From assembly GCF_022637395.1 (NCBI RefSeq), contig NZ_CP093337.1, forward strand, positions 372,001-436,000: 64,000 nt of DNA, written 5' to 3'. The stretch comes from Shinella sp. H4-D48 (lineage in GTDB: Bacteria > Pseudomonadota > Alphaproteobacteria > Rhizobiales > Rhizobiaceae). The notes beneath the pieces were generated by a model. That model ran no database searches. It was not told where the DNA came from and saw only the letters and a program-made list of their open reading frames with translations. A program made the translations under genes and the position numbers. Shown in pieces: positions 1 through 64,000 of this stretch. The first letter of the stretch is position 1, and each line of letters opens with the position of its first letter.

Positions 1-374
1 TCATCGGCTTCCGCGGCTATGCCCAGCGTGATCCGCTGCAGGAATACAAGGCGGAAGCCTTCGAGCTCTTCCAGGCGCTCCTGGCCAACCTGCGTCAGAC
101 GGTAACGGCACAGCTGATGCGCGTCGAACTGGTGCGTCAGGCCGCCGATGCTCCGGCACCGGTGCCGCCGGCGATGGAGGGCCATCACATCGACGGCACC
201 ACCGGCGAGGACGAGTTCAATGTCGGTGAGGCGACGGGCTTCATGGCCGTTGCCGCGGAGGATCGCAATCCCGACGATCCGTCTACCTGGGGTCGTGTCG
301 GCAGAAACGAGCTGTGCCCCTGCGGCTCCGGCAAGAAGTACAAGCACTGCCATGGTGCCTTCGAGCAGGCCTGA
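1..374 (+). CDS. secA: Protein translocase ATPase SecA, C-terminal part
   Basis: SecA is the ATP-driven motor that pushes unfolded preproteins through SecYEG at the inner membrane. The window opens inside the gene (first full codon at base 3), so about 123 C-terminal residues are visible. They begin in the helical scaffold with the conserved stretch [12 protein letters not shown], pass through a variable acidic linker, and finish with the SEC-C zinc-binding motif [14 protein letters not shown], which in the family binds Zn2+ and contacts SecB and lipid. The stop is followed within 20 bp by a strong terminator, so secA ends its transcription unit here. The identification is secure, but nothing can be said about the missing N-terminal motor domains. 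Confidence 0.96.
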
Positions 375-390
375 TCGCTGAAATCCTTCG

Positions 391-421
391 AAAATGCCGC
401 CTTCGGGCGGCATTTTCTTTT
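391..421 (+). terminator. Rho-independent terminator of secA
   Basis: A perfect 11-bp stem (AAAATGCCGCC pairing with GGCGGCATTTT) closes on a TTCG tetraloop and is followed by CTTTT. It lies 17 bp after the secA stop and is A/T-flanked, so it could also work on the opposite strand. Confidence 0.92.
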
Positions 422-517
422 GTGCACTGTTAAGGCCTCCGCAGTGCCGGCCAACCGTTTGTTAACCCTGACCTGACAAGACTGGCGTGTTGAGTTCTGC
501 GTAGCGTTCGGGTTCCT

Positions 518-1939
518 GTGTTGATAGCGGTCATTCAGTCGGCAGAGAAATTGCTGCCATCGGGTCTGCGCGGCAGGGTGGTACCTTTGCTGCGCGTACT
601 GGCCAGCGACGATCCGCGCACGCTCGCCCAGCGCATGGCGCTCGCCGCCTTTGCCATCCGTGTCGCCAGCGCGGCAATCGCCTTTCTCACGCAGATCGTT
701 CTTGCCCGCACGATGGGCGAATTCGAATACGGCATCTTCGTCTTCGTCTGGGCGCTGGTGGTCATCATCGGCGATATGTCCTGCCTCGGCTTCCACACGA
801 CCGTGGTGCGCTTCCTGCCCGGCTATGCTGGCCGCAATGCGCATGCGGAAATCCGTGGCCTCACGTCGACCGCGCGCACCTTCGCCATGCTGTCCTCGAG
901 TGCGATCGCAGCTGTCGGGCTGCTGCTGCTCTGGCTGCTGCGCGACAGCGTTACGGGCTACTATGTCGTGCCGCTCTTCATCGGGTTCTTCTGCATGCCG
1001 ATGATCGCGCTGGGCGATGTGCTCGAAAGCACCGCTCGGGCGCATAGCTGGGCAGTAGTGGCGCTGAGCCCGACCTACATCGCGCGGCCGCTGCTCATTC
1101 TCGTCTTCATGGTGCTGGCCGTGACGCTCGGGGCCCCGCATACCGCACTGACGGCAATGGTCGCCGCGCTGGCTGCCACATATCTCACGACCGTCGTGCA
1201 GTTCTTCAACATCGTCCACCGGCTCGGCAAACGTTATGTCGCGGGGCCGCACAAGACGGAGTTTTCGCTGTGGCTCAAGGCGGCGTTGCCGATCTTCCTC
1301 ATCGAGGGTTTCGGCTTCCTGCTCACCAATTCCGATGTCATCGTGGTCGGCCTGTTTCTCGACCCGGAAAGCGTCGCGGTCTATTTCGCGGCCGCCAAGA
1401 CGATGGCGCTGGTGCATTTCGTGTTTTTTTCGGTGAAGGCGGCCGCGGCGCCGCGCTTCTCCGCGCTCTTTTCTTCCGGCGACCGTGTGGCGCTTGCGAA
1501 CTTTGCCGGCGAGACGGTCCGCTGGAGCTTCTGGCCGTCGCTGGGCGTGGGGCTCACCGTTCTCGCGTTTGGCCATCTTCTGCTGTCGCTGTTCGGCCCA
1601 GCCTTTACGGCGGGGTGGAGCCTGATGTTCATTCTGTTTTCCGGCATTATGGCCAAGGCGCTGGTCGGGCCGGGAGAGGTGCTGCTCACCATGTCCGGCG
1701 AGCAGAAGCTCTGCGTCATCGTCTATGCCACGGCGCTTGCAGCGAATATTACCTTCAACGTCACCCTCATACCGCTCTTCGGCATAACCGGGGCCGCTGT
1801 GGCCACGGCCGGTGCCATGATGGTGGAAGCGCTGCTTCTGCATATCGCCGTGCGGGGCAAACTCTCGATCATTCTCTTCGCCTTCGCCAATCCGGTGAAG
1901 GCAAGCCTTGTCAACGGGATGGACAACCATGACCGATAG
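518..1939 (+). CDS. Polysaccharide/lipopolysaccharide flippase (MOP superfamily, Wzx-like)
   Basis: This is a 473-residue polytopic membrane protein with about twelve hydrophobic helices. Its N-terminal region (AFAIRVASAAIAFLTQIVLA then RTMGEFEYGIFVFVWALV) is typical of polysaccharide-export flippases of the MOP superfamily, which move undecaprenyl-linked saccharides across the inner membrane. The predicted start is GTG at 518, and no convincing Shine-Dalgarno sequence is visible, so a slightly different start is possible. Its stop overlaps the next gene by 11 bp, a translationally coupled arrangement with a BioF2-type acyltransferase, which suggests joint work in exopolysaccharide or surface-glycan assembly. 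The substrate is not predictable. A MATE-type drug exporter is less likely given the sequence style and partner gene. Confidence 0.8.
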   Translation: MLIAVIQSAEKLLPSGLRGRVVPLLRVLASDDPRTLAQRMALAAFAIRVASAAIAFLTQIVLARTMGEFEYGIFVFVWALVVIIGDMSCLGFHTTVVRFLPGYAGRNAHAEIRGLTSTARTFAMLSSSAIAAVGLLLLWLLRDSVTGYYVVPLFIGFFCMPMIALGDVLESTARAHSWAVVALSPTYIARPLLILVFMVLAVTLGAPHTALTAMVAALAATYLTTVVQFFNIVHRLGKRYVAGPHKTEFSLWLKAALPIFLIEGFGFLLTNSDVIVVGLFLDPESVAVYFAAAKTMALVHFVFFSVKAAAAPRFSALFSSGDRVALANFAGETVRWSFWPSLGVGLTVLAFGHLLLSLFGPAFTAGWSLMFILFSGIMAKALVGPGEVLLTMSGEQKLCVIVYATALAANITFNVTLIPLFGITGAAVATAGAMMVEALLLHIAVRGKLSIILFAFANPVKASLVNGMDNHDR

Positions 1940-3200
1940 CCACGGCTTCGACCATGCAATCGCGGGAGGACGCGCGCAGGCAGCCATCCCGCCGGCACCG
2001 CCGCTGGCCCATCCGCCGGCAGATTTGCGCATTGCCGTCGGCCGCGCCGGGCGCTCGCTCGCGCTCTATCCGGCGGCAGCCGGCTATGAGCTTCAGCAGG
2101 AGCTCGATTTCCTGTCGAACCGCGTGATGGAGCCGAATGTCTTCTTCTCCGGGCGCTTTCTGGCGCCCGCCATGCCGCGGCTGGAAGATCGTACCGTCCG
2201 CCTCGCCATTATCAGGGACGAAAGCGCGGAGCGCAGCCGCATCCGCCTGCTCATGCCGTTTTCCGTCGAGAAGCCCGGCTTTTCCATCGGCTCCAGCATC
2301 CTGCGTGCCTGGTCCAATCCGTTCGGCCCGATCGGCACGCCGCTCGTCGATGCGGAAGATGCGGCCGAGACGCTAGACAACTTCCTGGAGGCGCTCGGCG
2401 GCTCCGGCGTGGCGCTGCCATCGGTGCTCGTCCTGCCGGACCTGCGGCTCACCGGCCCCTTCGCGCAGCTGATGCGCGCCGTCGCGATTGGCCGCAACCT
2501 GCCGGTGACCGTGACCGACACCTATCGGCGCCCGATGCTGGAAAGCCTGCTGGACGGGCAGACCTACCTTCAGAAAGCAATCTCCCCGGAGCATTTCCGC
2601 GAGCTGCGGCGACAGTGGCGCAAGCTCGATCGGCTCGGCGCGCTCAGCTACAATGTCGCCCGCCAGCCTGCGGATATCCGCGTGCGCATGGAGGAGTTCC
2701 TCCTTCTCGAAGCCTCTGGCTGGAAGGGCCGCAGCCGCACGGCGATGATCAACGACCGCTATCGCGCTGCCTTCGCCCGCGAGGCTATCACGAATCTCGC
2801 CGAGACAGACGGCGTGCGTATCCATACGCTCGATCTCGACGGTCGCGCCATCGCGTCCATGGTCGTCTTCCTGATGGGGGGCGAGGCCTATACGTGGAAG
2901 ACGGCCTATGACGAGGAGTTCGCGAAATATTCGCCCGGCAAGCTTCTCCTTGCCGAGTTGACCGAATGGCATCTGGACGACGCCAATATCCTGCGCTCGG
3001 ACTCTTGCGCCGTGCCGGATCATCCCGTGATGAGCCGGTTCTGGGAAGAGCGTGAGGATATGGGCACGCTGGTCGTGGGTCTTCAGCAGAACCGGGACCG
3101 GGATGTGCGGCAGGTGGCGACGCAGCTGCACCTCTACCGCAACACCCGCAACGTGGCGCGGCTGCTGCGCGAGAAGATCCGGTCTCTCGCCCGGCGATAG
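1929..3200 (+). CDS. GNAT/FemAB-like acyltransferase (BioF2 / CelD-type)
   Basis: The 423-residue soluble protein resembles the BioF2-like acetyltransferase family (Acetyltransf_6) found next to bacterial cellulose and exopolysaccharide genes. The C-terminal half carries the GNAT-like fold region (residues about 220-370), including FRELRRQWRKLDRLGAL and a conserved AYTWKTAYDEEFAKYSPGK segment, the strongest family signature. The ATG at 1929 sits inside the last codons of the flippase (11-bp overlap); an upstream TTG at 1908 is possible but less likely. It probably acylates a sugar or lipid-linked intermediate handled by the neighbouring flippase, but that role is inferred from context. Its stop lies 1 bp from the stop of the convergent acyl-CoA synthetase. 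Confidence 0.75.
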   Translation: MTDSHGFDHAIAGGRAQAAIPPAPPLAHPPADLRIAVGRAGRSLALYPAAAGYELQQELDFLSNRVMEPNVFFSGRFLAPAMPRLEDRTVRLAIIRDESAERSRIRLLMPFSVEKPGFSIGSSILRAWSNPFGPIGTPLVDAEDAAETLDNFLEALGGSGVALPSVLVLPDLRLTGPFAQLMRAVAIGRNLPVTVTDTYRRPMLESLLDGQTYLQKAISPEHFRELRRQWRKLDRLGALSYNVARQPADIRVRMEEFLLLEASGWKGRSRTAMINDRYRAAFAREAITNLAETDGVRIHTLDLDGRAIASMVVFLMGGEAYTWKTAYDEEFAKYSPGKLLLAELTEWHLDDANILRSDSCAVPDHPVMSRFWEEREDMGTLVVGLQQNRDRDVRQVATQLHLYRNTRNVARLLREKIRSLARR

Positions 3201-3201
3201 G

Positions 3202-4845
3202 TTAGGCGGAAAACGGCGCTTCGGCCGCTGCGCGCTTGCGCAAGAGGTGGCGGATCACCTTGCCGGACGTGGTCAGCGGCAGCGCATCGACGAATTCCAC
3301 CTCGCGCGGATATTCGTGCATCGAGAGGCGGGACTTCACCCAGTCGCGTATGTCGGCGGCGAGCGTTGCGGACGGCGCGTGGTCGGGCCGCAACATGACA
3401 TAGGCCTTGACGATCTCCGTGCGAACCGGATCGGGCTTGCCGACCGCCGCGGCGAGCTGCACGGCGGGATGACCGGCCAGGCAATCCTCGATTTCGCTTG
3501 GCCCGATGCGGTAGCCGGACGAGGTGATGACGTCGTCGTCCCGCCCGAAGAAGGTGACGTAGCCCTCCTCGTCCATGTGCCCGAGGTCGCCGGTCATCAT
3601 CCAGTCGCCGATGAATTTGTCCGCGGTTGCCCCGGCGTTGTTCCAGTATCCGAGAAACATCACGGGATCGGGGCGCTTGACGGCGACCTGGCCGACGGTG
3701 CCGCGCGGCACTTCCGCGCCATTCGCGTCGATGATGGCGATCGTGTGCCCGGGCACGGGCTTGCCGATGGGGCCGGGCCGCGAAACGCCGAGCTTGCCGA
3801 TGGAGCCAAGCACGATGTTGCACTCGGTCTGGCCGTAGAACTCGTTGATGGTGATGCCGAGCGTGTCGCGCACCCATTCCCAGGTCTCACGGCCGAGCGA
3901 TTCGCCGGCCGAGCCGATCGTGCGCAGGTTCAGCCTGTATTTCGCACGAGGATTAGCGACCGTCTTCATCAGTCGGAGCGCCGTGGGCGGAATGAAGGCG
4001 TTGCGCACGTCCATGTCCTGCATGATGCGATAGGCCATGTCGGGGTCGAATTTCTGGCCTGGCGAGGAGACGACGGGCACGCCGAGCAGCAAGGCCGGTA
4101 GCAGAACATTAAGCAGGCCGCCCGCCCAGGCCCAGTCGGCCGGCGTCCAGATACGATCTCCCGGCTGTGGCAGGAACTCGTGATGCATCTGGAAGCCGGG
4201 GACATGACCCAGCAGAACGCGATGGCCGTGCAACGCACCCTTCGGCGGGCCCGTCGTGCCCGAGGTGTAGATCATCATCGCGGGATCATCAGGGCCACTG
4301 TCGACAGGGTCGAAGGGGCCTGTGTGACGCGACATGAGGTCGTAAAAGGATTTCGCGGTGGGATCGGCGGCGGCGTCCGTCGCGATGACGAGTTGCAGCG
4401 ATGGTAGCTCCGTGCGGATCGTCTGGAGGCGCTCAAGACCGAAGTTATTTGTGATGATAGCCTTCGCGCCGGCATTCTCCAGACGGAAGAACAGGGCGTC
4501 GGCGCCGAAGAGCAGGGCGAGGGGCAGGGCGATGGCGCCGATCTTGTATGCCGCCAAGTGGGCGATGACCGTCTCGAAGCCCTGCGGCAGCAGGATCGCG
4601 ACGCGGTCGCCCTTCTCGACGCCCTCTGCGCGGAGGGCCGTTGCCAGCGCGTCAGATCTCGCGGCAAGTTCGCCATACGTCAGGGAGAGGGGTGCTGCAT
4701 CAGGCAGGAAATGATGGAGGCACACACGATCGGGATCGCGTGCAGCCCATGTATTGGAGACGGCGGTGCCGATATTGAAGCGATCAGGGATATCCCAGCG
4801 GAAATCCGCGTACAGCGCTTCATAGTCCGGTCTTTCGACAAGCAT
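3202..4845 (-). CDS. AMP-binding acyl-CoA synthetase (AcsA / medium-chain type)
   Basis: The 547-residue ANL-superfamily ligase activates a carboxylic acid as acyl-AMP and transfers it to CoA. Visible motifs are the phosphate-binding loop YTSGTTGPPKG (core A3), NEFYGQTECN (A5), the D of MMTGDLGHMDEEG (A7), GYRIGPSEIE (A8) and the C-terminal catalytic lysine in LPLTTSGKVIRHLLRK. The last corresponds to the Lys needed for adenylation. The ATG at 4845 was chosen because GGAG lies 9 bases upstream. A longer frame with an upstream start exists but adds residues without family support. It most resembles AcsA-like short/medium-chain acyl-CoA synthetases, and the exact chain-length preference cannot be read. 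It lies downstream of, and on the same strand as, the BON gene. Confidence 0.88.
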   Translation of the reverse strand: MLVERPDYEALYADFRWDIPDRFNIGTAVSNTWAARDPDRVCLHHFLPDAAPLSLTYGELAARSDALATALRAEGVEKGDRVAILLPQGFETVIAHLAAYKIGAIALPLALLFGADALFFRLENAGAKAIITNNFGLERLQTIRTELPSLQLVIATDAAADPTAKSFYDLMSRHTGPFDPVDSGPDDPAMMIYTSGTTGPPKGALHGHRVLLGHVPGFQMHHEFLPQPGDRIWTPADWAWAGGLLNVLLPALLLGVPVVSSPGQKFDPDMAYRIMQDMDVRNAFIPPTALRLMKTVANPRAKYRLNLRTIGSAGESLGRETWEWVRDTLGITINEFYGQTECNIVLGSIGKLGVSRPGPIGKPVPGHTIAIIDANGAEVPRGTVGQVAVKRPDPVMFLGYWNNAGATADKFIGDWMMTGDLGHMDEEGYVTFFGRDDDVITSSGYRIGPSEIEDCLAGHPAVQLAAAVGKPDPVRTEIVKAYVMLRPDHAPSATLAADIRDWVKSRLSMHEYPREVEFVDALPLTTSGKVIRHLLRKRAAAEAPFSA

Positions 4846-4921
4846 CCGCCATAGCTCCAGTGTGCTGCTGCATCGCAACTAGCATTCCGGAGCGCGGCCG
4901 GGCAATGGCCGCTTTTGCGGG

Positions 4922-5185
4922 TCAGAGCCAGGAGAGGCGGCTATCGACCTCGCTGACATCCTTGACGGACGCCGCGATCTCTACGGCCCGGGTGCCCTCT
5001 TCCGGAGTGCCGACACTGCCGGTCAGTATGATGCGCGTTCCCTTGCAGGTAACGGAGATGTCGGACGCATCGATATCGCCCGCCGTCGAAAGCGCATCCG
5101 CGACGGCCGTTTCAAGCCATGCGGGGTGGGGGCCTTCGAAATGTTCGGGCTGTTCGCCCTTGAAGGTGCCTTCCTTGAAAACCAT
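4922..5185 (-). CDS. BON-domain protein
   Basis: The small 87-residue protein consists almost entirely of one BON domain (alpha/beta fold seen in OsmY and other envelope proteins, thought to bind phospholipid surfaces). Residues 20-85 carry the pattern WLETAVADAL, then ISVTCKGTRIILTGSV and TRAVEIAASVKDVSEVDSRL. No signal peptide is present, so it may act in the cytoplasm. The start at 5185 has a strong AAAGGAG Shine-Dalgarno 7-8 bases upstream. Longer frames upstream of it show no conserved sequence. A structured inverted repeat lies upstream in what would be its 5' leader. Function is not established. Confidence 0.82.
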   Translation of the reverse strand: MVFKEGTFKGEQPEHFEGPHPAWLETAVADALSTAGDIDASDISVTCKGTRIILTGSVGTPEEGTRAVEIAASVKDVSEVDSRLSWL

Positions 5186-5295
5186 GGTGCTCTCCTTTGC
5201 CGTCTGCGCGACAGAACGCCGGACCGACGCATTTGTTCGTCTCGGCCGGCGCATGGGTTCAATACTGTTGGAAGTTTGTGCATGTCGGACATTCG

Positions 5296-5344
5296 GGTTG
5301 AGACCCAAGAGCGTGCACATCGCCCTTGGGTCCCCCTCGCAACC
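5296..5344 (-). repeat. Two-tier inverted repeat in the leader of the BON gene
   Basis: An 8-bp perfect inverted repeat (GACCCAAG at 5302-5309 with CTTGGGTC at 5325-5332) is nested inside a second 5-bp pair (GGTTG at 5296-5300 with CAACC at 5340-5344). A further short repeat, AACGAA-AA-TTCGTT, lies at 5386-5399. The 324-bp stretch from 5186 to 5509 holds no convincing gene. It contains these repeats, the upstream region of the BON gene and the tRNA-Leu promoter. The elements could form a structured 5' untranslated region on the minus strand; no known riboswitch class is recognised. Confidence 0.45.
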
Positions 5345-5471
5345 GCATCCGGGGGTGTCTGCAGTTGCGTCCCTTAAACGGGGCTAACGAAAATTCGTTC
5401 CCGCTAAAAAAGAAATTTTTACGAGAAAATGGAGCAGCCGGCATCATCGTTCGTGCAACCGGCCTTTCCCG

Positions 5472-5499
5472 TTGACACCCCATGCCACCTCGCTTTATT
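5472..5499 (+). promoter_or_regulatory. Sigma70-type promoter of tRNA-Leu
   Basis: TTGACA (5472-5477) is followed after 16 bp by TTTATT (5494-5499). The start would fall about 4 bases before the mature tRNA 5' end at 5510, as expected for a tRNA gene with a short leader. Confidence 0.6.
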
Positions 5500-5509
5500 G
5501 GGGAGGCAT

Positions 5510-5594
5510 GCCCCGCTGGCGGAATTGGTAGACGCGCCGCACTCAAAATGCGGTTCCTCACGGAGTGCTGGTTCGATCCCGGCGCGGGGCACCA
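5510..5594 (+). tRNA. tRNA-Leu (anticodon CAA)
   Basis: The 85-nt class II tRNA has a 7-bp acceptor stem (GCCCCGC with GCGGGGC), a D-arm beginning TGGCGGAATTGGTAGACGCG, the anticodon stem CCGCA/TGCGG around loop CTCAAAA (anticodon CAA at 5544-5546), a long variable arm and the T-arm GGTTCGATCCC. The CCA end is encoded (5592-5594). It reads UUG leucine codons. Discriminator A and the long variable arm support leucine over other class II tRNAs. Confidence 0.97.
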
Positions 5595-5786
5595 TTTCCC
5601 ACCTATGCCCCACATGAATGACGTCTCCAGCAGTTATAACGCATCACATGTTCGTGCGGTGATTTACTTGGTGACGGCAGGTGGTAAATGTCCGCGATAC
5701 GGGGTGCGGCCCGCGACTGCCGCCGTCATCGCGTTTCCCGCGCCGGTCTGTGGCAGCCCGGGGACCTGTCTTGAACTGGAGCATCC

Positions 5787-6296
5787 ATGTCTTTCCAACG
5801 CGTTTCCTCGCCCGTGGTCTCATCCGCGCTGCTCGCCCTCGGCATGGTGGCGACGGTCGGCGGCGCCCTGGGCTTCGAGCATATCGGCGGTTACATTCCC
5901 TGCGCGCTCTGCCTGCTGCAGCGCGATCCCTATTATTACGGCATTCCGGTTGCGGTTGCGGCGCTGGCGTCGGCGCTCTTCGGCGGCCCGGCGTGGCTGA
6001 CGCGGACGCTGCTGGCGATCGCCGGCATCATGATGCTCGTGGGTGCGGGCATGGGCGTCTATCACGCGGGGGTAGAGTGGGGTTTCTGGGAAGGCCCGGC
6101 GACTTGCGCGACCACGGCCCAGGGCGTCACCCAGAATGCAGGCGACCTGCTCGCCGATCTCAACAGCAAGCATGGACCGTCGTGCACGGAAGCATCCTTC
6201 CGTTTCCTCGGTCTGTCCTTTGCCGGCTGGAACGTGATTGCAAGCCTCATCCTCGCCGCGATCGCCTTCTCCGGCGTGCGGTCGCGCAAGGCATGA
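5787..6296 (+). CDS. dsbB: Disulfide bond formation protein DsbB
   Basis: The 169-residue inner-membrane protein has four predicted transmembrane helices. DsbB re-oxidises the periplasmic oxidase DsbA and passes electrons to quinone. The first periplasmic loop has the redox pair in IPCALC (Cys39, Cys42) and the second loop has Cys107 and Cys133, so all four catalytic cysteines are present. The arrangement CALCLLQRDPYYYGIP is typical of alphaproteobacterial DsbB. The ATG at 5787 gives the expected short cytoplasmic N-terminus. It stands alone after the tRNA and converges on the HNH nuclease gene with a 13-bp gap. Confidence 0.92.
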   Translation: MSFQRVSSPVVSSALLALGMVATVGGALGFEHIGGYIPCALCLLQRDPYYYGIPVAVAALASALFGGPAWLTRTLLAIAGIMMLVGAGMGVYHAGVEWGFWEGPATCATTAQGVTQNAGDLLADLNSKHGPSCTEASFRFLGLSFAGWNVIASLILAAIAFSGVRSRKA

Positions 6297-6309
6297 TCCC
6301 CGCAGCCGG

Positions 6310-6867
6310 TCAGGGCTGCAGTTCGACGTCCCAGTAGAGATAGTCCATCCAGCTTTCGTGGAGATAGTTGGGTGGAAACAGTCGCCCGTTGTTGTGCAGA
6401 TCCTGAACCGTCGGCTGGTAGGGCTTCTGATGCGGGTGCATGCCCGCCTGCTTCGGCAGCTTGCTGCCTTTTCTCAAATTGCACGGGGAGCAGGCAGCGA
6501 CCACATTCTGCCACGTCGTTTCGCCGCCATGGGCGCGGGGTATGACGTGGTCGAAGGTCAGATCGTGCGGCGACCCGCAGTACTGGCATTCGAACTTGTC
6601 GCGCAGGAACACGTTGAACCGGGTAAAGGCCGGGTGGCGTGACGGCTGCACGTAGGTTTTCAGGCATACGACGCTTGGCAGGCGCATCGAAAAACTCGGA
6701 GAGGATACCGAGTGTTCGTATTCGGCAATGATGTTTACGCGGTCAAGAAATACGGCCTTGATCGCGTCCTGCCATGACCAGAGCGACAAGGGGTAATAAC
6801 TCAGTGGCCTGTAGTCAGCATTCAATACGAGAGCTGGCAGGGCCTGTGGTGAAACTGAAATCGTCAA
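6310..6867 (-). CDS. HNH endonuclease family protein
   Basis: The 185-residue protein carries a compact HNH domain in its second half. Zinc-type cysteine pairs CQYC (residues 94-97) and CSPC (126-129) flank the core FDHVIPRAHGG with the catalytic His107 and the Asn of TTWQNVV. The first 80 residues (LVLNADYRPLSYYPLSLWSW) match the widely conserved stand-alone HNH family present in many alphaproteobacteria and actinobacteria. The start is a TTG with a strong AGGAG six bases upstream; no ATG fits. The biological substrate of this family is not established, and it is not visibly part of a restriction system or prophage here. Confidence 0.85.
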   Translation of the reverse strand: MTISVSPQALPALVLNADYRPLSYYPLSLWSWQDAIKAVFLDRVNIIAEYEHSVSSPSFSMRLPSVVCLKTYVQPSRHPAFTRFNVFLRDKFECQYCGSPHDLTFDHVIPRAHGGETTWQNVVAACSPCNLRKGSKLPKQAGMHPHQKPYQPTVQDLHNNGRLFPPNYLHESWMDYLYWDVELQP

Positions 6868-6971
6868 GGGCTTCTCCTGAGCGATTCGGCATCTGCCCTT
6901 CTATATTAGGCGCGTTGTTACAGCATTGTGAAGCGGGGAATGAAAAGCGAAAACAAGCTATTTCGCGTTCT

Positions 6972-7628
6972 TCATCCTTCAAGCACCGGAGCAACCTCCC
7001 GGCGCATCTCTCGGGCATAATATGCCCAGAAAAGCCGGGCCGAAACGCCGCGCCAGGGCGACCATGCCTCAGCGATACGGTCGAGTTCCTGCGGGCTCGG
7101 CCTTACGGCAAGGCCGAGTGCATGGGCAACGGCATTCTGTAGGGCGATATCGCCTGACGGGAAGATATCGGGATGGCCGCCGCAAAACAGCAGGTAGACG
7201 TCCGCCGTCCAGCGGCCGATGCCCTTGATGGCGGTAAGTGTGCGGGCCGCAGCCTGCGCGTCGAGCAGGCAGACGGCATCGAGGTCGAGATCGCCCCGGT
7301 CGACGGCTTCCGCGGCACGGCGCAACGTATCCGTCTTGGCGCGCGACAGTCCGATGGCCCGGCAATCATCGTCAGACAGTCCGAGGATGTGGTGGGGCGT
7401 GATGTCGCCCGCAGCCGTTTCCAGCCGGCGCCAGATCGCATCGGCGCTCGCGCGCGACACCATCTGCGAGACGATGATGCCGGCAAGGCCGCGATAGCCG
7501 GGTGCGAGCCGGCGCAGGGGTACCGGTCCTGCCTTGTCGATGACGCTGAAAAGACGGGCGTCGAGCAAAGCGAGGTCGACGAGACCTGCCGCGACATCCG
7601 CATCCGTCCTGATCATGTGCATCTGCAT
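6972..7628 (-). CDS. DNA-3-methyladenine glycosylase II (AlkA family)
   Basis: The 218-residue helix-hairpin-helix glycosylase removes alkylated bases such as 3-methyladenine to start base-excision repair. The HhH motif LTAIKGIGRWTADVYLL spans residues 132-148, and the catalytic aspartate is Asp160 in SGDIALQNA. The protein is shorter than E. coli AlkA and lacks its N-terminal extra domain, like other short AlkA homologues. Three ATG codons cluster at 7628, 7622 and 7616, and none has a clear Shine-Dalgarno. The first was taken, so the true start may be up to 4 codons later. It is divergent from gluQ with an 86-bp spacer. Confidence 0.88.
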   Translation of the reverse strand: MQMHMIRTDADVAAGLVDLALLDARLFSVIDKAGPVPLRRLAPGYRGLAGIIVSQMVSRASADAIWRRLETAAGDITPHHILGLSDDDCRAIGLSRAKTDTLRRAAEAVDRGDLDLDAVCLLDAQAAARTLTAIKGIGRWTADVYLLFCGGHPDIFPSGDIALQNAVAHALGLAVRPSPQELDRIAEAWSPWRGVSARLFWAYYAREMRREVAPVLEG

Positions 7629-7714
7629 TTTCAAGCGGCCTCGATCTTGTGCGACGGGCACCTCTTCAGGCCGGTTCCGTCGTGCATGCCTGTAGTGACG
7701 GGACAGGGCTGTTC

Positions 7715-8623
7715 ATGGCAGAAGACCCCATGCCAAGTGCTTTGTCAAAAAATCGCGTCTTTCGTTTCGCGCCAAGCCCGAACGGGTTGCTGCATCTCGG
7801 CCATGCGGTGTCGGCGATCCTCAACCACGATCTCGCTGCCGCCAGCGGCGGCCGCTTCCTGCTGCGCATGGAAGACATAGATCCGGCCCGCTCGCGACCC
7901 GAATTCGAAGAGGCGATCTATCGCGATCTCGCCTGGCTCGGCCTCGATTGGGAAAAACCGGTGCGCCGTCAGTCCGAGCATGTCGCGTTTTATGGTGAAG
8001 CGCTGGAGCGGCTTAAGGCGATGGGCGTGCTCTATCCGGGCTTCCTGAGCCGGGGTGAGGTGAAGGCCCGGGTGGAGGCGGCAGGTGGTGACTGGCCACG
8101 CGATCCGGACGGCGCACCGCTCTACCCGACGGAAGAGCGGGATCTTGACCGTGGGCAGGCGCTCGACTGGATTGCGGCGGGGCGCCAACACGCCTGGCGG
8201 CTCGACATGGAAAAGGCCCGTGCGCTTGCGCCGGCGACGCTGGAATGGCGGGAAACCGGCTCGGGACCGGAGGGTGAAACGGGGCAGGTGCTGGCCCGGC
8301 CGAAGCGCTGGGGCGATGTCATGCTCTCGCGACCAGATGCACCGGCGAGCTATCATCTCGCGGTAGTTCTCGACGACGCGGCGCAGGGCGTGACCGATGT
8401 GGTGCGCGGGCAGGATCTCTTCCACGCGACGGCAGTGCACCGGCTGTTGCAGAGCCTGCTCGGCCTGCCTGCGCCGACCTACCGGCACCATGGACTGGTG
8501 CTGGGTGCGGACGGACGAAAGCTCTCCAAGAGCAACCAGGACACGGGCATCGCCGCCTATCGGGAGAGGGGCGTTTCACCGTCCGGCATTCGCGCCCTGC
8601 TCGCGGGCTATGGCTTCATCTGA
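7715..8623 (+). CDS. gluQ: Glutamyl-Q tRNA(Asp) synthetase
   Basis: The 302-residue paralogue of glutamyl-tRNA synthetase lacks the anticodon-binding domain. It attaches glutamate to queuosine at position 34 of tRNA-Asp. Class I signatures are FAPSPNGLLHLGH (residues 18-30, HIGH-like) and KLSKS (about 269-273). RMEDIDPARSRPEFEEAI is also diagnostic. The zinc-binding cysteines seen in E. coli YadB between these motifs are absent: the corresponding region reads YPGFLSRGEV and later YPTEERDL. The start at 7715 is chosen over a second ATG at 7730 by length only. The last 48 bp overlap, tail to tail, the end of the convergent YihY gene. Confidence 0.9.
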   Translation: MAEDPMPSALSKNRVFRFAPSPNGLLHLGHAVSAILNHDLAAASGGRFLLRMEDIDPARSRPEFEEAIYRDLAWLGLDWEKPVRRQSEHVAFYGEALERLKAMGVLYPGFLSRGEVKARVEAAGGDWPRDPDGAPLYPTEERDLDRGQALDWIAAGRQHAWRLDMEKARALAPATLEWRETGSGPEGETGQVLARPKRWGDVMLSRPDAPASYHLAVVLDDAAQGVTDVVRGQDLFHATAVHRLLQSLLGLPAPTYRHHGLVLGADGRKLSKSNQDTGIAAYRERGVSPSGIRALLAGYGFI

Positions 8624-9517
8624 TTCCTTCTCCTCGGCCTCAGGCTGCTGACGCACGCCGCGTATCCGGTCGAGAACCAGATGCTTGACGCGGTATTTCA
8701 GCAGCGCCGCGTTGATCTCGGCGCCGATGATGAAGATTGCTCCGATGATGTAGAGGAAGACCAGCGCGATCATGATCGAGGCGAGGCCTGCATAGGTCGA
8801 TACATAGCTGGAGAATGTCGCGAGATAGGACGCGAAAGCATAGGCGCCGATGCTCCAGGCGACAAGCGTGAAGAGGATGCCCGGCAGCACGTCTGCGATC
8901 TTGCGCCGGCCGGCCGGCAGCCAGAGATGGGCGATCAGCAAGCCGATGAGCAGGACGAGGATCGTGCCGAAAAGCCCCCAGCTCTCCACCCAGGAATAGA
9001 TGTAGGTCAGCCAGGGCAGCCAGTCGCCGGTGGCGCGCACGGCAAGCGGTGCCGCAACGAGCACGATGCTGAGAACCGCAAGCGCCACGACGCCCGCGAT
9101 GACGAAACCCAGGCTGGCGAGGCGGGTGATGTACCAGTAGCGGGTCTCCGCTACGCGATAGGCGCGGTTGAGAGAGACGCGCAACGCCTCCACGCCGTTG
9201 GAAGCGAAGTAGGCGGCGGCAAGCACGGAAACGGTGAGCAGGCCGCCGCGTGGAATGGTCAGAACAGCCACGACCTCGCGTGAAATTGGGGCGGCGATCG
9301 ATTCCGGCCATGTGTCGAAGATGAGGTGGACGGCGGTCTCGGCAAACTGGTCCGCACCGAGGAACGAGCCGAGCGCGGTACCGAAAATCAGGAACGGGAA
9401 TATGGCCAGCAACGTCGAAAGGGCGACATGGCTCGCCATGGCCCAGCCATCGTCTTCGGAGAAGTGCCAGATCGCGTCGAAAACGACTCTGTAGGCAACA
9501 CGGATTGGGCTAGGCAT
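8576..9517 (-). CDS. YihY/BrkB family inner-membrane protein
   Basis: The 313-residue integral membrane protein has about six transmembrane helices and the family hallmarks FSEDDGWAMASHVALSTLLA near the N-terminus and ASNGVEALRVSLNRAY in the middle. The cytoplasmic tail is charged and low in complexity (EEKESDEAIAREQ). The family was once annotated as ribonuclease BN, but it is a membrane protein of unproven function, variously linked to serum resistance (BrkB). The ATG at 9517 has GGAA upstream and is preferred over a TTG two codons earlier. Its 3' end overlaps gluQ by 48 bp, and its upstream side faces a long inverted repeat shared with the divergent SDR gene. Confidence 0.85.
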   Translation of the reverse strand: MPSPIRVAYRVVFDAIWHFSEDDGWAMASHVALSTLLAIFPFLIFGTALGSFLGADQFAETAVHLIFDTWPESIAAPISREVVAVLTIPRGGLLTVSVLAAAYFASNGVEALRVSLNRAYRVAETRYWYITRLASLGFVIAGVVALAVLSIVLVAAPLAVRATGDWLPWLTYIYSWVESWGLFGTILVLLIGLLIAHLWLPAGRRKIADVLPGILFTLVAWSIGAYAFASYLATFSSYVSTYAGLASIMIALVFLYIIGAIFIIGAEINAALLKYRVKHLVLDRIRGVRQQPEAEEKESDEAIAREQGANAGR

Positions 9518-9571
9518 CGGCAATTCCAGTTCGTTCGCGGCCGTTTCCGGCTGCCTGTCTCATTGTCTGTC

Positions 9572-9617
9572 AGGACATAACCCCTTAAACCGGATTTGGT
9601 TTAAGGGGTTATGTCCT
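9572..9617. repeat. Perfect 20-bp inverted repeat with 6-nt spacer
   Basis: The arm AGGACATAACCCCTTAAACC (9572-9591) is matched perfectly by its reverse complement at 9598-9617, separated by GGATTT. It lies between the divergent YihY and SDR starts. No run of T follows on either strand, so it is not a standard terminator. It may be a regulatory hairpin, a protein-binding site or a dispersed repeat. Confidence 0.9.
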
Positions 9618-9709
9618 ATTTCAGATTCCCCGGCCAACTTGCGCGTCGCCGCGCAGGACCCCGGCCTGTGAATATGGGAAAGGGTGGCGAATTTGTACAG
9701 GAAACCGTC

Positions 9710-10558
9710 ATGTCTTCTCCAACTGCCGCCGATCGGCCCAGCATCATCGTCACCGGCTGCTCGTCGGGGATCGGGGCTTATTGCGCGCGTGCGCTGAAGG
9801 CGGAAGGCTGGCGCGTGTTCGCCACGGTCCGGCGCGAGGAGGACCTCGCAAGCCTTGCGGCCGACGGAATCGAAGCACTGCTGATGGACTATACGAAGCC
9901 CGACAGCATCGCCGCGCTCACCGAAGAGGTGCTGGCGCGCACCGGCGGCCGCCTCGATGCCCTGTTCAACAACGGTGCCTACGGGCAGGCCGGCGCCGTC
10001 GAGGACCTCTCCGTCGAGGTGCTGCGGGCGCAGTTCGAGACCAATGTCTTTGGCTGGCACGACCTGACGCGGCGGGTGATTCCCGTTATGCGCCGGCAGG
10101 GCCACGGCCGCATCGTGCAGTGCTCGTCCATCCTCGGCATCGTGCCCTATCGCTGGCGGGGCGCATACAACGCCTCGAAATTCGCGCTGGAAGGCCTGTC
10201 GCTGACCTTGCGCATGGAGCTTGCGGGGTCCGGAATCCATGTCAGCCTCATCGAGCCGGGCCCGATCGCCTCGCGCTTCACAGCCAATGCGCTGATGCAT
10301 ATCGAAAAGAACATCGACCTCGAAAACTCCGTGCATGCGGACGAGTACCGCCGGCAGCTTCAGCGCCTGCGCGGCGAATCGAAGCCGGCGCGCGGCAAAC
10401 TGGGGCCGGAGGCAGTGCATGCCGTGTTGCGCCACGCGCTGACGGCGCGGTCGCCGCGTCCGCATTACATCGTGACCACGCCGGCCCGGCAGGGGGCGCT
10501 GCTCAAGAAGCTGCTGCCGGCGTCGCTCTTTTACCGTATCATCGGCCGTCTCGGCTGA
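9710..10558 (+). CDS. Short-chain dehydrogenase/reductase (SDR)
   Basis: The 282-residue classical SDR has the cofactor motif TGCSSGIG (TGxxxGxG) near the N-terminus, NNGAYG in place of the usual NNAG, SSILGIVPYRWRGAYNASK with catalytic Ser, Tyr and Lys (YNASK), and EPGPIASRF after the active site. The basic residue following strand 2 (TVRREEDL) suggests NADP(H). The start at 9710 has AGGAA six bases upstream. In-frame codons further upstream (from 9611) run into the inverted repeat and show no conserved sequence. The substrate is unknown. It is monocistronic, with a 98-bp gap before the next gene. Confidence 0.88.
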   Translation: MSSPTAADRPSIIVTGCSSGIGAYCARALKAEGWRVFATVRREEDLASLAADGIEALLMDYTKPDSIAALTEEVLARTGGRLDALFNNGAYGQAGAVEDLSVEVLRAQFETNVFGWHDLTRRVIPVMRRQGHGRIVQCSSILGIVPYRWRGAYNASKFALEGLSLTLRMELAGSGIHVSLIEPGPIASRFTANALMHIEKNIDLENSVHADEYRRQLQRLRGESKPARGKLGPEAVHAVLRHALTARSPRPHYIVTTPARQGALLKKLLPASLFYRIIGRLG

Positions 10559-10656
10559 CGCGGCGCGTCGCCGCAGCCACGGCAACGCAAAATGCGTGCA
10601 CTTTGCGCGAAATGCCCTATGTGAATGCCTGACAGAAATCAAACCGGAACGCTGGC

Positions 10657-10857
10657 ATGTCTTCCTTCCTTACATTCCTGACACTGCTCGTCATGGGTCT
10701 TGTCGCCATCGTGCTGGTGCGCGGCCTCGTCAACATGGCAAAGGGCGGCAGCGGCAACACGTCCAACAAGCTGATGCAGGCGCGCGTCCTGCTGCAGGCA
10801 ATCGCCATCGTCCTCATCATGCTGACGCTGTGGGTGACGGGAGGCGGCCGCGGCTGA
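10657..10857 (+). CDS. Twin transmembrane-helix small protein (HIG1-domain-like)
   Basis: The 66-residue protein has two hydrophobic helices (residues about 2-25 and 44-62) joined by a short basic loop (MAKGGSGNTSNKLMQARVLLQ). The loop pattern, with its conserved N-K-L-M-x-x-R, matches the HIG1-like family, whose mitochondrial members associate with respiratory supercomplexes. Its TGA overlaps the ATG of the adenosyltransferase gene (TGATG), so the two are translationally coupled. This pairing is familiar in rhizobia, but a functional link to cobalamin is unproven. Confidence 0.8.
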   Translation: MSSFLTFLTLLVMGLVAIVLVRGLVNMAKGGSGNTSNKLMQARVLLQAIAIVLIMLTLWVTGGGRG

Positions 10858-11435
10858 TGGTCAAGCTCAACAAGATCTACACCCGCACGGGCGATGACGG
10901 GACGACCGGTCTCGTTGCCGGTCCGCGCCGCAAGAAGCACGATCTGCGCGTCGAATCCTACGGCGAGGTCGACGAGGCGAATTCCTGCATCGGTCTGGCG
11001 CGCCAGCAGCTCGCCGGCCATCCTTCGCTCGACAAGACACTCATGCGCATCCAGAACGATCTCTTCGATCTCGGCGCGGATCTCGCAACGCCGGATACGG
11101 GCAAGAAGCCCGAATATGAGCCGCTGCGCATCGCCCAGTCGCAGGTTGACCGGCTGGAAAAGGAAATCGATGCGCTGAACGCTGACCTGGAGCCGTTGCG
11201 CTCTTTCGTTTTGCCGGGTGGCACGCCGGCGGCCGCAGCCCTGCATCTGGCGCGTACCGTGGCGCGCCGCGCCGAACGCCGTATCGTCGCCCTGCAGGAT
11301 TGTGAGGGCGAGGCGGTCTCGGCGGCCGCCGTTGCCTACATAAACCGGCTGTCGGACTTCCTGTTCGTCGCTGCGCGTTGGGTGAACGAAAAGGGACGCA
11401 CGGACATATTGTGGGTGCCGGGGCAGAACAGGTAA
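10857..11435 (+). CDS. Cob(I)alamin adenosyltransferase, PduO type
   Basis: The 192-residue enzyme transfers the adenosyl group of ATP to Co(I) corrinoids to make adenosylcobalamin. The N-terminal signature YTRTGDDGTTGL (ATP-binding) is at residues 8-19, followed by SYGEVDEANSCIGLA. The C-terminal helix carries RTVARRAERRIVAL, with the conserved Arg residues of the PduO family. Length matches the family. The start overlaps the stop of the upstream small membrane protein gene. Together with cobS and cobT elsewhere in the window it shows that the organism handles cobalamin actively. Confidence 0.93.
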   Translation: MVKLNKIYTRTGDDGTTGLVAGPRRKKHDLRVESYGEVDEANSCIGLARQQLAGHPSLDKTLMRIQNDLFDLGADLATPDTGKKPEYEPLRIAQSQVDRLEKEIDALNADLEPLRSFVLPGGTPAAAALHLARTVARRAERRIVALQDCEGEAVSAAAVAYINRLSDFLFVAARWVNEKGRTDILWVPGQNR

Positions 11436-11468
11436 GGTCCCCGGCAAGGCGAGGCCGGAAGGGAACCC

Positions 11469-12254
11469 ATGTTCATACCGCTGCATGACGCGAACTCCCT
11501 GAAATACATCAAGGTCCAGTATGTCACGATCAGCCTGATCGCCATCAATGTGGTGGTGTGGCTCGTAACGGGCTTCGCCTCGACGCAGGCCTTTTCCGAT
11601 GCGGCGGTCGTCGGGCTCGGCTATATCCCCGCCGTCGTCTTCGATTTCGCGGACCTCGAGCCGGGGCTGGTGCTTGTCCCGGAGAATGCCACCTACATCA
11701 CCTATGCGTTTCTGCACGGCGATTTCATGCATCTCGCCTCAAATATGCTGTTTCTCTGGGTGTTTGGCGACAATGTCGAGGATGCGCTCGGGCATTTCCG
11801 CTTTCTGGTATTCTATCTCGCCTGCGCCGCCGCCGGGGCGCTCGTACACGGGCTTGTGGAACCCTCTTCCGAAGCGCCGCTGATCGGCGCGTCCGGGGCC
11901 GTCTCCGGGGTGGTGGCGGCTTATTTCCTGCTTCATCCCAAGGTGCGCGTTTGGGTGCTGGTGTTCTTCCGTATTCCGCTGCCGCTGCCGGCGGTCATCC
12001 CGCTCGCCTTCTGGATTGCCCAGCAGTTCTATATGCTGGCGGTGGATGGCGATGGCAGCGTGTCCTGGGGCGCGCATGTCGGCGGCATCCTTGCCGGAGC
12101 GTTTCTGGTGATCGTTTTGCGGAGGCGGGGCGTGCCGCTGTTCGATCGCACCATCGTCACGCCCAAGGCTGTTCGTCATGCGGAGCAGACGCCGGTTCCC
12201 GCTGAAAAAGTCGCCGATCGCCCCGCCGTGCCGCCCACCCATTGGGGACGGTGA
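11469..12254 (+). CDS. Rhomboid family intramembrane serine protease
   Basis: The 261-residue protein has six or seven transmembrane helices. Catalytic features are complete: HxxxN in FMHLASNMLFLW (His88, Asn92), the nucleophile Ser142 in GASGAVSG and the base His203 in WGAHVGGILAG. The loop WVFGDNVED after the second helix is also family-typical. The C-terminal 40 residues are cytoplasmic and basic or proline-rich. The ATG at 11469 is preceded by GGAAGGGAA. It lies 33 bp after the adenosyltransferase gene and probably shares its transcript. The substrate is unknown. Confidence 0.9.
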   Translation: MFIPLHDANSLKYIKVQYVTISLIAINVVVWLVTGFASTQAFSDAAVVGLGYIPAVVFDFADLEPGLVLVPENATYITYAFLHGDFMHLASNMLFLWVFGDNVEDALGHFRFLVFYLACAAAGALVHGLVEPSSEAPLIGASGAVSGVVAAYFLLHPKVRVWVLVFFRIPLPLPAVIPLAFWIAQQFYMLAVDGDGSVSWGAHVGGILAGAFLVIVLRRRGVPLFDRTIVTPKAVRHAEQTPVPAEKVADRPAVPPTHWGR

Positions 12255-12272
12255 CGTCGCACGCGCGGCAGT

Positions 12273-12301
12273 TTGACGTTAACGTAAAGGTTATTTATAA
12301 C
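12273..12301 (+). promoter_or_regulatory. etfBA promoter with embedded palindromic operator
   Basis: TTGACG (12273-12278) and TATAAC (12296-12301) are spaced by exactly 17 bp, a good sigma70 promoter. The near-perfect palindrome TTGACGTTAACGTAAA (12273-12288) covers the -35 box and part of the spacer; its core ACGTTAACGT is perfectly symmetric. It resembles operators described for LiuR-type regulators of acyl-CoA and branched-chain amino acid catabolism in Proteobacteria, which would fit control of ETF. That regulator assignment is inference. Confidence 0.6.
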
Positions 12302-12438
12302 CGGCCCGTTTTCATGCGGAGAGGAGCCGTGCCGCATTGTAATTGGGGAAAAAACGCGTATCGATGTCGCCAACCGACAATCAGGGCGCCCTCGAAAGGC
12401 GCATTTTCCCCTCGCGGACATATGTAAGGAAGGAAGCC

Positions 12439-13185
12439 ATGAAGATCTTGGTCCCAGTCAAGCGGGTCGTTGATTACAATGTCAAAATTCGCGTGAAGGC
12501 GGATGGCTCGGGTGTCGAGCTTGCCAATGTGAAGATGTCGATGAACCCGTTCGACGAGATTTCGGTGGAAGAGGCGCTTCGTCTGAAGGAGGCCGGCAAG
12601 GCTGAGGAAGTGGTCGTCGTGTCGATCGGCCCGGCGAAGGCCGAGGAGACGTTGCGCACCGCGCTCGCCATGGGCGCCGACCGGGCGGTGCTGGTGGAGA
12701 CGGACGATGCCGTCGAGCCGCTGGCGGTTGCCAAGATCCTGAAGGGTGTCGTCGAGGCTGAACAGCCCGGCCTCGTCATTGTCGGCAAGCAGGCGATCGA
12801 CGACGATTCGAACCAGACCGGCCAGATGCTGTCGGCGCTGCTCGGGTGGGCGCAGGCGACGTTCGCCTCCAAGGTCGAGATCGGCTCGGGTTCGGCTCAG
12901 GTCACCCGCGAAGTCGACGGCGGACTCCAGACCATCGAAGTGAAGCTGCCGGCCGTCGTGACGACGGACCTGCGCCTCAACGAGCCGCGCTATGCCTCGC
13001 TGCCCAACATCATGAAGGCGAAGAAGAAGCCGCTCGACAAGAAGACGCCCGGCGACTTCGGCGTCGATACCGCCCCCCGCCTGAAGGTGCTGAAGACCGA
13101 GGAGCCCTCGGGCCGCAAGGCTGGCGTCAAGGTCAAGGACGTCGCCGAATTGGTGGCGAGCCTGAAGACCGCAGGCGTTCTGTAA
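12439..13185 (+). CDS. etfB: Electron transfer flavoprotein beta subunit
   Basis: The 248-residue beta subunit of the ETF heterodimer takes electrons from acyl-CoA and other dehydrogenases and passes them to ETF:ubiquinone oxidoreductase. The N-terminus [19 protein letters not shown] and [16 protein letters not shown] are standard, as are the AMP-site region [16 protein letters not shown] and the recognition-loop segment [20 protein letters not shown]. The ATG at 12439 follows an excellent AAGGAAGGAAG. etfA follows after 23 bp, and the pair ends at a strong terminator. The 184-bp upstream region holds the promoter/operator described separately. Confidence 0.97.
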
Positions 13186-13208
13186 GGAAGATTGAGGAGA
13201 TCACGATC

Positions 13209-14138
13209 ATGGCCATTCTTCTTCTGGCAGACCACGACAACGCCACCCTTTCCGACCAGACCGCCAAGGCGCTGACGGCGGCTTCGCAGATCGGTTCGGA
13301 CGTGCATGTGCTCGTCGCCGGCGCGGGCGTCAAGGCGGCCGCCGACGCCGCTGCCAAGCTGTCCGGCGTCTCCAAGGTGCTCGTCGCCGACGATGCTAGC
13401 CTCGGCAACAACCTCGCCGAGCCTCTGGCCGCGCTCATCGTGTCGCTGGCCGGCAACTATGAGGCTATCGTCTCGGCCGCGACCTCGGTGGGCAAGAACG
13501 TGCTGCCGCGCGTTGCCGCCCTGCTCGATGTCGCTCAGGTCTCGGAAATCGTCGAGGTCATCAGTGCCGACACGTTCAAGCGCCCGATCTACGCAGGCAA
13601 TGCCGTTCAGACGGTTCAGTCGACCGATGCCAAGAAGGTGATCACCGTTCGCACGGCGTCCTTCACCGCAGCGCGCGAGGGCGGCAATGCACCCGTCGAA
13701 ACCGTCGCAGCGGCTGCGAATCCGGGCCTCTCCACCCACGTCAATGACGCGCTGTCCTCGTCTGACCGTCCGGAGCTGACATCTGCGAAGATCATCATCT
13801 CTGGCGGCCGCGCGCTCGGCTCGTCGGAGAAGTTCCAGGAAGTCATCCTTCCAGTCGCAGACAAGCTCGGTGCTGCCGTCGGTGCCTCGCGCGCCGCCGT
13901 CGATGCGGGCTACGCCCCCAACGACTGGCAGGTCGGCCAGACGGGCAAGGTCGTCGCCCCGCAGCTCTACATCGCTTGCGGCATTTCGGGTGCCATCCAG
14001 CACCTTGCCGGCATGAAGGACTCGAAGATCATCGTCGCCATCAACAAGGACGAGGAAGCCCCCATCTTCCAGGTCGCAGACTACGGCCTCGTCGGCGATC
14101 TCTTCGAGATCCTGCCGCAGCTCGAAAAGGCGCTCTGA
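13209..14138 (+). CDS. etfA: Electron transfer flavoprotein alpha subunit
   Basis: The 309-residue alpha subunit binds FAD. The C-terminal FAD domain shows [12 protein letters not shown], the [20 protein letters not shown] region and the near-invariant [18 protein letters not shown], followed by [20 protein letters not shown]. The N-terminal domain (residues 1-190) is the usual Rossmann-like half. GGAG lies 9 bases before the ATG. It is cotranscribed with etfB and followed by an intrinsic terminator 67 bp after the stop. Confidence 0.97.
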
Positions 14139-14205
14139 GCCGTCCGTGTGCCGTCTTTGCGACGATGATTTCACTGGAAATATCCGTCGCGTGCCTTTAT
14201 CAATT

Positions 14206-14239
14206 CACCGGGCCGGCTTGACCGGCCCGGTGTTTTTTT
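14206..14239 (+). terminator. Rho-independent terminator of etfBA
   Basis: A perfect 11-bp GC-rich stem (CACCGGGCCGG with CCGGCCCGGTG) closes on loop CTTGA and is followed by seven T. It is the strongest terminator in the window. Confidence 0.95.
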
Positions 14240-14284
14240 GCCTGGGCACTGGGCTCAGGCTGAAATAACGAGGCGATTGGCGCG

Positions 14285-15157
14285 ATGATCAAGAACGTCG
14301 GTATTGTGGGTGCGGGCCAGATGGGATGCGGCATCGCACATGTTGCTGCTCTTGCCGGATACAAGGTCCATATCTACGACCTGTCCGCCGAGCGGATCGA
14401 AGCCGGTCTCGCCACGATCCACGGCAATCTCGCCCGTCAGGTCTCGTCCGGCAAGATGTCTGACGAAGACCGGAAGAAGGCGCTGGCGCTCATCAAGGGC
14501 TCCACCGACGTGAACGATCTCTCGGATGCGGATCTTGTCATCGAGGCCGCGACCGAGGATGAGACCGTCAAGCGCAAGATTTACGGCCAGGTCTGTTCCG
14601 TGCTGAAGCCGGAGGCCATCCTCGCCACGAACACCTCCTCGCTGTCTATCACCCGCCTTGCCTCCGCCACCGACCGGCCGGAGCGCTTCATGGGTATACA
14701 CTTCATGAACCCCGTTCCGGTCATGAAGCTGGTCGAGCTCGTGCGCGGTATCGCCACCGAGGAAAGCACCTTTTCCGCCGCGAAGGAATTCGTCGCCAAG
14801 CTCGACAAGACCATCACGGTCGCGGAAGATTTCCCGGCCTTTATCGTCAACCGTATCCTGCTTCCGATGATCAACGAGGCCATCTACACTCTCTATGAGG
14901 GCGTCGGTTCGGTCGAAGCCATCGATACGGCCATGAAGCTCGGCGCCAACCATCCCATGGGCCCGCTTCAGCTCGCCGATTTCATCGGCCTGGATACCTG
15001 CCTGTCGATCATGCAGGTCCTGCATGACGGTCTCGCCGATTCCAAGTACCGCCCGTGCCCGCTGCTGGTGAAATACGTCGAGGCCGGCTGGCTCGGCCGC
15101 AAATCCGGCCGCGGCTTCTACGACTATCGCGGCGAAGTGCCGGTTCCCACGCGCTGA
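14285..15157 (+). CDS. 3-hydroxybutyryl-CoA dehydrogenase
   Basis: The 290-residue NAD(P)-dependent dehydrogenase interconverts acetoacetyl-CoA and 3-hydroxybutyryl-CoA (hbd / PaaH type). The dinucleotide fold GIVGAGQMGCGIAHVA is at the N-terminus. The catalytic histidine lies in GIHFMNPVPVMKLVE, and the C-terminal dimerisation domain contains DFPAFIVNRILLPMINEA and the terminal signature GRKSGRGFYDY. The position directly after etfBA suggests a role in fatty acid or PHB metabolism. Its last 27 bases, plus one base beyond the stop, are repeated exactly 1.47 kb downstream, on the far side of the sulfatase-like gene. Confidence 0.95.
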   Translation: MIKNVGIVGAGQMGCGIAHVAALAGYKVHIYDLSAERIEAGLATIHGNLARQVSSGKMSDEDRKKALALIKGSTDVNDLSDADLVIEAATEDETVKRKIYGQVCSVLKPEAILATNTSSLSITRLASATDRPERFMGIHFMNPVPVMKLVELVRGIATEESTFSAAKEFVAKLDKTITVAEDFPAFIVNRILLPMINEAIYTLYEGVGSVEAIDTAMKLGANHPMGPLQLADFIGLDTCLSIMQVLHDGLADSKYRPCPLLVKYVEAGWLGRKSGRGFYDYRGEVPVPTR

Positions 15158-15158
15158 G
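15131..15158 (+). repeat. 28-bp direct repeat, copy 1 (3' end of hbd)
   Basis: The 28 bp that end hbd, running through the TGA and one further G, recur without mismatch at 16603-16630. Sequence similarity stops abruptly on both sides. The repeat begins GGCGAAGTGCC and ends CACGCGCTGAG. Confidence 0.97.
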
Positions 15159-15243
15159 GCGTATAAAGCTTCGACTTCAGTTCTTTTGAAAGAATTCAAT
15201 GGTATCTCACGAGGACTAGGTTATTCAGTCTCGCGACGGTACT

Positions 15244-16584
15244 ATGACGGATATTTCTATCTTACCGGAAGAGCGCGGCGCGCAGCGTTTCATCGGACGT
15301 GGCGCTCTTCTGTTCGTGCTGATCGTCGGGCTCCTGCCCAATCTCTTTTTTCTTGTGGTGATGCCGTTCTTCATCGCCGAACGGTTGATTACGCCGTTGC
15401 TCTATGTGACTGCGGCGATTGCCGCACTCTTCCTGCCGCGTTTCGCAGTCTATGCTCTTTTCTTCATAATTGCCGTCATCGATCTCTGCCTTATCGTCAT
15501 GGTGGCTTTTCACCTGCCGCTTGCCCTGGCGATCGATTCCGTGCGGTATATGGCGACGATCGACGTATCGGCTTCCAGTTTCTATGTGGCTGTCATCAGT
15601 ATAAACCTCGCGTTTGCCCTGGTTTCTGCGTGGCTGTTCGATCGAAACCGCACCGAGATACAGTTGGCATCGCCGCTACCCGTGCTTCTTGTCGCATTGT
15701 CGCTCATGGCTGCGGACTTTCACTTCAACTTTCATTACTTCCCCAAGTCTACATCTGTTTTTGACAGCGCCGATTCCCAAAACGGGTTGAGTACCGACGC
15801 GGTCGCCGCGCGCGGCGGTAAGCTGCTCATCGTGATGGTAGAGGAGCTCGGTGCTTTTGCTGATCCTGCAGAGAAAAAAATTCTCAGCAGTAAACTGGAA
15901 AAAGCCGCCTCACACGCTGGTTACGCCTTCTCCAGTGGAACCACGCCTTATTCAGGCTCCACGACGGGTGCCGCGTCCCGGGAATTGTGTGGGCGCTGGG
16001 GTGATCATCGCGATTATATCGCTGGTGCCCATACGGACAATTGCCTGCCGAAACTTCTTCGTGAGCGGGGTTACGAGACTGTTGCCTATCATGGTTACAC
16101 GTCCGACATGTTTGAGCGACACACTTGGTACCCCAATATCGGTTTCTCGGAATTCCATTCCATGGAAACGATGGTCCGGGATGCGCCGATGCTGGCCGCG
16201 CGCCGTTGCGGCAGCGTTTTTCTCGGGTTGTGTGACAGCGATGTCGGCGCCTTGGTTCATTCCCGCCTACTTGAGCCGGGCGATAAACCGAAGTTTGTCT
16301 ATTGGCTCACACTCAATTCGCATGTGCCGTTTGTCGCGAAGGACCGGGGAGCGCTGGGTTGCCGCACTGGGACTTCGCCAATTACAAACGCAACAGTGTG
16401 CGAACTGACAGAATTGTGGGGTGATGTTTTCGATGCCATCGCGGTGATAGCGGCTGATACTCGTCTACCTCCTACAGATATTCTCGTCGTTGGAGATCAT
16501 CATACTCCCTTGTGGGAGCGGGCCGCGAAGGATCGCTTCACACTCGGTCTCGTGGACTGGTACATGCTGCGAAAGGCGTCCTGA
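15244..16584 (+). CDS. Membrane-anchored sulfatase-fold hydrolase/transferase (phosphoethanolamine-transferase-like)
   Basis: The 446-residue protein starts with about five transmembrane helices (residues 20-160) and continues into a periplasmic alkaline-phosphatase/sulfatase-fold domain. Metal and nucleophile sites are recognisable: Glu200 in MVEELG, the threonine nucleophile region GSTTGAASRELCG (Thr240/241) and DHH at 418-420 in VVGDHHTPLW. The architecture matches EptA/LtaS-type enzymes that move phosphoethanolamine or a similar headgroup onto lipid A or glycans. It is roughly 100 residues shorter than EptA, so the exact reaction is uncertain. The gene sits alone inside a segment bounded by 28-bp direct repeats and looks foreign by codon usage. 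Confidence 0.75.
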   Translation: MTDISILPEERGAQRFIGRGALLFVLIVGLLPNLFFLVVMPFFIAERLITPLLYVTAAIAALFLPRFAVYALFFIIAVIDLCLIVMVAFHLPLALAIDSVRYMATIDVSASSFYVAVISINLAFALVSAWLFDRNRTEIQLASPLPVLLVALSLMAADFHFNFHYFPKSTSVFDSADSQNGLSTDAVAARGGKLLIVMVEELGAFADPAEKKILSSKLEKAASHAGYAFSSGTTPYSGSTTGAASRELCGRWGDHRDYIAGAHTDNCLPKLLRERGYETVAYHGYTSDMFERHTWYPNIGFSEFHSMETMVRDAPMLAARRCGSVFLGLCDSDVGALVHSRLLEPGDKPKFVYWLTLNSHVPFVAKDRGALGCRTGTSPITNATVCELTELWGDVFDAIAVIAADTRLPPTDILVVGDHHTPLWERAAKDRFTLGLVDWYMLRKAS

Positions 16585-16602
16585 CCTATTTGTCAAACAG
16601 CA

Positions 16603-16630
16603 GGCGAAGTGCCGGTTCCCACGCGCTGAG
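16603..16630 (+). repeat. 28-bp direct repeat, copy 2
   Basis: Exact copy of 15131-15158, located 18 bp after the sulfatase-like gene. The sequence after it is the presumed original downstream flank of hbd and leads into the sulfate transporter operon. Confidence 0.97.
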
Positions 16631-16769
16631 CGGCGGAAGAATCCGTTAAAGCCTGCTTTCGGGGAAAATTGTTTCGCCTGCCGTGAGGCCCGCGACAGAG
16701 CCGTGTCTCGGATGCTCACCGGGCTGCCGGTATTGTCTGCCTCAATTCTTATTGCATTGGGGTGTTCAG

Positions 16770-17753
16770 ATGAAACGCATTCTCCTTCTCGGCGCGGCCC
16801 TTCTCGGTCTTGCCGCTCCGATTTCCGCGCATGCAGCCGACAAGCTTTTGAACGCCTCCTATGACGTTGCGCGCGAACTCTTTGCCGCGGAGAACGAAGC
16901 CTTCGTCAAGCAGCATCCGGGCATTACGATCGACCAGTCACATGGCGGCACGTCCAAGCAGGCGCGCGCCATCGTGGAAGGCCTTGAGGCTGATGTCGTG
17001 ACCTTCAACCAGGTGACGGATATCGACTTCCTCGTGAAGAACGGCTTCGTCGCCGAAGGCTGGCAGCAGAAGTTCCCGAACAATGCGTCGCCCTTCTACT
17101 CCTTCCCGTCCTTCCTCGTTCGCGCGGGCAATCCGAAGAACATCAAGGACTGGTCTGACCTTGCCCGCGACGACGTGAAGGTCATCTTCCCCAACCCGAA
17201 GACCTCGGGCAATGCGCGCTACACCTATCTGGCCGCCACCGCCTATGCCAAGGAAGCCTTCAACAACGATCCGGCCAAGGTCGAGGAATTCGTTACCAAG
17301 ATCTTCGACAATGTCCCGGTCTTCGACACGGGCGGTCGCGCGGCGACGACGACCTTTGTGGAGCGCGAGATCGGCGACGTGATCATCACCTTCGAGGCCG
17401 AGACCAAGTCGATCGCCAAGCAGTATGGCGAAGACAAGTTCCAGAGCGTCGTGCCGTCTGTTTCGCTGCTTGCGGAGTTTCCGGTCGCAATCGTCGACAA
17501 GGTAGCGGATGCCAGGGGCAGCCGTGACCTCGCAAAGTCCTATCTGGATTTCCTCTATGCGCCCGAGGGCCAAAAGATCGCCGCCGAATTCGGCCATCGC
17601 GTCCATGACGAAAAGGTCGCTGCCGAATTCAAGGACCAGTTCCCGGAAATCCGCCTAGTGAATGTCGATGACGTGTTCGGTGGCTGGAAGAAGATATCCG
17701 AAGAGCACTTCGCCGAAGGCGGCACGCTGGACAAAATCTACGGCAGCCGTTGA
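16770..17753 (+). CDS. Sulfate/thiosulfate ABC transporter substrate-binding protein
   Basis: The 327-residue periplasmic binding protein of the sulfate importer has a signal peptide MKRILLLGAALLGLAAPISA with cleavage after AHA. The mature part shows LNASYDVARELF, the Sbp/CysP signature DQSHGGTSKQARAIVEGLEADVVT and FPNPKTSGNARYTYLAA. These residues line the oxyanion site in the family. The ATG at 16770 follows GGGGTG. It is first in the operon sbp-cysT-cysW-cysA. A 10-bp hairpin after the stop probably lets the binding protein be made in excess over the permease. Whether it prefers sulfate or thiosulfate (Sbp versus CysP) cannot be told. Confidence 0.93.
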   Translation: MKRILLLGAALLGLAAPISAHAADKLLNASYDVARELFAAENEAFVKQHPGITIDQSHGGTSKQARAIVEGLEADVVTFNQVTDIDFLVKNGFVAEGWQQKFPNNASPFYSFPSFLVRAGNPKNIKDWSDLARDDVKVIFPNPKTSGNARYTYLAATAYAKEAFNNDPAKVEEFVTKIFDNVPVFDTGGRAATTTFVEREIGDVIITFEAETKSIAKQYGEDKFQSVVPSVSLLAEFPVAIVDKVADARGSRDLAKSYLDFLYAPEGQKIAAEFGHRVHDEKVAAEFKDQFPEIRLVNVDDVFGGWKKISEEHFAEGGTLDKIYGSR

Positions 17754-17778
17754 TCCGTTCGACCATTGTTTGTAGGGC

Positions 17779-17805
17779 AACCGGCGGGCTAGAAACCCGC
17801 CGGTT
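17779..17805 (+). terminator. Intercistronic hairpin between sbp and cysT
   Basis: A perfect 10-bp stem (AACCGGCGGG with CCCGCCGGTT) closes on loop CTAGAAA and is followed by only GTTG, not a T-run. It is more likely a partial terminator or an mRNA 3'-end stabiliser that raises the level of the binding-protein transcript than a full stop. Confidence 0.65.
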
Positions 17806-17824
17806 GTTGCCATGAGAAAGGACC

Positions 17825-18652
17825 ATGCGCTTGAGACGGCGTGTACTGCCAGGATTGCCGCTCGCGCTCGGCATCACCCTCGTCTATGTGGCCATCATCG
17901 TTGTGCTGCCGCTGGCCGCGCTCGTCTTCAAGGCGGCGAGCCTCGGGCCTGAGGATTACTGGCGGATCATTTCCTCCGACCGTGCGGTTGCGAGCTACCG
18001 CGTGACGGTCACCTGTGCGCTTGCGGCGACGGCGTTCAATCTCGTCTTCGGCCTGTCGCTTGCCTGGGTTCTCGTTCGCTACCGTTTTCCCGGCCGCCGC
18101 CTGGTCGATGCGCTGGTGGACCTGCCCTTCGCGCTGCCGACCGCCGTTGCGGGCATCGCGCTGACAACGCTCTTTGCCACCAATGGATGGTTCGGCGGGC
18201 CGCTATCGCTCATCGGCATCAAGGTCGCCTATACGCCGCTCGGCATCATGGTCGCCATGAGCTTCACGAGCATTCCTTTCATCGTGCGCACGGTTCAGCC
18301 TGTTCTGGAAGAACTCGACCCTGCTCTGGAAGAGGCGGGGCAGACGCTGGGGGCAAGCGATCTCTCGATCTTCGTGACCGTCATCCTGCCGCTGCTGACG
18401 CCGGCTCTGCTGGCGGGCGTGTCACTCTCCTTTGCGCGCAGCCTTGGCGAATTCGGTGCGATCATTTTCATCGCCGGAAACCAGCCGTTCTCGACGGAGA
18501 TCACCGCACTTCTCGCCTTCATCCGGCTTGAGGAATACGACTATCCGGCATCCGCCGCGATCGCCTCCGTGATGCTCCTGACGGCCTTCGTGATGCTGGC
18601 GATCACCAATTTCATGCAGGCCCGCGCCCTGCGCTACACGGTAAGGGGCTGA
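17825..18652 (+). CDS. cysT: Sulfate ABC transporter permease CysT
   Basis: The 275-residue inner-membrane permease has six helices. The coupling-loop (EAA) motif is visible as EEAGQTLGASDLSIFVTVILP, and SFARSLGEFGAIIFIAGNQP is the usual CysT ending before the last helices. FALPTAVAGIALTTLF is also diagnostic. AAAGGA lies before the ATG. It forms the membrane channel with CysW, whose gene follows after 2 bp. Distinguished from CysW by length, order and the N-terminal LPGLPLALGITLVY segment. Confidence 0.95.
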   Translation: MRLRRRVLPGLPLALGITLVYVAIIVVLPLAALVFKAASLGPEDYWRIISSDRAVASYRVTVTCALAATAFNLVFGLSLAWVLVRYRFPGRRLVDALVDLPFALPTAVAGIALTTLFATNGWFGGPLSLIGIKVAYTPLGIMVAMSFTSIPFIVRTVQPVLEELDPALEEAGQTLGASDLSIFVTVILPLLTPALLAGVSLSFARSLGEFGAIIFIAGNQPFSTEITALLAFIRLEEYDYPASAAIASVMLLTAFVMLAITNFMQARALRYTVRG

Positions 18653-18654
18653 CC

Positions 18655-19551
18655 ATGGCGCATCATGGAAAAGGCAAGCCGCCGCGCGTGGGCGACCATC
18701 CGCTCTTCCGGCGCGCGCTCCTCACATTCGTCCTCGTTCTTGTCGGGCTGATGATCGTCGCGCCGCTCGTCGTCATCGGCGTCGAGGCATTTTCGAAGGG
18801 CGTTGCATATTTCGGGGCCTCCATCGCCGATCCCGATACCCGCCATGCCATCATGCTGACGGTGATCACGGCGCTGATCGCCGTGCCCGTCAACACAGCT
18901 TTCGGCGTGGCGGCGGCTTGGGCGATCACCAAACACGATTTTCCCGGCAAGCGATTGCTGACTGTCATCATCGAGATCCCGTTCTCGGTCTCGCCTATCG
19001 TCGCGGGCGTGGCCTATCTCTTCGTCTTCGGCCTCCAGGGCCTGTTCGGCCATGCGCTGCAGGCGATGGAGATCAAGATCCTGTTTGCGCTGCCGGGCAT
19101 TGTGCTGGCCAGCATGTTCGTCACCGCACCCTTCGTGGCGCGCGAACTGATTCCGCTCATGCAGGCGCAGGGGCGTGATCTCGAGGAAGCCGCAACCTCG
19201 CTTGGCGCCAGCGGATGGCGCACTTTCTTCTCAGTCACGCTGCCCAACATCAAATGGGCTCTGCTCTACGGCGTCGTGCTCTGCAATTCGCGCGTGATGG
19301 GCGAATTCGGCGCGGTCTCGGTGGTCTCGGGCAATATTCGCGGCCAGACGAACACGCTGCCGCTGCATATCGAGCTGCTCTATCACGATTACAACGCGGC
19401 CGGCTCGTTTGCCGCCGCATCCATCCTCGCCGGCCTTGCCATCGTCACGCTCGTTGTCAAGGTGGCGCTCGAGCGGCAGGGAGCGGGCCGCATCCAGCGT
19501 CCTTCTGCTCTTGCGGGCGCCGATACCGTCACTCCGGAGGTCAAACCGTGA
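18655..19551 (+). CDS. cysW: Sulfate ABC transporter permease CysW
   Basis: This is the 298-residue second permease subunit. Six transmembrane helices, IEIPFSVSPIVAGVAYLFVF, the EAA loop EEAATSLGASGWRTFFSVTL, and NSRVMGEFGAVSVVSGNI before the ATP-binding-protein contact are all typical of CysW. The C-terminal tail (residues 270-298) is polar. The last four bases (GTGA) overlap the GTG start of cysA, a coupled arrangement. Confidence 0.95.
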   Translation: MAHHGKGKPPRVGDHPLFRRALLTFVLVLVGLMIVAPLVVIGVEAFSKGVAYFGASIADPDTRHAIMLTVITALIAVPVNTAFGVAAAWAITKHDFPGKRLLTVIIEIPFSVSPIVAGVAYLFVFGLQGLFGHALQAMEIKILFALPGIVLASMFVTAPFVARELIPLMQAQGRDLEEAATSLGASGWRTFFSVTLPNIKWALLYGVVLCNSRVMGEFGAVSVVSGNIRGQTNTLPLHIELLYHDYNAAGSFAAASILAGLAIVTLVVKVALERQGAGRIQRPSALAGADTVTPEVKP

Positions 19552-20570
19552 AGATCCGCCTCGACAATGTGGTCAAAGAGTTCGAGACCTTTCGCGCCGT
19601 GCATGGCGTCTCGCTCGATATCGACAGCGGGGAGCTGGTCGCGCTGCTTGGTCCCTCCGGTTCCGGCAAGACGACGATCCTGCGCATGGTCGCCGGCCTC
19701 GAATATGCCGATGCCGGCGCGATCTATTTCGGTGACGAGAACGCCACGGATATTCCGGTGCGCGAGCGCGGCGTCGGCTTCGTCTTCCAGCACTATGCGC
19801 TCTTCCCGCATATGACCGTTGGCGAAAACATCGCCTTCGGCATGAAGGTCTCGAAGATCAAGCGTTCGCCGCAGGCCATTGCCGCACGGGTGAAGGAATT
19901 GCTCGACCTCGTCCAGCTGAGCGGCCTCAAGGACCGTTTCCCCGGCCAGATCTCCGGCGGCCAGCGGCAGCGCGTTGCGCTGGCGCGCGCGCTCGCCGTC
20001 GATCCGCGCGTCCTGTTGCTGGACGAGCCTTTCGGCGCGCTCGATGCCAATGTGCGCCGCGACCTGCGCCGCTGGCTGCGCAAGATCCATGATGAACTCG
20101 GCATCACCACGCTTTTCGTGACGCATGACCAGGAAGAGGCGCTCGACCTCGCCGACCGTGTCGTCATCCTCAACAAGGGCAAGATCGTGCAGGAAGGCAC
20201 GCCCGAAACGGTGTGTCGCAGTCCGGCCGATGCCTTCGTGATGAATTTCCTGGGGGATGCCAACCGGCTGGAGGCTGAAATCCGCGGCGGCAAGGCCCAT
20301 GTCGATGGCATCGCGTTCGAGGCTGATGGAATCGCAGATGGCAGCGGGCAGATCCTGTTTCGCCCGGCCGATGTCACCTGGCGTGAGGACGGGCAGGGCA
20401 TCGCCGCCAGCATCGTACGCGTGATCGACCGGCCGGATTCGCGCCGCGTGCTGGCGATGACGCGAAGCGGCCAGGCGGTGGAATTCGACACCGCGCCGGA
20501 GTTCCCGCACCGCAGAGGCGATGCGGGCTTCCTCGATATCCGCCGCCCGCGCGTTTACGCTGCGGCCTGA
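19548..20570 (+). CDS. cysA: Sulfate ABC transporter ATP-binding protein CysA
   Basis: The 340-residue ATPase has Walker A GPSGSGKT, the Q-loop VFQHYALFPHMTV, the signature SGGQRQRVALARALA, Walker B LLLDEPFGALD and the H-loop VTHDQEEALDLADR. A C-terminal TOBE-like domain (residues about 240-340) contains ILFRPADVTWRED. The GTG start at 19548 overlaps the cysW stop and is preceded by GGAGG; frames that begin upstream have no support. It energises uptake through CysT/CysW. Its stop is 2 bp from that of the convergent tlpA-like gene. Confidence 0.96.
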   Translation: MKIRLDNVVKEFETFRAVHGVSLDIDSGELVALLGPSGSGKTTILRMVAGLEYADAGAIYFGDENATDIPVRERGVGFVFQHYALFPHMTVGENIAFGMKVSKIKRSPQAIAARVKELLDLVQLSGLKDRFPGQISGGQRQRVALARALAVDPRVLLLDEPFGALDANVRRDLRRWLRKIHDELGITTLFVTHDQEEALDLADRVVILNKGKIVQEGTPETVCRSPADAFVMNFLGDANRLEAEIRGGKAHVDGIAFEADGIADGSGQILFRPADVTWREDGQGIAASIVRVIDRPDSRRVLAMTRSGQAVEFDTAPEFPHRRGDAGFLDIRRPRVYAAA

Positions 20571-20572
20571 CG

Positions 20573-21253
20573 TCAGCTCTTCGGGCTGGTCAGCGCTGCA
20601 TTGATCAGCGCCTTGGCATCGTCGCTGTCCCAGGCGGCGGGGCCGTTCATGGCCGAGATCAGGCAGCCCTTGTCGTCCATCAGCAGTGTCACGGGCAAGC
20701 CGAAGGCAAGGCCTTCCTTCTTCAGCGTGTTGAAGACGCCCATCGACGCATCGCGATAGTAGGCGAGCTCATGGACCCCGGTCTCATCGAGGAAGGTCTT
20801 CGGCTTCTCGTCGTCGCCGGTGTCGATGTTGATCGCCACGACTTCGAACCTGTCGCTGCCAAGGTCCTTCTCCAGCGCGTTGAGTGCGGGCATTTCCTCG
20901 CGGCACGGCACGCACCAGGTCGCCCAAAGGTTTACCAGCAGGGTCTTGCCCGCGAAATCGGCGATGGTCTTCTTCTTGCCGTCGGGGCCATCGAAGACAA
21001 GTTCCGGCAGTGGACGGTGTTCGTCGACCGTGCTCATGGCGGCGACCTGTCCCTTAGAGAAGGGGGTGATGGCCTCGGCCTTGGCGGCGGTGAGCGGGCA
21101 GGCGGCGGGATCGACAGACGCGACAGCACCCGTGGCATTGCCAGACAGGCTCTCCTTCACGTATATCGCAGCACCACCGGCGAGAAGTCCGGCAAGGCCG
21201 GCAATGGCGATGAGCTTTCCTGCCGGCAGGCCGAAGGTCTTCTTTACTGACAT
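20573..21253 (-). CDS. tlpA: TlpA-family membrane-anchored thiol-disulfide oxidoreductase
   Basis: The 226-residue protein has one N-terminal membrane anchor (residues 12-32) and a periplasmic thioredoxin-fold domain. The active site is WCVPC (Cys114, Cys117), followed by [14 protein letters not shown], and the cis-proline region is [16 protein letters not shown]. An extra cysteine at 52 lies in the linker, as in Bradyrhizobium TlpA. TlpA reduces apo-cytochrome oxidase subunit II or copper chaperones. GGAG lies 6 bases before the ATG. It is divergent from argH with only 35 bp between the starts, so the two promoters must overlap or lie inside each other's leader. Confidence 0.88.
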
Positions 21254-21288
21254 TTCATTCTCCAGGACACTTTTCCAGGCAGGCACCC

Positions 21289-22692
21289 ATGGCAGACGGC
21301 ACTTCCGAGACGAAATCCTCGAACCAGATGTGGGGCGGCCGCTTCGCCTCGGGACCGGATGCGATCATGGAGGAGATAAATGCCTCCATCGGCTTCGACA
21401 AGAAGCTTTATGCCCAGGACATCCGCGGCTCAAAGGCGCATGCGGAAATGCTCGCCCGTCAGGGCATCATTTCGGCGGACGATAAGGAAAAGATCGTTCA
21501 CGGTCTCGACACGATCCTGTCAGAGATCGAAAGCGGCAATTTCGAATTTTCGCGCAAGCTCGAAGACATCCACATGAATGTCGAAGCGCGGCTGGCGACG
21601 CTGATCGGCCCGGCTGCCGGCCGCCTGCACACGGCCCGCTCGCGCAATGACCAGGTGGCGCTCGATTTCCGCCTCTGGGTGAAGGAAGAGTTGCAGAAGA
21701 CCGAGAAGGCGCTGACCGGCCTGATCGCCGCCTTCCTCGACCGCGCGGAAGAGCATGCCGAAACCGTCATGCCCGGTTTCACCCATCTCCAGACCGCTCA
21801 GCCGGTGACCTTCGGCCACCATTGCATGGCCTATGTCGAAATGTTCGGCCGCGACCGCCAGCGCGTGCGCCACGCCATCGAGCATCTCGACGAGAGCCCG
21901 ATCGGTGCGGCAGCACTTGCCGGCACCGGCTACAATATCGATCGCCACATGACGGCAAAGGCACTCGGCTTCCGTGAGCCGACTCGCAACTCCATCGACA
22001 CGGTCTCCGACCGCGATTTCGCGCTGGAGTTTCTCTCCATCGCGGCCATTGCCTCGGTCCACCTGTCGCGCCTTGCGGAAGAAATCGTCATCTGGTCGAC
22101 GCCGCAGTTCGGCTTCATCCGCCTGTCGGATGCCTTCTCGACCGGTTCGTCCATCATGCCGCAGAAGAAGAACCCCGATGCGGCTGAGCTTGTGCGCGCC
22201 AAGACCGGCCGCATCAACGGGTCGCTGATCGCGCTCTTGACCGTGATGAAGGGCCTGCCGCTCGCCTATTCCAAGGACATGCAGGAAGACAAGGAACAGG
22301 TCTTCGACGCCGCCGAGAGCCTGGAACTCGCCATTGCCGCGATGACCGGCATGGTGCGCGACATGACCATTCGCACCGACAAGATGAAGGCTGCGGCCGG
22401 TTCCGGCTACTCAACCGCTACTGACCTTGCCGACTGGCTGGTGCGCGAGGCGGGCCTGCCGTTCCGCGACGCGCATCATGTGACGGGCCGCGCCGTGGCG
22501 CTGGCGGAAAGCAAGGGCTGCGATCTCGCCGAACTGTCGCTGGAGGAGTTGCAGTCGATCCATGAGGCGATCACCGCCGATATCTTCAACGTGCTGACGG
22601 TCGAGGCTTCGGTCGCCAGTCGCAAGAGCTACGGCGGCACGGCGCCGTCAGAGGTTCGCCGGCAGATCGCCTGGTGGCGGCAGCGCAACTGA
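21289..22692 (+). CDS. argH: Argininosuccinate lyase
   Basis: The 467-residue enzyme of the fumarase/aspartase superfamily cleaves argininosuccinate to arginine and fumarate, the last step of arginine synthesis. Residues include [11 protein letters not shown] near the N-terminus, [37 protein letters not shown], and the superfamily signature [12 protein letters not shown] around residue 285, whose serine is the catalytic base. Length is standard. It starts a run with lptM, lysA and the TIGR02302 gene, an order widespread in alphaproteobacteria. Confidence 0.97.
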
Positions 22693-22794
22693 TCAAGGCG
22701 CTTGCAGGACCCATCAGCAGATTAAGGGTGCACAAGGGCGGGCGAATTCGCTAAGGATGTTGCCCACTCCACCCGGCAATTCCAGGGAACTTTC

Positions 22795-22977
22795 ATGACA
22801 CGCATCGACATCGGCAAGCTGGCGCTCGTGCTCTGCCTTTCTGCAGCGGTTCTGACGGCGTGCGGCCGCAAGGGCGACCTCGAGCGACCCGGCGTGCAGC
22901 CGGCCGTGACGACCGTCGACGGCAAGAAGGTCGAGCAGGTTGAAGATAAGCGCTTCCTTCTCGACCCCCTTCTCTAA
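22795..22977 (+). CDS. lptM: LptM-family small lipoprotein
   Basis: The 60-residue prolipoprotein has a signal peptide ending in the lipobox LTAC (Cys20-21 region), followed directly by GRKGDLERP, the CG-x-KG-x-L-x-x-P signature of LptM (formerly YifL). In E. coli LptM assists maturation of the LPS translocon LptD. It lies between argH and lysA, the conserved location of this gene in many proteobacteria. It is too short for many annotation pipelines, but the signature is clear. Confidence 0.88.
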   Translation: MTRIDIGKLALVLCLSAAVLTACGRKGDLERPGVQPAVTTVDGKKVEQVEDKRFLLDPLL

Positions 22978-23041
22978 TTTTTCCTAACGCGATTCCGAAC
23001 GACGTTGGCTTTGCCGGAATTGCCCTGAATGGACTGCAAGC

Positions 23042-24310
23042 GTGAATCATTTCGAGCATCGTGACGGTGTCCTCCATGCGGAGGACGTGCCGGTTCCGGA
23101 AATCGCCAAGGCGGTCGGCACACCCTTCTATGTCTATTCGACGGCAACGCTGGAGCGGCACTTCAAGGTGTTCTCCAAGGCCTTCGACGGCGTCGATGCG
23201 CTGGTCTGCTACGCCATGAAGGCAAATTCCAACCAGGCGGTGCTGAAGACGCTCGCCCGGCTCGGCGCCGGCATCGACGTGGTTTCCGAGGGGGAACTGC
23301 GCCGCGCACTCGCGGCAGGTGTCCCGGCCTCGCGCATCATGTTTTCCGGCGTCGGCAAGACGCCACGGGAAATGGATCTGGCGCTTGAGGCCGGCATCTA
23401 CTGCTTCAACGTCGAATCCGAGCCTGAACTTGAGGTTTTGAACGCCCGTGCTGTGAAGGCCGGTAAGGTCGCGCACGTTTCCTTCCGCATCAATCCCGAT
23501 GTGGACGCCCGCACCCATGCGAAAATCTCGACGGGCAAGAAGGAAAACAAGTTCGGCATCTCCTGGGAGCGCGCGCGCGCCGTCTATGCCCGCGCCGCGA
23601 CGCTGCCCGGCATCAAGGTGACCGGCATCGACATGCATATCGGCAGCCAGATCACCGAACTGCAGCCCTTCGATGACGCGTTCCGGCTGCTGCGCGAACT
23701 CGTCGAGACGTTGCGTGCCGATGGCCATGCGATCGATCACGTCGATGTCGGCGGTGGTCTCGGCATTCCCTACAAGACGGACAACGCGCCGCCACCGCTG
23801 CCGGATGCCTATGCGGAAATCGTCAAGAACCAGCTCAAGGGACTCGGCTGCAAGATCGTCACGGAGCCCGGCCGACTGATCGTCGGCAATGCCGGCATCC
23901 TCGTTACCGAAGTCCTCTATGTGAAGGACGGCGGGGAGAAGACCTTCGTCGTGGTCGATGCGGCGATGAACGATCTCATTCGCCCGACGCTCTACGAGGC
24001 CTGGCACGAAATCCAGCCGGTCGTCATTTCGGCGGCCAATGCGCCTCGCATCCGCGCGGATGTCGTCGGCCCGGTCTGCGAGACGGGCGATTATCTGGCG
24101 CTCGACCGTGAAATGGCGGTGCCGAAGCCGGGCGATCTCATCGCCGTCGGTTCGGCCGGTGCCTATGGCGCGGTGCAGGCCGGGACCTACAACAGCCGTC
24201 TTCTCGTCCCTGAAGTGCTGGTCAACGGTTCGGAATTCCACGTCATCCGGCCGCGTCCCACCTATGACGATCTCATCGGTCTCGACTCGCTTCCGGCCTG
24301 GCTTGCCTGA
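23042..24310 (+). CDS. lysA: Diaminopimelate decarboxylase
   Basis: The 422-residue PLP enzyme makes L-lysine from meso-diaminopimelate. The PLP lysine is Lys60 in VCYAMKANSN. HVDVGGGLGIPY is the phosphate-binding glycine-rich turn, TEPGRLIVGNAGILVTEVLY follows, and VGPVCETGDYLALDRE contains the catalytic cysteine at the subunit interface. The start is GTG at 23042, fitting the standard N-terminus NHFEHRDGVLHAEDVPV. It is downstream of lptM and 106 bp upstream of the TIGR02302 gene. Confidence 0.97.
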   Translation: MNHFEHRDGVLHAEDVPVPEIAKAVGTPFYVYSTATLERHFKVFSKAFDGVDALVCYAMKANSNQAVLKTLARLGAGIDVVSEGELRRALAAGVPASRIMFSGVGKTPREMDLALEAGIYCFNVESEPELEVLNARAVKAGKVAHVSFRINPDVDARTHAKISTGKKENKFGISWERARAVYARAATLPGIKVTGIDMHIGSQITELQPFDDAFRLLRELVETLRADGHAIDHVDVGGGLGIPYKTDNAPPPLPDAYAEIVKNQLKGLGCKIVTEPGRLIVGNAGILVTEVLYVKDGGEKTFVVVDAAMNDLIRPTLYEAWHEIQPVVISAANAPRIRADVVGPVCETGDYLALDREMAVPKPGDLIAVGSAGAYGAVQAGTYNSRLLVPEVLVNGSEFHVIRPRPTYDDLIGLDSLPAWLA

Positions 24311-24416
24311 CCTGCCGGCCGAAGATGCCGTTCACGATTTTGCGCGCGCCCTCGTCTTCGCCACAAAGCGTGTTATCCTCGAAGGCCTGACAACAGGCGA
24401 CGGCGAGCGGTGAACG

Positions 24417-27029
24417 ATGGCAATTGAAGAGCAGCGCAAGAGGGAGGCGACCGGCAATCCGCTGGGGCGCCGGCTTGCGGGCAAGCGCCTCGCTGCCAAA
24501 GTCGTGCTCTATCTCGAGGCGCTGGCGCCGCGGCTTCTTCCGGTCCTGCTGCTCGTGGCGGGTTTCCTTGCGCTGACCTGGTTCGGCTATTTCCGCCATG
24601 TGCCGGCCTGGCTGCATATTGCAACGCTGGCCGTCTTCGCCCTCGGCGCGATCCTCCTGCTTCTGCGGCTGCGCGGCGTTGTCTGGCCGTCGGCCGATGC
24701 GGCCGATCGCATGCTGGAGGGGCGCAATGCGCTCGCCCACCAGGCTATCCGCGTGCAGGACGACCGGCCGGCCGGCGGCGATGCCTTCGCGGATGCATTA
24801 TGGCGCGAGCACCAGGCGCGCATGGGCCGCATGATCGGTGCCCTGCGTACCGGCGCTCCGGAGCCGGACATCGCGCGTCACGACCGCCATGCGCTGCGTG
24901 CGCTGCCGGTGCTTCTTGTCGTCATCGCCTTTGCCTTCTCCTATTCCAACCGCGGCGGCCTTCTGGCCGATGTCGTTTCCATTCGCGCACCTGCCGAGAC
25001 GGCACCGGATGTGCGCATCGACGCCTGGGTAACGCCGCCGGCGCATACGTCGCGCGCGCCCGTCTTCCTCACCGGCAACGGTCAGGGGGAGGCGGTGACG
25101 GGCGACGTCCGTATTCCGCAGTTCAGCGAGCTGACGGTTCGTGTGACGGGCGGCAGCGGCAACGAGCAGGCAACCTATCAGGCCGCGGGCGAGACGACCG
25201 CGACGGCCATCCGCCCGGAGGATGCCAAGCCGAAGGATGAGACGGCGGCGGCCGCCAAAACGGACACCACGCCAGCGGTTGCGGTCGCAAATGCCGCGAG
25301 GACCATGCATTACAGCATCCAGAAGGACGGCACGCTGACGGTCGACGGCCGCTCATGGACGTTCAGCGTCATACCTGATCGGGTGCCCGAAATCGCCTTA
25401 GACGGCATTCCCAAGGCCACCGTTACGGCGGCGCTGGATATCAGCTTCATCGCCAAGGACGATTACGGGCTTCAGGAGGCCCATGCCGAGATCGTGCCGG
25501 TCGATCAGCCCACGGAGGCGCGGCCGCTCTATCCGTTGCCCGAATACAGGCTCGACCTGCCGCGCCGCGCGGCGCGCGAAGCAAAGGGCACGACCAGCCG
25601 CAACCTTTCCGAACATCCCCTGGCTGGCAAACGCGTGAAGATCACGCTTGTCGCAAAGGATGCGGCGGGACAGGAGGGCCGCAGCCAGCCCGTGGAAATG
25701 GTATTGCCGGCAAAGGCCTTCTTCGAGCCGTTGGCCGCGGCCGTCGCCGAGCAGCGCCAGGTTTTCGCGCTCGACGCCAATCAGCTGCCCCATGCCATTG
25801 CGCTCAACGAGGCGCTGATGATCCGGCCGGAAGAGACCATTCCAAACCCCACGCATTATCTGCTTTTGCAATCGGCCAATGCGCGCATGAAACTCGCCCG
25901 CACGGACGACCAGTTGCGCGAGGCGGCGGATTACCTCTGGGAAATCGCGCTCGGTATCGAGGATGGCAACCTGTCGCTCGCCGATCGCCGGTTGCGTGAC
26001 GCGCAGAAGACGCTGTCGGAGGCGCTTGAGCGCAATGCGCCGGATGAGGAGGTCGCAAAGCTCATGCAGGAGCTGCGCGAGGCGATGCAGGCCTATATGC
26101 AGGAGCTTGCCCGGCAGGCCGCCAAGAACGGACAGTTGCGTGAGAATGCGCAGCAGCAGGGCCGCATTCTGCGGCAACAGGATCTCCAGCGCATGATGGA
26201 CCAGATCGAGAACCTGGCGCGCTCCGGCGCTCGCGATCAGGCGCAGCAGATGCTCTCCGATCTCCAGCGTATGATGAACAACCTGCAGGCCGGCCGACCG
26301 CAGCAAGGCCAGCAAGGTCAGCAGAACGACGCCATGCGCCAGCAGATGGACAAGCTCGGCGAACTCATGCGCAATCAACAACAGCTGATGGAGCAGACCT
26401 TCAAGCTCGACCAGGCGCTGCGGGATCGCCAGCAGATGGGCGACCCGATGCCGGGTGAGGACGGGGAGCAGCAACAGCAGGAAGGCGACAACGGTGCCGG
26501 CCAGCAGGACACGGACCGGATGACGGCCGAACAGTTGCGTGATGCACTAAAGAAGCTGAGGGAGCAGCAGGACGCGCTCGGCAAACAACTCGGGGAGGTC
26601 GAGCAGGCCCTGAAGGGCATGGGGCTCGATCCCGGCGAAGGTTTCGGCCAGGCCGGCCGCGAGATGAAGGGCGCATCCGAAGCGCTGGGCGAAGGCCAGG
26701 GTGAGCCGGCCGTCGGCAGCCAGGGCCGCGCGCTGGAGGCGCTGCGTCAGGGCGCGCAGAGCATGATGAGCCAGATGCAGGCGATGGGCGAAGGCCAGGG
26801 GCCGGGCATGGGCATTCCGCAGGCCGGCCGCAACGGACGCGACCCGCTTGGCCGTGATCGCAATGTCAATGGTCGTGGACCGGACACCGGCGGGCCGACC
26901 AAGATTCCGGAAGAGATCGATATCCAGCGCGCGCGCGAAATTCTCGATGAAATCCGCCGCCGCCTCGGCACGGGTGCTGCGCCGGGCTTCGAGAGGGATT
27001 ATCTGGAGCGGTTGCTCGGTATTCGTTGA
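24417..27029 (+). CDS. TIGR02302 family membrane protein (Gln-rich, low complexity)
   Basis: The 870-residue protein belongs to the alphaproteobacterial TIGR02302 family (DUF4175-like). Two N-terminal helices (residues 33-78) and a third at about 163-182 anchor it, followed by a periplasmic beta-rich region (residues 200-430). A helical, glutamine-rich segment (about 540-760) includes QQGQQGQQ-type tandem repeats and long M/Q/E coiled-coil stretches. The end (IDIQRAREILDEIRRRLG) is the conserved family tail. Function is unknown. Its fixed place after argH-lysA is a rhizobial trait. It converges on the CpdR gene with a 10-bp gap. Confidence 0.88.
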   Translation: MAIEEQRKREATGNPLGRRLAGKRLAAKVVLYLEALAPRLLPVLLLVAGFLALTWFGYFRHVPAWLHIATLAVFALGAILLLLRLRGVVWPSADAADRMLEGRNALAHQAIRVQDDRPAGGDAFADALWREHQARMGRMIGALRTGAPEPDIARHDRHALRALPVLLVVIAFAFSYSNRGGLLADVVSIRAPAETAPDVRIDAWVTPPAHTSRAPVFLTGNGQGEAVTGDVRIPQFSELTVRVTGGSGNEQATYQAAGETTATAIRPEDAKPKDETAAAAKTDTTPAVAVANAARTMHYSIQKDGTLTVDGRSWTFSVIPDRVPEIALDGIPKATVTAALDISFIAKDDYGLQEAHAEIVPVDQPTEARPLYPLPEYRLDLPRRAAREAKGTTSRNLSEHPLAGKRVKITLVAKDAAGQEGRSQPVEMVLPAKAFFEPLAAAVAEQRQVFALDANQLPHAIALNEALMIRPEETIPNPTHYLLLQSANARMKLARTDDQLREAADYLWEIALGIEDGNLSLADRRLRDAQKTLSEALERNAPDEEVAKLMQELREAMQAYMQELARQAAKNGQLRENAQQQGRILRQQDLQRMMDQIENLARSGARDQAQQMLSDLQRMMNNLQAGRPQQGQQGQQNDAMRQQMDKLGELMRNQQQLMEQTFKLDQALRDRQQMGDPMPGEDGEQQQQEGDNGAGQQDTDRMTAEQLRDALKKLREQQDALGKQLGEVEQALKGMGLDPGEGFGQAGREMKGASEALGEGQGEPAVGSQGRALEALRQGAQSMMSQMQAMGEGQGPGMGIPQAGRNGRDPLGRDRNVNGRGPDTGGPTKIPEEIDIQRAREILDEIRRRLGTGAAPGFERDYLERLLGIR

Positions 27030-27039
27030 AAGCGGATGA

Positions 27040-27399
27040 TCAGGCGGCGAGCGCCTGCGCAACGGCGCGGCGGATATCCGGCAGACTGAAGGGTTTGCTC
27101 ACGACATCGACGATCTTCGACGAGAGGTCGTCGGCGCGTTCGCGCTGTTCGGCATAGCCGGTCATGAGCAGGATCTTGAGGGCAGGGTGCGCGGCGGATG
27201 CCTTATGCGCGAGTTCGATGCCGTCCATGACAGGCATGCGGATATCGGAAAGCAGGAGATCGAAACCGCCTTCGGTCAGGGCGTCGAGCCCTGCGGCGCC
27301 ATCGGGCGCTTCCACGGTCTCATGACCATCCAGCCGCAATGCGCGCGCCACGAAGAGACGCAGCGAATCCTCGTCTTCCGTGATCAGGATCTTCGCCAT
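27040..27399 (-). CDS. cpdR: CpdR-like single-domain response regulator
   Basis: The 119-residue stand-alone receiver domain has the acidic pair Glu8/Asp9 (ILITEDED), phospho-acceptor Asp52 in LLLSDIRMPVMDG, Thr80 in LLMTGYAEQ and Lys102 in SKPFSLPD. Unphosphorylated CpdR helps ClpXP degrade CtrA at the cell pole in Caulobacter and controls cell cycle and bacteroid development in Sinorhizobium. The sequence style SLRLFVARALRLDGHETVEAP and length point to CpdR rather than CheY or DivK. Two ATG codons are adjacent; the second has the better GGGA spacing. The assignment is strong but not absolute without an alignment. Confidence 0.82.
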   Translation of the reverse strand: MAKILITEDEDSLRLFVARALRLDGHETVEAPDGAAGLDALTEGGFDLLLSDIRMPVMDGIELAHKASAAHPALKILLMTGYAEQRERADDLSSKIVDVVSKPFSLPDIRRAVAQALAA

Positions 27400-27500
27400 C
27401 ATGTTCCCTTTCAGTCAGTCCGGTACGACAAGACCAGACTTTCCTTGTCGATCGGTAAACGAACGACGGGGGGAATTAGCGTGCGGTGCGTTTTCCCCTT

Positions 27501-28046
27501 CTATTCCGCGTCGCCCGTAACGACGCCCACGAAGGGCAGTTCGCGGAAGGCATAGGCGACGTCCATGCCATATCCGACAACAAAATGATCCGGACATTCG
27601 AAGCCGACATAGTCCGCTTCCAGGTCCGTCTTGCGCTTCTCGCGCTTGTCAAGCAGCACCGCAATGGTGACATTGCGTGCGCCGCGCTCGTACATGAGCT
27701 CCTTGGCGTAGCTCAGCGTGCGGCCGGATTCCAGGATGTCGTCGATGAGCAGGATATCGCGGCCATGCACGTCACTGTCGATGTCCTTGATGACCTTCAC
27801 GCCCTGCGAGACCGTGCCCGCTCCGTAGCTTGAAAGCGTGATGAACTCGACTTCCGGAGCGAGACCTGCGGCGTGCAGTGCACGGGTGAGATCGGCCGCG
27901 AAGATGAAGGAGCCCTTCAGAACGGCGATGACGAGGAGATCCTGCGTCGGGCCGGAGGCGATCTGTGCGGCAAGCTCCTCGTTGCGCTTGGCAATCTGCC
28001 CGGCATCGTAGAGCGTTTCGATCTTCTTTCCGCGGACAATCTGCAT
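27501..28046 (-). CDS. hpt: Hypoxanthine phosphoribosyltransferase
   Basis: The 181-residue purine-salvage enzyme converts hypoxanthine (and guanine) with PRPP to IMP/GMP. The PRPP motif ILLIDDILESGRTL is at residues 98-111, the flexible loop region is LSSYGAGTVSQGVKVIKDID, and VAVLKGSFIFAADL holds the conserved Lys-Gly. ADYVGFECPDHFVVGYGMD at the end is the base-binding part. The ATG at 28046 was chosen from the family N-terminus MQIVRGKKIETLY; longer frames upstream are antisense noise. It is codirectional with and 101 bp upstream of cpdR. Confidence 0.95.
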   Translation of the reverse strand: MQIVRGKKIETLYDAGQIAKRNEELAAQIASGPTQDLLVIAVLKGSFIFAADLTRALHAAGLAPEVEFITLSSYGAGTVSQGVKVIKDIDSDVHGRDILLIDDILESGRTLSYAKELMYERGARNVTIAVLLDKREKRKTDLEADYVGFECPDHFVVGYGMDVAYAFRELPFVGVVTGDAE

Positions 28047-28092
28047 CGCTTGGCGGCTCCCTGAATGGATATGAAGGAGCCGATTAGCACAG

Positions 28093-28758
28093 TCAGGTGG
28101 CCGGTGCACCCTCGCGGGCGAGGGAAACCGAGACTTTCGGTACTTTTCCGCCGCTGTGCGGGATGCGCAGCGCGAAGTGCTCGGCGCCACCGGGCGCGAT
28201 CGTTTCGGCATCGAGCACGACGCGGCGCGTCCCACTGCCTTCCAGCATAACGTCGAGCGGTGGCACGATCTTCACGCTGTTACCCGTATTGTCGAGTCGC
28301 CCATAAACGGTCAGGACTTTCATGCCGTTGCGGTCATCGACCATCGCGGAAATATCGGTAAGGCGCAGCAGATCGGCCTGCGCCGTCGGCAGGATGGCTG
28401 CTTTGAGCGCCGTCAGCCCGCCGGCAAAGGCGAAGACGAATAGAAAGGCAAGCGCGACGAGGCCGGCAAAGGCGCGGCCCGGAAGACGCTGCAGCCCGGC
28501 TTCGCAAAGGCGCGCGCAGGTCGCACCCAGCCGGAACAAAGGATGGTCCGACATGGGGCGGGCGTTTGCGGCTGGGTGCCTGCGATGATTGTCGTTCGAC
28601 GTCCGGGCGGCGCTGCTGCGAATCACCACGAAGTCGGCGTCCACCACTTCTATTCTTCTGGAAAACCGCGCGGCGCGATTTGCGGCCTTCGTGCCGGGTT
28701 CGGGCGGCAGGACGTCGACCCGGCCTTTCGCTTCGCGCTTGATTTTGAAGGCGTTCAT
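28093..28758 (-). CDS. DUF3426-like membrane protein next to ftsEX
   Basis: The 221-residue protein has a basic, probably disordered N-terminus (1-90), one transmembrane helix (about 97-117) and a periplasmic beta-sandwich-like domain (125-221) with LRLTDISAMVDDRN, KVLTVYGRLDNTGNSVKIVPPL and GAEHFALRIPHSGGK. The C-terminal domain resembles DUF3426/FxLYD-type domains of zinc-ribbon (MJ0042) proteins that lie beside ftsE in rhizobia. No CxxC zinc ribbon is present in this copy. The ATG at 28758 has GGAGG five bases upstream. It is divergent from ftsE. Function is unknown. Confidence 0.65.
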   Translation of the reverse strand: MNAFKIKREAKGRVDVLPPEPGTKAANRAARFSRRIEVVDADFVVIRSSAARTSNDNHRRHPAANARPMSDHPLFRLGATCARLCEAGLQRLPGRAFAGLVALAFLFVFAFAGGLTALKAAILPTAQADLLRLTDISAMVDDRNGMKVLTVYGRLDNTGNSVKIVPPLDVMLEGSGTRRVVLDAETIAPGGAEHFALRIPHSGGKVPKVSVSLAREGAPAT

Positions 28759-28941
28759 CGCCACCTCCCGTCGCCGGCTTCCCGCAAATCCTAGGCGAAA
28801 AGTCGGGCATTGAATGAAATCCTTACGAAACGTAAACCATACTGGTTAATGCTTCGGAAACCTGACCGTGAAAGAGCCGCTTTCCTGTGCGACGTCGGCC
28901 GCGGTACCGCTGGGTGATCGTCTCTAGAACCGGATTGGCCT

Positions 28942-29601
28942 TTGATTCACTTCGAGAATGTCGGACTGCGCTATGGAATGGGACCGGAGATCCTCCGTGA
29001 CCTGACCTTCGATATTCCGCGCCGCTCCTTCCAGTTCCTCACCGGCCCGTCGGGTGCGGGCAAGACGACGCTTTTGCGTCTGCTTTTCCTGTCGCTTCAG
29101 CCGACGCGCGGCATCATCCGCAGCTTCGACCGCGAAATCTCGACCATCCCGCGTGATGAACTGCCCATGCTGCGCCGGCGAATCGGTATCGTCTTCCAGG
29201 ATTTCCGCCTGCTCGATCACCTGACGACCTACGAGAACGTCGCGCTGCCGCTGCGCGTGCGCGGCAAGGAGGAGATCAGCTACCGCGCCGACGTGCTGGA
29301 ACTTCTGAAGTGGGTGGGGCTCGGCGAGCGAATCAATGTGCTGCCGCCTGTCCTGTCTGGTGGGGAAAAGCAGCGCGCGGCCATCGCACGCGCGCTCATC
29401 GACCGGCCGGAACTGCTTTTGGCGGACGAGCCGACCGGTAACGTCGATCCGCCGATGGCACGGCGGCTGCTCAGCCTCTTCCTAGAACTCAACCGGCTGG
29501 GGACGGCCGTGGTGATCGCCACGCACGACCTTTCGCTGATGGATCAGGTCGAGGCGCGGCGCATGATCCTCTCGCAGGGACGGCTCGACATCTATGACTG
29601 A
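28942..29601 (+). CDS. ftsE: Cell division ATP-binding protein FtsE
   Basis: The 219-residue ABC ATPase, with FtsX, transmits divisome signals to periplasmic peptidoglycan hydrolases. Walker A GPSGAGKT is at residues 35-42, then the Q-loop VFQDFRLLDHLTTYENVALP, the signature LSGGEKQRAAIARAL and Walker B LLLADEPTGNVD. The start is TTG (codon 28942-28944), matching the family N-terminus IHFENVGLRYG; no ATG fits. The gene overlaps ftsX by 8 bp. Confidence 0.94.
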   Translation: MIHFENVGLRYGMGPEILRDLTFDIPRRSFQFLTGPSGAGKTTLLRLLFLSLQPTRGIIRSFDREISTIPRDELPMLRRRIGIVFQDFRLLDHLTTYENVALPLRVRGKEEISYRADVLELLKWVGLGERINVLPPVLSGGEKQRAAIARALIDRPELLLADEPTGNVDPPMARRLLSLFLELNRLGTAVVIATHDLSLMDQVEARRMILSQGRLDIYD

Positions 29602-30598
29602 CATGCGCGACACCGCCGAGACCGAGCAGCCGGCCCGCCGGCCGGAAATGCGCGTACGGCCCACGGCGCCCATCGTGCCGCCGTCCAACGTGTCCGGCAA
29701 CGCGCTGATGCTGGTCATCGCCATCATGGCCTTTCTTGCCTGCCTCACCTTCGGTGCCGTCAGCATGGTGCGCGCGACGGCCGCGAGCTGGCAGAGCGAG
29801 ATTTCCCGCGAGATCACCATCCAGATCAAGCCGGACGACAATCTCGACATGGAGCAGGCGCTGAAAGATGCGCGCGATCTTGCGCTGACCTTCACCGGCA
29901 CGCGGGACGGAACGATTGTCGACAAGGCGGCCACCGCGCGTCTCCTGGAGCCCTGGCTCGGTGACGGGCTTGACATCGACGAGCTGCCGGTGCCGCGCCT
30001 CGTCATCGTCACCATCGACGAGCAGAGCCCGCCGGATTTCACCGCGATGCGGGCGGCGTTGTCGCAGAAGATCCCTCAGGCTTTCCTCGACGATCACCGC
30101 ACCTGGGTCGATCGCCTCGTGGCCATGGCGCGAACGACCGCCTTCATCGGCACCGGCGTTCTCGTTCTGGTGTTTTCGGCCATGGTGCTGACGGTCGTCT
30201 TTGCCACCCGGGGCGCGCTTTCGGGAAACCGGCATATCGTGGAAGTGCTGCATTTCGTGGGTGCGGAGGCGGGTTTCGTCGCGTCCGAATTTCAGAAACA
30301 CTTCCTGAAGATCAGCCTCAAGGGATCGCTTGCCGGCGGCTTGCTGGCCGCCTTGTTCTTCGCCATTGCGGGTTTCTGGCAGGGGCGGGCGATCGCCACG
30401 CCCCAGAGCGATCAGGCGACTGCCCTGTTCGGCAGCTTTTCCATGGGGCTTACGGGCTATCTCGGCATTGCAGGAACCATCGCGGTGATCGCGCTCCTCA
30501 CCACGCTGACGGCCCGCTTCACCGTGATGCGCACGATCCATGAAATCGACCAGATCCGCTCGGATCCATCCCGTACCGATCAACTGCCCGATTCCTAA
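29594..30598 (+). CDS. ftsX: Cell division protein FtsX
   Basis: The 334-residue membrane partner of FtsE has a cytoplasmic N-terminus rich in Pro and Arg. A first helix is at residues 36-60, followed by a periplasmic domain (65-170) with the FtsX pattern REITIQIKPDDNLD and three further helices in the FtsX/LolC (MacB-like) permease domain. RHIVEVLHFVGAEAGFVASEFQKHF is the usual helix-loop region. It starts within the last codons of ftsE. The complex gates peptidoglycan amidases during division. Confidence 0.93.
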   Translation: MTDMRDTAETEQPARRPEMRVRPTAPIVPPSNVSGNALMLVIAIMAFLACLTFGAVSMVRATAASWQSEISREITIQIKPDDNLDMEQALKDARDLALTFTGTRDGTIVDKAATARLLEPWLGDGLDIDELPVPRLVIVTIDEQSPPDFTAMRAALSQKIPQAFLDDHRTWVDRLVAMARTTAFIGTGVLVLVFSAMVLTVVFATRGALSGNRHIVEVLHFVGAEAGFVASEFQKHFLKISLKGSLAGGLLAALFFAIAGFWQGRAIATPQSDQATALFGSFSMGLTGYLGIAGTIAVIALLTTLTARFTVMRTIHEIDQIRSDPSRTDQLPDS

Positions 30599-30656
30599 TG
30601 CGTGCCCGGTCTACCATCGCTGCGAAACGGACTAGGGGTTGCCTTAATCCGGTTCT

Positions 30657-31370
30657 ATGGACAGAATCATGAACATGCTGGATCAGACAAAGGCCGGCAT
30701 GCCCAACGGGCTGCTGCGGGACGGACGACGGAGGCGGAAAGGCCCCGTGCGACTGCTGGTGCGCGCCATTCTCGCGGCCATCCTGCTGGCTGCCATCCTC
30801 GGAAGCGCGGGCTTCCTTTATTTCGCTGAAACGGTGGCCGGGCTGGAAACGCCTGGCGATCCCAAAGCCGACGCCATCGTCGTGCTGACCGGCGGCTACC
30901 AGCGCATCGACCACGCCATCGACCTTCTGAAAAAGGGGGCCGGCGGGCGCCTGCTGATTTCCGGGGCCAATCCGTCGACAAGCGGCAACCAGCTGCGCAA
31001 GCTCACGCAGAGCTCCTCCACATTGTTCGAGTGCTGCGTCGACATGGGTTACGATGCCATCGACACGGTCGGCAATGCCAACGAGGCGGCGCGCTGGATC
31101 AATGACCACCGGTTCCGGCGCGTTCTCGTTGTTACCAACAACTATCATATGCCGCGCAGCCTGCTCGAGTTGAAGGCCAGCGATCCGCAGACCGAATTCA
31201 TTGCCTATCCCGTCGTCAATACGGATCTCAAGAACGGCAACTGGTTGCGCCAGCCGGGCGTGCTGAAGGCGATGCTTTCCGAATATGTGAAGTACAGTCT
31301 CGCGCAGATAAGGGCGTTTGCCGGTGCGCGCAACTGGTCCGGCCTTCGGGGCGATATCGAAGGCGGCTGA
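30657..31370 (+). CDS. YdcF/ElyC family (DUF218) membrane protein
   Basis: The 237-residue protein has one N-terminal helix (about 34-56) followed by a DUF218 domain. Motifs are DAIVVLTGGYQRIDHAIDLL, LISGANPSTSGNQLRKLTQ, and the conserved RVLVVTNNYHMPRSLLEL. In E. coli, ElyC and SanA of this family influence peptidoglycan and undecaprenyl-phosphate metabolism. The location after ftsEX and before plsC suggests an envelope role. The exact start is uncertain: ATGs at 30657 and 30669 are both possible. Confidence 0.82.
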   Translation: MDRIMNMLDQTKAGMPNGLLRDGRRRRKGPVRLLVRAILAAILLAAILGSAGFLYFAETVAGLETPGDPKADAIVVLTGGYQRIDHAIDLLKKGAGGRLLISGANPSTSGNQLRKLTQSSSTLFECCVDMGYDAIDTVGNANEAARWINDHRFRRVLVVTNNYHMPRSLLELKASDPQTEFIAYPVVNTDLKNGNWLRQPGVLKAMLSEYVKYSLAQIRAFAGARNWSGLRGDIEGG

Positions 31371-31445
31371 CATCGATCAGGCGGGAGTTTCCCCGTCCGG
31401 CAATATCGTGTAGGGCGGGAGCATGTTCCGTTCACAGGCCGCCCG

Positions 31446-32255
31446 ATGATCGCTTTTCGCTCCGTGCTTTTCAACGCCGTCTTCTATCTCAATCTCATCG
31501 CGCAGATGATCGTCTTCACGCCGATCTACTTCCTGCTGCCGCGCAAGAAGGCCTATTTCGTTCCCAAGTTCTGGGCGCGCAGCAACCATTGGCTTTTCAA
31601 GGTCATCGTCGGCACGACCTTCGAGATCGAGGGGCTGGAGAACATTCCAGCGGGCGGCTACATCTTCGCACCGAAGCACCAATCCTTCTGGGACGCCTAT
31701 GCTCTGCTGCCGTGGCTCAGCGACCCGTTCTACATTCTCAAGCGCGAGCTGACCTGGATCCCGCTGTTCGGCTGGTACATCAAGAAACAACGCATGGTGC
31801 CCGTGAACCGCGGTGCGCGCGGCAAGGTGATGACCGCAGTGATGGAGCGCACCAAGGCGGAGATGAATGCCGGGCGCCAGCTGATCATCTATCCGGAAGG
31901 CACGCGCCGTCCCCCGGGTGCGCCGCCGGAATACAAGTACGGCATCGCGCGGCTCTATCGCGATCTGCAGGTGCCGGTCGTGCCCGTGGTGATGCATCCC
32001 GGCCTGTTCTGGCCGCGCCGCAAGTTCATCCGCCAGCCGGGCCATTTCAAGGTACAGATCCTGCCGGCCATCTCGCCGGGCATGGATCCCGATGCGTTCC
32101 TTGCCTATCTCGTCGACGTCATGGAGACGGCCAGCGACAAGCTGCTTGTCGAGACGGTCGATGCCAATCCGCATCTCATGCTGCCGCCGACCGCCATCAA
32201 GCGGCTGACGGAACTGAAGGCGGGAACGCCCGGTCAGGCGGAGATGCGGGCGTAA
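31446..32255 (+). CDS. plsC: 1-acylglycerol-3-phosphate O-acyltransferase (PlsC family)
   Basis: The 269-residue membrane-associated acyltransferase converts lysophosphatidic acid to phosphatidic acid. The catalytic HX4D is HQSFWD (residues 78-83) and the substrate-binding motif is YPEGTR (149-154). An N-terminal hydrophobic segment (8-32) anchors it. VPVVPVVMHPGLFWPRR is motif IV. The 3' end overlaps the convergent chaC gene by 22 bp. Rhizobia may hold several PlsC paralogues, including ornithine-lipid OlsA types, so the acyl-acceptor is not certain. Confidence 0.87.
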   Translation: MIAFRSVLFNAVFYLNLIAQMIVFTPIYFLLPRKKAYFVPKFWARSNHWLFKVIVGTTFEIEGLENIPAGGYIFAPKHQSFWDAYALLPWLSDPFYILKRELTWIPLFGWYIKKQRMVPVNRGARGKVMTAVMERTKAEMNAGRQLIIYPEGTRRPPGAPPEYKYGIARLYRDLQVPVVPVVMHPGLFWPRRKFIRQPGHFKVQILPAISPGMDPDAFLAYLVDVMETASDKLLVETVDANPHLMLPPTAIKRLTELKAGTPGQAEMRA

Positions 32256-32773
32256 AGGCCTTCCGCCGTGCGGCCGACATCCTCCAGCCAGTGGTCGCGG
32301 ATACCCATGTCGCGCAGGTGCGACAGCGTGTTGCGCACGTAATCCATATTGTGCCCCGACTTGCCGACGGCGGTGCTGATGGTCCGCGCCGCCTCGTCGA
32401 CGGACAGCGATCCGGCGAACTGGTTATGGGCGCGGTCGCAGATATAGGTGAGCGTTGAAACGCGCCGCCCGTCGCCGAGCGTGGCAGGCAGCGCTCGCTC
32501 TTTGTAGACGTGGGTCACGAGTTCGCGCTCACGCAGATAGTCAACGACGGCATCCCGGGCTTTCGGTGCAACGCGAAAGGCCACGCCACGGCAGGAGCCG
32601 CCCCGGTCGAGGCCGAGTACCAGGCCGGGTTTTTGCTCGGTGCCGCGATGGACCCAAGAGCGCACGCACAGCGAACGGCGGAAGCCGAAAAGATGAGCCG
32701 GCTGTCGTTCCTCGTACTCGAAGCCCGGATTCCACATCAGCGATCCGTAGCCAAACACCCAGAATTCGTTCAT
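32234..32773 (-). CDS. Gamma-glutamylcyclotransferase, ChaC family
   Basis: The 179-residue protein is of the ChaC type, which degrades glutathione to 5-oxoproline and Cys-Gly in the cytosol. The substrate-binding loop is FGYGSLMWNPGF at the N-terminus. GLDRGGSCRGVAFRV and YKERALPATLGDGRRVSTLTY, whose glutamate would be catalytic, match the family, as does GHNMDYVRNTLSHLRDMGI. The ATG at 32773 gives the typical N-terminus; an ATG 7 codons earlier is possible. It overlaps the end of plsC, tail to tail, by 22 bp. Confidence 0.88.
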   Translation of the reverse strand: MNEFWVFGYGSLMWNPGFEYEERQPAHLFGFRRSLCVRSWVHRGTEQKPGLVLGLDRGGSCRGVAFRVAPKARDAVVDYLRERELVTHVYKERALPATLGDGRRVSTLTYICDRAHNQFAGSLSVDEAARTISTAVGKSGHNMDYVRNTLSHLRDMGIRDHWLEDVGRTAEGLYARISA

Positions 32774-32870
32774 ATCCACTGTCACCGGGACCATCTCTCT
32801 AAAAGCCGCCGCAATTGCCGGCTTTGACGCGCATTCGGACAAATCGCGCCCGCTACCATTGGAGAACAGT

Positions 32871-33878
32871 ATGGCATCGTCAAGCCGCGCCGACACATCC
32901 GGCGTTACACGCAAGCTCATCCTGCTTGCCGTTGCCATCGTTGTCGCTGTCGCGCTCTATACGGGCGGATGGTTTTATGCCGCAAGCCAATTGAAGGAAC
33001 GCATCACGCAGGAGCTTGCCGCGTCCCAGCAGGGCATGCATGCGGCGTCGTGCACGGACATGTCGGTGCGTGGCTTTCCGTTCCGTATCGGCATCTTCTG
33101 TGGTTCCGTCGGGCTCGATGATCGTCCGGCTGGGCTTTCGGCCAGCTTCGGTGCGCTGCGTTCGGCGGCCCAGGTCTACCGGCCGGGGCATGGGATCGTC
33201 GAACTCGACGGGCCCGCGCAGGTTCGCGTGACGCCCGATCTCGCTTTCGACGCCAACTGGGATCTGATGCGCGCGAGCGTGGTCGCCTGGACGACCGGCC
33301 TCGATCGTGCCTCCGTCGCTTATGACGGACTGAAGGGCCGGTTGAATGCGCCTTCGCAGGGCGTTTCCGTGGGCGTTTCGGTGACGCATGGCGAACACCA
33401 TGTGCGGCAGTCGGGCGAGGCGCTCGATGTCGCGGCATCGCTGGACGGGCTTTCGCTCGATCTCGGCAACAAGACGCTGCCGCCGTTCAACATGGCCGCC
33501 GACATGACGATCGCCAATGCGGCGAGCTGGCTTTCGAAGGAAGGTCCGCCGGCCGGCTTGCCACTCGGCACGACCGCGGAGCTGCGTGCCCTGACATTCG
33601 ATCTCGGCGAGGGCCGGACGATGACGCTTTCGGGGCCGGTTTCCATCGGTGACGACGGCTACGTCTCCGGCACGGTCGATCTCACCATCGAGGGCATCGA
33701 CCTGTGGCGGGACCGGATCTCAGAGACGTTTCCGGAGGCGGCCAAGACTGTGAACCGTGTGGCGAGCGCGCTGCGCGCCCTGTCGGGCGGGCAGGACCGG
33801 GCCGTGGTCAAGCTCAATGTGCAGCAGGGCACCGTCTATCTCGGGCCGTTCGCGGTCGCGGAAATCCCGCCGCTCTGA
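32871..33878 (+). CDS. DUF2125 domain-containing protein
   Basis: The 335-residue protein has an N-terminal membrane anchor (about 14-38) and a large beta-rich domain facing the periplasm. The family hallmark is visible as SVRGFPFRIGIFCGSVGL, and the rest resembles AsmA-like repeats (IEGIDLWRDRISETF, VVKLNVQQGTVYLGPFAVA). DUF2125 is common in alphaproteobacteria and uncharacterised. GGAG sits 6 bases before the ATG at 32871. Its TGA abuts the TCA of the convergent tyrC stop with no gap at all. Confidence 0.85.
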   Translation: MASSSRADTSGVTRKLILLAVAIVVAVALYTGGWFYAASQLKERITQELAASQQGMHAASCTDMSVRGFPFRIGIFCGSVGLDDRPAGLSASFGALRSAAQVYRPGHGIVELDGPAQVRVTPDLAFDANWDLMRASVVAWTTGLDRASVAYDGLKGRLNAPSQGVSVGVSVTHGEHHVRQSGEALDVAASLDGLSLDLGNKTLPPFNMAADMTIANAASWLSKEGPPAGLPLGTTAELRALTFDLGEGRTMTLSGPVSIGDDGYVSGTVDLTIEGIDLWRDRISETFPEAAKTVNRVASALRALSGGQDRAVVKLNVQQGTVYLGPFAVAEIPPL

Positions 33879-34808
33879 TCAGGCCTTTTCGTCGGGAACG
33901 GGGCGTCCGAAGTTCGGCGCCGATGTATCCTGACCCGCGTCGATGATCGAGCGGCGGATGGCGCGGGTGCGGGTGAAGAGATCGAAGAGCTTTTCCCCGT
34001 CGCCCCAGCGGATGGCGCGCTGCAGATAGGCCAGGTCCTCCGAGAAGCGGGCGAGCATTTCGAGGATCGCGTCCTTGTTGTGCAGGCACACGTCCCGCCA
34101 CATGGTCGGATCTGAGGCGGCAAGGCGCGTGAAATCGCGAAAGCCGGATGCGGAATATTTGATGACCTCCGATTCGGTGACCGTCTCCAGGTCGTCGGCG
34201 GTGCCGACGATGTTGTAGGCGATGATATGCGGCAGGTGCGAAACGATGGCGAGCACCTTGTCGTGGTGTTCCATGTCCATCTCGTCCACTTTCGAGCCGA
34301 GCGCCTCCCAGAAGGCGGCGAGCCTGCGCTTGGCGTCCTTGTCGGTGCCGTGCACGGGGGTCAGGATGCACCAGCGGCCCTGGAAGAGCTCGGCAAAGCC
34401 GGCGTCCGGGCCGGAATGCTCCGTACCCGCCAGCGGGTGGCCGGGGATGAAATGCACGCCCTTGGGGATATGCGGCAGCATCTGCGTCACGACGGATGCT
34501 TTGGTGGAGCCGACATCGGTGACGATGGCGCCCTGCTTGAGGTGCGGTGCGATCGCCTCTGCGACCTTGCCGGACGCGCCGACAGGAACCGAGACGATGA
34601 CGAGATCGGCGCCCTCGACGGCCTCGCCGGCGTCGAGCACGTAGTCGGTGCCGAGGTCAAGCTCGCGGGCGCGGTCCAGCGTCTCCTGGCTGCGGCTGGA
34701 GATGACGACGGATGTGGCAAGGCCCTTGAGCTTGACCGCGCGGGCGATGGACGAGCCGATGAGGCCGATGCCGATCAGTGCGATCTTGTCGAAATGTCCG
34801 TCCGTCAT
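33879..34808 (-). CDS. tyrC: Prephenate/arogenate dehydrogenase
   Basis: The 309-residue NAD(P)-dependent enzyme of tyrosine synthesis has the nucleotide-binding motif GIGLIGSSIARAV at the N-terminus, GSTKASVV and the catalytic/substrate region FIPGHPLAGTEHSGPDAGF. The C-terminal dimerisation domain has HDKVLAIVSHLPHIIAY with the conserved histidines. It lacks a chorismate mutase or ACT domain, like the cyclohexadienyl dehydrogenase TyrC of rhizobia. It lies 62 bp downstream of the methyltransferase gene on the same strand. Substrate preference between prephenate and arogenate cannot be told. Confidence 0.92.
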   Translation of the reverse strand: MTDGHFDKIALIGIGLIGSSIARAVKLKGLATSVVISSRSQETLDRARELDLGTDYVLDAGEAVEGADLVIVSVPVGASGKVAEAIAPHLKQGAIVTDVGSTKASVVTQMLPHIPKGVHFIPGHPLAGTEHSGPDAGFAELFQGRWCILTPVHGTDKDAKRRLAAFWEALGSKVDEMDMEHHDKVLAIVSHLPHIIAYNIVGTADDLETVTESEVIKYSASGFRDFTRLAASDPTMWRDVCLHNKDAILEMLARFSEDLAYLQRAIRWGDGEKLFDLFTRTRAIRRSIIDAGQDTSAPNFGRPVPDEKA

Positions 34809-34870
34809 GATGTCTCGCCTTTAGCTCTTTCCCGCCCGTCTAACGGGCAGGCCCGCTTTTGTCGAGAGGA

Positions 34871-35620
34871 TCAGCGCGGCAGGCGGTCGCGCGTGGTCGG
34901 CACGCCTTGGGGCGCCAGCACGGGAACGAAGACGCGACGTGATGCGCGCGCGGCAACCGGGAGGCCCTGGTAAAGCCGCTTCTGCGCCTCCACCACGATG
35001 ACGCCGGAGAACATCGGCCACAGCATGCGGCCCAGCCGTTCGAAAGCGCCGCGCAGCTTCTGCACGCTGCGCAGCTTCGAGGGCGGAAAGAACAAGGCTT
35101 CCGCGGAGGCGCCGGGGGTGAAATTGGTCTCGCGCAGAAGCGCCGTCAGCTGGCCGCGCGAATAGGGACGGCCGGAGCCGAACGGCGTGTGCTCCATGCG
35201 GGCCCATACGCCACGCCGGTTGGGCACAACGATGACGAGGCGGCCGCCGGGTGACAGGACGCGCCACAGCTCCTTCATGGTCTCGCGTGGGTTTTCGGCG
35301 AATTCAAGCGAATGCACCATCAAGATTCGGTCGACGGAGGAATCCGGCAGCGGCAACTCCTCGTCGAAGACGAGCGCGGTGGCCGACATCTCTCCCGCGG
35401 GCCAGTTCACAGCGCCCTGACCAGCCGGCATGAAGGCGAAGGTACGTTCGGTATCGGCACGGAACCGGTCGAGATAGGGCACGGCATAGCCAAGGCCGAC
35501 CAGCCGCTCGTCCGGCAGGCGCGCCCAGAGCGAAGCGAGCGCCATGGAGATGGAATGGTCGGCGAGGCGGCCAAGCGACGAATGGTAGAACTCACGGAGG
35601 TCAACGATATCTGCATGCAT
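34871..35620 (-). CDS. Class I SAM-dependent methyltransferase
   Basis: The 249-residue protein has the Methyltransf_11-type core. Motif I (LVGLGYAVPYLDRF) is atypical, with an alanine-valine after the glycine. The acidic residue of motif II is followed by LPLPDSSVDRILMVHSLEF (motif III/IV), and the post-core reads ELWRVLSPGGRLVIVVPNR. The C-terminus is basic. The start at 35620 gives the family N-terminus MHADIVDLREFYHS. The substrate is unknown. It is divergent from gloB with 103 bp between starts; this opposite pairing recurs in related genomes. Confidence 0.85.
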   Translation of the reverse strand: MHADIVDLREFYHSSLGRLADHSISMALASLWARLPDERLVGLGYAVPYLDRFRADTERTFAFMPAGQGAVNWPAGEMSATALVFDEELPLPDSSVDRILMVHSLEFAENPRETMKELWRVLSPGGRLVIVVPNRRGVWARMEHTPFGSGRPYSRGQLTALLRETNFTPGASAEALFFPPSKLRSVQKLRGAFERLGRMLWPMFSGVIVVEAQKRLYQGLPVAARASRRVFVPVLAPQGVPTTRDRLPR

Positions 35621-35723
35621 GGCAAGGATGTTAGCGATGGGCCGGTAGACTTCAAGGGCGATTGCCTTACATTCGCCCCGACCGATGCCCCGTGAATGAC
35701 CCCGTGAATACAAGGACTGCGCC

Positions 35724-36488
35724 ATGACCCCGCTCGAAATCGAACTCTTTTCCTGCCGCAGCGACAATTTCGGCGTGCTCGTGCACGACCCGGCGACGGG
35801 GGAAACGGCGAGCATCGATGCGCCGGAGGAGCAGGCGATCCTCGATGCGCTTGCCCGGCGCGGCTGGACGCTCAGCCACATCTTCACCACCCATCATCAT
35901 CAGGATCATGTGGAGGCGAACGGCGCGCTCAAGGCGCGTTTCGGCGCGACGATCATCGGCCCGGCGCATGAAGCCATACCGGGTCTCGACCGCAAGGTTG
36001 AGGGCGGCGACAGCTTCACCTTCGCCGGCCGGCCTGTCGATGTCATCCTGACGCCCGGCCACACGCTCGGGCATATCTGCTTTCATCTGCCGCAGGACAA
36101 GCTGCTGTTTGCGGCCGATACGCTCTTTGCGCTCGGTTGCGGCCGGCTCTTCGAGGGAACGCCGGCGCAGATGTGGGATTCGCTTTCGAAGCTCGCGGCG
36201 CTGCCCGATGACACGGTGGTCTATTTCGGCCACGAATACACGCTATCCAATGCACGTTTCGCACTGACAGTCGATCCTGACAATGCCGCTCTGCGGGCTC
36301 GTGTCGAGGACGTGGAGGCCTTGCGGGCCAAAGATGCCTTCACGGCGCCGACAACGATCGGTCTGGAGAAGGCGACGAACCCCTTCCTGCGCGCGGCCGA
36401 CCCTGCTATCCGGCAACACCTCGGCATGAAGACGGCGAGCGACGCGGAAGTCTTTGCCGAGATCCGCGCCCGCAAGGACCGGTTCTGA
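35724..36488 (+). CDS. gloB: Hydroxyacylglutathione hydrolase (glyoxalase II)
   Basis: The 254-residue metallo-beta-lactamase-fold enzyme hydrolyses S-lactoylglutathione to lactate in methylglyoxal detoxification. The metal motif THHHQDH is at residues 56-62, the next histidine is in [12 protein letters not shown], the bridging aspartate in [17 protein letters not shown], and the last histidine in [13 protein letters not shown]. The C-terminal glutathione-binding domain ends with [12 protein letters not shown] and the usual [11 protein letters not shown]. Length and motifs are standard. It converges on the EamA gene with a 2-bp gap. Confidence 0.95.
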
Positions 36489-36490
36489 AA

Positions 36491-37372
36491 TCAGGCCGGT
36501 TTAACGGCCGTTTTGCGGAGGATCATGTCCTTGGCGGCCAGCATCGCGCCGCCTGTCACGAGCAGGCAGGCGATGCCGATGCTGAGCGACGGTTCGGCGA
36601 AACCGGACACGATGAGCACCAGCGTCGAAAGAAGCGGCGCGCTGTAGCTGGCTGCGCCAAGGATCTGGATATCGCCGTTCTTCACGCCGAAATCCCAGGC
36701 ATAGAAGGCAGCCCCCACGGGCAGCAGGCCCAGGCCGGCGACGGCTAGCCATTCGGATCCGGTCTGCGGCCAGACCGTCGTCTCGAGCGCCAGATGGCAC
36801 ACCAGGGACAGGATGGACGTCGCGATGCAGAAACCGGTCACCACATCCGTCGAGACCGCTTCGAAACGCCGGGTAATGAGCGAATAGCCTGCCCAGGTGA
36901 AGGCGCAGAGAAAGGCGGCGCCGTAGCCGACAAGATAGGCGCTGTCGAAGGAAACGCCGTTGCGCCCCACGATGAGCGCAGTGCCGCCCAGGCCCAGCAG
37001 CGTGCCGAGAATATGGTTCCATTTCAGGCGCTCGCCCGGAAGCAGCGCGGAGCCGGTGACGATGAGGAGCGGCCAGAGATAAGCGATCAGGCTGGCCTCG
37101 ACGGCCGGCGCGTTGCGCAGTGCGGTGAAGTAGAGGAAATGATAGCCGAACAGGCCGAGGATGCCGGTCATCCACACCTTGGCCGGCTGCCTGAGCAGAC
37201 GCACGCGCTCAGGCCGGGCCAGCAGCACCACGATGCCGGGCAGACTGCCGATGAGAAAGCAGATCGCCGAAAGCTGGAAAGGCGGCATTTTGCCGGATGC
37301 CGCGGTCAACAGCGCAAGCAGCGCCCACATCAGGATCGCGGTAAAGCCGACCAGGGTTGCACGCGTCTTCAA
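36491..37372 (-). CDS. EamA/DMT-superfamily transporter (YddG-like)
   Basis: The 293-residue protein has ten predicted helices in two EamA repeats. TALRNAPAVEASLIAYLWPL is the conserved helix 3-4 region, and GAASYSAPLLSTLVLIVSG the matching part of the second repeat. The pattern resembles YddG-type aromatic amino acid exporters more than RhaT. The start is a TTG with GGAG nine bases upstream. The substrate is unproven. It lies 46 bp upstream of the DUF3108 gene's end on the same strand. Confidence 0.82.
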   Translation of the reverse strand: MKTRATLVGFTAILMWALLALLTAASGKMPPFQLSAICFLIGSLPGIVVLLARPERVRLLRQPAKVWMTGILGLFGYHFLYFTALRNAPAVEASLIAYLWPLLIVTGSALLPGERLKWNHILGTLLGLGGTALIVGRNGVSFDSAYLVGYGAAFLCAFTWAGYSLITRRFEAVSTDVVTGFCIATSILSLVCHLALETTVWPQTGSEWLAVAGLGLLPVGAAFYAWDFGVKNGDIQILGAASYSAPLLSTLVLIVSGFAEPSLSIGIACLLVTGGAMLAAKDMILRKTAVKPA

Positions 37373-37418
37373 GGCCGATGTCTCCGGTCTGCCGAGCGGG
37401 GCTCGATCGACCGAAGGC

Positions 37419-38195
37419 TCAGTCGCCGAAGCGGGTGGCCGATACGGTGACGGGACCGAGCTTGGTCGGAATCTTCACATAAACAGGAGCATATACATTC
37501 GCAGCCTCGGCCTTGGCAAACCAGATTTCCATCGTGCTCAGCCGGCGCAGATATTCCACGTCCTCGCGGCCCTTCCTGTAGCCGGATTTCGGGATGAAGC
37601 GAATGCCGCAGACCGTGACCTCGCCCGCAAAGCCCTTGGTGGTATAGGACCGGGTGCCCTTGGACGTCAGGCGCAGGTCGAGACGCGATTCGCCATCGAA
37701 GATCGGCAGGGTCTTGGGGCAGATGCGGTTGCCGGCGGGAATGATGAGGCCGGAAATCGGGTCCAGCACTGCGCGCATATCGGCGGTGGAAACCGGCACC
37801 CAGTTTTCCGGCTTCTTGCGCGGCGGCATCATGCTGGCATTGACGACATTGCCGTTGCGGAAGGTGACGTCGATGGCCCGGCCGCGCTTGCCGCTCTGGT
37901 AGTTGACCGAGTAAGACGTCGCGCGCAGCCTGTCGCGGCTGACGATGCCCGAGACTGAGGTCGTGCCCTTCGTCCTGGCAAAGATATCGGCAAGGCCGGC
38001 GGAGCTCATGCTGCCGGAAATGGAATAGCGCCGTCCGTCAAAGGCGGATTGGAAGCTCGCCGTCGCCACTGGAAGGCCGGAAAGGCGGATGCTGTAGTCC
38101 GTGCGATGCAGGATTTCTTCCGCCGAAACGGGTGCCGCGCTCACCGTCAAGGCAAGCGACGCGACCGCACCGGCAACCCAACCCTGCTTGTTCAT
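37419..38195 (-). CDS. DUF3108 domain-containing periplasmic protein
   Basis: The 258-residue secreted protein has a signal peptide with cleavage after PVSA (about residue 25). The mature part is a beta-rich DUF3108 domain: YSIRLSGLPVATASFQSAF, GLADIFARTKGTTSVSG, VLDPISGLIIP and the C-terminal YLRRLSTMEIWFAKAEAANVYAPV, where the predicted ligand-facing residues of the family lie. The domain is lipocalin-like and thought to act in the envelope. GGGAG lies 7 bases before the ATG at 38195. It is divergent from rpmB. Confidence 0.85.
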   Translation of the reverse strand: MNKQGWVAGAVASLALTVSAAPVSAEEILHRTDYSIRLSGLPVATASFQSAFDGRRYSISGSMSSAGLADIFARTKGTTSVSGIVSRDRLRATSYSVNYQSGKRGRAIDVTFRNGNVVNASMMPPRKKPENWVPVSTADMRAVLDPISGLIIPAGNRICPKTLPIFDGESRLDLRLTSKGTRSYTTKGFAGEVTVCGIRFIPKSGYRKGREDVEYLRRLSTMEIWFAKAEAANVYAPVYVKIPTKLGPVTVSATRFGD

Positions 38196-38332
38196 CTGGA
38201 CGCTCCCGTTCAAACGCTTCGCCTAGCCTGCCATTGCGGCGATTATACGCCGTGGAGAATTTCAGCGTGTTCTGCTATTCCCGCGAATCGTGTGGCTTGG
38301 CAACTGATTTCCAGCCTGTGCGCAGGTTTGGC

Positions 38333-38361
38333 TTGACGTCGCCGGTCAGTGTGACTATAGA
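38333..38361 (+). promoter_or_regulatory. Sigma70-type promoter of rpmB
   Basis: TTGACG (38333-38338) and TATAGA (38356-38361) are separated by 17 bp. The predicted start near 38368 leaves a leader of about 82 nt before the rpmB ATG. The 254-bp gap from 38196 to 38449 holds this promoter and nothing else recognisable. Confidence 0.65.
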
Positions 38362-38449
38362 ACCGCAACTTTCCAAAAAGGCCAGACGGACTGCGGCCGG
38401 TTTCGCTGCCGGAAACGTGTTGTCCTGAACAAGAACAAATAGGTGTACC

Positions 38450-38740
38450 ATGTCCCGTAGTTGCGAATTGACCGGCAAGGGCGTCCAGTCGGGCAACAAT
38501 GTGAGCCACGCAAACAACAAGACGAAGCGCAAGTTCCTGCCGAACCTGTGCAATGTCACGCTGATTTCCGACGCCCTCGGCCAGCGTTTCCGTCTTCGCG
38601 TTTCGGCTGCTGCCCTGCGCTCCGTCGAGCACCGCGGTGGCCTCGACGCCTTCCTTCTGAAGGCTGAAGAGAACGAACTGTCGATGCGCGCTCGTCTGCT
38701 GCGCCGCCAGATCGCCAAGAAGACCGCTGCTGCTGCCTGA
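38450..38740 (+). CDS. rpmB: 50S ribosomal protein L28
   Basis: The 96-residue ribosomal protein begins [20 protein letters not shown], followed by the basic [10 protein letters not shown] and [21 protein letters not shown]. Alphaproteobacterial L28 proteins have this longer C-terminal helix. It lacks the paired CxxC zinc motif (only one early Cys), so it appears to be the zinc-independent type. Its own strong promoter lies upstream. A hairpin follows 27 bp after the stop. Confidence 0.97.
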
Positions 38741-38766
38741 TTCCAGGCGCTGAGCAAACGTATTCT

Positions 38767-38803
38767 CATTGAGGCTTGGCCGTTCATCGGGCAGGCCTCA
38801 ATG
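38767..38803 (+). terminator. Hairpin downstream of rpmB
   Basis: A perfect 9-bp stem (CATTGAGGC with GCCTCAATG) encloses a 19-nt loop and has no T-run after it. It may act as the rpmB 3' end or as part of the leader of the queuosine-precursor transporter. Confidence 0.5.
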
Positions 38804-38829
38804 CGTTGAGAGAATCATTGTCAATCCAA

Positions 38830-38859
38830 CTGGTGGCATCACCCAGGATAAAAAAATGC
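38830..38859 (+). promoter_or_regulatory. Candidate preQ1-I riboswitch over the start of the queuosine-precursor transporter
   Basis: The sequence fits the H-type pseudoknot of preQ1-I. Stem P1 is CTGG (38830-38833) with CCAG (38843-38846). A loop GGCATCA follows, then C38842 in the place of the ligand-pairing cytosine. The tail is the A-rich GATAAAAAA. P2 would pair loop GCAT (38836-38839) with ATGC (38856-38859), which includes the start codon. The Shine-Dalgarno AGGA (38845-38848) overlaps the 3' strand of P1. Ligand binding would thus hide both ribosome signals. The downstream gene is the expected target. Confirmation needs a covariance-model search. Confidence 0.55.
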
Positions 38860-39494
38860 AAGCGAACCGCATTACCCTTATCTATGTCCTCCTGATGACC
38901 GCCGTGGTCGTCGCCTCCAACGTGCTGGTGCAATACCCGCTGTCGGGAGAGCTGTTCGGCATCGCGCTTGGCGATCTCCTGACCTATGGCGCCTTCACCT
39001 ATCCCGTCGCCTTTCTCATCACCGACCTGACGAACCGGCAGTTCGGCCCGCGCGTTGCGCGCCGTGTCGTCGCCGCGGGTTTTGTGGTGGCGGTGGCCTT
39101 CTCGTTTGCCGTATCCATGCCGCGCATCGCGATTGCCTCGGGCTCGGCGTTCCTGGCCGGCCAGTTGCTCGATATCGCTGTCTTCAACCGGCTGCGCAGG
39201 CAGAGCTGGTGGCGCGCGCCGCTGATCGCCTCGCTGATCGGCTCGGTTCTGGACACGGTGATCTTCTTTTCCTTCGCCTTTGCGCCGGTCTTCTCGATCT
39301 TCGGGCCGAATGATGATTTCGCGATCGCCTGGGCGCCGGTTCTCGGCATCTTCCATGCCGAGGCTCCCCGATGGATTTCCTGGGCGATGGGTGATTTCTC
39401 GGTGAAGGTGCTCGTCGGCGTGGTCATGCTGCTGCCCTATGGCGCGCTGATGACCAGGCTGAAGCCGATGCCGGGTATCGAAAAAGCGGTCTGA
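38856..39494 (+). CDS. Queuosine precursor transporter (VUT family, YhhQ/COG1738)
   Basis: The 212-residue membrane protein has about six helices. The family signature TYPVAFLITDLTNRQFGP (the D-x-x-N after the second helix) is clear, followed by RVARRVVAAGF and SALIAS-type helices around SLIGSVLDTVIFFSFAF. YhhQ imports preQ0/preQ1 for salvage into queuosine. The ATG at 38856 lies after AGGA and inside the candidate riboswitch. A longer upstream frame lacks support. An intrinsic terminator follows. It links functionally with gluQ at 7.7 kb, which modifies queuosine in tRNA-Asp. Confidence 0.92.
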   Translation: MQANRITLIYVLLMTAVVVASNVLVQYPLSGELFGIALGDLLTYGAFTYPVAFLITDLTNRQFGPRVARRVVAAGFVVAVAFSFAVSMPRIAIASGSAFLAGQLLDIAVFNRLRRQSWWRAPLIASLIGSVLDTVIFFSFAFAPVFSIFGPNDDFAIAWAPVLGIFHAEAPRWISWAMGDFSVKVLVGVVMLLPYGALMTRLKPMPGIEKAV

Positions 39495-39517
39495 GAACCG
39501 TTCCTGACCAGATGACA

Positions 39518-39545
39518 GCCGTCCGCCGCGCGCGGGCGGCTTTTT
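39518..39545 (+). terminator. Rho-independent terminator of the queuosine-precursor transporter gene
   Basis: A 9-bp stem with one G-T pair (GCCGTCCGC with GCGGGCGGC) closes on loop CGCGC and is followed by five T. It lies 23 bp after the stop and just touches the end of the convergent gene. Confidence 0.85.
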
Positions 39546-40576
39546 CAATTGGGAAGACGGAATTCCAGCATCAGGTTGCGCTGGAGGATGGAGTGGTTGT
39601 CGTCGGAAACGACGATGATCCGGATATCGTCCGGCGCCATCACCACGACGTCCAGCCCCTCCATATTGTCGATCTGCTGGCTGAGATCGGCATCGATCAG
39701 CACTTCGCCATCGACGACCGCGCCAGGCCGGATCGTATCGCCGTCGATACGGCGGATGCGCATACCCATGCCGTCTGCCAGGCGGAACCGCCGCTCCAGG
39801 ACGATCAGGTCACCGTTCGGCAGAAAAGCGCCGTCGGTGATGTCCCATGGGTCGTTGCGTTTGACGAAGAAGATGCCGGCACGCGGACCGGAAAGCACGG
39901 CGGCAAAGACATTGCCGTCGGGATCGAGGCTGCGTTCGGTGACTGTAACGAGCGCCGCACCGAGCGGCCCTGCCGCAGGCGACAGGGCAAGCGTCTCCAT
40001 GCCGCGGTTGAAGCGCAACTCCTTGGGGTCGATCAGGAAGGGTATGCGGCGCTTCGGCCGCGCTTCCATGAAGCCGGGATCCGGGTAGGCGTCGATCCGG
40101 TGATAGACCTCGAAGGAAACCAGCGCCTCGCCATCGACGAGTGCGAGGCCTTCGGCATCCATCCTGTTCTTGACGCGCTCGTCTTGGCCGTTGCGATCGA
40201 ACATGGACCGCGTTTTCACGTCGGTGATGCCGCTCAGCCGTCCGTCAGCATCCCGTTCGATACGGCCGGTCAGCCAATGCCCGGTATCGAGCACGGCGAC
40301 GAAGCTTTCGCGATCCTCGCGGAAACGAATGGCCGAGATGGAGCCAAGCAGATTGGTGCTTGAGGTGTAGCTGATGCCGCCGAGGAATTCGAGCTTGCCG
40401 AAGATGCGTTGGTCGGATCCGAGCATGAACCGCGAGAAGGCGCGGTTGACGACGGGAACATCGATGATGTCGGCTGCGGCCGGGCGCGCGGCTGGCAGGC
40501 AGAGGGCGGCGCAGAGAGCCGCACCTGCAAGCCGTTGCAGCAGGGATTGCCGGGCGGGCGTCAGCTTAGCCCGCAC
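39545..40576 (-). CDS. Secreted esterase-like activity of phytase family protein
   Basis: The 343-residue protein has an N-terminal signal peptide ([20 protein letters not shown], cleavage near PAAA) and one beta-propeller-like domain (PF13449 type, esterase-like activity of phytase). Family motifs are [21 protein letters not shown] near the start, [17 protein letters not shown], and [18 protein letters not shown]. The predicted start, GTG at 40576, overlaps the last codons of cobT, so expression is probably coupled. A TTG at 40627 is an alternative. The substrate is unknown. It is downstream of cobS-cobT, a stable rhizobial neighbourhood. Confidence 0.8.
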
Positions 40577-42464
40577 GGCGGCGGGCCGGGCGGCTGCTTG
40601 TCGTCTCGTCGGCGAAGAGGGAAGCAAGCTGCTCCGTCATGGCACCGGCCAGTTCGTCTGCATCGACAATCGTGACGGCGCGGCGGTAGTAGCGCGTGAC
40701 GTCATGGCCGATGCCGATGGCCAGAAGCTCGACCGGCGAACGGGTCTCGATCTGTTCGATGACGGCGCGCAGGTGTCGCTCGAGATAATTGCCGGGGTTC
40801 ACCGAAAGCGTCGAATCATCGACCGGCGCGCCGTCGGAAATCATCATCAGGATGCGACGCTGCTCAGGCCGTGCCAGAAGACGATCATGCGCCCAGATCA
40901 GAGCTTCGCCGTCGATGTTTTCCTTGAGCAGGCCCTCACGCATCATCAGGCCGAGATTGCGGCGCGCGCGCCGCCACGGCGCATCGGCAGCCTTGTAGAC
41001 GATGTGGCGCAGGTCGTTGAGGCGGCCGGGCGATTGCGGCTTGCCACTGCCGAGCCACTTCTCGCGCGACTGGCCGCCCTTCCACGCCTTGGTGGTGAAG
41101 CCGAGGATTTCGACCTTCACGCCGCAGCGCTCCAGCGTGCGCGCGAGGATATCGGCGCAGGTGGCGGCAACGGTGATCGGCCGGCCGCGCATGGAGCCGG
41201 AATTGTCGATGAGCAGCGTCACGACCGTATCGCGGAAGGTCGTGTCCTTCTCGCGTTTGAAGGACAGCGGCTGCATCGGATCGATGATGATGCGCTGCAG
41301 TCGGGCGCTGTCGAGATAGCCTTCTTCAAGGTCGAATTCCCAGGCGCGGTTCTGCTGCGCCATCAGGCGGCGTTGCAGGCGGTTGGCGAGGCGGCCAACA
41401 GCGCCCTGGAGATGGGCGAGCTGCTTGTCGAGGAAGGCGCGCAGGCGGTCGAGCTCCGCTTCGTCGCACAGCTCTTCCGCGGTGATCGTCTCGTCGAATT
41501 CCTGCGTGAAGACCGTGTAGTCGACCTTCTCGTTGAAATCGGAGAACGGCTGGTTCGGGCGGCGGACTTCGCCGGGTTTGTCCGTCTCGTCGCCGTCGTC
41601 GTCGGCGAGGTCGTCGTCGGAGATTTCCGCGCCTTCCATCTCGCCTTCTTCCATCTGCTCGTCGGACGTTTCGTTTTCGTCGGCAGGGGCGCTGTCGTCG
41701 CCAGCCTCTTCCTGGCTGTCGCTGTCGTCCTGTTCGTCGCTGCGCGGCTGGTTCTCGTCCTCGGGCGTCTGGCTGTCGTCCGTCTCGGTCTCGTCGTCGC
41801 CGTACTGTTCGGCAACGTTCATCGACGCGAGCATGTTGCGCACGACGCGGGAAAAGGCCTGCTGGTCGTTGATGGCGGCCGTGAGGCCGTCCATGTCCTT
41901 GCCGGCCTTGTCTGTGATGAAATTGCGCCAGAGGTCGACCACCTGGCCGGCTGATGCCGGCGGGGCCTGCCCCGTCAGCTTCTCGCGCACCAGAAGCGCC
42001 ACGGCCTCCTCGAGCGGCGCATCGGCCTGACGGGTGATCGCGCCGAAATTGGCCTTGGCGTATTTTTCTGACAGCACGACGTTCAGGTTCTGCGCCATAC
42101 CCTGCATGCGGTTCGAACCGATCGCCTCGACACGCGCCTGCTCGACGGCATCGAAGATGGCGCGGGCATCCGCTCCCTGCGGCGACATGGTGGCGTGCAC
42201 GCGGGCGTCATGGCAGGCCTTGCGCAACGCCATGGAATCGCCGAGGCCGCGGGTGAGCGCGACTTCGGCCGGCGAGGGCCGCTTGCTCAGTTCCGGCAGG
42301 CGGATGCGCTCGCCCGTCATGCCCGGACGCTCGTTGGCGAAGGTGACCTCCACCTCCGCATCGCCGGAGACGGCGCGGACACAGCCCGTCACCGCGCGAC
42401 GGAACGGTTCCATATCGACCACGCCGCCGGGCCTCGGCTTCGAATTGTCTCCGCGAGATGCCAT
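40566..42464 (-). CDS. cobT: Aerobic cobaltochelatase subunit CobT
   Basis: The 632-residue CobT, with CobS (AAA+) and CobN, inserts cobalt into hydrogenobyrinic acid a,c-diamide in the aerobic cobalamin pathway. The N-terminal half ([15 protein letters not shown]-like region, [16 protein letters not shown]) is followed by a very acidic, low-complexity segment (about 220-300). The C-terminal VWA domain has MIDAS motif [11 protein letters not shown] and [16 protein letters not shown]. It lies 16 bp after cobS. The acidic segment is normal for CobT and explains the repetitive DNA here. Confidence 0.96.
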
Positions 42465-42480
42465 GCGCTTCTACCGGGCC

Positions 42481-43479
42481 TTAGGCCGTGGCCTCCAGCA
42501 CGATGTTGGCCGCACTTTCCTTCAACTCGATGCCGAAGGCGCGCTGGTAGAGTTCGGCAACCAGCGTGCGTTCAAGCTCATCACACTTGTTGAGGAAGGT
42601 GACGCGGAAGGCGAAGGCGATATCACCGAAGATTTCGGCATTTTCTGCCCAGGTGATAACGGTACGCGGGCTCATGACCGTCGACAGGTCGCCGTTGATG
42701 AACGCTGCGCGGGTGAGATCGGCCACGCGCACCATGCGGGAGATCGTCTCGCGGCCGTCCTTACCGGCGGCAAGACGCTTCACCTTGGCGGCGACGATGT
42801 TCACTTCGTTGTCGTGCGGCAGATAGTTCAGCGTGGTGACGATCGACCAGCGGTCCATCTGCGCCTGGTTGATCTGCTGGGTGCCGTGATAGAGGCCCGT
42901 AGTATCGCCGAGGCCGACCGTGTTGGCGGTGGCGAACAGGCGGAAAGCGGGATGCGGGCGGATGACGCGGCTCTGGTCGAGCAGCGTCAGGCGGCCCGAC
43001 GATTCCAGAACGCGCTGAATGACGAACATGACGTCCGGGCGGCCTGCGTCGTATTCGTCGAAGACGAGCGCGACATTGTGCTGGTAGGCCCAGGGCAGGA
43101 TGCCGTCCTTGAACTCGGTGACCTGAAGGCCGTCCTTGACGACGATGGCGTCCTTGCCGACGAGGTCGATACGGCTGACATGGCTGTCGAGGTTGACGCG
43201 CACGCATGGCCAGTTGAGGCGGGCTGCGACCTGCTCGATATGGGTCGACTTGCCGGTGCCGTGATAGCCGGAAACCATGACGCGGCGGTTATGGGCAAAG
43301 CCTGCGAGGATCGCCAGCGTGGTTTCGCGGTCGAACAGGTAGTCCGGATCGAGATCCGGCACATAGGCGTCCGCCTTGGAGTAGGCCGGGACCCGCAGGT
43401 CCGTATCAATGCCGAAAACCTCCCGTACGGAAACCGTGGTGTCCGGGAGGTTGGAAATATCGATATCCATCTTGCTCAT
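42481..43479 (-). CDS. cobS: Aerobic cobaltochelatase subunit CobS
   Basis: The 332-residue AAA+ ATPase forms the motor of the CobNST chelatase. Walker A is [10 protein letters not shown] (residues 71-80), Walker [13 protein letters not shown], followed by sensor-like [19 protein letters not shown] and NQAQMDRW. This is the MoxR-like CobS pattern. The ATG at 43479 has GGAG five bases upstream. Longer frames begin in non-conserved sequence. It is the first gene of the cobS-cobT-esterase run; cobN is not in the window. Confidence 0.96.
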
Positions 43480-43596
43480 CACGTCTCCGCGGGCGGCGGG
43501 CTCTCCTCCACCCAAATGTCTGTTGCCGGCGATGCTCGTCTGTTTCGACCGCATTCATGCGATGCCCGGCGGGAATCCGCCCGACTGCAAAATGCT

Positions 43597-44220
43597 CTAG
43601 CAGAAGCCGGCCTGCTTTAACAATTGATATGCTTGGATGACCGCGCGAAAACGCTCTTCCGAGCCCCTATCACCGCCATTTGCATCCGGGTGGTGCTTTT
43701 TGACAAGAGATTTGTATGCCGACTTGATGTCGTCGCTTGTCGCATTCGCCGAGAGGCCTAGCGTATCGAAAGCCTTCGCCTCCAGAGTCTTCAGCTTTCT
43801 TGCGCGGGGCTCCATCTGCGGGCGGCGGCCCTTGCTCTCGTTGAAGAAGCCGAAGGGGTCGCGCATGCGCTGATTTGCCCCGGCCGAGCCCGAGCGCACA
43901 TTGCCCTGCGCGGGGCCGTTCTTGGACGCCTTGTTGACGCCTATGGTCCAGGTCGGGCGATGGCCGGTGATGGCTTCCTTCTGGTAACGCGCGATCTCGC
44001 CGTCGGAGAGGCCGGAGAAGTAGTTGTAGCCCTTGTTGTATTCCTTCACATGCTCGAAGCAGAACATGAAATACTGGCCTTCGGCATTGCGGCCTACGGG
44101 CGCGCGATGCACGGCATTCTCTTCGCAGCCGTCCCACTGACAGATCGGCGCGGAACGTTCGGGACGCTCCACGCGCCGCTTCGTGCGAATGCGGTCGAAG
44201 TATTTGGAATCGAGTTTCAT
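43597..44220 (-). CDS. J-domain (DnaJ-like) protein
   Basis: The 207-residue protein has a non-J N-terminus (DSKYFDRIRTKRRVERPERS then CQWDGCEENAVHRAPVG, with paired cysteines that could bind metal), a middle stretch FCFEHVKEYNKGYNYFSGL, and a C-terminal J domain (about 145-207) with the essential HPD in VKKHHPDANGG. It probably recruits DnaK to a specific client. ATG codons at 44220 and 44229 both exist; the first of these fits the conserved MKLDSKYF N-terminus. It is divergent from bolA with 122 bp between starts, as in many alphaproteobacteria. Confidence 0.87.
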   Translation of the reverse strand: MKLDSKYFDRIRTKRRVERPERSAPICQWDGCEENAVHRAPVGRNAEGQYFMFCFEHVKEYNKGYNYFSGLSDGEIARYQKEAITGHRPTWTIGVNKASKNGPAQGNVRSGSAGANQRMRDPFGFFNESKGRRPQMEPRARKLKTLEAKAFDTLGLSANATSDDIKSAYKSLVKKHHPDANGGDRGSEERFRAVIQAYQLLKQAGFC

Positions 44221-44342
44221 GGCGCTCATTATGGGGTTGCGGCGAGCCCGCAACAAGAATTGACAAAGCGGATTGTTGCTGGCTTTGTGAAACTATTTTG
44301 TTGCGTTGCGACAAGCGGTTTTTTCAACGCAAAGGTTTTTCA

Positions 44343-44621
44343 ATGTCCGTAAAATCCAGCATCGCCGAGAAGCTTGAAGCGGCCTTTTCGCCCGAACGTC
44401 TCGAGGTCATCAACGAGAGCCATCTGCACGCCGGCCATCATGGCCATGACGGCGAGGGCGAGACGCATATGCGCGTGCGCATCGTCTCGGCCGCCTTCGC
44501 CGGCATGGGCCGCTTGGCGCGCCACAGGGCAATCAACGATCTCGTGACGGCGGAATTCGATGCGGGATTGCACGCGCTCGCCGTCGAGGCTGCGGCTCCG
44601 GGAGAGCCAACGCGTTGGTAG
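44343..44621 (+). CDS. BolA family protein
   Basis: The 92-residue protein has the BolA fold: VKSSIAEKLEAAFSPERLEVINESHLH with the conserved histidine, the HGHDGEGETHMRVRIVSAAF loop and the strand-helix GRLARHRAINDLVTAEF. BolA proteins pair with monothiol glutaredoxin to handle Fe-S clusters or iron sensing. The start at 44343 replaces a longer frame with no family support. It converges on the CBS-domain gene with a 1-bp gap. A position next to a J-domain gene is commonly seen. Confidence 0.92.
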   Translation: MSVKSSIAEKLEAAFSPERLEVINESHLHAGHHGHDGEGETHMRVRIVSAAFAGMGRLARHRAINDLVTAEFDAGLHALAVEAAAPGEPTRW

Positions 44622-44622
44622 G

Positions 44623-45507
44623 TCAGGCTGCGGGCTGCTCCGGCTCGATAGGGCGGATGCGCAGACGCGTGACGCGGTTCTTCACCCGTTTCATCACGAT
44701 GAAGCGCTTGCCGTAGAAGGTGAAGGCCTGTCGTTCCTTCGGAATCGATTTCGATTCGTGGATGACAAGACCGGCAATCGTCGTTGCTTCCTCATCCGGC
44801 AGGTTCCAGTCGAAGGCACGGTTCAGGTCGCGGATCGGGACGCTGCCATCGACGACCAACGAGCCATCGGCTTCGCGCCGCACGCCCTGGACATCGACAT
44901 CCTTTTCATCGGACAAATCTCCGACGATAACCTTCAGGATGTCCTGGAGCGTGACGAGGCCCTGCACCTCGCCATATTCATCCACAACGGTGGCGAAATG
45001 CTCCTTGCGACGCAGGAAGGCGGTGAGCTGTTCCTTCAGCGTCGTCGTGTCGGGGACGAACCACGGCTTCTGCGCGACCTTGGTGATGTCTAGGTTATTC
45101 GGCTCGATACCGGGCTCGGTGAGCGCGCGCAGGAGGTCCTTGGCGTGCACGACGCCCACGATGTTGTCGACCGAACCTGACCAGAGCGGCATGCGCGTGT
45201 ATGGGCTTTCCAGCACTGCCCTGACGACCTCTTCCGGCGGATCGCCGGCATCGAGCCCGCGCATGGTCGTGCGGTGGATCATGATGTCGGACACTTCGAG
45301 CGCATCAAGATCGAGCGCGCTCAGGAGTTTTTCCCGGTCGGGTCGTGCTGACGAGCCGTCGCTCTGGCGGCGTTCGCCCTCGGCGTCGCGCGCACCCTGA
45401 TGATTGCGCCACCGGAACAGCAGGATGACGAGAAGGATCAGGCCGAGGACAAGGACGATCACCGGCCAGGAGAAGGGAGCGAGCGCGGCGGGCGTTTCGC
45501 TGTTCAT
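44623..45507 (-). CDS. CorC/HlyC-like CBS-domain protein lacking DUF21
   Basis: The 294-residue protein has one N-terminal hydrophobic helix (about 13-32), a CBS-domain pair (VSDIMIHRTTMRGLDAG and FATVVDEYGEVQGLVTLQDIL) and a CorC_HlyC transporter-associated domain at the C-terminus (VPIRDLNRAFDWNLPDEE). Rhizobial hemolysin/CorC homologues at this locus are usually about 430 residues with a DUF21 (CNNM) domain of three or four helices. Here the DUF21 region is missing, and the helix is joined directly to RKLLSALDLDALEVSD-type sequence. The start overlaps the aroB stop (ATGA), so no room exists for a longer N-terminus. It may act in divalent-cation efflux or be a partial remnant. Confidence 0.78.
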   Translation of the reverse strand: MNSETPAALAPFSWPVIVLVLGLILLVILLFRWRNHQGARDAEGERRQSDGSSARPDREKLLSALDLDALEVSDIMIHRTTMRGLDAGDPPEEVVRAVLESPYTRMPLWSGSVDNIVGVVHAKDLLRALTEPGIEPNNLDITKVAQKPWFVPDTTTLKEQLTAFLRRKEHFATVVDEYGEVQGLVTLQDILKVIVGDLSDEKDVDVQGVRREADGSLVVDGSVPIRDLNRAFDWNLPDEEATTIAGLVIHESKSIPKERQAFTFYGKRFIVMKRVKNRVTRLRIRPIEPEQPAA

Positions 45508-46631
45508 GTCGGCAGCTTTTCCTTGAGGAAGGCGATGACTTCGGATTGCGGCACGTCATCGGCGACGAAGGACTGGCCGACGCCGCGCGTGAGGATGAAG
45601 GTGAGCTTGCCGGCCTTGACCTTCTTGTCCTGCGCGATGGCGTCCATGAGAACCTCCGCCGGCGGCAGGCCGCCTGGAATTTCGCCCATGGTGGTGGGGA
45701 GGCCGACCTCGCGCAGATGGGTTTCGACGCGCTTGCCGTCGTCGGGGCTGCACAGGTTCATGCGGGCGGAAAACTGGTGCGCCAACACCATGCCGATGGA
45801 AACGCCTTCGCCATGCACGAGGCGGGCGCTGTCATAATGCGTCGCCGCCTCCAGCGCGTGGCCGAAGGTGTGACCGAGATTGAGCAGCGCGCGCTGGCCG
45901 TTTTCCCGCTCGTCGGCGGCGACCACGTCGGCTTTCGCCTGGCAACTCGTGGCAATTGCTTCGATGCGCGCCTCGCCGCCAGCAAAGACGGCCCGCCAGT
46001 TCTGTTCGAGCCAGTCGAAGAACTCCGGCTTGTCGATCAGGCCATATTTGGCGACTTCGGCATAGCCGGCGCGGAATTCGCGGGGTGAGAGCGTGTCGAG
46101 CACGTCGGTATCGGCGAGCACGAGGTCGGGCTGATGGAATACGCCGATCAGGTTCTTGCCGTGCGGGGAATTGATGCCGGTTTTGCCGCCGACGGAGGAA
46201 TCGACTTGCGCGAGAAGCGAGGTCGGCACCTGGATGAAGCGCGAGCCGCGCCGCACGATACCGGCGGCAAAGCCGGTGAGGTCGCCGATCACGCCGCCGC
46301 CGAGCGCCACGACCGCGTCGTTGCGCTCGATGCGGGCAGCGAGCACGCTGTCGCAGACGCTGACGAGATGTTCGAAGCTCTTGGTCTTCTCGCCGGCTGG
46401 CAGCACGAGTGAAACGGCGTCAATGCCTTCGGTCTTGAGGGCAGCCATGAAGCCATCGAGATAGATCGGGGCGACGTGTTCGTCGGTGATGACGGCGATC
46501 TTGCGGCCCTTGAGCCGAAGTGCGATCTCGCGTCCCGCGGCGGCGATGAGCCCGGGGCCGATAAGAATATCGTAGGAGCGGTCGCCGAGGTCGACCCGCA
46601 CGGTGCGGCGCGCGGTGGCTGAAGCAGTCAT
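45504..46631 (-). CDS. aroB: 3-dehydroquinate synthase
   Basis: The 375-residue NAD-dependent, metal-requiring enzyme performs the second step of the shikimate pathway. Motifs include VLPAGEKTKSFEHL, VVALGGGVIGDLTGFAAGIV, the signature FIQVPTSLLAQVDSSVGGKT, and GIN...KNLIGVFHQPDLVLAD. Metal ligands lie in LNLGHTFGHALE and HGEGVSIGMVLAH. The ATG at 46631 was selected from the conserved N-terminus; a longer frame begins 14 codons upstream. It lies 10 bp after aroK and overlaps the CBS gene by 4 bp. Confidence 0.96.
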   Translation of the reverse strand: MTASATARRTVRVDLGDRSYDILIGPGLIAAAGREIALRLKGRKIAVITDEHVAPIYLDGFMAALKTEGIDAVSLVLPAGEKTKSFEHLVSVCDSVLAARIERNDAVVALGGGVIGDLTGFAAGIVRRGSRFIQVPTSLLAQVDSSVGGKTGINSPHGKNLIGVFHQPDLVLADTDVLDTLSPREFRAGYAEVAKYGLIDKPEFFDWLEQNWRAVFAGGEARIEAIATSCQAKADVVAADERENGQRALLNLGHTFGHALEAATHYDSARLVHGEGVSIGMVLAHQFSARMNLCSPDDGKRVETHLREVGLPTTMGEIPGGLPPAEVLMDAIAQDKKVKAGKLTFILTRGVGQSFVADDVPQSEVIAFLKEKLPT

Positions 46632-46641
46632 GGCTATCTCG

Positions 46642-47220
46642 TCAGGTTTTGCGGGTGGCGGCGATCGCGGCAAGCACCTCGTCCACCATGGTTTCTTTTC
46701 TCACATCCCGCGAAATGACCGTGACCTCGGCTTCCGCATAGATCGGATAGCGGGTGTTCATGAGGTTTTCGAGTGTCTGGCGCGGGTTTTCCGTCTTCAG
46801 CAGCGGGCGGGTGTCGCGTTTGCTGACCCGCTCCCACAGCACGTCGAGATCGGCCTTCAGCCAGACGGTCAGCCCGCCGCGCTTGATGTGCCGGCGCGTG
46901 TTCTCGTTGATATAGGCCCCGCCGCCGGTGGAGACGACGCGCGGTCCCGACCGCAGCAGCCGCTTGATGACGCGGGTCTCGAGCGCGCGGAACTCCGCCT
47001 CGCCGTAGGTGGCGAACAGGTCGGGGATCGACATGCGCGAGACGCGCTCGATCTCGTGGTCGGAATCGACGAAGGGAATGCCAAGCGCCTGGGCGCTCAT
47101 GCGCCCGATCGCCGACTTGCCGGCGCCCATAAGGCCGATCAGCACGAGGTTGCGTTTGCCGAGGGCGGCGCGGGCCTCTGCGGCAAGCGTAAGGGGGGGC
47201 TGTTCGATCAGCTCGGTCAT
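46642..47220 (-). CDS. aroK: Shikimate kinase
   Basis: The 192-residue kinase phosphorylates shikimate. Walker A GLMGAGKS is at residues 29-36, then FVDSDHEIERVSRMSIPDLF (Mg and shikimate binding), EAEFRALETRVIKRLL, VVSTGGGAY and the lid RDTRPLLKTENP. The N-terminal 20 residues are an extension usual in rhizobia. It starts the aroK-aroB-CBS operon and is divergent from the small membrane protein gene before xerD. Confidence 0.96.
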   Translation of the reverse strand: MTELIEQPPLTLAAEARAALGKRNLVLIGLMGAGKSAIGRMSAQALGIPFVDSDHEIERVSRMSIPDLFATYGEAEFRALETRVIKRLLRSGPRVVSTGGGAYINENTRRHIKRGGLTVWLKADLDVLWERVSKRDTRPLLKTENPRQTLENLMNTRYPIYAEAEVTVISRDVRKETMVDEVLAAIAATRKT

Positions 47221-47349
47221 TGCGTTTTCCGGGTTTTCGTCCCTTTCCGTATCGACAAAGCGCCGGAAGCGTCAAGCCTGCGTGACCATCCATCCCTTGC
47301 ACTGGCGGCAGGGCAGGGCGATATAGAGGACGTTGCCCCGGAGACTGCC

Positions 47350-47499
47350 ATGCCCACCCTGTTCCGATTCCTGTTCATCTGCGCCGTGATCGCCGGGTCG
47401 ATCTACGGGGTGATGGTGGCGCTGGTGACCTTCGTCGAGCCCAGCGAACGCGAGGTCACGATCCGGATACCCTCCGAACGGGTAAACCCGCTGCAATGA
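47350..47499 (+). CDS. Small membrane protein coupled to xerD
   Basis: The 49-residue protein has one transmembrane helix (residues about 6-28, [20 protein letters not shown]) and a short cytoplasmic or periplasmic tail, [22 protein letters not shown] lies 6 bases before its ATG. The last four bases overlap the xerD start (ATGA). It belongs to a small family conserved next to xerD in rhizobia and sometimes mis-named histidine kinase. Function is unknown. Confidence 0.75.
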
Positions 47500-48443
47500 G
47501 GGATCTGTCAGCGCTTCAGGTCGAATCCTTTCTCGAAATGATGAGTGCCGAGCGCGGGGCCGCGACCAACACCCTGCAATCCTATGAGCGCGATCTGGAA
47601 GACGCAAAATCGTTCCTCAACGCGGGTGGTGTGCGCCTGACGGAGGCGGCGCCGGACGATCTGCGCGCCTATCTCGGCCATCTCGCCAAACAGGGCTTTG
47701 CGGCGTCGTCGCAGGCGCGGCGGCTTTCGGCGCTGCGGCAGTTCTTCAAGTTTCTCTACAGCGAGGGACTGCGCGGCGACGATCCCACCGCCATCCTTGA
47801 TGCGCCGAAGAAGGCGCGTTCGCTACCCAAGACGCTGTCCGTGGATGATGTCACGCGTCTCATCACGCGGGCCGAGACGGAAGCGGGCGAGCCTGGCGGC
47901 AATCTTCTCCTGAAGCGGCGCATGCATCTGCTCGTCGAACTGCTCTATGCCACGGGCATGCGTGTCAGCGAGCTCGTTTCCCTGCCGGGGAGCGTCCTCG
48001 CGCAGACCGGACGGTTCCTCGTGGTGAAGGGCAAGGGCAACAAGGAGCGGCTGGTGCCGCTGTCGCGCGCCGCCGTCACTGCGATGGAGGCCTATGGCGA
48101 AGCTCTGGCGGCCGAGATCGGCGACGATCCGGCGGCGGGAGACTTCCTGTTTCCGGCGCAGAGCAAGGAGCGGCATCTGCCGCGGCAGGTCTTTGCGCGC
48201 GATCTGAAGGCGCTGGCCGGACGGGCGGGAATACGGGCCGCGACGCTATCGCCGCATGTGCTTCGCCATGCTTTTGCCAGCCATCTGCTGCAGAACGGCG
48301 CAGACCTGCGCGCGGTGCAGGAACTGCTGGGCCATCAGGACATTTCGACGACACAAATCTATACGCATGTGCTGGAAGAACGGCTGCACGAGCTTGTTCA
48401 AAACCATCACCCTCTTGCCAAACAGGCGAAAAAAACGGATTAG
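47496..48443 (+). CDS. xerD: Site-specific tyrosine recombinase XerD
   Basis: The 315-residue tyrosine recombinase acts with XerC at dif to resolve chromosome dimers. The N-terminal SAM-like domain (residues 1-100) is followed by the catalytic domain with [12 protein letters not shown] (Arg), [15 protein letters not shown] (His-x-x-Arg) and [13 protein letters not shown] with the nucleophile Tyr. [15 protein letters not shown] is the beta-hairpin typical of XerC/D. XerD is preferred over XerC because of the aroK-xerD-accA neighbourhood seen in rhizobia. It starts within the preceding small gene. Confidence 0.92.
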
Positions 48444-48521
48444 GACCCCCATCGCTGGCGACTGGCCCTCTGGCCGACGGCAGCCTGGCGCGGTTTGAGC
48501 AAACGATCGGAAACGCATCTC

Positions 48522-49475
48522 ATGCACAATTACCTCGATTTCGAAAAGCCCATCTCGGATCTCGAAGGCAAGATCCACGAGCTTCGCAAGCTCGCAGAAG
48601 AAGATGAGAGCATCGACACGAGCGACGAAATCGGCCGGCTGGAAATCCGCGCCCGCGAGGCCATGGCCGATATCTACGCCAAGCTGACGCCCTGGCAGAA
48701 GACGCAGGTCGCGCGCCACCCGCAGCGTCCGCATTTCGTCGATTATGCCTCCCAGCTCTTCGAAGAGTTCACTCCGCTTGCCGGCGACCGCAAGTTCGCC
48801 GAGGACGAAGCGATCCTCGCAGGGCTCGGCCGCTTCCGCGGTGAGGCCGTTGCCGTCATCGGTCAGGAAAAGGGCAACGACACCAAGTCGCGCCTGAAGC
48901 ACAATTTCGGGAGCGCGCGCCCGGAAGGCTACCGCAAGGCTATCCGTGTCATGGAAATGGCGGATCGCTTCGGCCTGCCCGTCATCACGCTGATCGACAC
49001 GGCCGGCGCCTATCCGGGCATCGGCGCGGAAGAGCGCGGCCAGGCGGAAGCCATCGCCCGCTCGACGGAGATGTGCCTGAATGTCCGTGTGCCGATCGTC
49101 TCGGTCGTGCTGGGCGAGGGCGGTTCCGGCGGCGCCATCGCGATCGCCACGGGCGACCGCGTCTACATGCTGGAGCACGCGATCTACAGCGTCATTTCGC
49201 CGGAAGGTGCGGCATCGATCCTCTGGCGCGATTCGACCCGCGCTAAGGAAGCGGCAAGCAACATGAAAATTACGGCCGAAGACCTGAAAGGCTTCGGAAT
49301 CATCGATGGTATCATCCCCGAGCCGATGGGCGGCGCCCACCGCGACCCGCAGGCTGTCATCGCGCGTACGGGCGATGTCATAGCTTCGTCGCTGAAGGAG
49401 CTTTCGGCCAAGCCGGGCGACCAGCTGCGCAAGGACCGCCGCCAGCGCTACCTCAATATCGGCCGTCAACTCTGA
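48522..49475 (+). CDS. accA: Acetyl-CoA carboxylase carboxyltransferase subunit alpha
   Basis: The 317-residue alpha subunit of the carboxyltransferase partners with AccD to form malonyl-CoA for fatty acid synthesis. [19 protein letters not shown] is the family N-terminus. [40 protein letters not shown] and [19 protein letters not shown] line the biotin/CoA site. The ATG at 48522 suits the family; a TTG 9 codons earlier is possible. It follows xerD after 78 bp and ends with a short hairpin. Confidence 0.97.
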
Positions 49476-49479
49476 TCGG

Positions 49480-49500
49480 GGCGGCGCCCGCGCCGCCTTT
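49480..49500 (+). terminator. Possible terminator of accA
   Basis: A 7-bp GC-only stem (GGCGGCG with CGCCGCC) and a 4-nt loop are followed by three T, 4 bp after the stop. The weak T-tract lowers confidence. Confidence 0.5.
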
Positions 49501-49667
49501 GCCGCATCTCGGCCATATTCCTTGTGTCTGAAACGGGTGCAGCCGGTGTTCGGCTGCGCGAAGGAATTCCCGGTTAAGCATTTATGAAGTATAAGCCGGT
49601 TACGACAGCCTGTTCCGCCTTGCCGGTACGACGGCTCGCGATCTGACGATAGCTCACGGACCCTTGC

Positions 49668-51161
49668 ATGCGCCTGTCTGTTCTTGCCGCTGTTTCGCTT
49701 CTCGCCGTGGCTGCCGCGGGATGCACCAACGAGACCCTCGATTCCTTCGACAAGGTCGATGTGGATATCTCCAAGGTCTCCTCGAAGACCAGCTATCAGC
49801 TGTCACCGTCCATCGTGAGCAAGCTCGCGTCGATGAAGATCGACCGTTCCTCGCCCATCATGCTGCGCATCTTCAAGGAGGAAGGCCGACTTGAACTGTG
49901 GAAGGCCGACCGTACCAACCGTTTCCAGCTGGTGCGCAACTACAAGATCTGCGCCTGGTCCGGCAAGCTCGGCCCGAAGATGAAGGAAGGCGACCGCCAG
50001 GCGCCGGAAGGCTTCTACCCGCTCTCGCGAGCGAACATGAATCCGAATTCGAGCTATTTCCTGGCGATCAACACCGGGTTTCCGAATACCTATGACCGCG
50101 CCAACAAGGCGAGCGGCACGAATCTCATGATCCATGGAGCATGCTCGTCGTCGGGCTGCTATTCGATGACCGACGAGCAGATGCTGGAAATCTTCGCCTT
50201 CGCGCGCGATGCCTTCGATGGCGGGCAGAAATCGGTTCAGCTCCAGGCGTTTCCGTTCCGTATGACGGCGGAAAACATGGCGCGTCATCGCGACAATCCC
50301 AATATCGAATTCTGGAAGATGCTGAAGGTCGGCTACGACCATTTCGAGGTGACGAAGCGTCCGCCCGAGGTGAATGTCTGCGAAGGCAAATACATCTTCA
50401 ACCAGCAGGCGGAAAAGCCGTTCTCGCCGGCTGGCGCTTGCCCTGCGATGAGCACACCCGGTGCGCTGGAAACGGCGCTCGCAAGCTACAACAAGACCTA
50501 TTCGACGGCCTATGCCAAGGCGATGAGCAAATATGCCGGCACCGTCTGGATCGAGCCGTCCGAGGCCCAGCGCAAGGCCATCGTGGCCGATCAGCGCAAG
50601 GGCCGCGAACTGGCCTATGCGCCGACCGGCAACTCTCTCGATGCCGGCAAGCTGATGACCGAGCGCGAGATCGCCGAACAGAAGCGGAAGGCTGAAGAGG
50701 CCGAACGGCGCAAGGTCGAGGCTGCCGAGCGCGCAGTGCGTGAAGCCGAGGAGGCCAAGAACAAGGCCGCGGCCGATTTCGCGGCAGATGTCGCCGCCGC
50801 CAAGGCGGAAAAGCAGGCGCGGGGCGTCGGCGCTCTGCCGGTGCCGGAACACAATCCGGGGATTGCCGCTGCCGTCGAGAAGAAGGAGAAGAAACCCTTC
50901 TGGAAGCTCTTCAGCCAGGACAGCGAGCCGCGGGAGGCAGAGCAGGTCCAGCCGGTCGTCAATGAAAACGTCGCTCTCCAGGGCGATCAGCCGGTGCGCG
51001 CCGGCGAAACCGCGACGTCAGCCGGAAAAAGCGCAAGGAACGCGCCCGTCGAGCAGCAGACGGAGGCGGTCGCCACACTGCCCGTTGCCGGCGGTGAAGC
51101 AGGCCAGCAGGTCGTCGAGCGGACGCAGAAGAAGCCGTTCTGGAAGTTCTGGCAGAAATGA
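49668..51161 (+). CDS. Lipoprotein L,D-transpeptidase family protein (YafK-type)
   Basis: The 497-residue protein has a signal peptide with lipobox AAGC, marking it as a lipoprotein. The catalytic domain (residues 60-220) contains the active site HGACSSSGCYSM (HGxxSSxGC), so it may cross-link peptidoglycan or attach proteins to it. The C-terminal third is a charged helical region (RKAEEAERRKVEAAERAVRE) followed by linkers that end twice in KKPFWK (about residues 405 and 487). Its stop overlaps tusA. It is preceded by a 192-bp region with no recognisable gene. Confidence 0.85.
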   Translation: MRLSVLAAVSLLAVAAAGCTNETLDSFDKVDVDISKVSSKTSYQLSPSIVSKLASMKIDRSSPIMLRIFKEEGRLELWKADRTNRFQLVRNYKICAWSGKLGPKMKEGDRQAPEGFYPLSRANMNPNSSYFLAINTGFPNTYDRANKASGTNLMIHGACSSSGCYSMTDEQMLEIFAFARDAFDGGQKSVQLQAFPFRMTAENMARHRDNPNIEFWKMLKVGYDHFEVTKRPPEVNVCEGKYIFNQQAEKPFSPAGACPAMSTPGALETALASYNKTYSTAYAKAMSKYAGTVWIEPSEAQRKAIVADQRKGRELAYAPTGNSLDAGKLMTEREIAEQKRKAEEAERRKVEAAERAVREAEEAKNKAAADFAADVAAAKAEKQARGVGALPVPEHNPGIAAAVEKKEKKPFWKLFSQDSEPREAEQVQPVVNENVALQGDQPVRAGETATSAGKSARNAPVEQQTEAVATLPVAGGEAGQQVVERTQKKPFWKFWQK

Positions 51162-51406
51162 CCGGCAATGCGGCGCGGGCGGAGGCCGAGGTCTATGACC
51201 TGCGCGGCCTGAAATGCCCGCTTCCGGTGATGAAGGCCCGCAAGCGGCTGTCCAAGATGCGCGGCGGGGCGGCCCTCTGGGTGGAGACGACGGATCCGCT
51301 CGCTGTCATCGACATTCCGCATTTCTGCCACGAGGACGGCCATGCGCTCGAGGCAAGCGAGCGCATCGAGGGCGGCCACCGTTTCCTCATCCGCAAGAAG
51401 GCCTGA
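51158..51406 (+). CDS. tusA: TusA/SirA-family sulfurtransferase
   Basis: The 82-residue protein has the SirA/TusA/YedF signature YDLRGLKCPLPVMKARKRL, with the active-site cysteine in the CPxP context, followed by a two-layer alpha/beta fold. TusA relays sulfur for tRNA thiolation and molybdopterin-enzyme maturation. Its ATG overlaps the transpeptidase stop by 4 bp (ATGA). Other family members (YedF-like) of unknown role are hard to separate by sequence alone. Confidence 0.88.
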   Translation: MTGNAARAEAEVYDLRGLKCPLPVMKARKRLSKMRGGAALWVETTDPLAVIDIPHFCHEDGHALEASERIEGGHRFLIRKKA

Positions 51407-51562
51407 ACCTCAGGCCCTTGGCTTATCCATCCTTCCGGGGTATATCGTGGCCGTCGCGTTAGAAGGAGATGGATGCACAGAAGCCCCAATTGAACCGCTT
51501 TGTCGCGGTGCTCCGAGCGTCCAGCGGGCGCTGTTTTGTGCATTCTAATCTACGGACAAATC

Positions 51563-52015
51563 ATGAAAAACGTGGAAATTCGCATCCGCGCCTATGACGA
51601 GGCGTCGGATCTTTTGAAACTGTCTGCCATCTGGTTCGAAGCCTCAATGGCTGCGCACGCATTCATCGGTGAGGCGCGTCTGCGTGAGCAGCGTGTCGCG
51701 ATCGAAACGATCTACCTGCCGCAGGCGGAAACCTGGGTTGCCTGCCACGCCGGCGCGCCTGTCGGCTTCATCAGTCTACTGGACACCTTCATCGGAGGGC
51801 TGTTCGTGGCGCCGGACCGGCAGGGATTGGGAACCGGCCGTGCACTCATCGCCCATGCGCTTGATCTGAAGGGCGAGCTGAGCCTGGAGGTCTACACCGC
51901 GAACGTGCAGGCCTATGGCTTCTACAAGAGCCTCGGCTTTGAAGAGCTGTCACGCCGGGCAACCGACAGTGAAGGGTTGCCCTTCGAGAATGCCATGATG
52001 CGATTGAAGGCCTAG
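51563..52015 (+). CDS. GNAT family N-acetyltransferase
   Basis: The 150-residue GNAT has motif A in GLFVAPDRQGLGTGRALIAHALD, the acetyl-CoA pyrophosphate-binding loop Q-x-x-G-x-G/A, and motif B in YTANVQAYGFYKSLGFEEL. It resembles RimI/PhnO-like single-domain enzymes that acetylate small molecules or N-termini. The start at 51563 was chosen over an upstream GTG. No partner genes indicate the substrate. The 156-bp gap before it holds a GGAG-ATG pair with no useful reading frame. Confidence 0.85.
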   Translation: MKNVEIRIRAYDEASDLLKLSAIWFEASMAAHAFIGEARLREQRVAIETIYLPQAETWVACHAGAPVGFISLLDTFIGGLFVAPDRQGLGTGRALIAHALDLKGELSLEVYTANVQAYGFYKSLGFEELSRRATDSEGLPFENAMMRLKA

Positions 52016-52023
52016 AAACTTCG

Positions 52024-52046
52024 GCAGGGCGGCCATGCCGCCCTGC
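52024..52046. terminator. Bidirectional hairpin between convergent genes
   Basis: A perfect 10-bp stem (GCAGGGCGGC with GCCGCCCTGC) closes on a 3-nt CAT loop between the GNAT and COG0523 stops. No long T-run follows on either side, so it is a terminator candidate of moderate strength. Confidence 0.55.
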
Positions 52047-52067
52047 TTGGGCCCTTACGACCGGCTG

Positions 52068-53237
52068 CTAGAGCTTGAGGCCCGGAATGGCGAGTGGATT
52101 CTCCGCGAGAGCGGCGCGGTCCGGGCGGTCTATCTTCGGCGTGCCGGTAAAGGCGTCGAAGAGGTCGCGTACGAAAGCCTCCGGCAGATCCTTCGTGATC
52201 AGCACCAGGCGTGTGCGGCGCTCGGCGCCTTCCGGCCAGGCGGCCAGCCGCTCCGGCGGGTGGAACACGCTCTGCACCCCATGCAGCACCAACGGCCGTT
52301 CGGGACTGTTTTCCATCAGCACGATACCCTTCATGCGCAGCAGCTTTTCGCCGTGAGCCGAGCGCAGGAGATCGATGAACATTTCCAGTGCCATCGGATC
52401 GATCGGCCGATCGTGCAGGATGCTGAAAGAACGGATCGTCGCGTCATGGCGCGTCACGTCATGGGCGTGCTGGTGGCCGTGGTCGTGGTGGTGCGCGTGA
52501 TCGCAACCGTGGTCGCAATGATCATGGTGGTGATGGTCGTGCCCATGATGGTGGTGGTCGTGCGTCTCTTCATGCAGCCAGCGGCGGACATCCGGAATCT
52601 TGCTGCCGGGATCGTAGAGGCCGTTCGCCAGCAGGTCGGGGCTGGCAAGGCCGGGAGCATCGACATCGGAGACGACGGCACGCGGATTGAGCGCGGCGAT
52701 TTCCCGGCGCACGGCATCGAGCGTCGCCGTGTCGGCAAGCGAGGCCTTGCTGATCAGCACGCGGTCGGCCACGGCGACCTGCTTGACGGCTTCCGGATGG
52801 TTGGCAAGCGTCGAAAGGCCGTTGACCGCATCCACGACGGTAATCACCCCGTCGAGGCTGAAGGACTGCGACAGGACAGGATTGCCCATCACCGCCTGCA
52901 GCACCGGGGCGGGATCGGCAAGGCCGGTCGTCTCGATGACGATGCGTTTCAGTGGCTGGATCTTGCCCGTCTGCATGCGATCCATCAGATCGGCCAATGT
53001 ATCGACCAGTTCGCCACGGATGGTGCAGCACAGACATCCGTCCGAAAGCTCGATGATCCCGTCTCCCGATTGCTCGACCAGCAGATGATCGATGCCCACC
53101 TCGCCGAACTCGTTGATGATGACGGCCGTATCGGTGAGTGCGGGGTCTTTCAGCAGGCGGTTGAGCAGGGTTGTCTTGCCGGCACCCAGGAAGCCGGTCA
53201 GCACGGAAACCGGCACACGCCGCTCAGCGATTGTCAT
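52068..53237 (-). CDS. COG0523 (CobW/ZNG1-type) metal chaperone GTPase
   Basis: The 389-residue GTPase has Walker A TGFLGAGKTTLLNRLL, the metal motif GCLCC (CxCC) in ELSDGCLCCTIRGEL, Walker B ETTGLADP and SKASLAD in the place of NKxD. A long linker holds 20 His in 35 residues (with two Cys) before the C-terminal CobW domain. Family members deliver zinc, cobalt or iron to target enzymes. The name CobW is a subfamily label, and nearby genes do not fix the metal. It converges on the GNAT gene with a hairpin between them. Confidence 0.9.
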   Translation of the reverse strand: MTIAERRVPVSVLTGFLGAGKTTLLNRLLKDPALTDTAVIINEFGEVGIDHLLVEQSGDGIIELSDGCLCCTIRGELVDTLADLMDRMQTGKIQPLKRIVIETTGLADPAPVLQAVMGNPVLSQSFSLDGVITVVDAVNGLSTLANHPEAVKQVAVADRVLISKASLADTATLDAVRREIAALNPRAVVSDVDAPGLASPDLLANGLYDPGSKIPDVRRWLHEETHDHHHHGHDHHHHDHCDHGCDHAHHHDHGHQHAHDVTRHDATIRSFSILHDRPIDPMALEMFIDLLRSAHGEKLLRMKGIVLMENSPERPLVLHGVQSVFHPPERLAAWPEGAERRTRLVLITKDLPEAFVRDLFDAFTGTPKIDRPDRAALAENPLAIPGLKL

Positions 53238-53266
53238 GGTCGCTCCAGTCAGGAATCAGAGGTCAA

Positions 53267-54382
53267 TCAGAAGGTGGGGCGCGGGATCGGGACGGGCACG
53301 TTGGCGATGTCGCCCACGGCGTTCGACGCGACCGTCTCGACGCCATCAGGCTTTGCCGTATCGCCGCCACTCAGAAGGCCGGCGAAAACGAACCGCAGCG
53401 GCCGGTCGAGTTCATGGATGTAGGGCGATACCAGCTTCTGGCGGCCAGCCTCATCGCGACCTTCGCTGCGAACCTTGGCGGCATGCTTGGAGCAGATTTC
53501 CTGCGAGATGTCGGCGACCACATCGCGCGTCTCGCCATAGGGCCTGAGCTGGCCGAGCGTGGGAACATTGCCGGGGCGACCCGTCAGGCCCTTCTGCAGC
53601 ATGCCGGCGGAAATATCGGCGCGCGCGCCGAGGCTGTCGGAGCCAAGAACGACGGAAACGACGCTGCGGCCATTGCGGGTGGCGGACGAAACCTGATTGA
53701 AGCCCGATGCGCAGATGAAGCCGGTCTTCATGCCATCAGCGCCGTCGAAGCGGCCGATCAGCATATTGAAGTTCGGATACTGCTTCTTGCCCGTCGTGAA
53801 GCCTTCCAGCGAGAAATAGGAGGCATATTGCGGGAATTCCCGCTTCAGCGTCACGGCGAGGACCGCGAGGTCGCGGGCCGTCGTATACTGGCCCTTGCCG
53901 GGCAAGCCGTTCGGGTTGATGAAGCGTGAGGAACTCATGCCGATGCGCTTGGCTTCGGCGTTCATGCGGTCGACGAAGGCCGGTTCGGAGCCGGAAATCG
54001 ATTCGGCGATGGCGACGGAGACATCATTGGCGGACTTGACGAGGATGATCTTCAGCGCGCTGTCCAGCGTCATCTTCTGACCGGGCTTGAAATACATCTT
54101 GCTTGGCGGTTCGGCGGCAGCGTGCTTGCTCATCGTGACAGGGCTGTCCAGCGTGATCTCGCCGGCCTTGATGGCGCGGAAGACCGTGTAGGCGGTCATG
54201 AGCTTGGTCAGCGAGGCCGGATACCAGCGCTGGAAGGCATCCTCGTGCTCGATGACCTGGAGCGTGTTGACATCCACCAGCATGCGCGGGCCCGCCATGG
54301 TCGCGGTTGCGGAGAGGGTGGCTGCAAGCAACAGGGCGGAGCCCAGAAGGCGCGCGCCCAAGCGCGTCGTACGTCCGTTCAT
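53267..54382 (-). CDS. D-alanyl-D-alanine carboxypeptidase (PBP5/6-like, S11)
   Basis: The 371-residue periplasmic serine peptidase trims the terminal D-Ala from peptidoglycan stem peptides. The signal peptide is followed by the catalytic triad motifs SLTK (Ser57, Lys60), SAN (117-119) and KTG in ADGMKTGFICASG. GLPGKGQYTTARDLAVLAV is standard for S11. The C-terminal region lacks a clear amphipathic anchor of PBP5 type. The ATG at 54382 was taken over a TTG two codons earlier. Confidence 0.93.
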   Translation of the reverse strand: MNGRTTRLGARLLGSALLLAATLSATATMAGPRMLVDVNTLQVIEHEDAFQRWYPASLTKLMTAYTVFRAIKAGEITLDSPVTMSKHAAAEPPSKMYFKPGQKMTLDSALKIILVKSANDVSVAIAESISGSEPAFVDRMNAEAKRIGMSSSRFINPNGLPGKGQYTTARDLAVLAVTLKREFPQYASYFSLEGFTTGKKQYPNFNMLIGRFDGADGMKTGFICASGFNQVSSATRNGRSVVSVVLGSDSLGARADISAGMLQKGLTGRPGNVPTLGQLRPYGETRDVVADISQEICSKHAAKVRSEGRDEAGRQKLVSPYIHELDRPLRFVFAGLLSGGDTAKPDGVETVASNAVGDIANVPVPIPRPTF

Positions 54383-54513
54383 CTGCAAAGATCTGTCCTC
54401 GAAATCGGGAGTTGTCTCGAACCGTCGCCCTATTTAACCTATATGGCATCGTGATGGCAAAGCCATCGAGAGCCGATGGCCGAATTTCAGGCTGAAATGA
54501 CAGGACGTGTTGC

Positions 54514-55674
54514 ATGCCGATTCTGAACCGCGCCGCAGAAATGCAGGATGAAATCGCCGGATGGCGCAGGCACCTGCACCGGGAGCCGGAGCTTCTCTTC
54601 GCGGTGGAGAAGACGGCCGCCTTCGTGGCCGAAAAACTGCGTGAGTTTGGGGTCGACGAGATCGTCACCGGCCTCGGACGCACGGGCGTCGTCGGCATCA
54701 TCCGTGGTAAAGGCGCGGGGAACACCATCGGTCTTCGCGCCGATATGGACGCGCTGCCCATCGAGGAGGCGACCGGCAAGCCCTGGGCCTCGACCGTTAG
54801 GGGCAAGATGCATGCCTGCGGTCATGACGGCCACACCGCCATGCTGCTGGGGGCTGCCAAGTATCTCGCTGAAACGCGAAACTTCACCGGCAGCGTCGCG
54901 GTGATCTTCCAGCCGGCGGAAGAGGGCGGCGGCGGCGGCAACGAAATGGTCAAGGATGGCATGATGGAGCGCTTCGGCATCGCCGAGGTCTACGGCATGC
55001 ACAACCTGCCCGGCATGCCAGTCGGCGCCTTCGGAACGCGCCCGGGTCCCATCATGGCGGCTACCGATGAGTTCACCATCATGGTGAAGGGACGCGGTGG
55101 CCATGCGGCCTTGCCGCACAAGACTGTCGATCCCATCGTCATCGGTGCGCAGGTCGTGACAGCGCTGCAGACCATCGTGTCGCGCGTCGCCGACCCCATT
55201 GATTCGCTCGTCGTGTCCGTCACCAAGTTCAATGCGGGCTTCGCCCACAATGTGATCCCTGAAACGGCGCAGCTCGCCGGCACCGTGCGCACGCTGAGCC
55301 CTGATATGCGCGAAGGGGCCGAAGCCCGTATCCGGCAGATCTGCGCCGGCCTTGCCGCTGCCCATGGCGCCGAGATCGTCGTGACGTACCACCGCAACTA
55401 TCCGGTTACCGTCAACCACGCGCAGGAGACCGGCCATGCCGTCGCCGTGGCGCGCGAGATTGCCGGCGATGCATCGGTCGAACCCGCCATCGCCCCGATG
55501 ATGGGCGGCGAGGATTTCTCCTACATGTTGCTTTCCCGCCCCGGTGCCTTCATCTTCGTCGGCAACGGCGATACGGCCGGGCTGCATCATCCCGCCTACG
55601 ATTTCAACGACGACGCCATCCCGCATGGCGTGACCTACTGGGTCAAGCTCGCCGAAAGCCGTCTCGCCGCCTGA
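54514..55674 (+). CDS. M20 family amidohydrolase (hippurate hydrolase / N-acyl amino acid amidohydrolase)
   Basis: The 386-residue metalloenzyme has HACGHDGHTAMLLG (metal ligands), QPAEEGGGG with the catalytic Glu, MHNLPGMPVGAFGTRPG and FSYMLLSRPGAFIFVGNGD with the C-terminal histidine region. GRGGHAALPHKTVDPI is the dimerisation-domain motif. The family releases amino acids or similar from N-acyl (or hippuric-type) compounds. The exact substrate is unknown. It stands alone between the carboxypeptidase and tRNA-Arg. Confidence 0.9.
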   Translation: MPILNRAAEMQDEIAGWRRHLHREPELLFAVEKTAAFVAEKLREFGVDEIVTGLGRTGVVGIIRGKGAGNTIGLRADMDALPIEEATGKPWASTVRGKMHACGHDGHTAMLLGAAKYLAETRNFTGSVAVIFQPAEEGGGGGNEMVKDGMMERFGIAEVYGMHNLPGMPVGAFGTRPGPIMAATDEFTIMVKGRGGHAALPHKTVDPIVIGAQVVTALQTIVSRVADPIDSLVVSVTKFNAGFAHNVIPETAQLAGTVRTLSPDMREGAEARIRQICAGLAAAHGAEIVVTYHRNYPVTVNHAQETGHAVAVAREIAGDASVEPAIAPMMGGEDFSYMLLSRPGAFIFVGNGDTAGLHHPAYDFNDDAIPHGVTYWVKLAESRLAA

Positions 55675-55816
55675 CGAAAGTGCCCGGCCGCCGAAAAGCC
55701 CAGCCGCGGCCGTTCGGAAAGTGAATATGTAGGGGATGGAGTGATTCTACCCGATGGCTGACTGTGCCATGCTGCGATGTTGCGGAGGGAACGCGTGGTC
55801 GCACCACGGAAATCGC

Positions 55817-55845
55817 TTGGCTTCACGCTAAGGCTTTTGTATGGG
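55817..55845 (+). promoter_or_regulatory. Possible promoter of tRNA-Arg
   Basis: TTGGCT (55817-55822) and TATGGG (55840-55845) are spaced by 17 bp, and the implied start is about 4 bases before the mature tRNA. The boxes deviate from consensus, so this is tentative. The rest of 55675-55855 shows no gene. Confidence 0.35.
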
Positions 55846-55855
55846 TGCAGTCAGT

Positions 55856-55932
55856 GGTCCCGTAGCTCAGCAGGATAGAGCACCAGATTCCTAATCTGGG
55901 GGTCCCGCGTTCGAATCGCGGCGGGATCACCA
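55856..55932 (+). tRNA. tRNA-Arg (anticodon CCT)
   Basis: The 77-nt tRNA has acceptor stem GGTCCCG with CGGGATC (one G-T pair), D-arm GCTCAGCAGGATAGAGC, anticodon stem CCAGA/TCTGG around loop TTCCTAA (anticodon CCT at 55890-55892), T-arm CGCGTTCGAATCGCG and an encoded CCA. It reads AGG arginine codons. Confidence 0.97.
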
Positions 55933-55945
55933 TTTCCCCGAAAGA

Positions 55946-56329
55946 TCAGACGTCTTCCTTTTCACGCTCCGGCGTGACGACGCGTGGCTTGGGGCGTATG
56001 GCGGGCACGATGGAAGGTTTGGAGACGACCGTCTTCGGCTGCGGAGCCTTGATGCCAAGCATATTGCGGATGCGGTCGGAGACCAGCGGGCGGAAACGGC
56101 TGGCTCGGAAGGGCATGTCGACGGCGCCGTAGCCCTCCGGGCCGTCATCCTTGCCGCGATAGAGTTCCATCAGCTTGATGCCGTAGAAGTCGCCATCCAC
56201 ATAATGCCGGTAGTGGCCGGCCCAGCGTACCGTATAGACCTGCCCCTTGCGGATGCCCTGATCGATCGAGACGTTCTTGAAACGGTCATTGATGCAGACG
56301 ACCTTCTGTCCGACCTGGAACGTGGGCAT
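55946..56329 (-). CDS. Conserved hypothetical protein
   Basis: The 127-residue soluble protein has a compact N-terminal half (PTFQVGQKVVCINDRFKN, GIRKGQVYTVRWAGHY and FYGIKLMELYRGKDDGPEGY) and a basic, proline-rich tail from about residue 95. No known domain is recognised; the N-terminal pattern hints at a small SH3-like beta barrel, as the PVGQKVVCI/G-x-VYTV strand pattern is common in such folds. GGAAGAG precedes the ATG at 56329. It ends 13 bp after tRNA-Arg and has no obvious partner. Coding is judged from codon pattern and RBS. Confidence 0.65.
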   Translation of the reverse strand: MPTFQVGQKVVCINDRFKNVSIDQGIRKGQVYTVRWAGHYRHYVDGDFYGIKLMELYRGKDDGPEGYGAVDMPFRASRFRPLVSDRIRNMLGIKAPQPKTVVSKPSIVPAIRPKPRVVTPEREKEDV

Positions 56330-56351
56330 GGCGCTCTTCCTTTCCGTGCCG

Positions 56352-57068
56352 TCAACCGGTCTTGCGGCAGATGACGCCGGGGGCATTTTCGCCCTTCGTC
56401 AGGTCGTAGAGGGTGGCTTCGTCGCCCTTCGTCCACCACTCGAAATGGCCGCCGGCATATTTCGCGCCTGATGCCGCGATGACGTTGGAGGCTATGAACG
56501 TTTCCTCGCCGCGCCGGATCACGGCCAGCGAATTGTCGCCGACATTGATATATTCAACGACGATGCGCAGTTCGTCGTCGCACTGGTAGTTGATAGTCTC
56601 GCGCGCGACGCTCTGTTCCGGGCCAGGCAGACGGATGACGACATCGGTGTTGTTCTTCATCGCCGCAAGGCGAATCGCTGGGGCACCTTCCTTGGCGGTG
56701 AGGTGGAGGATGCCGTTTTCCAGCTTCCACGATGTGACGGTGCCGAGCGCGTCGAAGAACTTCTGCTCCTGATCCATGATGGCGGGCGCGCACATCTTGC
56801 GGGTTGCGGCCGCCGGCGCGAACGCGATGTTGCCGTTCTGCACCTTGAGCTTGCCGCGATAGGTATTACAGCCGCCATTGCCGCCATAGGAGCCGTCCGG
56901 CTTGATCTCCAGCGTCGTCTGGAGATTGTCGATGACGCCGTTACCGGCGATGTCCTCGGCGAGCCACGTTCCGCCGAGACCACCGGGGACCGGCTCGTCG
57001 GCACAGGCCGGAGCTGCCGCCAGAATGGCAAGGCAAGCGAGGGTCCATACTCTCAGGCGTCGGTGCAC
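56352..57068 (-). CDS. META-domain / MliC-domain fusion protein (putative lysozyme inhibitor)
   Basis: The 238-residue exported protein begins with a signal peptide ending near PACA. A META-like domain (HslJ type) follows at about residues 30-130: GLGGTWLAEDI, GNGGCNTYRGKLKV and KMCAPAIMDQEQKFFDAL. A MliC-like domain follows at about 155-215: INYQCDDELRIVVEYINVGDN, then LAVIRRGEETFIASNVIAASGAKYA. MliC proteins inhibit c-type lysozyme in the envelope. The GTG start at 57068 has GGAG six bases upstream; an in-frame TTG lies 4 codons earlier. It is divergent from dxr. Confidence 0.8.
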   Translation of the reverse strand: MHRRLRVWTLACLAILAAAPACADEPVPGGLGGTWLAEDIAGNGVIDNLQTTLEIKPDGSYGGNGGCNTYRGKLKVQNGNIAFAPAAATRKMCAPAIMDQEQKFFDALGTVTSWKLENGILHLTAKEGAPAIRLAAMKNNTDVVIRLPGPEQSVARETINYQCDDELRIVVEYINVGDNSLAVIRRGEETFIASNVIAASGAKYAGGHFEWWTKGDEATLYDLTKGENAPGVICRKTG

Positions 57069-57257
57069 AGGTTTCTCCAATCACGTCCAGGTCTGCAGAC
57101 CGTTTGCGGGGACGTTATGGCCGTCCGGGTGAAAAGGTCAAGCGGCCGGTTCCAGAACTCCACCCAAGCCTTTGCTTTACAGCATTTCCATGACTTGTTG
57201 CAGGCGTCTTTCGCCTGTAGAGCCTCTTCTGACAAGAAGAAAACTGCGGACCCCATC

Positions 57258-58433
57258 ATGGCTCTCGACGCGCAGCAAAAGCGACGCATCACCATCCTCG
57301 GTTCTACCGGCTCGATTGGCACCAGCACGCTGGACGTGCTGCGGCAGCTCGGCGGCCGTGACCGTTTCGACGTTCTCGCCGTCACCGGCAACGGCAATGT
57401 GGACCTGCTTGCCGCACAGGCCAGGGATTGCGGCGCACGATTGGCCGTGACGGCTGACGAAAACCGCTACGGCGCGCTCAAGGATGCGCTGGCCGGCACC
57501 GGGATTGCGGTAGCGGCCGGGCGCGCGGCGCTGCTGGAAGCGGCATCCGGCGAGGCGGATTGGGTTATGGCGGCGATTGTCGGCACGGCGGGCCTTGCGC
57601 CGACGCTTGCCGCGGCAAAGCGCGGTGCCGATATCGCGCTTGCCAACAAGGAGTGCCTCGTGTCGGCGGGCGACCTCTTCGTTCAGGCCGTGGCGGAAGG
57701 CGGGGGGCGGCTCATCCCCGTCGACAGCGAACACAGCGCGATCTTCCAGGCGCTGGAGGACGATCAGCGTCATGCCGTGGAGCGTATCGTGCTGACGGCC
57801 TCCGGCGGTCCGTTCCGCACCTGGAGCCGCGAGCAGATGGCGGGTGTCACGGCTGAAATCGCGCGCGCCCACCCCAATTGGTCCATGGGCCTGAAGATTT
57901 CCATCGGCAGCGCCTCCATGTTCAACAAGGCCTTGGAGATGATCGAGGCGAAACATCTCTTCGATGTGCGGCCAGACCAGATCGAGGTGGTGGTGCATCC
58001 GCAGTCGATCATTCATTCGATGGTGGGTTATGTCGACGGCTCGGTGCTGGCGCAGCTCGGTGCGCCCGACATGCGCACGGCGATCGGCTATGCGCTGACC
58101 TATCCGCAGCGCTCGCCGCTCGATGTCGAGCGGCTGGATTTTGCCAAACTGTCCCGCCTCGATTTCGAAGCGCCTGATGAGACGCGGTTCCCGGCGCTCC
58201 GCCTGGCGCGCACGGCGCTCACGCGCGGCGGGCTTCAGGGTGCGATCATGAACGCGGCGGAGGAGGTTGCTTTCCACGCCTTCGTCGGTGGACGGATCGG
58301 GTTCCTGTCGATGGCGGATATTGCCGAGCAGGTGATGGACAAGCTGGCGCATCTGTCGCCGGCAGCATCCATGGACGATGTCTTCGCCGCAGACGAAGAA
58401 GCCCGACAGGTGGCTGCCGGGCTTATCAGGTAA
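57258..58433 (+). CDS. dxr: 1-deoxy-D-xylulose-5-phosphate reductoisomerase
   Basis: The 391-residue NADPH-dependent enzyme commits DXP to MEP in the non-mevalonate isoprenoid pathway. The nucleotide-binding motif GSTGSIGTSTLDV is at the N-terminus. The metal and substrate region is ALANKECLVSAGDLF and LIPVDSEHSAIFQAL, followed by ILTASGGPFRTW, PNWSMGLKISIGSASMFNK and VVVHPQSIIHSMVGYVDGS. Length and motifs are typical. The ATG at 57258 fits the conserved N-terminus, though no strong Shine-Dalgarno is seen. It converges on hemA with a 16-bp gap. Confidence 0.97.
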   Translation: MALDAQQKRRITILGSTGSIGTSTLDVLRQLGGRDRFDVLAVTGNGNVDLLAAQARDCGARLAVTADENRYGALKDALAGTGIAVAAGRAALLEAASGEADWVMAAIVGTAGLAPTLAAAKRGADIALANKECLVSAGDLFVQAVAEGGGRLIPVDSEHSAIFQALEDDQRHAVERIVLTASGGPFRTWSREQMAGVTAEIARAHPNWSMGLKISIGSASMFNKALEMIEAKHLFDVRPDQIEVVVHPQSIIHSMVGYVDGSVLAQLGAPDMRTAIGYALTYPQRSPLDVERLDFAKLSRLDFEAPDETRFPALRLARTALTRGGLQGAIMNAAEEVAFHAFVGGRIGFLSMADIAEQVMDKLAHLSPAASMDDVFAADEEARQVAAGLIR

Positions 58434-58449
58434 GGCTGCGTCTTCTATA

Positions 58450-59664
58450 TCAGGCGACGGCGCGGGCCAGTGCGCAACGCGACCACAGCGAATGCAGTGC
58501 GCCCACGAGATGCTCGATATCGGCATCGGTGTGCAGCGGCGTCGGCGTGATGCGCAGACGCTCGGTCTTGCGCGGCACGGTCGGGTAATTGATCGGCTGG
58601 ACATAGATGCCGAAATTATCGAGCAGCAGGTCCGAGATCCATTTGCACTTTGATGCATCGCCCACCATGACCGGCACGATATGGCTCGGGTTGGGCATGT
58701 GCGGGATGCCGGCGCGGTCGAGTGCCGCGCGCAGCTTGCGCACGCGGTCCTGATGGCCGAAGCGCTCGATCTGGCTTTCCTTGAGGTGGCGGATCGAGGC
58801 GAGCGCACCGGCGGCAAGCGACGGCGGCAGCGACGTCGTGAAGATGAAGCCCGATGCGAAGGAGCGCACGAAATCGCACAGCGCGGTGGAGGCGGCGATA
58901 TAGCCGCCCATCACGCCGAAGGCCTTGGCGAGCGTACCCTCGATAACGGTGAGGCGATCCATCAGGCCGTCGCGCTCGGCAATGCCGCCGCCGCGCGGGC
59001 CGTACATGCCGACGGCATGCACTTCGTCGAGATAGGTCATCGCGCCGTATTTGTCGGCGAGATCGCAGATTTCCTTGATGGGCGCGATGTCACCATCCAT
59101 CGAATAGACCGATTCAAAGGCAATAAGCTTCGGCGCCTTCGGGTCGGCTGCCGCAAGCTTGGCTTCGAGGTCCTTCACGTCATTGTGCTTCCAGATCACG
59201 CGCTCGCACTTGGAGTGGCGAATGCCCTCGATCATCGATGCGTGGTTGCCGGCATCGGAGAAACAGATGAGGCCGGGTATCTTGGAACAGAGCGTGCCAA
59301 GAGCCGCCCAGTTCGAAACATAGCCCGAGGTGAAGAGCAGCGCCGCTTCCTTGCCATGGAGGTCGGCAAGCTCCTGTTCGAGCAGGACGTGGTAGTGGTT
59401 GGTGCCGGAGATGTTGCGGGTGCCGCCGGCACCGGCGCCACACTGGTCGATGGCGAGTTTCATCGCCTCGGTCACTTTCGGGTGCTGGCCCATGCCGAGA
59501 TAATCGTTGGAACACCAGACCGTGACATCCGTCGGGCCTTCGGCCGTATAGCGCGTCGCCTTGGGGAAGCTGCCCTTCTGGCGCTCAAGGTCGGCGAAAA
59601 CGCGATAGCGGCCTTCCTGATGCAGGCTGTCCAGCTCGTTCTTGAAGAAAGTCTCGAAGTCCAT
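58450..59664 (-). CDS. hemA: 5-aminolevulinate synthase
   Basis: The 404-residue PLP enzyme condenses glycine and succinyl-CoA to ALA, the C4 (Shemin) entry to haem. This is characteristic of alphaproteobacteria. Motifs: [70 protein letters not shown], and the PLP lysine in [13 protein letters not shown]. The ATG at 59664 has GGAG eight bases upstream. An FNR/FixK-type promoter lies in the upstream region, consistent with oxygen-controlled haem synthesis. Confidence 0.97.
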
Positions 59665-59798
59665 CCAGAGTCTCCAGCCCGGCATCGTCCCGGGCATTAT
59701 CGTCATTGACGGTCGTTCATCCGGCTATATCAGGCGCCCATCCTTCGCAACGCGTCGCGCTGCGGCAAATCGGCGCCACCTTTGAACCATTCCAATGT

Positions 59799-59840
59799 AT
59801 GTTAGGTCCCCAAAGGCCATTTCCTATTGATGCATGTCAA
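59799..59840 (-). promoter_or_regulatory. FNR/FixK-box promoter upstream of hemA
   Basis: TTGATGCATGTCAA (59827-59840; TTGACATGCATCAA on the hemA strand) fits the FNR/FixK box TTGAN-N4-NTCAA. Read on the minus strand, the -10-like TAACAT (59799-59804) lies where a class II FNR promoter with the box centred at -41.5 would have it, giving a leader of about 127 nt before hemA. The rest of the 465-bp gap (59665-60129) holds this site, a tiny ORF and AT-rich sequence with no larger gene. Confidence 0.65.
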
Positions 59841-59943
59841 GTCTGCACGAAAAAAGGGACGGGCTGAACCGCTCGTTTCATCGAACCAGTTTCAGCTTGT
59901 CCGTCGCAATGCGGAGGCGCTCGAACGGGGGAGAATAAACGGA

Positions 59944-59979
59944 ATGGCAGCCATATTTATTCGGAGTGTAAAAAAATAG
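59944..59979 (+). CDS. Possible 11-codon leader peptide
   Basis: An ATG preceded at 9 bases by GGGGGAG opens an 11-codon frame (MAAIFIRSVKK) ending TAG. It lies about 150 bp before the glycine-zipper lipoprotein gene on the same strand. A good ribosome site in an AT-rich leader is the only support; there is no homology to cite. Confidence 0.25.
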   Translation: MAAIFIRSVKK

Positions 59980-60129
59980 TTCGCCGCCATAGACTTCCCC
60001 GTTTCGCGGTATATTTTCATCTCTGAACAGACATGACCGTCGTGAGGCGGGCGCGTATGTTAGCTCAACAGAAGGGGATAGTGCGGACCTGGAAGACCGG
60101 GACGCAACTCAACTTTGGAGAACATCTTC

Positions 60130-60393
60130 ATGAAGAAAGTCATTGCGCTCGTTCTGGTCGGCCTTGCTGTCGCCAGCTGCACGCAGACGGAAAAGGGTGC
60201 GGGTATCGGCGCCGTCTCCGGCGCGATCATCGGTGGCGCCGTCACGGGTAACGTTCGCGGTGCTGCCGTTGGCGCGGCCATCGGTGGCGTTTCCGGCGCT
60301 GTCATCGGCAGCGTGTCCGAACAGCCCGGTCAGTGCTACTACCGTGACCGTTACGGACGCCGTTACATCGACCGTTGCCCGTCCGGTTACTGA
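60130..60393 (+). CDS. Glycine-zipper lipoprotein
   Basis: The 87-residue prolipoprotein has a signal peptide with lipobox VASC (about residues 14-17) and then a glycine-zipper segment GAGIGAVSGAIIGGAVTG...GAAVGAAIGGVSGAVIGSV (about 24-63) of the kind found in outer-membrane SlyB/17-kDa-like proteins. The tail CYYRDRYGRRYIDRCPSG has two cysteines that could form a disulfide. GGAG lies 9 bases before the ATG at 60130; a TTG five codons earlier is less likely. A strong terminator follows. Confidence 0.88.
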   Translation: MKKVIALVLVGLAVASCTQTEKGAGIGAVSGAIIGGAVTGNVRGAAVGAAIGGVSGAVIGSVSEQPGQCYYRDRYGRRYIDRCPSGY

Positions 60394-60417
60394 TAGCCGA
60401 CTGATGCAACTTATGCG

Positions 60418-60444
60418 AAGCCCCGGGCATCCCCCGGGGCTTTT
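60418..60444 (+). terminator. Rho-independent terminator of the glycine-zipper gene
   Basis: A perfect 10-bp stem (AAGCCCCGGG with CCCGGGGCTT) closes on a 5-nt loop and is followed by two further T (four in a row with the stem). It lies 24 bp after the stop. Confidence 0.88.
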
Positions 60445-60530
60445 GCTTGTCCGGCGATGGCACAAAATAGCGTCCGGCGCTTCAAATCCGGGGCGTGTGC
60501 GTGTAGAACCGGCGTTAACATTACGGAAAA

Positions 60531-60544
60531 CCTAACGCGTTAGG
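60531..60544. promoter_or_regulatory. 14-bp perfect palindrome upstream of tamA
   Basis: CCTAACGCGTTAGG is self-complementary over 14 bp and lies 104 bp before the tamA ATG. It could be a regulator-binding site. No matching regulator family is identified. Confidence 0.4.
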
Positions 60545-60648
60545 GTCTTTTCTTGCCAAATGCTTCGAATGAATCGGAGCGAACCTGGTTTGTGTCGGAA
60601 GCTGATGCGCATACCGCACTTCGAGGAAAAGGCGACGGATAGCTGCGG

Positions 60649-62571
60649 ATGCGGGATAAAGTGAACCGGCCGGAAAAGAGTTTTGCGTTTCTGAAGGCTG
60701 GCACCGCACTCGCGGTTGCTACCGCCTTGGCGTGCGCGCCCCTGTCCGTCCGCCCGGCCATGGCTTTCAAGCTTTTCGGGATGAAGTTCTTCGAAAGCGA
60801 TGAAGAGGCCGTGACCGTCATCGATCCGGTCAATTATACGCTGACGCTCGATCCTGGCACGGATGACAGCGCTCTCAAGGACGCCATCGAGAACACGACG
60901 CGGCTCAAGCAGGACGAGGGTCAGCCGGTGTCCGGCGATCTTGGCCTCGTTATCAAGGCGCGCGACGACCGCGATCGCATCCTCGCCGCCCTCTACGAGA
61001 ACGCCCGCTATGGCGGTGTGGTGAATGTCACCGTCAACGGGCAGGATCTCGATTCGCTGCCGCCCAACCCTGAATTTAACGACCGCGCCGCCATTCCGGT
61101 GACGATCCGGGTCGATCCGGGTCCCGTCTTCACATTCGGCGATGTCGCCTTCTCCGGCGACGCCGACAGGTTCAATCCGGCGGATTACGGCCTGGTGGCC
61201 GGCGCGCGTGCGGATTCCACCGTCATCCTTAAGGCCGGCGAGAAGGTCGTCGTCGATCTCAAGGCCGAGGGCCGACCGCTGGCCAAGCTTATCGAGCGGA
61301 ACGCGACGGCCGACCACAAGACGCGCACGGTGGATGTTGTCATCGCTGCAGAGGGCGGTCCGGTCGCACCGGTCGGCGAGGTGGGCGTCACGGGCACGAA
61401 GACGGTCGATGCGGGCTTCGTGCAGCGCTATTCACGCATCAATGCCGGTCAGCCTTATTCGCCCGAGGCCCTCAACAAGGCTGCGGAACGACTGCGCACG
61501 CTCGGTGTTTTCTCCAGCGTGACCATCCGCGAGGCGAGCCAGCTTGCGCCGGATGGATCGCTGCCGATGACCATCGAGGTTTCCGAAGGCAAGCACCGCT
61601 ATTTCGGTGTCGGCGCGCAATATTCCAACACCGACGGTTTCGGCCTGCAGGGGTACTGGGGGCATCGCAACCTGTTTGGGCAGGCGGAATCGCTGCGTAT
61701 CGAGGGTTCGGTCAACCGCATCGGTGAGTCCGACATCGGCGACCTGGATTATTCGACGGCTATCCTGTTTTCCAAACCCGGCGCCTTCGGCCCGGCAACG
61801 ACGTTCAATGCCAGCCTCAAGGCCTCGATCGTCGATCCCGACGCCTACAAGGCCTTCACCACCACGGCGGCGGCAGGGGTGAGCGTCGAGCTGTCCGACC
61901 GGGATACCGTCAGCGCCGGCGGCGAGGTGGCGTGGAGCAACATCGAGGACGTCTTCGGCAAGAACAAGTATCTGACGGTGAGCCTGCCGATCGAGTATGT
62001 GCGCGATACCCGCACCGACAAGCTCAACCCGACGGAAGGCTATCGCTTCCTCATCAACGCCAAGCCGAGCTACGAGACCTATCGCGGCACCTTCTTCTCC
62101 AGTTTTGAAGGGGCCATCACCGGCTATCAGGCGCTGGGCGCGGAGGAGCGTTTCGTGCTGGCCGGCAAGCTTTCCGCCGGAACGATCATCGGCGGCAGCG
62201 AGCTTGCCGATATTCCGGCGACGCGTCGCTTCTTCCTTGGCGGAGGCGGCACGGTGCGCGGCTATGGCTATCAGGAGATTTCGCCGCGCAATGCGGACAA
62301 CAAGCTGCTCGGCGGGCGATCCTATGTGGCTGGCTCCGCGGAGGTCCGCATCGGTGTCACCGAAACCATCGGTATCGTGCCGTTCATCGATGTCGGCACC
62401 GTCTCGACGGACGAGGTGCCCGACTTCAAGGATATCCGCGCCGGCGCCGGTGTCGGTCTTCGCTATGCGACGCCGTTCGGACCGCTTCGGCTCGATGTGG
62501 CGGTGCCGCTGAAGAAATATGAGGGCGGAACGTCCTTCGGGGTCTACGCCGGCATCGGTCAGTCGTTCTGA
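60649..62571 (+). CDS. tamA: Translocation and assembly module protein TamA (Omp85 family)
   Basis: The 640-residue outer-membrane protein has a signal peptide (cleavage near AMA, about residue 39), three POTRA-like domains (about 40-330; VTGTKTVDAGFVQRYSRINAGQPY marks the last) and a 16-stranded Omp85 barrel. The latter includes FFLGGGGTVRGYGYQEISP (the RGY/F motif) and the C-terminal strand GTSFGVYAGIGQSF. With TamB it helps insert outer-membrane proteins or lipids. The tamB start follows after 103 bp, the usual order. Distinguished from BamA by fewer POTRAs. Confidence 0.93.
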   Translation: MRDKVNRPEKSFAFLKAGTALAVATALACAPLSVRPAMAFKLFGMKFFESDEEAVTVIDPVNYTLTLDPGTDDSALKDAIENTTRLKQDEGQPVSGDLGLVIKARDDRDRILAALYENARYGGVVNVTVNGQDLDSLPPNPEFNDRAAIPVTIRVDPGPVFTFGDVAFSGDADRFNPADYGLVAGARADSTVILKAGEKVVVDLKAEGRPLAKLIERNATADHKTRTVDVVIAAEGGPVAPVGEVGVTGTKTVDAGFVQRYSRINAGQPYSPEALNKAAERLRTLGVFSSVTIREASQLAPDGSLPMTIEVSEGKHRYFGVGAQYSNTDGFGLQGYWGHRNLFGQAESLRIEGSVNRIGESDIGDLDYSTAILFSKPGAFGPATTFNASLKASIVDPDAYKAFTTTAAAGVSVELSDRDTVSAGGEVAWSNIEDVFGKNKYLTVSLPIEYVRDTRTDKLNPTEGYRFLINAKPSYETYRGTFFSSFEGAITGYQALGAEERFVLAGKLSAGTIIGGSELADIPATRRFFLGGGGTVRGYGYQEISPRNADNKLLGGRSYVAGSAEVRIGVTETIGIVPFIDVGTVSTDEVPDFKDIRAGAGVGLRYATPFGPLRLDVAVPLKKYEGGTSFGVYAGIGQSF

Positions 62572-62674
62572 CTGGCGCCGCAATTTTCCGCTAGGCTCTT
62601 GATCCTCAGTTCGATTGGGATTCTAGACGGTGGGGAGCGATTCTGCGCGCCCGCGCACGTGAAATGGATGAAGC

Positions 62675-64000
62675 ATGACGAGGCTGTCTCGAATTCTCCG
62701 CGCCATTCTCCGCTATGCCGGCTACGGCCTTGCGGTGCTGCTTGTCTTTCTGGTCGCGGTTCTGGGCTTTGTCGGCTTCACGGATGCAGGTGCCCGCATG
62801 GCCGGTTCCTATGTGGAAAAGCTTGCCGCCGCTAGCGGGCAGGTCATTTCCATCAGCGAGCCGTCCGGCCTTCTGACGGGGCGGCTGCGCGCCGGTGCCG
62901 TCACCCTCGGAGACGAGAAGGGCACCTACGCGGAAATCCGCGACCTCGCCGTCGATTGGTCGCCGCTGGAGCTTCTCTTTTTCAGCTTTGATGCGTCGCG
63001 CGTTTCGGCGTCCTCGATCTCGCTGCTGCGCCTGCCGGAATCGAAGGCGGATGCGCAGCCCTCCGACACGCCGTTCAAACTGCCTGTCGAGGTTCATATC
63101 GATTCGCTGGCAATCCCCGAGCTCTTCGTGTCGGGCGCCGTCGCCGGTCGCGATCAGCGGATCGTCGTCTCCGGCCGTGGCGATGCGACGGCCGAGAGCG
63201 TGGCCATCAACCTTTCGGCCAACGAACTGGAGCGCCCGGAGGCGCGACTGGCTGCGGATATCGTCTTCAATCCGGCCGAGAACGTGCTGCGTCTCGAGGC
63301 GGATGTCGCTGAACCGAAGGGCGGCCTGCTCGCCAACCTGCTCAAATTGCCGAACGAGCCTGCCGTTTCCATCCGCCTGACGGGGGATGGGCCATTGTCG
63401 CAGTGGAAAGGTCGTCTTTCCGCCGCGCTCGACGGCACGGAGATGCTGCGTGTGGATGGCCGTCACGACCTTTCCGCCAATGGGCTGCATACCCTGTCAC
63501 TCAAGGGGGGCGGCACGTTCGATGCGCTGATGCCGCCACAGTTCAGGCCGCTTTTTGCCGGTGAGACGAGTATCGACCTCGTCGCGGCTTTCGACGGTTC
63601 GGACATGGTGCGCATCGAGAAGGGCGCCATCACGACGGGTGCGATGACACTTGCTGCGTCCGGTGCCGTGAGTGCGACGGGTGCGAATGACCTCAATGTG
63701 AAGCTTGACGGCCGCGATGGCCCGATCGACTTCCGCTGGCCCCTCGCCGATGGCGATGCCCGCATCCTGATCGACGGCGCCGACATTTCGCTGACCGGCG
63801 AGGCGAGCGCCGCGGCCTTGCGCGCTGATGCAGCCGTGGTGTCGGCGGCACTGCCGGCGGGCCGTATCGAGAATATCCGCCTTTCCGCCCGCAGCGATGC
63901 GTTCAACGTCTCAAGCCAGTCCGGTCGTGTCGACGTGACGGTCGAGACGGGCGACATGGCTTTCGCCAATGCCGATATCGACCGCATGGTGAAGGGGCCG
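62675..64000 (+). CDS. tamB: TamB, inner-membrane anchored partner of TamA, N-terminal part
   Basis: The frame runs off the window end without a stop (442 codons seen; family members are commonly over 1,200 residues). An N-terminal membrane helix (about 17-36, VLLVFLVAVLGFVGFTDAG) is followed by ISEPSGLLTGRLRAGAVTLGD and IRDLAVDWSPLELLFFSFD, the N-terminal TamB/YtfN pattern, then beta-helical repeats such as LRLEADVAEPKGGLLANLLKL. TamB spans the periplasm and carries phospholipid or guides OMPs to TamA. It starts at the first ATG after an in-frame stop. Confidence 0.93.
   Translation, partial: MTRLSRILRAILRYAGYGLAVLLVFLVAVLGFVGFTDAGARMAGSYVEKLAAASGQVISISEPSGLLTGRLRAGAVTLGDEKGTYAEIRDLAVDWSPLELLFFSFDASRVSASSISLLRLPESKADAQPSDTPFKLPVEVHIDSLAIPELFVSGAVAGRDQRIVVSGRGDATAESVAINLSANELERPEARLAADIVFNPAENVLRLEADVAEPKGGLLANLLKLPNEPAVSIRLTGDGPLSQWKGRLSAALDGTEMLRVDGRHDLSANGLHTLSLKGGGTFDALMPPQFRPLFAGETSIDLVAAFDGSDMVRIEKGAITTGAMTLAASGAVSATGANDLNVKLDGRDGPIDFRWPLADGDARILIDGADISLTGEASAAALRADAAVVSAALPAGRIENIRLSARSDAFNVSSQSGRVDVTVETGDMAFANADIDRMVKGP

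Follow-up and report, generated by a model that had tools for sequence, protein, structure and literature searches.

How a single gene can come to lie between two exact copies of the end of its neighbour, and what such a duplicated gene end says about the way in which it arrived, is the question raised by one locus in the Shinella genome under study (G000). The locus is part of the window, the whole 64-kb stretch of DNA analysed here, and comprises hbd, the gene enclosed by the duplication and sbp (Table 1).

A gene enclosed by the end of its neighbour

The end of hbd, GGCGAAGTGCCGGTTCCCACGCGCTGAG, occurs twice in direct orientation with a spacing of 1472 bp. The two copies are identical at 28/28 positions, and the match breaks off immediately beyond either end of both, as the earlier note on this DNA had described. 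It is the longest exact direct repeat of the window, the runner-up having 19 nt. The 24-mer of the hbd tail is found exactly twice in the whole G000 genome, once in S. sumterensis MEC087 (G019) and not at all in the 19 other Shinella genomes. The hbd gene itself, for which a match was obtained in 59 of the 61 genomes searched, is left intact.

The two copies enclose one ORF of 446 codons, which bears out the single gene of the earlier note, and its statement that no recombinase is carried also holds. Neither a transposase nor a site-specific recombinase lies between the repeats, where the sole gene encodes a sulfatase-fold protein. No inverted pair of at least 14 nt was found at the segment ends, and Rfam at gathering scores returned nothing but two tRNAs for the whole window.

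Table 1. Features from hbd to sbp, in window positions
Feature	Position	Strand	Evidence or remark
hbd, 3-hydroxybutyryl-CoA dehydrogenase, intact, 290 aa	14285..15157	+	NCBIfam NF005715, 569.6 bits (cut-off 420)
Left repeat copy, 28 bp: terminal 8 hbd codons, TGA and 1 base	15131..15158	+	
Leader, hbd stop to gained gene	15159..15243	+	Similar in G019; not in the other 19 Shinella
Gained gene: helix run, then sulfatase-fold (LtaS/GacH-like) transferase domain (predicted), 446 aa	15244..16584	+	Pfam PF00884, AlphaFold2, PDB fold matches, low GC and codon index
Trailer of 18 nt, gained gene to right copy	16585..16602	+	G019 version shorter and different
Right repeat copy, 28 bp, running into ancestral downstream flank	16603..16630	+	Shinella alignments
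Ancestral hbd–sbp intergenic flank, common to other Shinella	16631..16769	+	
sbp, sulfate/thiosulfate ABC transporter substrate-binding protein	16770..17753	+	TIGR00971, 410.4 bits; adjoins hbd in the other 19 Shinella

Upstream of hbd, etfA (13209-14138) is 92.9% identical at the protein level between G000 and G019; its neighbours etfB and hbd reach 99.2% and 99.7%. In eight Shinella drafts (G006, G007, G010, G012, G014, G015, G016 and G020) the contig ends 200-780 bp upstream of hbd. The part of the window just ahead of hbd (about 14085-14285) holds a hairpin with a T run behind it, at about 14210-14238.

Distribution in Shinella and timing of the gain

In each of the 19 other Shinella genomes the hbd end occurs once, sbp follows directly and the gene is missing from this place, as the earlier note had expected of strains without the insertion. 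The gene is present at hbd in two of the 21 Shinella genomes, G000 (100%) and G019 (86%), and any protein match in four. The other two are G009, with two distant copies (43-44%) away from hbd, and G018, with broken homologue fragments, one of which contains stop codons (G018:C32:29843-30329; L036, L038). One of the G009 homologues (L077:2765-3784), on a contig of 6.8 kb, has an ORF for an ISL3-type transposase as its neighbour.

For 17 of these 19 genomes, the alignment extending into sbp has its first position at 16603, within their own hbd end; it starts at 16656 in G017 and at 16770 in G006. The right copy therefore joins the ancestral flank, and the left copy joins the new DNA. An rpoB tree built from 21 Shinella and two other genomes (23 in all) pairs G000 with G019 (bootstrap 100) and places the two amid Shinella that lack the gene; G006, G016 and G010 fall outside its main group. 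The insertion is thus a gain that left hbd intact, as the earlier note had proposed. The rpoB of G011 (L172) forms a very long branch, with 84% identity to G000; hbd of G011 is 97% identical at the protein level.

A single gain of the gene, in the common ancestor of G000 and G019, is most likely. The closest hbd tails among the other Shinella (G002 and G014) differ at three of 24 coding bases, and since both G000 copies agree with one another while the other Shinella tails have at least three mismatches, the duplication is probably younger than that split. The left tail of G019 equals that of G000 over 24 bases but ends in the stop TAG. Its right copy is shortened and degraded, what remains being ACGCGCTGA and, doubtfully, a few preceding bases, which means either that part was lost in G019 or that the G000 copy was evened out later. 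The original junction is consequently not readable in G019, and this counts against a neat interpretation of the repeat.

The two carriers also bear on whether the arrangement is an artefact of assembly, for which nothing speaks beyond the short exact repeat itself. The segment between the repeats has a single match in the G000 genome, within a large contig of 3.48 Mb, and the same gene occupies the same place in G019, so an assembly error does not account for the insertion. Even though the exact right copy exists only in G000, an artefact is extremely improbable.

Composition, selection and predicted function

The foreign composition suggested by the earlier note was recovered. The gene has a GC content of 0.550 and a GC3 of 0.611, compared with means of 0.634 (SD 0.021) and 0.769 for the 47 large ORFs in the window. 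Only one member of that set, which includes the gained gene and derives from a mechanical ORF list with possible spurious frames, has a lower codon index. In both carriers its GC content is eight points under that of the flanks; the difference ranges from -3.3 to +1.7 points in nine other homologues.

Comparison of G000 with G019 gives a dN/dS of 0.11 (NG86) or 0.13 (YN00), which indicates that the gene is maintained by purifying selection. Its dS by YN00 (0.61) falls inside the range of eight neighbouring genes (0.35-0.67), and its dS by NG86 (0.71) lies above theirs (0.24-0.40). We read this as a single gain followed by inheritance under purifying selection.

The protein matches the Pfam Sulfatase family (PF00884, E 5.4e-12). 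An AlphaFold2 model built from an 11-sequence alignment (pLDDT 81.8, pTM 0.82) predicts several helices, presumably membrane-spanning, followed by a mixed alpha/beta domain. A search of the PDB with the single sequence gave no match, and a profile search gave only one below E 0.1, LtaP (4uop, E 0.0094). Foldseek placed LtaP, LtaS and GacH at the top, with EptC and MCR-1 lower down the list. VIA-align returned Z scores of 20.2 for LtaP, 19.7 for LtaS and 18.9 for GacH (235-242 residues, 3.2-3.4 Å), and 19.4 for 3lxq, an uncharacterised Vibrio protein; sulfatases followed at about 16. Residues E200, T240, D418 and H419 are invariant across 11 homologues, and are, by analogy with residues of LtaS, putative metal ligands and a putative threonine nucleophile.

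On the structural model, the protein is a sulfatase-fold transferase, closest in fold to the phosphoglycerol transferases LtaP, LtaS and GacH (PDB 4uop, 2w5q and 5u9z), with which residues 181-446 share the fold (Z 18.9-20.2). The identity to these three is 15-17%, the host of the gained gene is Gram-negative, and the activity is one assigned by fold. The protein likely moves a phosphoglycerol-like group from phospholipid onto a periplasmic glycan or lipid. The earlier note had named a phosphoethanolamine-type transferase: the sulfatase-fold transferase stands, and the specific label gives way to the better-ranked folds. Phosphoethanolamine transfer would still be compatible with the fold ranking, in which EptC and MCR-1 stand lower.

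NCBIfam has no family for the protein, and PADLOC found no defence-system match. The family is rare in a class-wide sample, in which a homologue at E <= 1e-40 was present in six of 384 other genomes. Phage records contained no match to the gene, no relative was confirmed in viral contigs, and a plasmid search yielded two weak matches (28-30%) in Neisseria records, one of which was retrieved and carries no annotation at that stretch.

The same address in other genera

A sample of 394 Rhizobiaceae genomes contained 51 with a match at E <= 0.001, of which eight (G000 included) were strong and 43 weak. Homologues stand directly behind hbd, before tlpA-argH, in G137, G270, G323 and G363 of genus g118 and in G353 of genus g96, and are 46-50% identical to the gained protein. 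Outside the G000/G019 pair, five of the nine full-length Rhizobiaceae homologues adjoin hbd; those of G305, genome G118 and both copies of G009 lie away from it. Among the listed hbd matches, the gene is behind hbd in 4/7 g118 and 1/7 g96 genomes. Sixty further hbd loci, picked from the best hbd matches, contained no homologue of the gained gene within the stretches fetched. An sbp-cysT-cysW-cysA operon is present in 10 of these 60 stretches, and tlpA was not found behind hbd in five (L113, L119, L129, L135 and L136).

In a protein tree of 17 homologues, genome G118 groups with the G009 copies (support 100). The separation of G118, G009 and the class-level homologues from the hbd-linked copies and G305 receives a support of just 51; within the second set, the branching order is supported at no more than 30-44. 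The hbd-tlpA gap varies across Rhizobiaceae (L079-L138), being near empty or holding the sbp-cysTWA operon or assorted ORFs. These ORFs include PIN-type toxin-like and glutathione transferase-like ones, named from their translations only.

The shared address admits another history, in which the gene had long stood behind hbd, was kept in this lineage and was lost in the other Shinella, the repeat stemming from a later exchange with a gene-less Shinella that imported an hbd tail and the sbp side. Its position behind hbd in g118 and g96 and the deep divergence of the hbd-linked copies fit this account, which would nevertheless require several independent losses in Shinella. The low GC of the gene in both carriers, unlike the nine homologues elsewhere, argues against it, as do the right copy, which bears the carrier lineage's own hbd bases, and the adjacency of hbd and sbp in all other Shinella, with a junction alignable in 17/19. 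Long residence is therefore unlikely.

Elements with an integrase, such as genomic islands and satellites, can insert at the 3' ends of genes, where they duplicate the gene end and restore the target gene. The hbd locus has the duplicated gene end and the restored target in common with them, and differs in that it has no integrase, holds one gene only and shows no same-site repeat in the other loci examined. Integrase-mediated insertion would here mean that a small circular element entered an att site at the hbd 3' end with a recombinase that acted in trans or has since been lost. The direct repeat at a gene 3' end, the restored hbd and the single copy at empty sites would all be expected from such an event.

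The att-like mobile cassette proposed in the earlier note did not find support at other hbd loci. In 95 of them, from 91 other genomes, the longest exact match to the hbd tail within 3 kb behind hbd was 7-12 nt. When the own 28-mer of each locus was sought up to 6.5 kb behind hbd, the best hits had 9-13 mismatches, compared with 8-14 for control 28-mers internal to hbd, and zero mismatches were obtained in G000 alone; old, decayed copies of the tail would escape these repeat searches. Copies of the tail thus do not exceed the control at any of the 95 loci, even where other genes stand behind hbd. A targeted literature search, at the level of listings, found no report that names the 3' end of hbd as a target of insertion.

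As a check, the earlier note had proposed a search of other genomes for the cargo gene between other duplicated 3' gene ends. No exact or gene-end repeat of the 28-bp kind was found in 15 other homologue stretches (9 + 6). In L180 alone, from G770 of another family of the class, a direct pair of 22 nt and 91% identity (1289-1310 and 3021-3042) flanks a distant homologue and gives no clear reading when translated in both directions. The remaining pairs lie within one side, have one copy inside the gene or fall between ABC-transporter domains. The L180 pair is the one hint left of an integrase at work. Against such an insertion stand the recombinase missing between the repeats, the lack of tail copies at other loci, a repeat that matches lineage-specific bases and the negative searches of phage records and viral contigs. 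Insertion by an integrase is distinctly unlikely.

How the segment may have been joined

The gain, its phylogenetic position, the foreign composition, the purifying selection and the hbd-gene order in other genera are supported by the observations above. The joining mechanism and the donor are what we infer, and about even confidence is placed in a gene gain by hbd-anchored homologous and illegitimate integration in the ancestor shared by this Shinella and S. sumterensis. The donor DNA would most likely have come from a Rhizobiaceae bacterium outside the sample in which the gene follows hbd. The incoming DNA would have paired with the resident hbd through homology, and one end would have been resolved by homologous exchange inside hbd. 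At the other end, the DNA would have been joined illegitimately to the resident hbd at a point within the gene, 28 bp short of where the shared stretch finishes, and those 28 bp would have been left over as a second copy ahead of sbp.

The address is what this account explains. Because distant homologues share it, random insertion there would have little reason; since homologues elsewhere already lie behind hbd, sequence shared in the flank can account for the site. The repeat stops a single base beyond the hbd stop codon, at the point to which homology with an hbd-gene donor would extend, so that homology in hbd accounts for both the address and the end of the repeat.

These two features also bear on an alternative in which hbd was cut with long staggered ends that were filled in and then sealed by Ku/LigD end joining with a captured fragment in between, which would produce a 28-bp target duplication. 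Under end-joining capture the exact identity of the copies, lineage-specific bases included, needs no extra step, and the genome has two Ku matches. Such capture offers no reason, however, for the hbd address of homologues in two other genera or for a duplication that ends one base past the stop, and it appears unlikely.

Several observations count against hbd-anchored integration. No donor was found, the nearest homologues being about 50% identical, and none of the five genomes of two other genera with the hbd-gene order is near enough to be one. A left tail derived from the donor should differ from the resident right tail, yet the two agree at 28/28 positions, which calls for an identical tail in the donor, for a crossover within the tail or for a later conversion. 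The nearest hbd tails elsewhere belong to two g96 genomes without the gene (one mismatch in 24); the g96 carrier G353 has three. The last 36-nt window of hbd has a mean of 3.6 mismatches to g96 and of 5.1 to Shinella (18 of the 19 other genomes, G006 being omitted), which puts it closer to g96; four other windows behave likewise, so this likeness is not special to the tail. The excess of dS over neighbouring genes obtained with NG86 also speaks against hbd-anchored integration, and is absent with YN00.

A wider role for the locus is a tentative possibility: the gap behind hbd may be a recombinase-free exchange site in Rhizobiaceae, at which a rare transferase gene would be lost and regained across genera via hbd homology alone, with occasional gene-end footprints.

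Relation to known systems and significance

The joining favoured here resembles homology-facilitated illegitimate recombination (HFIR), for which the original paper is reportedly that of de Vries and Wackernagel (2002). Excerpts of two publications (PMC2884548, PMC6382021) describe for other bacteria an integration that combines homologous with illegitimate joining: as proposed here, one join is made by homology and the other is non-homologous, and foreign DNA is added without a recombinase. The cases in these excerpts come mainly from naturally competent species (PMC2884548, PMC6382021), which counts against this reading for Shinella. At the hbd locus the mechanism is deduced without a donor sequence, and a 28-bp exact repeat remains. 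A further likeness is offered by small variable segments with direct repeats, present like the hbd segment in some genomes and not in others, and PMC2884548 reports repeats around 10-18% of its variable segments. That work compares strains within species and small segments; the event at hbd is common to two species.

The gain at this locus is genuine, has clear boundaries and left a gene-end footprint; as an event it is of an ordinary kind, to which the shared address adds an informative twist. It looks like ordinary gene acquisition guided by a neighbouring gene rather than a new mobile element. It provides an example of a single gene that enters the chromosome with no mobile element visible, for which there are relatives with an empty site as well as distant homologues in the same position. 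A duplicated gene end alone is no evidence of an integrase, which tempers the att-site reading. For the organisms themselves, a rare transferase under purifying selection may change the cell surface of a small Shinella group.
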